This document shows positions 1 to 32,585 of a stretch of DNA of 32,585 nt, piece after piece. Location of the stretch: assembly GCF_010672455.1 (NCBI RefSeq), contig NZ_JAAHGO010000007.1, positions 255,805 to 288,389 of the forward strand. Reading direction: 5' to 3'. A model generated the notes under the pieces. That model made no database searches, was not told the DNA's origin, and saw nothing but the letters and a program-made list of their open reading frames with translations. Every line of letters starts with the position of its first letter. Within the stretch, counting starts at the first letter, position 1. The position numbers and the translations under genes were made by a program. This DNA comes from Okeania sp. SIO2C9 (GTDB taxonomy: Bacteria > Cyanobacteriota > Cyanobacteriia > Cyanobacteriales > Microcoleaceae).

Positions 1-118
1 AAAAATACCCCGAACAAAAATAGAAAATCTGAAATTATTACCTTTTTTCCCAGAGTAGACTTTTCCTAATTCCCAGAAATTCTTGACACAATCAAAATCT
101 GACTAATATCAAAGACCA

Positions 119-230
119 CCTATGGAAAAAATTAGATATTCTGCGAAAAATACTTTCCCAATAAATAGACAAAAATCAGCGATCGCTCTTTTATCTTCCA
201 GGTCTACTTTTTGACTATGCCACCACATTT
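119..230 (-). pseudogene. Duplicated fragment of the hpt 3' end
   Basis: About 110 bases closely match the last part of the hpt gene at about 2008-2119, including the same HIP1 octamer and the stretch encoding WWxSQKVDLEDKR. On the minus strand it would encode only the C-terminal tail of homogentisate phytyltransferase, with no start and no upstream domain, so it cannot make an enzyme. It lies about 1.9 kb from the parent gene in the same orientation. The rest of 1-352 is AT-rich and shows nothing else I can name. Confidence 0.75.
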
Positions 231-352
231 GACGTACTTGTAAATTTTCCCATCTACCTACTTATAATCTCTCCGAAGCGCTACGCACAAGTAAAAAGTT
301 AAATGTTAAAAGTAATATATGAGTGAATATAGAGTTTCCTAGTTTAGTAATA

Positions 353-1372
<1,020 letters not shown>

Positions 1373-1476
1373 TTTACCTATGAGTTAAAACCAGATTTTT
1401 TCAGCTTCTATTCTTGTATCTGCTGCTTGTGTTTTGTACATTATTTTATACGACGATATTACTCAAAATATTAATC

Positions 1477-1852
1477 TTAACTGACTGTTTGATAAGACGA
1501 CTCTAAGATTTTTTGACACAGTTTTTCCAGGGAGTTTATCTTATCTAAAACTAGCTCAAAACTGTAATCGGAATCCACGGCGATAATTGGTTGAGGATAG
1601 CATTTTTGAATTGACAAAGCAATTTTTAAACTAGCATCTCTTAGCCCAGAAATACTAATAGTTTCGCGAGCGCCACTCAAACCAAACGCACTGTGGTAAA
1701 ATCCTCTCCCTCCTAAATTAAAACTCCAGGATAGAACCGACAAATTCTCCTTCTCGGATATTTTCAATTCCTGGGATATTTTTAACAATATCTACCAGTT
1801 TATTTTGGTCAAATTGTTCATTTTTACCGATAAATAAAATCAGTAATTGCAT
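1477..1852 (-). pseudogene. Unknown small protein gene with a frameshift
   Basis: An ATG at 1852 opens MQLLILFIGKNEQFDQNK and runs to a stop near 1720. Losing one T from the TTTT run at about 1718-1721 (as read on the minus strand) would join it to the downstream frame (NLGGRGFYHSAFGLSGARET...), giving a protein of about 124 residues ending at 1477. Both halves read as plausible protein, so I see one gene with a +1 frameshift rather than two genes. The product could be soluble; I recognise no family or catalytic motif. A sequencing error or programmed slippage at the homopolymer are alternatives. There is no convincing ribosome-binding site. Confidence 0.5.
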
Positions 1853-1995
1853 GATTTATACAGCATATTCCTCCCATAAGAAGTACAGATATTAAAAATT
1901 AAATATTCCCAGTGCGGGCATCTTGCCCGCGATGTGTGTACCTTGCCAAAATTATCAACTTTCTTACTTTTAACTTTTAACTTTTGACTTTTAAC

Positions 1996-3045
1996 TTAAA
2001 AAAGACAAGCTATAGGAAAAATTAGATATTCTAGGAAAAATAGTTTCCAAATAAATTGATAAAAATCAGCGATCGCTCTTTTATCTTCCAGGTCTACTTT
2101 TTGACTACGCCACCACATTATACCCAAAGTCAATACATGACTTATTACCAAAAAAATCAAATTAATATTTGCCAACCAAGTTATACCAAATATAACCATA
2201 CTGATATAGCAAATTGTTAATACCCACCTTGCCAAATTAAAGACAGCGAATGCTCCTAATTTAATTGTAAATGTAGTGATATTAAATTTACGGTCTCCTT
2301 CAATATCTGGAATATCCTTAAAAATTGCAATAGCAAAAGTGAAGACTATTACGAATAAAGTTAACGCCCATACTGTCGGAGGAATTTCTGGAATTATCAA
2401 GCTTTTTTTGAGGAGAATTATTTCACCTACTTCTGTTATCCATTTATTTAAACTTCCTGAGACTTCCTCAACTTTTTCTAATCCCCAAACAAAGCTTAAA
2501 AATAACCCTAGATTAACAATTACTCCCCGCACAGTAAAAATACATAATGCTGCCCAAAAAGGAAATCTTTTTAATCTAATAGGAGGCAAAGAATAAAATG
2601 TACCAATTACTAAACTTATGCCCACTGTACCTAATAAAAAAGGTCCGCCAACTAGAGCCAAACTTAAAGCCAAAACTCCCGTTATTGCCACAATTACTTG
2701 ACCAGAAAACCGAGAAAATTCACCAGCAGCTATAGGTAGATGAGGTTTATTAATTCGGTCTATTTCCACATCTTCTAATTGATTCAATCCTACTATATAA
2801 ATATTTCCGCATAGACAACTTATCCAAGTTACCAATAACAGAATTAAACTATAGATGAAAAAAGATTGATTGAAAAAATCAGAGCGATCACTCAAAGCAA
2901 TTAGATATATTGCCAATACACTTAATGTTGTACCAATAATTGTATGGGGACGTGCAAACTTCCAAAAACTATATAGCTGTGGGAAATATTTTTGCACCAA
3001 ATTAGTTGTGATTTTTGCTTCCTGATAATGTGAAATTTCTCCCAT
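1996..3045 (-). CDS. hpt: Homogentisate phytyltransferase
   Basis: A 349-residue polytopic membrane protein of the UbiA prenyltransferase superfamily. It transfers the phytyl chain of phytyl diphosphate to homogentisate with decarboxylation, giving 2-methyl-6-phytylbenzoquinol, the first committed step of tocopherol synthesis. The two Asp-rich signatures are present: NQLEDVEIDRINKP (about residues 87-100) and FKDIPDIEGDRKF (about 242-254), which bind the diphosphate through Mg2+. About eight hydrophobic segments surround them. The length fits cyanobacterial Slr1736/VTE2-type enzymes. A short AAGG lies 5 bases before the ATG. A decayed copy of the 3' end lies at 119-230. The gamma-tocopherol methyltransferase gene 4.3 kb away acts later in the same pathway. 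Confidence 0.92.
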   Translation of the reverse strand: MGEISHYQEAKITTNLVQKYFPQLYSFWKFARPHTIIGTTLSVLAIYLIALSDRSDFFNQSFFIYSLILLLVTWISCLCGNIYIVGLNQLEDVEIDRINKPHLPIAAGEFSRFSGQVIVAITGVLALSLALVGGPFLLGTVGISLVIGTFYSLPPIRLKRFPFWAALCIFTVRGVIVNLGLFLSFVWGLEKVEEVSGSLNKWITEVGEIILLKKSLIIPEIPPTVWALTLFVIVFTFAIAIFKDIPDIEGDRKFNITTFTIKLGAFAVFNLARWVLTICYISMVIFGITWLANINLIFLVISHVLTLGIMWWRSQKVDLEDKRAIADFYQFIWKLFFLEYLIFPIACLF

Positions 3046-3620
3046 AACTACCTTGAATAACTTTTCTCTTAATTTACGATAATTTTATAGTGGTTTTCAC
3101 ATAGATAGACTACACTCAACAATTAATAATTAATAATTATTCTTTTTTTAAAGGAGAGGATTGACTAAAAGGAAATTTTTTCTTTTTATCCCCTTAAAAG
3201 AGGAGGCTTTAAACCACAATTTTTCGGTAATAAAAGCATTTTTCTACTCCCTACTCCCTACTTCCTACTCCCTAAGCAAAAATAATTTTGTAGTCTACTT
3301 AAATGAAAAGCGCTTTCATTAATTGATAATGGATAATTACCTCTGGTTTTAACCGTTACGGAATTGAATATAAGGAAACATTATTTCTTCTCTTGGTCGA
3401 TTGGATATGGTTAGGAAACCCATCCATCCCACCCTTCAGAAAACTCCGCTAAGGACCGCTTTTTTCTCCTTAAAAGGATCGGCTTTAAACCAGAATTATT
3501 TAATTATTAATTTGAGTGCATCTAAGTATTTTTATAAATACTTTTTTCCTATATATTTCCTATTGCCTGTTGCCTAAAAGCAATAAATTTTTGGCTCTAT
3601 TCAAAATTGAGATGCACCCA
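3046..3620. repeat. Repeat-rich spacer with R1 dispersed repeats
   Basis: No gene is visible. The spacer holds AT-rich 'taataatta' repeats, 'ctccctactccctac' tracts and two copies of a dispersed repeat I call R1. One is at 3155-3233 (gaggattgactaaaagg ... ccccttaaaagaggaggcttt ... tttttcggtaat). A variant runs from about 3385 to 3505 and contains the 'tcgattggatatgg' insert also seen at about 22990. Confidence 0.7.
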
Positions 3621-4319
3621 TTAATTTGGCAAGCGATTAATATCTTGATTAGAACCAAGTACAATCATTATTATTCCTTTAGTTAAAATTGTACTAGGCT
3701 TCGGATTAATTTGAAATTTTTCACCTCGGTCGCTCACTGCCAGTAAATTTAAACCATATTTATTCCGTAGTTCTAAATCAGCAATAGTTTTACCATCAAA
3801 TTTTTCTGGTACAATAATTTCTACGATACTATTATCTGGGTCTATATCAAATTTATCGAGTATTCTAGGTTTACTCAATAATCGTGCTAGTTCGCAACCC
3901 ATTTCTCTCTCTGGAAATACCACATAGTCTGCTCCAATCTTGTTTAAAAGTTTAACATGAGTCTCTGAAGAAGCTTTAGCTACTACACATTTTACTCCCA
4001 CTTCCTTAAGATTTAGAGTAGTAATAATACTTTCCGACAAATAATTGCCAATTGCGACAATTACTGTATCAAAATCTGAAATACCAGCTTGTTTAATAGC
4101 ATTAATTTCTGTTGCATCAAGTTCTAAAGCATGAGAAGATATTTTGTCAGTTAAAGCTTGATTTACTCTTTTTTCTTCTCTATCAATAGCCAAAACTTCA
4201 TAGCCTAAATTATGCAAAGTTAAACATACTGCTTTACCAAATCTCCCCAAACCAATTACTGCAAATTGTTTAGTTTCAGATTTTAAATTTTGCCAAAAAT
4301 TCCAAGACGATAATTTCAC
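3621..4319 (-). CDS. ktrA: Potassium uptake regulatory subunit KtrA/TrkA (RCK)
   Basis: A 232-residue cytoplasmic protein of the KTN/RCK family. The N-terminal Rossmann fold carries the nucleotide-binding motif VIGLGRFGKAV (about residues 21-31) and an acidic AIDREE at the end of the second strand. A TrkA-C domain follows from about residue 150 (DNSIVEIIVPEKFDGKTIADLELR). It forms a ring that gates the KtrB channel-like subunit in response to ATP/ADP or NAD(H). The start is a GTG at 4319: an in-frame TAG lies about 20 bases upstream and there is no ATG. Its partner ktrB (5177-6508) lies upstream on the same strand, but about 860 bp of duplicated and repeat DNA separates them, so tight co-transcription is doubtful. 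Confidence 0.9.
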   Translation of the reverse strand: MKLSSWNFWQNLKSETKQFAVIGLGRFGKAVCLTLHNLGYEVLAIDREEKRVNQALTDKISSHALELDATEINAIKQAGISDFDTVIVAIGNYLSESIITTLNLKEVGVKCVVAKASSETHVKLLNKIGADYVVFPEREMGCELARLLSKPRILDKFDIDPDNSIVEIIVPEKFDGKTIADLELRNKYGLNLLAVSDRGEKFQINPKPSTILTKGIIMIVLGSNQDINRLPN

Positions 4320-5051
4320 TAAAAATTCAACGTTATAGCTCTATATTGTATAGCGCTGCGCGCAGGCAACAGCTCCGGAAGGCAACAGGCAATAGGGAAC
4401 CCACCCCTCGCCCCTCCCCCTCCCAGGAGGGGAATAAAAAACTGATAATATAAGATTTTAGCTATTGGACAGTTCCTGTAATTTGTAAATATGCCAGCGC
4501 ACATTGCTATAAATAGCAAAAATAACGTTGCCTCCAAAATTTCTATTTTCAGATTTTACCAATGCTGAGAAAAATTTTTCACAACTAACTAAATTTGTTC
4601 TCTTAGTTCTTTTTGCTGTGTTTTTAACTTTAGCATCAATATAACGTTTCTCAAATTACTGAGTTGCAGTTGTTTTTCTTCTTTTTCTATTTCCTACTCC
4701 CTACTCCCTATCGACCCAAACCAATTACTGCAAATTGTTTAGTTTCATATTTTAAATTTTGCCAAAAATTCTCAGACGATAATTTCACTAAAAATTCAAC
4801 GTTATAGCTTCTATATTGTAAATAGTAAAAATAAGGTTGCCTCCAAAATTTCTATTTTCCGATTTTACCAATGCTGAGAAAAATTTTTTACAACTAACTA
4901 AATTTGTTCTCTTAGTTTTTTTGCTGTGTTTTTAACTTTAGCATCAATATAGCGTTTCTCAAGTTACTAAGGTAAAGTTATTTTTCTTCTTTTCTACTCC
5001 CTACTCTCTATCGACCCAAACCAATTACTGCAAATTGTTTAGTTTCAGATT
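4247..5051. repeat. Tandem duplication of the ktrA 5' end and leader
   Basis: A unit of about 300 bp is present two and a bit times: 4247-4710 (enlarged by a MITE at 4351-4509), 4711-5010, and a partial third copy 5011-5051. Each begins with the N-terminal coding part of ktrA (minus strand) and continues through its upstream region to a 'ctccctactccctat' tract. Units 2 and 3 carry only the first 25 or so codons, or fewer, so they are leader-plus-start fragments with no complete gene. Unit 2 contains the uninterrupted target of the MITE found in unit 1. Confidence 0.85.
4351..4509. mobile_element. MITE family 2, copy 1 (TATAGC ends, TA target)
   Basis: A 159-bp element with ends TAGCGCTGCGCGC and GCGCACATTGCTA, flanked by TA at 4349-4350 and 4510-4511. 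The neighbouring repeat unit keeps the empty site 'tattgTAaatag', which shows insertion with duplication of TA, as for IS630/Tc1-mariner elements. The inner end matches 27458-27668 in inverse orientation (tggcatatttacaaattac...). Short open frames inside both copies share residues only because the elements are related. Confidence 0.85.
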
Positions 5052-5176
5052 CTTTTCAAGGAGAGGTAATTGTTAATTATTAATTATTAATTATTAATTG
5101 TTGAACTACCCCCTACTCCCTAAAACAAAGGAATTTTGTACCTCACGCTTTTTGGGAATTACTATAACTCAAACAA

Positions 5177-6508
5177 TTATACAAATAAATTTTCCTCTGG
5201 ATACTGAATCGCACTAGGGTTTTGTTCAGCAAAAATAGTAGATACTAATAGTAAGACACCCACCCTACCTATATACATAGTTAAAATCAATACCAATTGC
5301 CCTGCAATTGTAAAATTAGAAGTAACCCCCGTAGATAAACCAACTGTAGCAAAAGCAGATACAACTTCAAAAAAAACTTGAATTGACTCTAATTCTGGGT
5401 CAGCAAAAGCAGCTAAAGTAGTAGCGATCGCCACTAATGAAGCTGAGGCAAAAACCACACCAATAGCTTTAATAATAACGAGAGTTGGAATCTTACGTTG
5501 ATAACATAAAACTTCTTCCCTACCCTGTAAAGCTGCTTTTGTACTATTAAATAATATTCTAAAAGTTGTAGTTTTAATACCCCCTCCAGTGCTACCCGGA
5601 CTAGCACCAATAAACATTAAAGCAATCGTGATAAATAAACCAGCATCAGTCAATTGCCCAATATCAATAGTATTAAAACCTGCCGTTCTAGTAGTAACAG
5701 ATTGAAACCAAACAGCAATTAATTTTTGCCCTAAGTTGAAACTTTCTAGAGTCTGAGGATTGTTAAATTCAGCAATAAAAAAAGTAATAACACCAAAAAT
5801 CAATAAAAAAATAGTTGTATTAGTAACCACTTTAAAATGTAGAGAAAAAGTGTGAAAAACTTGCTCTTTTTTCCAACAACTTTTCAGCCATAAATATATC
5901 TCCATAATCACTTGATAACCCAATCCCCCAAATATAATCAAGCCAGTAATCACCAAATTTAGTAACGGAGATTTTGCATATTTAATAAACCCATCTGCAT
6001 ATAAACTAAAACCAGCGTTATTAAAAGCATTTATACTATGAAAAATCGAATACCAAAAACCATCTTTAAACCCATAATTTGGAACAAAAACAAATAAAAG
6101 CAACAAAATACCAGTCAATTCAAACACAATAGTTGTAGCCAAAATAGACTTAATTAAAGGTTCTACACCAGCCAATCCTACCTGTTCCAAAGATTGCTGA
6201 AGAGCAACTTTTTCCCGAAGCCGAAATTTACGACCAAACAACAACAAAAGAATAGTTGTAGCAGTCATATAACCCAAAGCTCCAACTTGAACCAATAATA
6301 ATAAAAAGAGTTGCCCCCAAAACGAATAATATTCCCCCACATTCACAACAGAAAGTCCAGTCACACAAACAGCAGAAGTTGCTGTGAATAAAGCAGTCAC
6401 AGGATTACTCCAATTCCCATTACTCATAGAAATAGGTAACATGAGTAATATCGCACCAATAATAATAACAGCAATAAAACCTTGACATACAGTTCTAGCT
6501 ACACTCAT
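5177..6508 (-). CDS. ktrB: Potassium uptake transmembrane subunit KtrB/TrkH
   Basis: A 443-residue membrane protein of the Trk/Ktr/HKT superfamily, the K+-translocating subunit that pairs with KtrA. The four pore-loop repeats are visible with their filter glycines: SAVCVTGLS (about residue 45-53), NAFNNAGFS (about 160), TTRTAGFNT (about 272) and AFATVGLSTG (about 388). About eight transmembrane and four re-entrant segments fit the family, as does the length. The N-terminus MSVARTVCQGFIAV is directly hydrophobic. The C-terminus is short and ends in EENLFV. No ribosome-binding site is obvious before the ATG at 6508. In cyanobacteria this system supports rapid osmotic K+ uptake; ktrA lies downstream on the same strand. 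Confidence 0.9.
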   Translation of the reverse strand: MSVARTVCQGFIAVIIIGAILLMLPISMSNGNWSNPVTALFTATSAVCVTGLSVVNVGEYYSFWGQLFLLLLVQVGALGYMTATTILLLLFGRKFRLREKVALQQSLEQVGLAGVEPLIKSILATTIVFELTGILLLLFVFVPNYGFKDGFWYSIFHSINAFNNAGFSLYADGFIKYAKSPLLNLVITGLIIFGGLGYQVIMEIYLWLKSCWKKEQVFHTFSLHFKVVTNTTIFLLIFGVITFFIAEFNNPQTLESFNLGQKLIAVWFQSVTTRTAGFNTIDIGQLTDAGLFITIALMFIGASPGSTGGGIKTTTFRILFNSTKAALQGREEVLCYQRKIPTLVIIKAIGVVFASASLVAIATTLAAFADPELESIQVFFEVVSAFATVGLSTGVTSNFTIAGQLVLILTMYIGRVGVLLLVSTIFAEQNPSAIQYPEENLFV

Positions 6509-6592
6509 TTCAAATTTTTAGTATGTATATTTAGTAAGCATTTCCTAGGTCATGCTGCGCAAACAGCAGTCAGCTATCAGCTATCAGCTTAT

Positions 6593-6765
6593 TAGACATC
6601 TCCGAAAAATATATAGGTTTTTTGCAGGAGTAGGCAACAGGAAACAGGCAACAGGAAACAGGTAAGATATTTTTACGAAAAAGGCACTAAAAAATATTTT
6701 TTAGGATGAATTTTTCCTATCCTTAGCCTGCTCTAATTAAAAGATTTATTTTCTGGAGATGTCTA
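6593..6765. mobile_element. MITE family 3 (TAGACATCTCC ends)
   Basis: A 173-bp non-coding element with imperfect terminal inverted repeats of about 22 bp starting TAGACATCTCC at each end. It is flanked by a perfect 4-bp duplication TTAT (6589-6592 and 6766-6769). Only one copy is seen in the window. There is no transposase, so it would need one in trans. Confidence 0.75.
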
Positions 6766-7280
6766 TTATCTTAGAAGGAGAATTCAAAATTATGTTTACG
6801 CAGAATTCCACAGAAAAGAAAAAGGTAACAAACTAACCTGATTAAAATCTGTACTTTCAAAAACTATTTGCGTAGCATTCCGCAGGAAATACTTACTTTC
6901 AATCACAAATAACTTCTGGCCATGTACATTAATAATGGCATAAATTAACATCTAAAATTACAAATACTTCAATTTTTTTCCTTAGACAAAATAACTTTTA
7001 ATCTTGAATTTTTGTGTTATATTATTTCCAGATAATTAGTTATGAAAAAACTATCCTTTCACTTGCAGACCAAATTTCTCCCTACTCCCTACCCTCTATT
7101 CCCTACTAATTTATTAACTATTCAGCCAGATATGATATTGAATATATAATAGTCCAGAAAAATAAATCTTCAACCTTGATGAATAATTATGACCAAAACA
7201 TGAAGTCCAAAGCCTTCCCTTTGAAGAGGATGAAAAGAATAAATTTAATTATTTCAAGCCTCTGGGTTTAGTCAGAGGTA

Positions 7281-7324
7281 CTGATAACTGATAACTAATA
7301 ACTGATAACTGATAACTGATAACT
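7281..7324. repeat. Tandem 'actgataact' repeat at a start codon
   Basis: Repeated ACTGATA/ACTAATA units end three bases before the ATG of the tocopherol methyltransferase gene. An inverse-orientation relative (agttattagttatcagtac) lies at 21904-21930, and the two share flanking bases (AGAGGTACTG ... CTGAAATGAC), which suggests a dispersed repeat. No Shine-Dalgarno sequence remains between repeat and ATG. Confidence 0.7.
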
Positions 7325-7327
7325 GAA

Positions 7328-8194
7328 ATGACCTCAACCTTAATCGAACAGATTCAACAATTCTATGATGCTTCCTCCAGTCTGTGGGAACAAGCGTGGG
7401 GCGAACATATGCACCATGGCCATTATGGACAAGATGGTAAGGAGAAAAAAAATAGACGACAAGCTCAAATAGACATGATTGAAGAACTACTTCAATGGGG
7501 AGCATTAAATGAAAAATCAAATTTTTGGTCTCCTACCTCTATCCTGGACGTCGGTTGTGGTATAGGCGGTAGTACACTGTACTTGGCCGAAAAGTTTAAT
7601 GCCACTGCCACAGGTATTACCCTTTCTCCCGTCCAGGCCCAAAGAGCTAAAGAACGAGCTGATGTAGCCAACTTAAGTCAATCTACTAACTTTATAGTGG
7701 CAAATGCTTTAGAAATGCCCTTTGCTGATGAATCATTTGACTTAGTATGGTCTCTCGAAAGTGGAGAACATATGCCTAATAAACAAAAATTCTTGCAAGA
7801 ATGCTATAGAGTCCTGAAACCAGGTGGAACTATAATTATGGCTACTTGGTGTCATCGTCCAGTTGGTGGCCCCGATGGACAACTAACTGACGATGAAAGG
7901 AGACATCTAGCCGAAATTTATCGGGTCTATGCTCTGCCTTATGTTATTTCTTTGCCAGAGTATGAAGCGATCGCCCAAAATATCGGCTTTCAAAATATTT
8001 GCACTGCTGACTGGTCAACTGCTGCTGCTCCCTTCTGGAATGTTGTGATTGAATCAGCTTTTGACCCTAAAGTAATTATGAACTTACTCTTTAGTGGTTG
8101 GACAACAATTCAAGCTGCCCTTTCCCTGGAGTTAATGAGTAGTGGATATGAACGAGGATTAATAAAATTTGGTCTATTGCGGGGAAATAAATAG
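7328..8194 (+). CDS. Gamma-tocopherol methyltransferase
   Basis: A 288-residue class I SAM-dependent methyltransferase. It methylates gamma- (and delta-) tocopherol at ring position 5 to give alpha- (and beta-) tocopherol, the last step of vitamin E synthesis (Slr0089/VTE4 type). The N-terminal FYDASSSLWEQAWGEHMHHG is typical of the tocopherol/plastoquinol methyltransferase group. SAM motif I is ILDVGCGIGGST (about residues 72-83), followed by NALEMPFADESFDLVWSLES and the post-motif RVLKPGGTIIMATWCHR. The start agrees with the family N-terminus although repeat DNA abuts it. It stands alone, convergent with no neighbour, and pairs functionally with hpt at 1996-3045. A closely related SAM-dependent quinol methyltransferase cannot be fully excluded. 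Confidence 0.85.
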   Translation: MTSTLIEQIQQFYDASSSLWEQAWGEHMHHGHYGQDGKEKKNRRQAQIDMIEELLQWGALNEKSNFWSPTSILDVGCGIGGSTLYLAEKFNATATGITLSPVQAQRAKERADVANLSQSTNFIVANALEMPFADESFDLVWSLESGEHMPNKQKFLQECYRVLKPGGTIIMATWCHRPVGGPDGQLTDDERRHLAEIYRVYALPYVISLPEYEAIAQNIGFQNICTADWSTAAAPFWNVVIESAFDPKVIMNLLFSGWTTIQAALSLELMSSGYERGLIKFGLLRGNK

Positions 8195-8553
8195 TTAATT
8201 AGCACAAATTATTTTTAAATCAGTGGAAGTGAGTCAAAATTTTCATACTTTTGAGTTAATCTCTGACTTTTGACTTTTGACTTGCTCGTGGGATTAAAGT
8301 TTCGAGCCTATAAAATCTTAATGCATGACTTTTGACTTTTGACTTCATCAAATGCATGACTTTTAACTTTTGAGTTAATCATTAACTCACTGTATTTTAA
8401 GTCCTCTTTTTCTCTTATATTTTTTTCCTTCTCTCCTTATCTCTTCAATAGCATCTTCAGTAAATGTTAATTTCTGTACCAATATACCTACTTCTGGTAT
8501 AATAATAGCTTAAAATAGATACACCATATGGGATATTCCTGGAGGTGTAATTT
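8195..8553. other. Spacer with 'tgacttttgactt' repeats
   Basis: Contains several TTTTGACTT/TTTTAACTT units. Two of them follow 'aatgcatgac', so a ~35-bp unit is repeated at about 8320-8370. Otherwise it holds only the promoter of the small gene at 8554. Confidence 0.6.
8495..8503 (+). promoter_or_regulatory. Extended -10 promoter element of the small Cys protein gene
   Basis: TGGTATAAT is a perfect TATAAT hexamer preceded by the extended TG-n motif. It lies about 50 bases before the ATG at 8554. No good -35 box is seen, which fits extended -10 promoters. Confidence 0.45.
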
Positions 8554-8751
8554 ATGTTAGTTATTTTAATGGAAAATCAGCTAGTTGCTCCTCAACAAGT
8601 TTGTCAAGGTTGTTTGTTAGCCGATCGAACTGGTCAACCCCGATGGAAAGGTGGTCAATTACGTTGTGGTCATCCAGTTCCTAAGTTATCAGATACTCAA
8701 CCAGATCAGTATGAGTGTCAAATGGGTTTCCGCGTTGCCAGTATAGAATAA
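8554..8751 (+). CDS. Small Cys-rich conserved cyanobacterial protein
   Basis: A 65-residue protein with CQGC (residues 18-21), C38-G-H and a further Cys at 55 (YECQMG), a spacing that could bind zinc or another metal. I know similar short proteins only as cyanobacterial hypotheticals. The start at 8554 is supported by a strong GGAGGTG seven bases upstream; the second in-frame ATG (MENQ) has no such site. There is no signal peptide or membrane segment. It has its own extended -10 promoter and stands alone. Confidence 0.7.
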   Translation: MLVILMENQLVAPQQVCQGCLLADRTGQPRWKGGQLRCGHPVPKLSDTQPDQYECQMGFRVASIE

Positions 8752-9274
8752 TTACAAAAATCAGTTTGATAGTAATGTGTTTTGGAAGCAAGCATAAAAA
8801 TTAAAAGTAGATTAAAGTGCGACATTTAGCCTTTAAGCTAATAATTTAAATGTAGCTTAAAAGTAAACAAAATAGCTATAGCACTCAGATTTGAGTTGTG
8901 TAGAAAATATCTTAATCAGTGAGCCAAAAATAGTTTTAAACACTTAACACTTTATTATCTACTTTTTTGTTTTTTTGATAAATTATTTAGGACTACTATT
9001 AATATATAACTATTGTTACTATGCTTAAGTATGTAAAAAAGTTTTACTAGTTAGTGCCCAAAGAATCTTTACTTGGTTGAGTCAGTTAAGCTTAAGTAAA
9101 ATATCCGAGACCTTAGTCGCTCGAATAGAAAATTTTGCTGAAATCACCTAAAATTTGATAAATTTAGTATTTTTTTGACTCACGAAATATGATCAACGAC
9201 TGAAGTTATCTCACTACTGCGCTATCCTGAATTTATATATAGCTATTTATCATCAAGTTCAGGAGTATTTTACA
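8752..9274. other. AT-rich spacer, nothing recognised
   Basis: About 520 bases with no credible open frame, no RNA gene I can identify and no strong hairpin with a T-run. It presumably carries the terminator of the small gene and the promoter of the Tic20-like gene. Confidence 0.5.
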
Positions 9275-9748
9275 ATGAATTGGCGCGGTTCTACAACTGT
9301 TCAAGACCGAATTTTTGCTAGCTTACCTTATCTATTACCCTTGCTAGATGGGTTAGTGTATGGCAGATATTTATTCCAACAGTTCCCTCCCATACAGATA
9401 ATACCAGTTCTTCTTAGCCCTTTGTTACAGATTTATAGAGGTATACCCTTCTTTGGCTTAATAGTTTTCTTTGCTCTGTTCTTGTTAGTTGTGAGAAATG
9501 AAAATATATCTCACTTTATTCGTTTCAATACCATGCAAGCAATTCTACTGGATATTATTTTAATCTTGTGTGGTCTAATTCTGCAAATATTGGGAGGAAG
9601 TTTAGGAGGATTTATTCTGGAAACTCTCTCTAATATGATATTCATCGGAATTCTAGCATCATTTATCTATGCAGTAGTTCAGTCAGTCATGGGTCGCTAC
9701 GCAGAAATACCTACTATTTCTGAAGCTGTTTATATGCAAGTTCGCTAA
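9275..9748 (+). CDS. Tic20 family protein (Ycf60-like)
   Basis: A 157-residue membrane protein with about four hydrophobic segments and the family N-terminus TVQDRIFASLPYLLPLLDGL. RNENISHFIRFNTMQAILLDI lies in the middle. Cyanobacterial homologues are the relatives of the chloroplast inner-envelope import component Tic20; their bacterial role is unsettled. Start supported by AGGAG nine bases upstream. It lies just before rpsF in the same direction (120-bp gap), so the two may share a transcript. Confidence 0.85.
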   Translation: MNWRGSTTVQDRIFASLPYLLPLLDGLVYGRYLFQQFPPIQIIPVLLSPLLQIYRGIPFFGLIVFFALFLLVVRNENISHFIRFNTMQAILLDIILILCGLILQILGGSLGGFILETLSNMIFIGILASFIYAVVQSVMGRYAEIPTISEAVYMQVR

Positions 9749-9868
9749 ATATTTTTCACACTAACACTATTTATTTTGTTTTTGTGGTGAAAATTTTGTA
9801 AGATAAAAGATCCTTGCTTCTGCATAAAATTTGCTAGAAGCCATGTAGTCCGAAAGGAGATTATTTCC

Positions 9869-10237
9869 ATGAAACCATTCATTTACGAAACAATGTATAT
9901 TTTGCGTCCAGACCTGAATGAAGAACAGGTAGAACAGACAATTGCAAAATATAAAGATTTATTGCAGGAACAGGGCGCTTACGACCTAGAAATTCAACAT
10001 CGTGGTAAGCGTCGTTTAGCTTATGAGATAAACGATCATCGAGAAGGTACATATATTCAGATGAACTACCAAGGTCCTCCCACTCAAATAGCTGTATTGG
10101 AGAGGGCAATGCGTTTGAGTGAAGAGGTTATTCGTTACTTAACGATTAAACAGGAAGTACCCAAAAATACTACACCAGATACTACTGCACCAGATACTCA
10201 AGATCAACCAGAACCATTAGCAGCAGTAGTGGAATAG
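9869..10237 (+). CDS. rpsF: 30S ribosomal protein S6
   Basis: A 122-residue protein. The S6 core is clear: [18 protein letters not shown] at the N-terminus, [21 protein letters not shown] (about residues 45-65) and [12 protein letters not shown] near 90. S6 binds 16S rRNA in the platform of the small subunit together with S18. The C-terminal tail after residue 100 is acidic and Thr/Pro-rich, as in many cyanobacterial S6 proteins. Strong AAAGGAG ribosome-binding site ten bases before the ATG. The usual partners rpsR and ssb are not adjacent. Confidence 0.95.
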
Positions 10238-10390
10238 TAATATTTCACCTCAACCCACATTATTTGGACTAAAAGATTTGAGAGCTTTGATTCACCCAAA
10301 AAAAGCAAACTCAACAAAAAAGTAGAATTTGAAAATCTGAAATAGGAGAGTTTCCCCTATTTCCTTTACCAAAAAAGTGGGTCTAAAGCC

Positions 10391-10413
10391 TCGCCCTTCT
10401 AGGGCGACTTTTT
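10391..10413 (+). terminator. Hairpin with T-run (rpsF terminator or IS left-end hairpin)
   Basis: TCGCCCT-tct-AGGGCGA (7-bp stem) followed by CTTTTT. It can end rpsF transcription. Because a tnpB remnant follows, the same hairpin may be the left end of an IS200/IS605-type element. A weaker hairpin (gaaatagg/cctatttc) lies at 10339-10363. Confidence 0.6.
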
Positions 10414-10467
10414 ATAGATAAAAATAGTAATAATTATCCTATCATATTATTAGTTTATATCAGAATT

Positions 10468-11386
10468 ATAAAAGCTAGATTTAAGTATCCTATTTATCCA
10501 ACACCGGGACAAAAATACCGATTAGCCAAAGTATTTGGTTGTGTCCGTGTTGTTTGGAATGATAGTCTAGCTTGCTGCCAAGAAAAGTACAAATCAGGAG
10601 AAAAAAAAACCATTAATCCTGAGCTACAAAAGCTTTTTATTACTCAAGCTAAAAAGACTGAAAATAGAGAGTGGTTATCAGAAGTTTCTGCTATACCATT
10701 ACAGCAATCTTTGAATGACTTAAACCGTAGAGGCGAAGGACTGTTTGCCCCTAAAAAACTTTTTTAAATCAACTAAAGGTCAGAAAAAAGGTAAACTTGT
10801 TAAACCTCCTAAATTCAAAAAACGTAGAAAGTCAAAACAAACTGCAAGATTTACACTCATGAGGGTTTAAAGTTGGTGAACATAAAGTTTATTTAGCCAA
10901 GATTGGGAAGTTAAAAATAGTTTGGTCTAGAGAGTTAACTAGTCAACCTTCTTCAGTAACTGTTATCAAGGACTCACTTCATAGATATTTCTTAAGTTTT
11001 GTAGTAGAAACTTTACCAAAAATTTTGCCTAAAACTGATAATTCAGTAAGTATAGATTTAGGCATCAAAACTTTTGCTACTTTGAGTAATGGTGAAAAGG
11101 TTGATGCTCCTAAGTCACTGAAAAAACGAATTAAGAAGTAGCCTCTTTCAGAGAAGCTTTCCTATCGGAATGCTACGCAAAGACTAAGGAAAATTAAGTC
11201 AGTCATTATCTCAGAAAACTAGAGGGTCTAAATCATATGAAAAAGCGAGGCTAAGAGTTGCTAAATTTTCCTAGGTCATGCTGCGCAAACATGCCACACT
11301 GAAAGATACCCTTGACAGATTTTCTGCATAAATTATCTACTGAAATTATGGACGAAAACCAAGTAATAGTTTTAGCGGATTTACAA
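10468..11386 (+). pseudogene. Decayed tnpB of an IS200/IS605-type element
   Basis: The reading begins at ATA in place of ATG (KARFKYPIYPTPGQKYRLAKVFG), the typical TnpB N-terminus, then VVWNDSLACC. It breaks at about 10740 where foreign bases replace part of the helical region, shifts frame, breaks again near 10860, and continues through SVSIDLGIKTFATL, the RuvC-I block with its Asp. At about 11140-11190 and 11267-11291 short repeats interrupt the arginine/lysine-rich stretch. The last recognisable part is FLHKLSTEIMDENQ then IVLADL, where the RuvC-II Glu is Ala. It then joins a group II intron RT fragment, so the catalytic C-terminus and right end are missing. TnpB is an RNA-guided nuclease; this copy cannot be active. 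Confidence 0.8.
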
Positions 11387-11668
11387 AGCGTCACGTCCTG
11401 GAGATGTCAGAACAGTTCGCAGACTCCAAAAATGACTAACAAAGTCTTGGGTTGCAAAAGTTATCGCGGTGCGTCGAGTAACCCAAGACAATCAAGGCCG
11501 AAAGACGGCAGGTGTGGATAGCGTTAAATCGCTGACCCCAAAGCAAGGTCTGGCCTTGGCAAATAAATTAAAGCTGGGTACAAAGGTCAGACCAACTCGG
11601 AGAGTATGGATTCCCAAACCAGGGATGGATGAAAAGCGACCTTTAGGAATACCGATTATTAATTATAT
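11387..11668 (+). pseudogene. Group II intron reverse transcriptase N-terminal fragment
   Basis: One frame reads YKASRPGDVRTVRRLQK, a stop, then LTKSWVAKVIAVRRVTQD and TAGVDSVKSL, ending ...RRVWIPKPGMDEKRPLGIPII. This is the RT-0/RT-1 part of a group II intron-encoded protein. It stops where RT-2 (the 'LEPEWEA' block) should begin. It has one in-frame TGA and no start. The sequence differs from the complete intron protein at 28046-29509, so it comes from another intron lineage. It directly abuts the tnpB remnant. Confidence 0.8.
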
Positions 11669-11748
11669 GAGTTATGAAGCTATACTATTTCTAAATATAA
11701 AATATAAATTATATAGGAACTACTGAATAATTTAGGAGCAAACTTAAA

Positions 11749-12306
11749 GTGAAGCAGATGCAAAAGTTAAATTCACAACAACTTCAACTTGAAGTATCTC
11801 GTCTTAACGAAGAATTACAAATGCGAGACCAATTAATTCAACAATTGTCTCAAGAACTTTTTCGATTAGTTAAGGGAAATACAAGTATAGTACCAACATC
11901 AACAGTTCCTGAAAGTTATCAATCTCAAATGCAAAGCTTAAAGGAACAACTCAATGAAGTTGAACAACAAGTAAATTTTTATCAAGAACAAATTGCTGAA
12001 CGAGATGCAGAAGTATATAATTTACGTCATTCTGTCCAAGAATTAACAGACCGCTCACAAATGTTAGAACAAGTAGTACAAGAGCTACCAGAAGTCTATC
12101 GTCAAAAATTCTCCGAACGCCTGGCAGAAGTGCTTGAAAAAGTGGAAACTTTACAAAAGGAAAATCGTCAATTACATGCAGAGTTACAAAGTGTTAGTTA
12201 TCGTCTAGCAGTTAGAAATCGTCGTGCTAATGGTCTAGATTTGCCTGCTTTTGGACCCGGGCAACCTGGTTCTTCTGTAGAAATGCCGACGTTTGGAAAT
12301 GCTTAA
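11749..12306 (+). CDS. Coiled-coil protein, conserved in cyanobacteria
   Basis: A 185-residue soluble protein, Gln/Glu/Leu-rich, with strong heptad character in residues 5-45 (QQLQLEVSRLNEELQMRDQ) and again at about 60-150. The tail is Gly/Pro-rich (FGPGQPGSSVEMPTFG). No enzyme motif is seen. I recall similar proteins as cyanobacterial hypotheticals without an assigned function; a scaffold role would be a guess. The start is GTG at 11749, ten bases after AGGAG; the ATG at 11758 is too far from it. Convergent with the STAS gene across a shared terminator. Confidence 0.7.
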   Translation: MKQMQKLNSQQLQLEVSRLNEELQMRDQLIQQLSQELFRLVKGNTSIVPTSTVPESYQSQMQSLKEQLNEVEQQVNFYQEQIAERDAEVYNLRHSVQELTDRSQMLEQVVQELPEVYRQKFSERLAEVLEKVETLQKENRQLHAELQSVSYRLAVRNRRANGLDLPAFGPGQPGSSVEMPTFGNA

Positions 12307-12436
12307 TTTAAATAAATATTTGCTGAGATAGGTACAACATTCTATCTTAGCATTAGTATAAAATTTTATCTAAAGAGAGTAGTGTTTTGATAATTAGTGA
12401 ACTGCAATAAAATTCTATTGATGTTCATTTATAAGT

Positions 12437-12473
12437 TCGGCTCAGTTACTATTAAATTTAGCATCTGAGCCGA
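12437..12473. terminator. Bidirectional hairpin between convergent genes
   Basis: A 9-bp inverted repeat TCGGCTCAG / CTGAGCCGA with a 19-base AT-rich loop, between the coiled-coil gene (plus) and the STAS gene (minus). There is no long T-run on either side, so termination is likely but not certain. Confidence 0.5.
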
Positions 12474-12501
12474 GCATTTAAAAATCAGCTTACAGTTTAA
12501 C

Positions 12502-12861
12502 TTAAGCTGTTACTAATTTTGCATGAGAATCTAAAAAAATATCATCAATAGTGTTAAAAATTTGAAAAACTCTATCTAACTGAGTAATTTCAAAAACCAA
12601 TCTAGCTGTGGGGTTAAGGTTACAGATAGCTAAACTACAGCCATGTTCACGAGCCTTTTTTAAGCCAATAACTAATGCACTTAAACCAGAACTATCTATA
12701 AACTCCACATTAGCCATATCAATAATCCAAAGATTGTAGTTTTTTTCTAGTAGAGATATGAATTGCTGCTTAATCGCATTTGCTCCAGCTAAGTCTAAGC
12801 GGTGATTCGGAACGAGAATAATATGTTGACTGGCATCAATAGCTTTCATAGGTATCACCAT
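12502..12861 (-). CDS. STAS-domain anti-sigma factor antagonist-like protein
   Basis: A 119-residue single STAS domain. LDLAGANAIKQQF, then LWIIDMANVEFIDSSGLSALV (about residues 44-64) contains the DSSG motif whose first Ser is the phosphorylation site in SpoIIAA/RsbV-type proteins. Such proteins bind a partner-switching kinase/anti-sigma factor in the unphosphorylated state. No kinase or phosphatase gene is adjacent, so the partner is elsewhere. Two starts are possible: 12861 (MVIPMK) or 12849 (MKAIDA); GGTGAT just before the second could favour it. Confidence 0.85.
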   Translation of the reverse strand: MVIPMKAIDASQHIILVPNHRLDLAGANAIKQQFISLLEKNYNLWIIDMANVEFIDSSGLSALVIGLKKAREHGCSLAICNLNPTARLVFEITQLDRVFQIFNTIDDIFLDSHAKLVTA

Positions 12862-13335
12862 TAATTAAAAGGAAAAAAATTACTTTTTACTTTGCTCTGA
12901 AATATAAATTGTTTTAGATTGAAGATCATTCATTACACCCTAATTATCAACAATCTAGAAGTTGTAATGATACTCAGGAAATTCACTTTACTAGGAATAG
13001 AATTCCCTGTATAAAATACAAAATTGACAGTGACAGTAATTATTGTCAATTATAGTGCAAGTTTTTAGCTTTTGTTATATATTTAATAGTTATTGCGTAC
13101 ATCAATTAATTATCTATAACCTATAAAGACCGCTTAAGTCATAAATAAGTTTCCTTTAAATATAACTACTGGTCTATCAACTTTGAAATGATGGATAGAT
13201 TTTGTAACCTGTGATTTTTGGGTAATGCTTTTTAAGATTAGCCACTCCTCAAAACCATCTTTACAGATCACTATCTGGCAATAAAATATAAAAAAATGAT
13301 AAATTCGATTTAGTTCGATTAAAGATTACCGTATT
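12862..13335. other. Divergent spacer with an AATTGACA inverted repeat
   Basis: Holds the promoters of the STAS gene and the DedA gene. AATTGACA (13022-13029) and TGTCAATT (13044-13051) form a perfect 8-bp inverted repeat with centres 22 bp apart, a geometry suitable for a dimeric regulator. Nothing else is recognised. Confidence 0.4.
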
Positions 13336-13965
13336 ATGCACCTGGAATTTGTATCATTAGAAACAATTCAATTAATAGCCCATAAATACGGCTATCTAGC
13401 CATTTTTTTAGGAATAGCCCTCGAAAATGCAGGAGTCCCCTTACCTGGAGAAACAGTGACACTCGTAGGTGGTTTCCTTGCAGGTAGTGGGGAATTACTT
13501 TATAGATATGTACTTAGCTGTGCAATTATAGGTGCAGTATTCGGCGACAGTTGTGGATATTTGATTGGCAAGTATGGTGGCTGGCCATTAATGTTGAAGT
13601 TAGGTCAAATATTTCGGATTAAAGAGGAAAAACTGATAGATACAAAAAATCAGTTTAGTAAAAATGCAGCTAAAGCAGTATTTTTTGGTCGATTTATTAC
13701 ATTACTACGGATTTTTGCTGGCCCTTTAGCGGGAATTGCTCAAATGCCTTACTGGAAATTTTTATTATGTAATGCTAGTGGAGCGACTATTTGGGCATTG
13801 ACAATGGTCAGTTTATCCTTCTTTTTGGGACAAGTTGTACCTCTAGAAAAATTAGTATCTTGGGTTGCACAATTTGGTGTAGCTGCTTTGGTACTATTGG
13901 TAGCTTGGATTTTGATTCCTATTGGGTTAGAGTCTTTGAAGAAAGGAAAAGAAAATACAGGTTGA
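13336..13965 (+). CDS. DedA family (VTT domain) membrane protein
   Basis: A 209-residue integral membrane protein. The family signatures are present: FLGIALENAGVPLPGETVTL (about residues 23-42), GDSCGYLIGKYGG (about 68-80) and FFGRFITLLRIFAGPLAGIA (about 116-135), followed by two C-terminal membrane helices. DedA proteins are proposed lipid flippases or transporters (undecaprenyl phosphate or phospholipids) needed for envelope and pH homeostasis; the substrate of this one cannot be told from sequence. No clear ribosome-binding site. Monocistronic. Confidence 0.88.
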   Translation: MHLEFVSLETIQLIAHKYGYLAIFLGIALENAGVPLPGETVTLVGGFLAGSGELLYRYVLSCAIIGAVFGDSCGYLIGKYGGWPLMLKLGQIFRIKEEKLIDTKNQFSKNAAKAVFFGRFITLLRIFAGPLAGIAQMPYWKFLLCNASGATIWALTMVSLSFFLGQVVPLEKLVSWVAQFGVAALVLLVAWILIPIGLESLKKGKENTG

Positions 13966-13989
13966 TAATTTAAGGTTTAATATTAGTTG

Positions 13990-14155
13990 CCGAGCGGCAC
14001 CCGGAAACTCTAAACGGACGCGGAGGAAAGTGTGAGACTACCGTATTAGTTAGCAGCTTCTGCTAACATCGGATGCTTTGCGCCAGCAAAACGTCAACCC
14101 ACCGAAAAGCTATGATTCAATAGGATATCCGCGCCTAACAGCTAGAGAGGATGTC
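13990..14155 (+). ncRNA. Orphan IS200/IS605 right-end / omegaRNA-like remnant
   Basis: A structured, GC-richer stretch unlike its AT-rich surroundings. It includes gccgagcggc, a perfect hairpin GTTAGCAG-ctt-CTGCTAAC (14049-14067), 'caacccaccgaaa', and an end '...gctagagaggatgtca' that resembles the GGAGGATGTCAA terminus of the remnant at 15717-16146. No tnpB precedes it. I infer a guide-RNA/right-end remnant of a TnpB element; an unrelated small RNA is possible. Confidence 0.4.
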
Positions 14156-14263
14156 ACAAAAAATATGCTTGAAATGGTCTAACTCACAAAGTTTATGGTC
14201 TAAAAAATATCAAACTCGACAAGTGGAAACCAGTGTTAATTAGGAGCAAAAATCCTGTAACAG

Positions 14264-14665
14264 TTACAGATTATAATAACAACCAAAACGATTTGCCAGA
14301 AAGGCATCTAGGCTAATCTGTTCTTATTTGAGGAAACCAGTATGTGGAACTTCCCCATGGAGATATATATCCAAGACAGCACAAAGAGAAGCAGAAGTTG
14401 TCAGCTGGATAGAACTCCAAGTTTCTCCATACAAATTAAGGGGATAAATCTTGCGGACATCGCTGATTTGTTGAAGATAGCCGTTTTTCCAACCAGTTAC
14501 AAAACAGAAAATAACTACCACATCTTGCTTAGTAATAGGAATGGAATTTTCCAATATTTCTTGCAGGAGTTCGTGGCGATCGCTTAAACCCAATTCTTGA
14601 GTTAAAAATTTCATCAGATATTGATGACCTTCGTAGCGCACGGTCTTGTAGTTGAGAGTACGCAC
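14264..14665 (-). pseudogene. C-terminal remnant of a saccharopine dehydrogenase-like gene
   Basis: Minus-strand reading VRTLNYKTVRYEGHQYLMKF, then PITKQDVVVIFCFVTGWKNG and YGETWSSIQLTTSASLCAVLD, matches my memory of the C-terminal domain of saccharopine dehydrogenase / carboxynorspermidine synthase-type proteins. An in-frame TAA follows TGFLK (stop at 14324-14326). Beyond it the same frame continues EQISLDAFLANRFG to another stop at 14264, so a CAA codon appears to have become TAA. The whole N-terminal NAD(P)-binding domain is missing upstream. It is non-functional as an enzyme. Confidence 0.7.
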
Positions 14666-14699
14666 TTGGAATCAATAAGAGTCCATTCTGGCTAGTCTA

Positions 14700-15140
14700 G
14701 GACTTTCTCAAGTTTAGCCAAGAAACTCTGACGTGCCATAAACACCAAGACACCTTGAGGTTAAATATTCTATTGAAGTTTATTCAGTTCTGCTGAACCA
14801 GCATGGCTTTCAGCAAATACTCCTCTAGCAATAATACCACTGGCCTTCTCTAAGTTTCTGAATTACTCATCACCTATAGAGCAACAAACTAAGGATTTAT
14901 ATATGCCTTTTTCTGCTGCTTTGGTCAACATACCAGGTAATATGTCCATACCTATTATTTGTTCAAATCCCAATTCAGCTAATGCCACACCAACTAGACC
15001 TGTTCCGGCCCCAACATCAAGAATTGTATCATGTTTATTGGCCACATATCTGGCCATTGATCATAGTTTTCCACTAACTAATCAATATTTTGACTAGAAC
15101 AGATCCACTTTAACCACTGGTTTGTTTCTATCTCAGACAT
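14700..15140 (-). pseudogene. Decayed SAM-dependent methyltransferase gene
   Basis: ATG at 15140 opens MSEIETNQWLKWICSSQNID, followed by a TAG. A second segment (15057-14863) holds the SAM motif TILDVGAGTGLVGVALAELG and IGMDILPGML. After another stop the family region reads GIIARGVFAESHAGSAELNK. The pieces are in family order but in different frames or split by stops, so this is one broken class I methyltransferase gene. It sits beside another gene remnant (14264-14665) on the same strand, which suggests decay of a wider segment. Confidence 0.65.
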
Positions 15141-15360
15141 TCTTTTGTTATTCAATATTTCATCAATAGTAGAAATTCTACTTTAATTAAATCCCAAAAC
15201 TTTGTGCTATTCCTAGTCCATAGAAATGCTCAAACATTTTAGTAGGTTGTTAATTTACTACCCGAAGTTTTGAAACGTTTTTGTCCCTCGAATATTCATT
15301 ACTGGATTTAGCAACACCAATATTTCCATTAGTTTAGATTTAAATATGAAGAGATAAGTT

Positions 15361-15391
15361 TTGATGTTAATGGCTCGAGTTAAGATATACT
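15361..15391 (+). promoter_or_regulatory. Possible psbK promoter
   Basis: TTGATG (15361-15366) and TATACT (15386-15391) are separated by 19 bases, 40 bases upstream of the psbK ATG. The spacing is longer than ideal, so this is tentative. Confidence 0.3.
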
Positions 15392-15431
15392 AAATATCAT
15401 AAAAATTTTGTGAAAAAGGTAGGTTGATGTT

Positions 15432-15569
15432 ATGGAATTAGCAATGCTATTGGCAAAACTGCCAGAAGCTTACTCTGTTTTTGACCCTTTAGTTGATGTT
15501 TTACCAGTAATTCCTGTTTTCTTCTTGTTGTTAGCTTTTGTGTGGCAAGCAGCAGTTGGTTTCAAATAA
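15432..15569 (+). CDS. psbK: Photosystem II reaction center protein K
   Basis: A 45-residue precursor whose mature part is the canonical Psb[21 protein letters not shown], then [16 protein letters not shown] to the stop. The first eight residues are the short leader that is removed after insertion. PsbK is a single-span thylakoid membrane subunit at the periphery of PSII, near CP43, and helps plastoquinone binding and dimer stability. It stands alone, as is usual in cyanobacteria. A weak AGG-type site (aggtaggttg) precedes the ATG. Confidence 0.95.
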
Positions 15570-15716
15570 AGACTAATCTTAAAGATAGCTATCAGTTACC
15601 ATTCTAATTATCGATCAGAATTTACTCGACATAATAATTTGGCAGCTGATAGCTAACTGCTTTAAGCAGTATTAATAGCATAAGTTCATTGAAGAAAGCA
15701 GAAGGGAAAATTTCTT

Positions 15717-16146
15717 ATGGATAGTCTTCGACATGCCACTCCGTGTCTACAAACCCCAAAAAATTTTAAACATTGTGTAGACGGTGGAGCATTAAACCCA
15801 CTACAGAAAAGATAAACTTATAATAGAGTGTTTGTCAAATAAATATCAAATAAATATTTAGAAAGCGTGGAGTGCGAAGCGTTTTATCTCAACGTTGGTT
15901 GAAGACCCGCGCTCTCCTGAAGGGGAGCGTCGTATGGGAAAACCAATCAATTTTGCGGTTTTGTCAATAGTGTGTTAAACTTAGAATCTGTCTGCTGGGC
16001 TAGCAGTTTCAGTCTGTGGAGCGACTTTAAGACCGAAAAGAGGCTCGACCTTGGAGGCTGGTGCATTGAAGCATAAAGGCCTAATAGCGCGATGGTTAGG
16101 AATCCCGCGCTGTCTCCTAGAGCAGCGTCGGGAGGATGTCAATTAA
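15717..16146 (+). mobile_element. 3' remnant of an IS200/IS605-type element (possible tnpB tail, omegaRNA, right end)
   Basis: A frame ending at 15815 (HATPCLQTP...CVDGGALNPLQKR) could be the disordered C-terminal tail of a TnpB; this part is tentative. Downstream is a long structured, GC-richer region with nested hairpins (CGCTCTCC-tgaa-GGGGAGCG at about 15909-15928). It ends in a hairpin CCCGCGCTG...CAGCGTCGGG (16104-16132) and then GGAGGATGTCAA, the kind of right end and guide-RNA scaffold terminus I associate with cyanobacterial TnpB elements. The bases after 16146 would be the guide/target side. No intact nuclease is present in the window to use it. Confidence 0.5.
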
Positions 16147-16280
16147 CGTACCATCCCACAGCACACGGTGCTTAACCTAACCTATTTAACCAGTATTAAT
16201 TGCATAAGTTAAATAGACCTATAAAAACAATTTAGGTTACTCATCTATAAGATAAGATAATTTGTTTTCCAAAGTAATTT

Positions 16281-16381
16281 GGTGTTGCATAGTAGGAGGA
16301 TAAAACTACTGTTAGGGAAGAATTAATTGCTTATTGAAAATTAGCTATTACCAATTATCCATTTAATTAATATGCAACACT
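16281..16381. mobile_element. MITE family 4, copy A (GTGTTGCATA ends)
   Basis: An element of about 100 bp with terminal inverted repeats GTGTTGCATA / TATGCAACAC. The whole element is nearly identical to 16594-16689 (gtaggaggataaaactact, then attaattgcttattgaaaa). Confidence 0.75.
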
Positions 16382-16421
16382 AATGATTTTTCTTAATTTA
16401 TGTCTTATTTATACTTAGTTA

Positions 16422-16592
16422 TTACTGGAAAATCATTTGATTATCGTCGCTAAAAAAAAATTAGATAAATCTAGGACTGATTAGCAATTTTTTTAGGGGA
16501 AGCAGGTCTTTCAGATATATGTTTGATATAAGTCAAAACATGAGGATAAGAACTTAAATCCAACTTTAACATCATGGGAGTATAAGTTAAAT
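16422..16592 (-). pseudogene. Duplicated 3' end of the GST gene
   Basis: About 170 bases match the downstream flank and last ~40 codons of the GST gene (17101-17275) with scattered substitutions and small indels. Only the C-terminal tail is represented. MITE family 4 copy B begins right at its truncated inner edge. It lies about 700 bp beyond the parent gene end, in the same orientation. Confidence 0.8.
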
Positions 16593-16593
16593 T

Positions 16594-16689
16594 GGTGTTG
16601 CATAGTAGGAGGATAAAACTACTTTTAGGGAAGAATTAATTGCTTATTGAAAACTAGCTATTACCAATTATCTATTTAATATGCAACAC
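16594..16689. mobile_element. MITE family 4, copy B
   Basis: Same terminal inverted repeats as copy A (16281-16381) and nearly the same interior, about 96 bp. It borders the duplicated GST gene end. A clear target duplication could not be fixed. Confidence 0.75.
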
Positions 16690-17148
16690 TGATTATTTTT
16701 CTTAAATTTATAGCGGTCTTATTTGAGTTGTGATGTGAGATATTCTAGATTTTTAGGGAATAGGGAATAGGGAATAGGGAATAGGGAACAGAGAATAGGA
16801 AGTACCGAAGCAATAAAATTATCACATCTGATTCCTGGTTGCTATATATCTTTAATTTCTACTTATAGCAGTCGAAGGAAAGATCAGGAAATATTGACAG
16901 CTTAAAACTCAGACTACTTCAAGAATTAAGAATTTAGAATGAAGAATTTAGAATTACCTCTTCTTAATAAACAAGAGGATTGATCAAAAAGATTTTTTTT
17001 CTTTTTATCCCCTTAAAAGGGGAGGCTTTAAACCACAATTTTTCGGTAATATTTTCCAACTTCGGTTCATTCTTCTTCCTTCTTCCTTCTGCTATACTTC
17101 TTACTTGAAAATTATTTGATTATCATTAGTAAAAAAACTTAGATAAAT
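16690..17148. repeat. Repeat-rich spacer beyond the GST gene
   Basis: Holds a 'gggaatagggaatag' tandem tract (about 16756-16800), a 'tatagcag...cttaaaactcaga' dispersed repeat also seen near 24808 and 26506, 'gaatttagaat' repeats and an R1 copy (16974-17050). No gene is seen. Confidence 0.65.
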
Positions 17149-17706
17149 CTAAGAAGGATTAGCAATTGTCTTTTGGAAAGCAGGTCTTTCAGATATACGT
17201 TTGATATAAGTCAAAACATGAGGATAAGAACTTAAATCCAACTTTAGCATCATAGGAATATAAGCTAAAACTGAACCTACTGCTACATCTGCCACATTGA
17301 ATTCTTCAGCCATTAAATAAGGTTGAGTCTCAAAAATTTTATTCAATGGAGTTAATAAGCGAGGAGTTTCCTTTTCACGACTTGCCTCTACAAAAATGCC
17401 CGATGCAAGAGTAGCATTAGCAAACAATACCCACTGAAAAATTTCAGCTTTCTGTTCTAAAGAATCAGGCATTTTGCCATATTTTTCTGCAACATATAAC
17501 AGAATAGCTCCTGACTCCCAAAGTTTAAATTCTCCATCAACAATAGCAGGAACTTTTCCCATCGGATTAATCTCTAAAAAATCTGATTTGAGATGCTCTC
17601 CTGACTGCATATCGAGATTAATAAATTCATAATCAGCTTCTATTTCTTCAAGATACCAATGAACAATTGATGCTCGACTACGAGCGCCACCATAAAGTTT
17701 TAGCAC
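17149..17706 (-). CDS. Glutathione S-transferase family protein
   Basis: A 185-residue cytosolic protein. The thioredoxin-like N-terminal domain begins MLKLYGGARSRASIVHWYLEE, where Ser of the RSRAS segment is the likely thiol-stabilising residue. It contains the cis-Pro KVPAIV and the ESGAI glutathione-binding motif (about residues 64-68). The all-helical C-terminal domain carries the FNVADVAVGSVLAY N-capping segment (about 135-149). It is slightly short for the family (usually 190-220). The physiological substrate cannot be predicted. Its 3' end is duplicated at 16422-16592. The unknown gene at 17773 lies 66 bp upstream on the same strand and may be co-transcribed. Confidence 0.88.
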   Translation of the reverse strand: MLKLYGGARSRASIVHWYLEEIEADYEFINLDMQSGEHLKSDFLEINPMGKVPAIVDGEFKLWESGAILLYVAEKYGKMPDSLEQKAEIFQWVLFANATLASGIFVEASREKETPRLLTPLNKIFETQPYLMAEEFNVADVAVGSVLAYIPMMLKLDLSSYPHVLTYIKRISERPAFQKTIANPS

Positions 17707-17772
17707 GACTATATACCTAATTTTTGATAACTGTGAGTTCTACAATTTTACCCAAGTAAATCAACAGAAATA

Positions 17773-18237
17773 TTAAAGAACTTTGTGAGTATATTCATGT
17801 TGCTTCACATTGTCTTCTGAACTGACAATATTTTCAGCATTTAGTACCCGCTTACGCTCCAAAGAATAATTCAAATCATCACGACGAGTTCCCAGAGGAA
17901 TTAAAGACTTAACTTCTGGGTGAATTTTATATGTACGAGTAGTAGCGATCGCTCTTGAGGCAAAATTATCAGAGAATTGAGCTTCCGGAGGAAAATCTTC
18001 AGGTAGTAGAGGTGTGTCCCCAGATAAAACTGCACCCAAAGTAGTCCCACAAGCCATTTGATATGAAGTAGGAATTCCTTTAACAATAGCTTCGAGAGCT
18101 GCTGAGGGTATTGGTTCAACAACTTTTACTTGAGAAACTTCACCATCTTCCTTGATAAAGCAAGTTGCCAAACCAATAACTAAATAGTCATCAGTAGATA
18201 AATCTGGGGCATTGGGATAAGCAGAAACATTTGCCAT
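17773..18237 (-). CDS. Conserved cyanobacterial protein of unknown function
   Basis: A 154-residue soluble protein with no signal peptide, membrane segment or catalytic motif I know. Recognisable blocks are LSTDDYLVIGLATCFIK (about residues 13-29), EPIPSAALEAIVKGIPTSYQ, ASRAIATTRTYKIHPEVKSL and the C-terminal RKRVLNAENIVSSEDNVKQH. I recall similar sequences as hypothetical proteins confined to cyanobacteria. It is a likely two-gene unit with the downstream GST, though the gap contains no clear signal. The start at 18237 has no strong ribosome-binding site. Confidence 0.7.
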   Translation of the reverse strand: MANVSAYPNAPDLSTDDYLVIGLATCFIKEDGEVSQVKVVEPIPSAALEAIVKGIPTSYQMACGTTLGAVLSGDTPLLPEDFPPEAQFSDNFASRAIATTRTYKIHPEVKSLIPLGTRRDDLNYSLERKRVLNAENIVSSEDNVKQHEYTHKVL

Positions 18238-18599
18238 AAGCTATTCTAATTTTTAATTCTTTAGATACTAAGTCTTATTTTATCAACTTAGGGAACTCAG
18301 CCCTCAAAAAAATCTGATACTAAAATTGAGCAAACCAAAATTTTGTGTAAAAATAAGTTTATGTAAGCTAATCTGGGCTATTTTTTGACTAAAAATATAT
18401 TTAGATACTACATGGGTAGCAATTGGTATAGCTCTAGACAAATACCCTCTTGACATTCCTCTAAAACCCAAATTTACTTTCCTAACCAAAAGACGTAGTG
18501 CTATATATTTACAAATTTTCGGAATTTCTAATTGCTAAAAAGTTGCTAGATAAAGCTTTTGGCGTTGGTGAAGCACCTGTATGATATTAATGTTAATTA

Positions 18600-18841
18600 G
18601 GGTTTGCTGAAAAAGTCTTTTAGTAGGGGTAGGAGACAGCTATACTGGAGACAGCTATACTGGAGGAACGGGGAATTATAGAGGAGATAGTAGGAAGAAT
18701 CGTCCCTTAATTTTTCTGCCCAACTCTCGATCAAAATCCGCTCCTAATTGAACCATTACCACCTAAAAACTCGCACTTTTTGATACTTAAAAATGCTAAA
18801 AATTTTATTTGTAAATACTTTTAGATTTGATCGGTAAGCCC
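18600..18841. mobile_element. MITE family 1, copy 2
   Basis: A 242-bp element beginning GGGTTTGCTGAAAAAGTC and ending CGGTAAGCCC. It is flanked by a perfect 6-bp duplication TAATTA (18594-18599 and 18842-18847). Its right half resembles copy 1 (ttgaaccattaccacctaaa). Non-coding. Confidence 0.82.
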
Positions 18842-19051
18842 TAATTATTTAGGAGTCAGTCAGACCGAGTCAGGAGGAAAGAAAGAAAGAAGAAGAAAGA
18901 GTAGTAGAAGGAGAAAGTTTTTTGTTCGCGCTCCGATCCGGACGGGATATCATACCTCTTTTCACCAATGCAAAGCTTTTTTCCTAGCTTATGACGAGTA
19001 ACTGTTCAACAATTAATAATTAACAATTAACAATTACTATCGTTGAAAAGA

Positions 19052-19356
19052 AGAGGATTTACTAAAAGGAAAATTTTTTATTTTTTCCCCTTTAATGGAG
19101 AAGCTTTAAACCTTAAATTAGGGTTTGCTGAAAAATTATGGGTGAAGGTAGGAGACAGGAGAAATGGCTCGGGAGCGAGAAGGTAGGAGCTAAGTTTTGT
19201 CCCTTGATGTTTCTGCCCAACTATGCACCTAAAATACGCTCCTTCTTTGAGCATGAAGAACTCAAACAGGCGCACTTTTTTTGACCTCAAAAAGGCACTT
19301 ATCTTTAATCTGTCAATGCTTTTAGATTTAATCGGTAAACCCTAATTATTGGGTAA
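19052..19356. repeat. R1 dispersed repeat split by a MITE
   Basis: The left part (gaggatttactaaaagg ... gaagctttaaacc) and the right part (attattgggtaata) together match R1 as seen at 3155-3233. MITE family 1 copy 3 sits inside, at the 'accacaatttttcgg' position. This shows the order of events: R1 first, the MITE later. Confidence 0.65.
19121..19342. mobile_element. MITE family 1, copy 3
   Basis: A 222-bp element, GGGTTTGCTG ... CGGTAAACCC, flanked by AAATTA/TAATTA (5 of 6 bases duplicated). Internal text matches copies 1 and 2 in the right half but is more diverged. An open frame of 70 codons across it is a by-product. Confidence 0.8.
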
Positions 19357-19385
19357 TAGAAAATATCCGAGCGACTGGTTAAAAG

Positions 19386-20054
19386 TTATGGTTTAACCTC
19401 AGAAAAAACTTCTAAATCTAAAGATGTCAACTTATCATAAGCTGACTCAATTACTCGCTTACCCCTCAAAGCTCCAGTATTAGCAGCAGGACAAATGTAC
19501 TGTAGAGTCTGTGGTGAAAATTGGTCAATCAAAAATTTAACACTCTGAAGCTGTCTAGGCCAATGAAAAGTCTTAGCAATACGCAATGGCACAGGTTGCC
19601 CTTGACTATTAGGCAATAAATGACGACCTGTAAATAAGACCCCACCATTTTCTGAATAGTATAAACAAGACGAACCAGGAGAATGGCCAGGAGTCCATAA
19701 AACAGTAATATGTTGACTTAAACTAAACTCTTGCTCAAAGGTTGTTACTTTGAGGTTAGGCAACAAATAAGCTTCCTGTTCTTGAATCAGAATCTCACAG
19801 TTGAAAGCTTTTTGAATCTCTTGTGCCTTACCAATAGCACTACGATGAGTAATATACAACCACTTTACTCCTCCCTGTTCGGCTAGAAACTTTTGATTGG
19901 TTTCATTATCAGCAGGACAATCAATGAGAATGTTGGTCTGATTATTTACAATAAAATAAGATGTTCCTCCTAAAGTATCCCGATTTGGCGAAAAGGCAAA
20001 AATATTTTCTAGGACAAACTGGGGAGATTTAGAGACAAAAGGCTGTTGTGTCAA
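19386..20054 (-). CDS. MBL-fold protein with degenerate metal site
   Basis: A 222-residue protein with the metallo-beta-lactamase fold order: GGTSYFIVNNQTNILIDCPA at the N-terminus, LYITHRSAIGKA where HxHxDH is expected (about residues 72-83), LWTPGHSPGSSCLYY (about 119-133) and GVLFTGRHLL (about 138-147). Only the first His of HxHxDH survives, and the metal-bridging Asp after TG is Arg. Canonical dinuclear zinc hydrolysis is therefore unlikely; such degenerate members are known among cyanobacteria and plastids, but their role is unclear to me. It is divergent from the M50 protease gene with only 45 bp between starts, so the two genes probably share a compact regulatory region. Confidence 0.8.
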   Translation of the reverse strand: MTQQPFVSKSPQFVLENIFAFSPNRDTLGGTSYFIVNNQTNILIDCPADNETNQKFLAEQGGVKWLYITHRSAIGKAQEIQKAFNCEILIQEQEAYLLPNLKVTTFEQEFSLSQHITVLWTPGHSPGSSCLYYSENGGVLFTGRHLLPNSQGQPVPLRIAKTFHWPRQLQSVKFLIDQFSPQTLQYICPAANTGALRGKRVIESAYDKLTSLDLEVFSEVKP

Positions 20055-20099
20055 AGCAGTATTCTTAGATTAAAAATAAACTGAACTCATTAAACTATT

Positions 20100-21599
20100 A
20101 TGCTCTTTTTATTGATTTTATTAGGGTTGATGACATACTTCATGTTACAACGCAGCGTAAGTAAAATTACTCGCACTCCTATCTGGATATTATGGCTAGT
20201 GATGATGACACCAGCTTTAATATGGACAACTTGGATGTTAATTTATGGTGAAAGACAAATACCACCAGCATTAATCATCATTCCCTTTATTTTCTGTCCT
20301 TATTTATACTGGTTACTGGTGCAATGGGGACAGCATCAACCCAGTCAATCAGAATCAGATCGATCGACAAAAGATAATAGTAATTCCCAGACTAAAGCAA
20401 AAATAGCCCCTACTCAAACTCTCAATCAAACTCCACCCAAACTAACAATAGATAAAACAGAAGAAGCTAGTCTGAGAAATTGTTTTCCTTGGACAGTTTA
20501 CTATCTCAGGAATCTTGAATATAGACCTCAAGCAGTTATTTGTCGGGGTCAGTTACGCTCAAATCCTGAAAAAGCTTATCAAACAGTAAGAGAAAATATA
20601 GAAGGAAAATTTGGCGATCGCTTCCTAGTAGTATTTCAAAATAGCTTTCAAGGTAAGCCTTTTTTTGCTCTAGTTCCTAACCCCCGTGGCCAAAATGACC
20701 AAACTCAAGTTTCTCAGGAACCTCAAAAACCTATACTCTTGGCTTTAGGATTATTGCTGATAACTTTATTCACCACTACTTTAGTAGGAGCTAGAGAAAT
20801 AGTTGGTATTTCTGAAGATGCCATACAATCTAACCCTAATTTATTAATCCAGGGTTTACCTTATGGAGTTGCTATGATCGTGATTCTAGGATTACATGAA
20901 TTTGGCCACTACATAACAGCTCATTTATACAAAATTCGTACTACTCTACCATATTTTATCCCGGTACCGTTTTTCTTAGGGACTTTTGGAGCATTTATTC
21001 GGATGCAAAGTCCTGTACCTAATCGCAAATCTCTATTTGACGTTAGTATAGCAGGTCCAATTGCCGGATTAGTAGTTACAATACCACTATTAATTTGGGG
21101 TTTGTCCCACTCTAACATAGTTCCTTTATCTGAGGAATCAGGAATATTATCCATAGACTCTTTAAATCCCACTTTTTCTTTTTTATTAGCTGTATTAAGT
21201 AAATTAGCATTAGGTACAGAATTAACTTATAACAAAGGCATAGATTTACATCCAATAGCAGTAGCAGGTTATGTAGGTTTAGTAGTAACTGCATACAATT
21301 TAATGCCTATTGGGCAACTTGATGGCGGTCATATAGTACACGCAATGTTTGGGCAAAGAACTGGTATGGTTATTGGTCAAATTTCTCGGTTTTTGTTATT
21401 ACTATTAGCTTTTATAAATCAGGAATTTTTATTTCTAGCAATCTTTTTATTTTTAATGCCTCTTGCTGATGAACCTGCTCTAAATGATGTTAGTGAATTA
21501 GATGACAAACGCGACTTTTTAGGATTATTGATGTTAGGTTTATTGGTAATGATTTTATTGCCTGCACCAAAGATGGTTATACAGTGGTTAAATTTTTAA
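20100..21599 (+). CDS. Site-2 protease family (M50) intramembrane metalloprotease, EGY-like
   Basis: A 499-residue membrane protein. Two N-terminal hydrophobic segments (residues 1-80) are followed by a soluble domain (about 120-205). The protease core comes next: HEFGHYITAHLYKI (about residues 266-279) with the zinc-binding HExxH variant HEFGH, GPIAGLVVTIP (about 320-330), and NLMPIGQLDGGHI (about 399-411), whose Asp is the third zinc ligand. This is the S2P architecture of cyanobacterial Slr0643-like and plant EGY1-like proteins, which cleave membrane-bound substrates in the thylakoid or plasma membrane. The catalytic residues are intact. Substrate unknown. Immediately after the stop codon is a long GAAGAAG tandem repeat. 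Confidence 0.9.
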   Translation: MLFLLILLGLMTYFMLQRSVSKITRTPIWILWLVMMTPALIWTTWMLIYGERQIPPALIIIPFIFCPYLYWLLVQWGQHQPSQSESDRSTKDNSNSQTKAKIAPTQTLNQTPPKLTIDKTEEASLRNCFPWTVYYLRNLEYRPQAVICRGQLRSNPEKAYQTVRENIEGKFGDRFLVVFQNSFQGKPFFALVPNPRGQNDQTQVSQEPQKPILLALGLLLITLFTTTLVGAREIVGISEDAIQSNPNLLIQGLPYGVAMIVILGLHEFGHYITAHLYKIRTTLPYFIPVPFFLGTFGAFIRMQSPVPNRKSLFDVSIAGPIAGLVVTIPLLIWGLSHSNIVPLSEESGILSIDSLNPTFSFLLAVLSKLALGTELTYNKGIDLHPIAVAGYVGLVVTAYNLMPIGQLDGGHIVHAMFGQRTGMVIGQISRFLLLLLAFINQEFLFLAIFLFLMPLADEPALNDVSELDDKRDFLGLLMLGLLVMILLPAPKMVIQWLNF

Positions 21600-21688
21600 G
21601 AAGAAGGAAGAAGGAAGAAGGAAGAAGGAAGAAGGAAGAAGGAAGAAGGAAGAAGGAAGAAGGAAGAAGGAAGAAGGAAGAAGGAAAA
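21600..21688 (+). repeat. Heptamer tandem repeat (AGAAGGA)n
   Basis: About eleven or twelve uninterrupted copies of a 7-bp purine unit begin one base after the M50 stop codon. This is a purine/pyrimidine strand-asymmetric tract. Related but shorter tracts occur in inverse form at about 23815-23840 and 25170-25205. Confidence 0.9.
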
Positions 21689-22351
21689 AATAATTGTGTG
21701 CCACCTAAAATAAAATTGGTATAACACCTAAGACCTAAAACCTAACACCTAACACCTACTCTCACATAAAATTGGTATAAGAGTTAAATGATTGATTTAG
21801 AGAACTAATTCCACTTAATCTGGAAGATAATTTATTTAAGTTGGAACGAGAAAAAAATACAGCATAAATTGATAGATAAAAGAAAAGAAAAACATCAGTG
21901 TCATTTCAGTTATTAGTTATCAGTACCTCTGCAATAAGGAGACTTGAAATACGGAATTATCTTTTTTCTTATCCCCTTAAAAGGCTATGCTTTATAAACA
22001 TCTTTCTTAACATAAAAATTGACAAAATATACAAGTTATGTAGAAGTCTTTAACAGGTTTTTGTCAGAGAGAAAGTGTATTCAAAAGTAAATTTTTTTTG
22101 ATAACTTAAGTAGTTTTTCCTATCTACTATGATTCTTTCTCCTTTATCCCCTACTCCCCTGCTTCCCACAAGGTTTTCAGGAGTTCCTTATCAGGGATAG
22201 TTTCAAAGGGAAGGCGCATACCCACAATTTTTCGGTAAAAAGGTTTCCGGGACTTTTTAATGTTAGAAAATAACCAACACTTGTTTGACATATTATTTGA
22301 AAATGCTATAAATTTCTAGGACTTATTTCAATCTTCATCTTTTATTTATTT
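21689..22351. other. Repeat-filled spacer
   Basis: Contains a 'gtgccacctaaaataaaattggtataacacctaagacc' segment whose inverse relative lies at about 23752-23815, a 'cagttattagttatcagtac' repeat, partial R1 repeats at about 21960-21995 and 22206-22240, and 'ccctactccc' tracts. No gene is seen. Confidence 0.6.
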
Positions 22352-22885
22352 ATGCGTTATTTTGTCTTCAAACAAATGATTAACAAGGTAAATTATCTCA
22401 TTTTTGCTATAGTTTTGATTTTATTATCAGTTGCAATACCTAACTTTAATCTACCTGTAGCTAATGCAGGAAATATTCTCTCAGGATTTAGCTTGTCTGC
22501 ACAAAATGATTGGCAAATTACCGTAGGGGAAAGCCAAAAATCAGCCGATAAATTAGCTTTAGATTTACAGGAAAGTCTCAACTGCAAAAGGAATGAAATT
22601 GGGAAATTAGCTATATTAATTATTCATCCCCACGGAGAGTTTGACAGAACAGAACCAATTTCGTTAGCAGAGAGAGAAGGTGGGGGGTCAGTATTAGAAA
22701 TGAAGATACATTGGCATAGAAAACTGCCCTTTATGACACGCAATCATTTAACTATTATTGACTGGGAAATTTTACACAATCGACATTTTGGAGCTGCTGT
22801 TATTTTAGATGATGCTATACTTTCTCCGATTCATCCTCAAGAGTTAAATAATTTATTTAAAGAGTTACTGCCAGATAATCTCTAA
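22352..22885 (+). CDS. Predicted exported protein of unknown function
   Basis: A 177-residue protein. The N-terminus has two basic residues, a hydrophobic stretch (YLIFAIVLILLSVAIP, about residues 15-30) and a VANAG site (about 35-39) that fits signal peptidase I cleavage, giving a mature domain of about 138 residues in the periplasm or thylakoid lumen. The mature part has a His-rich stretch (IIHPHGEF, KIHWHRKLP, NRHFGAA) that could bind metal, but I recognise no family. Start 22352 is chosen because it provides the positive n-region; ATG 22376 is an alternative. The only neighbours within 300 bp are repeats. Confidence 0.6.
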   Translation: MRYFVFKQMINKVNYLIFAIVLILLSVAIPNFNLPVANAGNILSGFSLSAQNDWQITVGESQKSADKLALDLQESLNCKRNEIGKLAILIIHPHGEFDRTEPISLAEREGGGSVLEMKIHWHRKLPFMTRNHLTIIDWEILHNRHFGAAVILDDAILSPIHPQELNNLFKELLPDNL

Positions 22886-23189
22886 AAGTCGGATTTCAAC
22901 AATGAATAATGAATAATGAATAATGAATAATTACCTCTCTATGAATTGAAGAGGATTGACAAATTCATGAAAATTTTTCTTCACAGGAGTCGATTGTATA
23001 TGGCGAGGTCTCCTCGCCATCCCATCCTAACGGACTGCTCCGCAAACGACCGCTTATTATCCCCTTAAAAGAGGAGGCGCATACCCACAATTTTTCGGTA
23101 ATAAGAATTTTGATATTCTTGCCATGTCCACTGCACCCTTTCTGGGTCTAGTTGAATTGATTAAATGGTTACTCATATCTATTTGATTT
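22886..23189. repeat. Spacer with 'aatgaat' repeats and a full-length R1 variant
   Basis: Tandem 'aatgaat' units (22900-22930) are followed by an R1 copy (22950-23105). Between its two halves R1 carries a ~75-bp insert with a GGCGAGG-tct-CCTCGCC hairpin. The same insert context recurs at about 3385-3505. Confidence 0.65.
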
Positions 23190-23753
23190 ATGACTAATTT
23201 AAAAAAATGGAAGCTTTTACAATCTCGGTTAGTAATTAATAATAAATGGTGTCTGGTCAGACAGGATAAAGTAGAGTTATCAAATGGTACGATTATAGAT
23301 GATTTTTTTATTAATGTTAGACCAGATATTGCACTTATTTTTCCTGTAACACCTCAACAAGAAATTGTATTTGTGCGTCAATATAGACATGGAGTCAAAG
23401 AAGTTTTATTAGAGCTACCTGCAGGTGCTTTTAACCCAATAGAAGAAACAGGGGAGATTGCTGCTTCTAGGGAACTTACTGAAGAAACTGGATATGTTGC
23501 CAATAAATTAATTAAATTAGCAACTCTATATGATAATCCGGTTAAGGATACAAATTCGATTCACTTATTTATAGCAGAAAATGTTATCAAATCTCAGCAA
23601 CAAGAACTTGATATTACAGAAGAAATTGAAGTAGTGCTAATACCTGTCGATGAAGTTATTAAGAGAGTATTGATAGGAGAAATAAGTGTTTCTGGAACTG
23701 TAGCAGCAATATTTTTAGGATTGGAATATTTGCATAAGTCGAATTGTATTTGA
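23190..23753 (+). CDS. NUDIX hydrolase (ADP-ribose pyrophosphatase-like)
   Basis: A 187-residue cytosolic hydrolase. The Nudix box spans about residues 77-100 and reads GAFNPIEETGEIAASRELTEETGY; the metal-binding REL-x-EE-x-G core is intact, while the front part has one residue more than GX5E. The preceding VRQYRHGVKEVLLELPAG is typical of the ADP-ribose/ADP-sugar pyrophosphatase branch, with Glu-Leu-Pro-Ala-Gly leading into the box. It probably hydrolyses ADP-ribose or a related nucleoside diphosphate derivative. No gene is linked closely enough to suggest a pathway. A repeat follows directly after the stop. Confidence 0.87.
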   Translation: MTNLKKWKLLQSRLVINNKWCLVRQDKVELSNGTIIDDFFINVRPDIALIFPVTPQQEIVFVRQYRHGVKEVLLELPAGAFNPIEETGEIAASRELTEETGYVANKLIKLATLYDNPVKDTNSIHLFIAENVIKSQQQELDITEEIEVVLIPVDEVIKRVLIGEISVSGTVAAIFLGLEYLHKSNCI

Positions 23754-23940
23754 GGTGGCACAGAATTAGGTGTTAGGTCTTATAACAATTTTATGTGAGG
23801 TGGCACACAATTATTTTTTCCTTCCTCCTTCTTCCTTCTTGAAAAAATTTATTAACTTGTCTATCTCAATCTACAGTCAACCCCAATCGAGATATGATTC
23901 TATGGAATTTAGAAATGAATTTGGTATTAAATTATTAATA

Positions 23941-24240
23941 TTAGGTATCTATGGACTCATAATGAGAACAATCCTTACATAGACCGAAAGGGTTAACAGC
24001 ACAACGGATGAGGGGAGACCTAGCATTGAACTTACAACTTAGGTCTCCTATGATATATCCTAATCCTTCAATATATTGTTGTTCTGGTTGGGTAGATATA
24101 GTTGGTACTCCTGTATAGTTTACTGCCAATCTAATAGATATAAGTCTTTCTCTACTTCGTGCTTTAAACTTGTTAAGTACCCATAAAGAAACTATCCAAG
24201 GAGTCATACCCATCAAAAAAATTAGTAAAATCTTAAACAC
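23941..24240 (-). CDS. Small membrane-anchored cyanobacterial protein (DUF6464-like)
   Basis: A 99-residue protein with one N-terminal transmembrane segment (LLIFLMGMTPWIVSLWVL, residues 5-22), a basic loop and a conserved C-terminal domain: YIEGLGYIIGDLSCKFNARS (about 56-75), then PLIRCAVNPFGLCKDCSHYE. Four Cys residues (CKF, CAV, CKDC) suggest a small metal-binding or disulfide-stabilised fold. I recall this C-terminal block as a cyanobacterial family of unknown function (DUF6464); the name is from memory. Confidence 0.65.
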   Translation of the reverse strand: MFKILLIFLMGMTPWIVSLWVLNKFKARSRERLISIRLAVNYTGVPTISTQPEQQYIEGLGYIIGDLSCKFNARSPLIRCAVNPFGLCKDCSHYESIDT

Positions 24241-24343
24241 ATTTATTCTAATTTATTCTAATTTATTGTAACTTCATAATTACTCTATCGCTGCTAATAA
24301 TATCAATACAAAATTATTTATTATTTGAAGCAATAAAATTTGA

Positions 24344-24547
24344 TTATCGGTTAATCAAAACCTTGATATTTGTTAGATTTGAAGATGGAATTTTTTTTTC
24401 CACAAATAATGTCTTTGGCATCTCACTATCTGCTTTAACCACAGAATATAGAGAAGTAAAAGGCAATTTAATATGAGATAAATCTATGCCTGCAAATATA
24501 TGTAAAGATAAAGTAACAGCAAGTGCTAACCAAATTTTTTCCCACAT
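24344..24547 (-). CDS. Short exported or membrane-anchored protein, unknown
   Basis: A 67-residue protein from ATG 24547 (MWEKIWLALAVTLSLHIFAG), chosen because AAGGAGGG lies six bases upstream. An in-frame extension to 24586 would remove that site from its place. One hydrophobic segment (residues 6-19) could be a signal peptide or anchor; the rest is short and polar (PKTLFVEKKIPSS). I recognise no family. It lies about 100 bp upstream of the DUF6464-like gene on the same strand. Confidence 0.5.
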   Translation of the reverse strand: MWEKIWLALAVTLSLHIFAGIDLSHIKLPFTSLYSVVKADSEMPKTLFVEKKIPSSNLTNIKVLINR

Positions 24548-24916
24548 CTCACACCCTCCTTTAATTTTAATTAAAATACAGAACAATTAGTTTGGAGGCT
24601 ACCGTAATAAATACATATTACAAAACAAATTTACTAATTGTCTGTGACTTGAAAGTAGGTAAAATCGTGAGTTTAATCACTGTTTAATTAACAAATTAAT
24701 CAAGATCAATTAGTTCAAATTATTTAGATGTAAGCTGGGGAGACTCTGGCGACATATTCCTAGTTAGTCCACTCCGAGGGGTTGAAGTTAAAAATGTAAA
24801 AGTTATAGCAGTCTAAGCACAAGGTTAGAAGATATCAAAAGCTTAAAACTCAGATAACGCCAGATTTTTCCTTCTGTCCTAGATAACTAAAGTCTTCTCT
24901 GCTTCTTCCTTATGTC

Positions 24917-25005
24917 AGGAGTTACGTATAACCACCAAATATAGTAGGGGTTAACGGCCGTTAACCCCTACAAATGGCGTATAATTTAATATTTTGCGTA
25001 AGTCC
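24917..25005. mobile_element. MITE family 5 (TGCGTAAGTCCT ends) with a 28-bp palindrome
   Basis: An element of about 90 bp with imperfect ends AGGAGTTACGTA / TTGCGTAAGTCCT, related to those at 29526-29614, 30132-30219 and 30253-30341. Its centre (24944-24971) is a perfect 28-bp palindrome reading GTAGGGGTTAACGG and its complement. Confidence 0.6.
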
Positions 25006-25015
25006 TGTCTGTCCT

Positions 25016-25164
25016 ATAGCACTACGTCTTTTGGCCTTTGACAATAAATTTTAGTTGTAAGGGAACAACAGTGCGACCCCGCGAGGTGCGACAGACACAA
25101 GGGAATGTTGACCAAGAGAGGAAATAGATGAATGTCCTAATATATTTGCGTAGCGCTATAGATA
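25016..25164. mobile_element. Possible TATAGC-ended MITE
   Basis: The ends TATAGCACTACG and CGTAGCGCTATA are inverted repeats with one mismatch, enclosing about 150 bp that includes 'gcgaccccgcgaggtgcgac'. The ends resemble MITE family 2 (TATAGCGCTG). The second copy of this end at about 18493-18505 supports a repeat family. There is no empty site to prove insertion. Confidence 0.45.
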
Positions 25165-25222
25165 ACCAAATTCCTTCTTCCTTCTTCCTTCTTTCTTCTT
25201 CCTTCTGCTATAGCAGGAGTTA

Positions 25223-26410
25223 TTGAACGATAAAATTACCCCATATACCAAACATATAGTGGGAGTACCTCAACTTATGCTGACAAAAATACTGGCCTTA
25301 ACTGTTGGTCTTGGTAGTTTAGCCTTATATCTGGTGGCCTTTTTCTTTCCAGAAGTCCATCGAAAAAATGATTTTATCTGGAGTGGTGTGGGTCTTTTCT
25401 ATGCCTTAGTATTATGGTTCTGTGCAGGTAGAATTACAGGTGCAGTGTTATTGGGTCAAGTGGCAAGTGTAGCTTTATTGGGTTATTTTGGTTGGCAAAC
25501 CCTGACATTGCGTCGCCAAGTTACTCCAGTAGCAGAGCAAACAAAAGTATCTACTCAGAAAAGTACTAAAGACATAACTCAAGAACAATCAACTACTATT
25601 CCTCAAGGGTCATCTACAACAGAAGTAGACGCTATCCAAAAATCAGATATTACGGAAATAGCAACCTCTATTCAAGAGGAAGAAAATGAGGTCAAACCTG
25701 CAGAAATTGAATCTGAATTAGCATCATCTGAAACTACTTTAGATTCAAGCAATATCACACAAGATTCTGAGGTAGACACAACTGAAAGTACAGCAGAACA
25801 AAATGTCATAACAGATACGACGAAAGATGTTTCAGAAACACCCCAGAATTCACAGAAAAGTTCATCTAAAAAAGGTGGTGGTTTTTCTCAGTTATTGACA
25901 CCTGTTAGTGGTTTATTGAGTAATATTAAAAATGCAATTCAAGGTAAAGATAGTAAAAATACAGATACAGATTCTGAGTTAGTATCCAAAGAAAATCAAG
26001 TTGAGAAAGAAGAATTAGCTTCTAGTGAAGAGGTTACTTCTGAAGTTGATAATTTAGTTAGTGATGGAAAAGAAAATTCATCTGAGCCAGAATTTTTAGT
26101 AGAGAAAGAAGCACCTGTTGTATCTGATGTGCAAAAAGAGACTAATAGTTTGGAAGAAGTTGGAGAAGAATCAAACTTATCTTCAGATATAAACGCTACA
26201 TCTACGGATTCTGAAAAAGCTATTTTAGAGACTAATACAGAAAATATTGAAACTCAAGATAGTTCGGTGTCATCAGACAAAAAAACGACTCAAGATAGTG
26301 AAAAATTGGAAGTAAAAGATACTCCTATTTCTTCTGAGAAAAAATCTGAAACTGGTAACTTAGAATCGGATTTATCAAAGGATAGTAAAAACAAGTCAGT
26401 AGACCCGTAA
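25223..26410 (+). CDS. Ycf66 family protein with long acidic Ser/Thr tail
   Basis: A 395-residue protein. The N-terminal ~95 residues hold about three membrane segments: ILALTVGLGSLALYLVAFFF, FIWSGVGLFYALVLWFCAGR and LGQVASVALLGYFGWQTL. I associate this with the Ycf66 family of cyanobacteria and chloroplasts, of unknown function. From about residue 105 to the end the protein is low-complexity, rich in Ser, Thr, Glu, Asp and Lys, and probably disordered on the membrane surface, apart from a short GGGFSQLLTPVSGLLSNIKNA patch. The assigned start is TTG at 25223 after AGGAG (close spacing); ATG 25277 is a plausible alternative that keeps the whole membrane domain. Confidence 0.7.
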   Translation: MNDKITPYTKHIVGVPQLMLTKILALTVGLGSLALYLVAFFFPEVHRKNDFIWSGVGLFYALVLWFCAGRITGAVLLGQVASVALLGYFGWQTLTLRRQVTPVAEQTKVSTQKSTKDITQEQSTTIPQGSSTTEVDAIQKSDITEIATSIQEEENEVKPAEIESELASSETTLDSSNITQDSEVDTTESTAEQNVITDTTKDVSETPQNSQKSSSKKGGGFSQLLTPVSGLLSNIKNAIQGKDSKNTDTDSELVSKENQVEKEELASSEEVTSEVDNLVSDGKENSSEPEFLVEKEAPVVSDVQKETNSLEEVGEESNLSSDINATSTDSEKAILETNTENIETQDSSVSSDKKTTQDSEKLEVKDTPISSEKKSETGNLESDLSKDSKNKSVDP

Positions 26411-26456
26411 AATCACAATTTCACATAAAAACTCAGTAATAACAAATAAAAATTAT

Positions 26457-26500
26457 CAGGGAATTGAAAGGGAACTAGCAGATAAATTCCCTGTTTTTTT
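26457..26500 (+). terminator. Rho-independent terminator of the Ycf66-like gene
   Basis: CAGGGAATT (26457-26465) pairs with AATTCCCTG (26485-26493) over a 19-base loop, followed by seven Ts. It lies 47 bases after the stop codon. Confidence 0.8.
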
Positions 26501-27098
26501 ATTGTATAGCAGAAGAAAGAAGGAAAAATCTGGCATTGTCTGAGTTTTAAGCTTTATCAAAAGCTTAGTGATACAAATTCACTTCAAAAATGTCACAAAT
26601 AGTTGGTAACTGATGAAGTAACATAATAAGCTGAAATTACTGTAGAGTAAAGGTTTTAAGTACCTAAAAATAACTCTGACTTCTGACTTTAGTGAAACGG
26701 TATGAGATACACCCATCGCGGGCAAGATGCCCCCACTACAAACATTTAATTTGGTTAGGACATAGATGATAGAACCCCCGATCATATCTTCATAAATATC
26801 AAGTTTTTTTAGCTAGGAGTCAGGAGACAGGAGACAGGAGACAGGAGGTAAGAGCGAAGAGAGAAGAGAGAAGAGGAAAGATGTGGGTTCGTGATAATAC
26901 AAAAAATTCAACACTCCTTCAGATGATTTTCGGTCAAAATTGATGCGCGAAAAGACTTGACTACCATAATTATATAGACCTCAAATGGAGATTAATGACG
27001 AATCTTAGACTAGAAAATGTTTTTCCAACTGTTCCCTGTTCCCTGTTCGCTGTTCCCTGCTATATAATTTTTTTTCTGAGATATGGAGGTATTTTTTA
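26501..27098. other. Spacer before the split methylase gene
   Basis: Holds an inverse copy of the 'tatagcag...ctgagttttaag' repeat (26506-26560), a 'cgcgggcaagatgccc' palindromic repeat (26716-26731; relatives at 1914-1930 and 29866-29880), 'aggagacagg' tandems and 'ctgttccctgttccc' tracts. No gene is called. Confidence 0.6.
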
Positions 27099-30000
27099 GT
27101 GAACAAAAATCCAGTAGCTAAACCTTTCTTAAAATGGGCAGGAGGTAGTGCGATTCGTTAGGTCGAAACTGCTTCTAGGAGCAGGGGATGACTTGGGTTG
27201 ATTTTTTTAGATCAACTACAACTGTAGAGAGTTTCTAGGTTTAAGTCCTAGCATCGAGATGTTCGATTGAATCCATTATCCCCATTAAGGAGAGTGGCGC
27301 TCGAATTAGTGAAGCGGGATAAAAAGCAGGTAATAACCAACCTATCTAGGTTAAATCCCTGCGAGGGAGGTCGAAAGGGTTAACATTCGTGAACTGATGA
27401 TTGGAAGCGTCGTTAGTCCAAGATGGAGATACGATAGGTCAAGTCTCTATCCAAATATAGCAATGTGCGCTGGCATATTTACAAATTACAGGAACTGTCC
27501 AATAGCAAAAAGTCTTACAGAGATGCTTCCCTACGGGATGCTACGCAAACGCAAACAGCAATTTATTCTCCCTATTGCCTCTGTTGGTCAGCATTCCGCA
27601 AGCGAGCTGGCGTCGTCGCGGGGTCTGACCGCTGTTGCCTGTTGCCAGATGAGCTGCGCACAGCGCTATAGGAATGAGAATCAGAGATTTTCCTCTTTCT
27701 GATTAACATCCTTCTCTTACCGATAAGAGCATTCCTCGGCGTATAGTCAGAACCCGACCCGACCAGACAAAACCTCTACGGAACGAAGTAACCCGAATAA
27801 AGTTCTCATTGAGTAGGCAGCCAAGCTATAAATTTTATTGGGGAAGGATGATGTCAAAAGCTAATGTCTGGAGTAATTTCCAGGATATGCAGACGGACAT
27901 CCCTAAGTCTAGAGATGTAGAAACTAATCACGGAAGCCAAAATTCAAAATTCAAAAGTCATAAAGTCAGATTTTATCAGCTCAAAACAAGGAGCGAAACT
28001 ATTTGTGACATTTTTGAAGTGAATTGGTATTAAGTAAGAGGCAAAATGACCAATACGAGTGAAACAACTACGGTGGAAATGAAATGGAGTGATGTTAACT
28101 GGAAATCGGTTAATAGAGCAGTATTTCGCCTTCAGAAAAGAATCTACAAAGCGTCGCTAAATGGTGATACCAAAACTGTCAGGAAATTACAGAAATTACT
28201 GGTAAAGTCTAAATCAGCTAAACTACTCGCAGTCAGGAAAGTAACACAGGACAATAGGGGTAAAAATACTCCAGGAATAGACGGGATAGCTAAAATAGCC
28301 CAAAAAATTCAACTGGATGGCAAAGCTAAACCTATCCGCAGGATTGAAATTCCTCAGCTAAATAAACAGGAGAAAAGACCATTAGGAATACCTGCAATGG
28401 AAGACCAGGCTAAACAGGCATTAGCTAAAATAGCTCTAGAACCAGAATGGGAAGCAAGGTTTGAGGCGAATTCTTATGGTTTTAGACCGGGAAGAAGTGC
28501 CAAAGATGCGATCGCAGCTATCTATAGTGACATTAAAAGAACGAGTTATTACGTTCTAGATGCTGAGATAGAAAAGTGCTTCGACCAAATAAACTATAGA
28601 AGATTATTGGATAAACTCAATACTTATCCAGCTATGCACCGTCAAATTAAGGTATGGCTCAAAGCAGGGGTTATTGAGAAGGATGTCTTCTACAAAACCG
28701 AAAATGGTACTGCAAAAGGTGGTGTAATTTCTCCGTTATTAGCCAATATAGCTTTACATGGAATGCGGGAGGTATTACAAGAGGTATTTTCCCAGAAATA
28801 TACTACCTATGAGATACAACCCGATGTCAATTTCAATCTACCTCTATTCCATAGATATGCGGATAATTTTGTCATCTTACACAAAAGCAAAAAGGTGATA
28901 GAGGAATGCCAAGAAATTATCAATGACTGGTTGGAAAATATGGGTCTAAAACTAAAAGACTCAATAACAAGAATTGCTCACACTCTAGGAGATGGAAAAG
29001 TTCAGACAGGATTTGACTATCTAGGGTTTAATGTCAGGCAATATTCAGTCAAAGATATAAATAGTGCAACGGATGGAAATGGTAAAAAATTAGGGTTTAA
29101 AACTCTGATAAAACCTGCAAAGGAAGCTATCAAACGCCATACCAGAGTCCTAAAACATACAATTCGACTGTATCGCAATGCACCGCAAGAGAAATTAATA
29201 GAAGTCCTAACACCTAAAATTAGGGAGTGGAGCAATTATTATGACTCTGTGATAAGTTCAAGAGTCTTCGCAAAGATGGATAATATCTTATTTCATCAAC
29301 TTCTCAGATGGGGATACTATCGTGGGCCCACACAGGGTAAAAAGCATATAGTAAACAAATATTGGGGAGTTGATAAAGGAAAAGGATGGAAATTCATTAC
29401 ACCAGACGGGAAAGTATTGCGAAACCATAAAGACACTCCCATCAAAAGAGCGATCGGACTCCAAGAGAAGAAATCGTTATTTGATGAAGACTTGGTGTAC
29501 TGGAGATGATGACTTTCTTATGATTAGGATTTACGCAGATAAACTATATATAGCGCTTGTAACTATTGTCCAATAGTAGTTAAACTCTATACATAGTGCC
29601 TTTGCGTAAGTCCTGATTATATCAAATCCGGATAATTACTATATTCAAGTCCGCAGCGACTGTAACGGAGTGGAAGGAAGCAATCTCAGAGGTGCGCGGA
29701 AATTGCTTCATATAGTCGCAATGACGACTATTCAACCGGATTCTATATTAGACAATAGTAATAGGACTTACGCACGAGGCACGAAAAAGTAACGTTTGAG
29801 ATTGCTTTCCTCTCGGTCGCAATGACCGAAATACGAGTAGTGCTGCATTGTAATGGCACAGTGGGAGCATCTTGCTCCCGTTCTAAGTGTTCTACCAAAT
29901 TGATAAATGTTTGCTACAAATAGTTAGGGTATTTCTGAGGAGTCAGGAGTCAGGAGTCAGGAGTCAGAATTAATAGCTTTAATAACAGTTTTTAGGTCTG

Positions 30001-31356
30001 AATTTATCTTTTTCGTCGAAGATACATCTCCTACAAAGTATTTTAATTGCCCTGATTATTCGTAACATTCTTTTTTTTAATTGGTATTCCTTGTCTCCAC
30101 CTACCATTATGCGAGCAGGGTTACTGAAACAGAACTTACGCAGAGACACTAAATCAAGTGAGGGCAAATACCATTTGCCCCTACAGATGGTGGTTTTAAA
30201 GTCAATTTGCGTAAGTCCTGTGAAATAAGTTCTACTGCATAAGTTCTAAGTCAGAACTTACGCAAAGACACTGTTTATAGAGTCCAGTAACTATTGGACA
30301 ATAGTTATGAGTACTATATATAGCGTATCTGCGTAAGTCCTATAAGTAATAAAGAGAAGTCACAATACTGATGAAAAGACAGAAAGGTGAATGTGCCTTA
30401 TCTGGAGGATATTTTACCAGTGAAGACAGGTTGCGATCGCAAGTCAAACTAGCTAGGAGGAGCTGAATGAAGGGGAACTTTCATGTTCGGTTCTGAAGGA
30501 GAGTTTGGGATAGTGATATTCCATTCGACTCTAACAAAGACAATTATTACCTGAGTTAATCAAATATATTGATGAAAAATCCCTAAAAAAGCATACCTAT
30601 TATGAACCTTTCATTGGAGGTGGAGCGCTTTTATTTGAGTTACAACTAACTAGGGCAGTTATTAATGATAAAAATCCGGAATTAATTAACTGTTACGAGG
30701 TAGTTAGAGATTCATTGGATGATTTAATTGTGGAGTTAAAAAAACATCAAGAAAAAAATAGTTCGGATTATTATTATGAAGTAAGAAATTTAGACCGTAT
30801 TTCTAAATATAGAAGTCTGTCAGCAGTAGAAAGAGCAGCTAGAATTATCTACTTGAATAAAACCTGCTATAACGGTCTATTTAGGGTTAATTCTCAAGGG
30901 CAATTCAATGTTCCTTTTGGCAGATACAAAAAACCTAATATTTTGGATGAAGATGTTTTAAAAGCTGTGAGTAAATATTTAAACAAACCTCAAGTAAAAC
31001 TCTTAAATACGGATTTTGCAGAGGCTGTTAAGAAGGCAAAAGAAGGTGATTTTATCTATTTCGATCCACCTTACGACCCGGTTTCTGATACAGCATCTTT
31101 TACTGGATATGATGCTAATGGTTTTAACCGGAATGAACAGGAAAGATTGAAGGAAGTTGTTGATGATTTAACAGCGAGAGGTTGCCGAGTTATGTTGAGT
31201 AATTCTCAGACTGATTTTATTATGGATTTATATCAAGATTATCAGGATAAAATTCACATAGTTAAGGCAGCACGAAATATCAATTCTAAAAGTTTTAAAA
31301 GAGGTAAAATCAATGAAATTATAGTTTTAAATTTTTCAGTGTCGGGTTTATCATAA
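27099..31356 (+). CDS. dam: DNA adenine methylase, split by a group II intron
   Basis: Exon 1 is 27099-27147 (GTG start, GGAGGT eight bases upstream) and exon 2 is 30536-31356. Removing 27148-30535 gives one frame of 290 codons (289 residues plus stop), the normal length for Dam-type N6-adenine methyltransferases. The protein begins with PFLKWAGGKRQLLPELI (SAM-binding motif I, FxxWxGGK), followed by YYEPFIGGGALLFEL. DPPYDP (residues 193-198) is the catalytic motif IV. The intron enters codon 17 (Lys of GGK) after its first base, so no active methylase can be made without splicing. The D12 class usually methylates adenine in GATC. No matching restriction gene is in the window, so it may be solitary. 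Exon 2 alone has an open frame from 30715 (TTG) that would lack motif I. Confidence 0.9.
27458..27668. mobile_element. MITE family 2, copy 2, inside the intron
   Basis: A 211-bp element with ends TAGCAATGTGCGC and GCGCACAGCGCTA flanked by TA (27456-27457 and 27669-27670). The left 50 bp is the inverse of 4460-4509. It has an extra internal segment with 'gatgctacgcaaac' and 'gcattccgcaagc' short repeats. It lies in the 5' part of the group II intron RNA, about 310 bases from the 5' splice site. Open frames across it are not genes. Confidence 0.82.
28046..29509 (+). CDS. Group II intron maturase with altered RT motifs
   Basis: A 487-residue intron-encoded protein. RT-0/RT-1 is KWSDVNWKSVNRAVFRLQKR through VTQDNRGKNTPGIDG (residues 12-82). 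Then LEPEWEARFEANSYGFRPGR and the first catalytic block VLDAEIEKCFDQI. RT-4 reads GTAKGGVISPLLANIAL (residue 221 on) where GTPQGG is expected. RT-5 reads YADN (residues 271-274) where YADD is expected. The maturase/X domain is well kept (AIKRHTRVLKHTIRLYRN, IREWSNYYDSV, LLRWGYYRG). The protein ends at FDEDLVYWR, so it has a DNA-binding stub and no HNH endonuclease. With a changed metal-ligand Asp and PQG motif, reverse transcription is probably weak or lost, while splicing help may persist. ATG 28046 lies inside domain IV. Confidence 0.92.
   Translation: MTNTSETTTVEMKWSDVNWKSVNRAVFRLQKRIYKASLNGDTKTVRKLQKLLVKSKSAKLLAVRKVTQDNRGKNTPGIDGIAKIAQKIQLDGKAKPIRRIEIPQLNKQEKRPLGIPAMEDQAKQALAKIALEPEWEARFEANSYGFRPGRSAKDAIAAIYSDIKRTSYYVLDAEIEKCFDQINYRRLLDKLNTYPAMHRQIKVWLKAGVIEKDVFYKTENGTAKGGVISPLLANIALHGMREVLQEVFSQKYTTYEIQPDVNFNLPLFHRYADNFVILHKSKKVIEECQEIINDWLENMGLKLKDSITRIAHTLGDGKVQTGFDYLGFNVRQYSVKDINSATDGNGKKLGFKTLIKPAKEAIKRHTRVLKHTIRLYRNAPQEKLIEVLTPKIREWSNYYDSVISSRVFAKMDNILFHQLLRWGYYRGPTQGKKHIVNKYWGVDKGKGWKFITPDGKVLRNHKDTPIKRAIGLQEKKSLFDEDLVYWR
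29526..29614. mobile_element. MITE family 5, intron copy a
   Basis: An 89-bp element, AGGATTTACGCA ... TTTGCGTAAGTCCT, with a central 'aactattgtccaatagt' palindrome. It is the inverse-orientation homologue of 30253-30341. It lies just after the maturase stop in intron domain IV. Confidence 0.7.
30132..30219. mobile_element. MITE family 5, intron copy b
   Basis: Ends GAACTTACGCAGAGACACT and TTTGCGTAAGTCCT. The centre is a different palindrome (gggcaaataccatttgccc). It shares ends but not core with copies a and c, like the element at 24917. Confidence 0.6.
30253..30341. mobile_element. MITE family 5, intron copy c
   Basis: Ends GAACTTACGCAAAGACACTG and CTGCGTAAGTCCT, with the core 'taactattggacaatagtta'. 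It aligns end to end with copy a in the opposite orientation. Confidence 0.7.
30460..30535 (+). ncRNA. Group II intron domains V and VI
   Basis: The ribozyme catalytic core. Domain V (30460-30493) and domain VI (30501-30531) are intact by base pairing, with only short linkers (7 nt between them), and the 3' splice site follows at 30535/30536. Intactness here argues that the intron still splices. Confidence 0.9.
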
Positions 31357-31368
31357 TACCACAGGTAA

Positions 31369-31387
31369 GGGCGAATACTATTCGCCC
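31369..31387. repeat. Palindromic repeat between convergent genes
   Basis: GGGCGAATA-c-TATTCGCCC is a perfect hairpin 12 bases after the dam stop. It resembles the cores at 30155 and 24944 (runs of G plus AT then complement, ending 'cccctac'). It may serve as a terminator for dam and for the converging PEP-CTERM gene. Confidence 0.5.
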
Positions 31388-31468
31388 CTACTCTTTAAAG
31401 ACTGAATAACACCGATACTACCGGATTTGATATGAAAACCTAAAATCCGGAATAGTTAAAAAGAAGTA

Positions 31469-32074
31469 TTAACCTAGGATTTTTCTTTTTAAACAGTATC
31501 CTAAATTAGCTGTTCCTAGAATCAATAAAGAAATAATGGAACTTGGTTCTGGAGTAGATACTGTTTCTGAACCCATGAATGCCACTTCACGAATTTCAAT
31601 ATCGCTACCGAATCCGGGATGAGAACTAAGTACTACTAGATTGACTTTGCTTACATTACTAACAACTTCATCAAAAATATACTCTTCCCCTGCAACTTGT
31701 CCAAGGGGACCTACAAATATATTTGAAGATTTAATAAAACTGTCAGAACTTGTGAAAAAATCCAGTCTGAAATCTTTAATTCCTTCAGCTAAGACATTGA
31801 TATCATTCCATAGGATAAAACTATGAAGATCAAAATTGCCAATTAAGTCAAGGGTAATAGTACCACTTGCAGAACCCGAAGAAAATCCGTTAAAATTTGC
31901 CGTGCTTCCATCAGCAATTTATTCTAGAAAAAAATCATTGAAGTTTTCTGTTAGATCAGAAGTTGGAACAATTTGATCGTCATTAATTAATGAAAAAGCT
32001 TGAGCTTCACTCATACTTAGTAAGACGCTTAAACTGACACCCAGAGCAAAACAGTTTTTCAGTATCTTATTCAT
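31469..32074 (-). pseudogene. PEP-CTERM exported protein gene with an in-frame stop
   Basis: ATG at 32074 opens a signal peptide (MNKILKNCFALGVSLSVLLS, cleavage likely after SEAQA) and a frame of 201 residues interrupted once by TAA at codon 52 (31919-31921). Beyond the stop the frame is fully open: FDLHSFILWNDINVLAEGIK, VNLVVLSSHPGFGSDIEIRE and a C-terminal sorting signal TPEPSSIISLLILGTANLGY followed by CLKRK (PEP motif, membrane segment, basic tail). PEP-CTERM proteins are processed by exosortase and sent to the outer surface or extracellular matrix; no exosortase is in the window. One nonsense mutation, or a sequencing error, is the only defect. The function of the mature domain is unknown. 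Confidence 0.75.
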
Positions 32075-32361
32075 GTGTATTTAAAACAAATTAATGTAGT
32101 CTATACCCGATTTTAATTGATGTAAAAGCCGATGTCAAAGACTGTAAAAATCCTATCCCAAGGTCAAAATATTGAAAGTCTTTTGTCCAAACTTCTACTT
32201 TGTCAGGTCTACACTTAATATCCATATATCTATGGTTCTAGTATGTCCATAATTACTTCAATATCCAATCTCGCCCACTCCCCCACTCTCTCCAACTATA
32301 TAAACCGGATTTTATATAACTCCTGAATTCTAAATTATAAATTCTAAATTATAAATTCTAA
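32075..32361. other. Spacer with 'aattctaaattataa' repeats
   Basis: AT-rich. Three tandem 'aattctaaattata' units at 32326-32360 follow the anmK stop. Upstream is presumably the promoter of the PEP-CTERM gene. No other feature is seen. Confidence 0.5.
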
Positions 32362-32585
32362 TTAAATAATCGGTTGATGAATTTCTCCTAACATTACTTT
32401 GGCTTTTGCTCCGGTAACTTCTGGCAAATTACTAGGAATTTTTAAAGAATGCCAATAAGCTAAAACTGCAAAGGCGATCGCTTCTTTGAAATCTACATCT
32501 ACCCCTACTTCAGCAGTGGTCATTACTGGGATAGTTACTAATAAATTCTGTATCCGTTCTTTTAAATATAAATTATGACTACCGC
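32362..32585 (-). CDS. anmK: Anhydro-N-acetylmuramic acid kinase, C-terminal part
   Basis: The gene is cut by the window end; 74 codons are visible. The reading [56 protein letters not shown] and a final [10 protein letters not shown] matches the C-terminal end of AnmK. The enzyme phosphorylates 1,6-anhydro-MurNAc with ring opening during peptidoglycan recycling, giving MurNAc-6-phosphate. The GG-x-HN and DFKEAIAFA blocks belong to the sugar-kinase/Hsp70 ATPase fold. The visible frame is intact and contains a HIP1 octamer. The start and catalytic N-terminal domain lie outside the window. Confidence 0.9.

What the first reader, a model, noticed from the sequence alone, without database searches (positions are those of the whole stretch)
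27099..31356. Group II intron splits a DNA adenine methylase exactly inside its SAM-binding GGK motif
Joining 27147 to 30536 restores PFLKWAGGKRQLLPEL and a 289-residue Dam protein. The intron ends, domain V and domain VI all fit, so the boundaries are defined to the base. Methylation of the genome, including GATC inside HIP1 sites, would then depend on self-splicing and on the encoded maturase. Group II introns usually avoid host genes; dependence of an epigenetic enzyme on splicing is unusual and could act as a regulatory switch (inference).
Basis: partly seen in the sequence, partly recalled or inferred. Interest (0 to 1): 0.85.

Follow-up and report, generated by a model that had tools for sequence, protein, structure and literature searches.

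The report
Homing intron splits cyanobacterial dam gene
A self-splicing mobile intron sits at one exact base of a DNA-methylation gene in many distantly related cyanobacteria, and in this genome it seems to have lost the power to move while keeping the parts needed to splice itself out.

Summary
It is the only Dam-family gene found in this 10.9-Mb Okeania-like genome.

Near relatives have empty sites, and intron and dam histories conflict, so the intron has moved between hosts at this site (homing). Of 13 close maturase relatives found in 388 genomes, 12 adjoin dam.

The lineage shows a decay series. Some copies keep reverse-transcriptase and endonuclease motifs; Okeania (this window included) and two Trichodesmium copies have lost both, while the maturase frame and dam stay under purifying selection. 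The likely state here is an immobile, splicing-only intron.

Print already notes that T. erythraeum dmtA is 'interrupted at the 17th codon by an apparent retroelement' and counts it as an exception; that reading is probably wrong. Nothing supports a regulatory switch. No RNA or methylation data were available.

The parts
27099..27147 (+). dam exon 1: GTG start, 16 codons and the first base of the lysine codon of GGK
27142..27147 (+). IBS1 candidate (GAGGTA), exon bases -6 to -1
   Evidence: pairs with the loop at 27690-27695 at 5 of 6 positions, mismatch at -2
27148..30535 (+). group II intron, 3388 nt, GTGCG...AAC
   Evidence: same-base copies in other genomes
27690..27695 (+). EBS1 candidate (TTCCTC) in a hairpin loop
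   Evidence: column ranks 1 of 480 in a scan for pairing with the own exon, by a small margin; loop table
28046..29509 (+). intron-encoded protein, 487 aa: RVT_N, RVT_1, GIIM (maturase domain); no HNH
28565..28567 (+). RT motif A position: Glu where YADD-bearing relatives have Asp
   Evidence: that this Asp is catalytic is recalled
28856..28867 (+). RT motif C: YADN in place of YADD
30458..30535 (+). domains V and VI
   Evidence: RF00029, 55 bits; 11 of 30 pairs with two-sided changes in 12 sequences
30528..30528 (+). presumed branch-point A, 7 bases before the 3' end
   Evidence: invariant in 12 of 12 aligned; role recalled from group II introns; the consensus fold pairs it rather than bulging it
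30536..31356 (+). dam exon 2, codons 17 (last two bases) to 289 and stop
27451..27670 (.). dispersed repeat inserted in the intron
29516..30342 (.). several dispersed repeats between the maturase gene and domain V

Best explanation
This is a group II intron of a lineage that homes into cyanobacterial dam (dmtA-type) genes at the codons of the near-invariant KWAGGK stretch (motif X). Its exon-binding loop appears to pair with the fixed codon positions and to tolerate mismatch at the two glycine wobble positions, which would let one intron recognise dam genes of diverged species. In this genome and its Okeania relatives it is a trapped, probably immobile descendant: the reverse transcriptase has lost its catalytic residues and the endonuclease is gone, while ribozyme and maturase remain because losing them would cost the cell the only Dam found. 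Splicing is expected to be constitutive and to yield full-length Dam, which methylates GATC. Shown by computation: boundaries, frame, same-base occupancy, empty sites, tree conflict, motif losses, selection. Inferred: splicing in vivo, need for this maturase, GATC methylation, immobility, codon reading.
For: Frame and boundaries. Same base in 11 loci of three families. Empty sites in G430-G432 of the same family. 13 maturase matches at E<=1e-160 in 388 genomes, 12 beside dam. Distance conflict: Trichodesmium MAG_R03/T. erythraeum Dam 89.5%, maturase 76.6%; MAG_R03/SU3 Dam 63.1%, maturase 87.1%; fourfold sites MAG_R03/T. erythraeum Dam 66/76, maturase 89/146; MAG_R03/MO207 Dam 33/56, maturase 137/171; G535/G554 Dam 100/114, maturase 219/220. 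AU tests: Okeania+Trichodesmium maturase clade rejected, p 4.9e-5; SU3+MO207+MAG_R03 Dam clade rejected, p 6e-46. Motif losses. Dam dN/dS median 0.196 over 10 Okeania pairs. EBS1 loop: in 11 of 11 loci mismatches fall only at -2 or -5.
Against: No RNA or methylation data. Selection does not single out the maturase domain: in Okeania dN/dS is 0.221 for domain X against 0.278 for RT. Some tree tests are weak: the three Trichodesmium maturases as one clade, p 0.037 (protein) and 0.20 (DNA); SU3 outside the Microcoleaceae copies, p 0.039. For SU3/MO207 the share of identical synonymous codons is 0.60 for Dam (96/160) and 0.60 for the maturase (252/421), so that transfer is old or blurred. EBS1 position -2 is mismatched in 9 of 11, the loop was located by eye for that table, and its lead in the scan is small, 4.45 against 4.36. 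EBS2 was not settled.
Confidence: 0.8

Rival explanations
1. Dam is simply disrupted: the retroelement has knocked the gene out, as print implies for T. erythraeum, and the cell lives without this enzyme.
For: PMC4390886 reads the T. erythraeum gene as interrupted with Motif X deleted (passages). No RNA data here.
Against: Both exons are intact in 11 loci and join in frame; Dam dN/dS is 0.16-0.27 over all 28 Okeania and Trichodesmium pairs; domains V/VI show compensatory changes; no second Dam-family gene was found in this genome.
Confidence: 0.08
2. Ancient vertical inheritance: one old insertion kept by descent in Okeania, Trichodesmium and relatives, with later losses; no homing.
For: Within Okeania, Dam and maturase distances agree (window/G420: 93.0% and 90.6%). 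The maturase tree is poorly resolved inside.
Against: Fourfold-site conflict in both directions for MAG_R03; near-identical maturases in G535/G554 beside clearly diverged dam; the intron in a Dam 44.5-45.2% identical to the window's; AU rejection of Okeania+Trichodesmium; at least 4 changes of state forced on the dam tree, though that count cannot tell gain from loss.
Confidence: 0.07
3. Regulatory switch: splicing is controlled and sets the level of Dam and so of genome methylation.
For: Full Dam can only be made after splicing and no other Dam-family gene was found.
Against: No regulatory element, condition or splice variant was found or looked for beyond the sequence; retention is explained by trapping; many relatives do without the intron.
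Confidence: 0.05

Closest known systems
dmtA of Trichodesmium erythraeum IMS101 as described in PMC4390886 (passages read)
   Same: Same gene and same codon (17); the T. erythraeum strain read here (L008) has the intron there
   Different: Described there as a disrupting retroelement that removes Motif X; not recognised in those passages as an intron that can be spliced out
O.i.I2 of Oceanobacillus iheyensis in radC (PMC4424553, passages)
   Same: Bacterial group II intron with a degenerate, YADD-less protein in a DNA-maintenance gene
   Different: ML class by that review; named there as the only bacterial example; here motif-intact relatives at the same site are known
Tery_4732 twintron of T. 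erythraeum (PMC4649490, passages)
   Same: Group II introns in a conserved cyanobacterial protein gene, 5' GUGCGAUUC, nested arrangement (compare G420, G421); splicing shown there in vivo
   Different: Other gene; that paper reports it as conserved within Trichodesmium and not found outside, whereas the dam intron spans families
MatK of plant chloroplasts (PMC4424553, passages)
   Same: RT motifs lost, domain X kept, intron in a needed gene
   Different: Organellar; serves several introns
DpnM, PDB 2dpm
   Same: Closest solved relative of the spliced Dam, E 2.4e-84, aligned over residues 6-283 including the GGK motif
   Different: Intronless partner of a restriction system (recalled)

Membership tests
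Group II intron | Domain V/VI | tested here: met
   RF00029 55 bits at 30458-30535; same in each of the 11 other complete copies; 11 of 30 pairs with two-sided changes
Group II intron | 5' GUGYG and 3' AY ends | tested here: met
   GTGCG and AAC; AAC or AAT in relatives
Group II intron | EBS1-IBS1 pairing | tested here: inconclusive
   5 of 6 pairs in the window; first of 480 columns by a small margin
Group II intron | Splices from RNA | not testable with these tools
   No RNA data
Mobile (retrohoming) group II intron | Active-site YADD in the intron protein | tested here: not met
   YADN, and Glu at the motif A position; met in MO207, G535, G554, MAG_R03, SU3
Mobile (retrohoming) group II intron | HNH endonuclease domain (of the En-bearing kind) | tested here: not met
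   None in the window protein; present in G535 and MO207 by Pfam and in G554 by motif
Site-specific homing lineage | Same base occupied in separate hosts, with empty sites known | tested here: met
Site-specific homing lineage | Element and host-gene histories disagree | tested here: met
   weaker tests told in the Against line
Dam (TIGR00571) adenine methylase | Full-length family match after splicing, with DPPY | tested here: met
   302 bits; DPPY at residue 193
Dam (TIGR00571) adenine methylase | Methylates GATC | not testable with these tools
   Inferred from kinship with DpnM/Dam and DmtA in print
IIB / CL class assignment | Subclass-specific structure and protein phylogeny | not tested
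   Not assigned here

The most novel reading that the evidence does not exclude
A bacterial counterpart of the path by which organelle introns became splicing-only: one homing intron lineage specialised on the motif-X codons of a near-universal cyanobacterial methylase, reading fixed codon positions and ignoring wobble bases, repeatedly invading dam, and, separately in Okeania and in Trichodesmium, losing reverse transcriptase and endonuclease while its host gene stays under selection. One allele (G420) has become a stack of three group II introns, two of them separated by a single exon base.
Probability: 0.55. Interest if true: 0.74.

Novelty: new variant of a known kind. Interest (0 to 1): 0.62.

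Why it matters
It would correct a published exception, T. erythraeum counted as lacking an intact dmtA. It would also make a rarely seen process testable in bacteria: a mobile intron enters a needed gene, loses mobility and lives on as a splicing-only element, with the stages present in living relatives. Recognising a target through fixed codon positions would explain how a group II intron can jump between diverged genes. If DmtA is needed here as print reports for Anabaena (PMC4390886, passages), GATC methylation in Okeania and Trichodesmium rests on a ribozyme.

Tried and rejected
Viral carriage: the dam-junction pattern hit 4 viral contigs, all in-frame coincidences in non-dam genes. Plasmid and phage records: no maturase at 60% identity or more among 1490 and 5 matching records, E limits 1e-60 and 1e-40, so no vector was found. 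High-copy intron: one full-length match in the own genome; the other 73 matches are partial and fall mostly on dispersed repeats nested in the intron (40 of 1734 candidates scored). A second dam in the genome: none (all first-look candidates scored). EBS1 at intron position 196 was dropped because the stretch looks like part of a conserved internal stem; another hairpin (TTACCGATAA) fits Okeania and Trichodesmium but not SU3, G535 or G554. A lineage homing one base upstream: the pattern matched 12 of 388 genomes; I read four contexts, one of them standing for nine identical matches, and only G420 is dam. Trans-spliced dam in MO207, whose 5' exon is missing: a wider motif search found none in that 83%-complete genome; unresolved, may be assembly.

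Left out of counts: G388 (429 bases with the 5' junction only); MO207 from pairing and both-junction counts; G429 and G386 (no dam match). Exact junction patterns miss variants: G420 and G389 were missed by them and found by protein. In some searches a row labelled G420_inner or G420_tandem_out is the protein of the nested third intron, not of the tandem one.

Papers: eight searches. None of the listings or passages I saw reports an intron in dam, but most listed papers were seen as listings only; the five papers were not opened. PMC12702839, a 2025 review of splicing in cyanobacteria, has no 'methylase' or 'methyltransferase' in its main text (passages). The T. erythraeum primary transcriptome paper is not held and supplements could not be read, so earlier recognition there cannot be excluded.
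Full report
Observation. The finding is exact. Exon 1, 27099-27147 (GTG start, 16 codons and one base), joined to 30536-31356 yields a 289-aa protein that is a full-length Dam: TIGR00571 302 bits, PF02086 237.7 bits, best solved relative DpnM 2dpm, E 2.4e-84. The 3388-nt insert begins GTGCG, ends AAC and has domain V/VI at 30458-30535. It encodes a 487-aa protein with RT and maturase domains. Unspliced, translation stops at the fifth codon after the glycines, and exon 2 has no usual start codon before residue 77 while motif I begins at residue 40, so a complete Dam needs splicing. The genome (10.88 Mb, 317 contigs, 99.98% complete) has one Dam-family match by profile and one by protein. Nearest named relatives by Dam are Okeania.

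Same base elsewhere. Among the 80 named loci kept, three Okeania, two Trichodesmium and the unicellular cyanobacterium SU3 match only from residue 17 or 18; two more interrupted loci (Trichodesmium MAG_R03, Microcoleaceae MO_207.B10) appeared on reading. An exact junction pattern hit 2 of 386 genomes of the phylum, 8 of 61 of the family and 11 of 388 of the order, the last including two further families (G535 and G554; G633). With the Dam protein, 9 of 61 family genomes match from residue 17 only, while G430, G431 and G432 match from residue 1; of the other 49, 46 match with starts between residues 1 and 8 and three have no match. Ten loci have a direct 5' junction and a 3' junction, and all ten restore the lysine codon at the same base; the eleventh, G420, does so once its tandem intron is allowed for. 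In G535 and G554 the host Dam is 44.5% and 45.2% identical to the window's, yet the maturase is 61% identical.

Homing. Of 388 genomes of the order searched with the maturase at E<=1e-160, 12 had a match, 13 matches in all (at most four candidates per genome were scored). Twelve adjoin dam (MO207 at the 3' side only); one, in G554, is an ectopic copy in a stretch with no long open frame around it, at a site resembling the dam target. Dam and maturase distances conflict: MAG_R03/SU3 Dam 63.1%, maturase 87.1%; MAG_R03/T. erythraeum Dam 89.5%, maturase 76.6%. Since decayed copies may evolve faster, I looked at fourfold sites: MAG_R03/T. erythraeum Dam 66/76, maturase 89/146; MAG_R03/MO207 Dam 33/56, maturase 137/171; G535/G554 Dam 100/114, maturase 219/220. 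Against this, SU3/MO207 shows equal shares of identical synonymous codons (96/160 and 252/421, both 0.60), so that transfer is old or blurred. The data reject an Okeania+Trichodesmium maturase clade (p 4.9e-5) and an SU3+MO207+MAG_R03 Dam clade (p 6e-46). The three Trichodesmium maturases as one clade are only weakly rejected (p 0.037 on protein; 0.20 on DNA); holding SU3 outside the Microcoleaceae copies gives p 0.039. On the dam tree the intron's presence needs five changes, at least four forced by well-supported branches; such counts do not tell gain from loss.

Target reading. A hairpin in all 12 introns examined carries a loop that can pair with exon bases -6 to -1. In the 11 loci with a known 5' exon, pairing at -1, -3, -4 and -6 never fails; mismatches occur only at -2 (9 of 11) and -5 (2 of 11), the third bases of the two glycine codons. 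I had placed the loops by eye. In a scan of every conserved column the same loop ranked first of 480 for the hexamer, 4.45 against 4.36 for the next, with G535 and G554 misaligned there. It is a candidate, not a proof; EBS2 was not settled.

Decay. MO207, G535 and G554 keep YADD, the motif A aspartate and HNH (HNH by Pfam in MO207 and G535). MAG_R03 and SU3 keep YADD, but their frame stops at the same codon before the endonuclease part, with a single TAG after which the frame stays open. All five Okeania-genus copies have Glu at the motif A position, YADN or YAGN, and no HNH. T. erythraeum and MAG_R02 have His, YAFD or YRFN, and no HNH. Which residues are catalytic is recalled. The frames stay open and under purifying selection: Okeania maturase dN/dS median 0.274 and Dam 0.196 over 10 pairs. 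The RT domain is less constrained than in the YADD group (0.278 against 0.055), but in Okeania domain X (0.221) is little tighter than RT, so selection alone does not prove maturase use. Domains V/VI show 11 of 30 predicted pairs with two-sided changes in 12 sequences, some of them near-copies.

Stacking. In G420 dam carries a second group II intron of 2543 nt, with a 623-residue stop-to-stop frame holding YADD and an HNH-like end (by eye), one base before the first intron, leaving a one-base exon, A. A third intron is nested inside the first; G421 has the same nested site with a 460-nt intron. The tandem intron would have to leave before the first can see its full target (inference).

Print. 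[quoted passage not shown] Codon 17 is this site. It also reports DmtA as essential in Anabaena under standard conditions. PMC4424553 (passages) calls degenerate intron proteins rare in bacteria, O.i.I2 in radC being the only known example, and says housekeeping-gene introns occur particularly in cyanobacteria. PMC4649490 (passages) shows a spliced twintron in another Trichodesmium gene. PMC8919778, PMC9950141 and PMC12702839 (passages) have no hit for methylase. I found no report of an intron in dam in the searches, within the limits told under Tried and rejected.

Verdict. A real, precisely placed group II intron in dam; a site-specific homing lineage across cyanobacterial families; in this genome most likely an immobile, splicing-only form. 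The regulatory switch has no support. The interruption itself was already in print for one species, the splicing, homing and decay reading was not found in print.

Noticed in passing
L192 (G420:C55:103400-123000): Three group II introns in one dam gene: a tandem one (2543 nt) one base before the conserved one, and one nested inside it; a one-base exon lies between the first two.
   Followed up: partly
L009 / G389:C307: MO_207.B10 has the intron and dam exon 2, but the sequence upstream of the intron is not dam and no exon 1 motif was found in that incomplete genome: rearrangement, trans-splicing or assembly fault.
   Followed up: partly
L006 and L043: In Trichodesmium MAG_R03 and SU3 the maturase frame is cut by a single TAG at the same codon before the endonuclease part, and the frame stays open beyond it.
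   Followed up: no
L207 (G554:C102): Ectopic copy of the dam intron at a dam-like site in a stretch with no long open frame.
   Followed up: partly
window 11376-11726: Remnant of another group II intron protein (RVT_N match; 47.6% identical to the dam-intron protein over 103 aa).
   Followed up: no
window 1-32585: HIP1 (GCGATCGC) occurs 10 times against 0.04 expected, while GATC as a whole is depleted, 39 against about 90 expected, so 10 of 39 GATC lie in HIP1.
   Followed up: no
window 27451-27670 and 29516-30342: The intron has collected dispersed repeats that recur across the genome; two of them match each other in inverted orientation.
   Followed up: no
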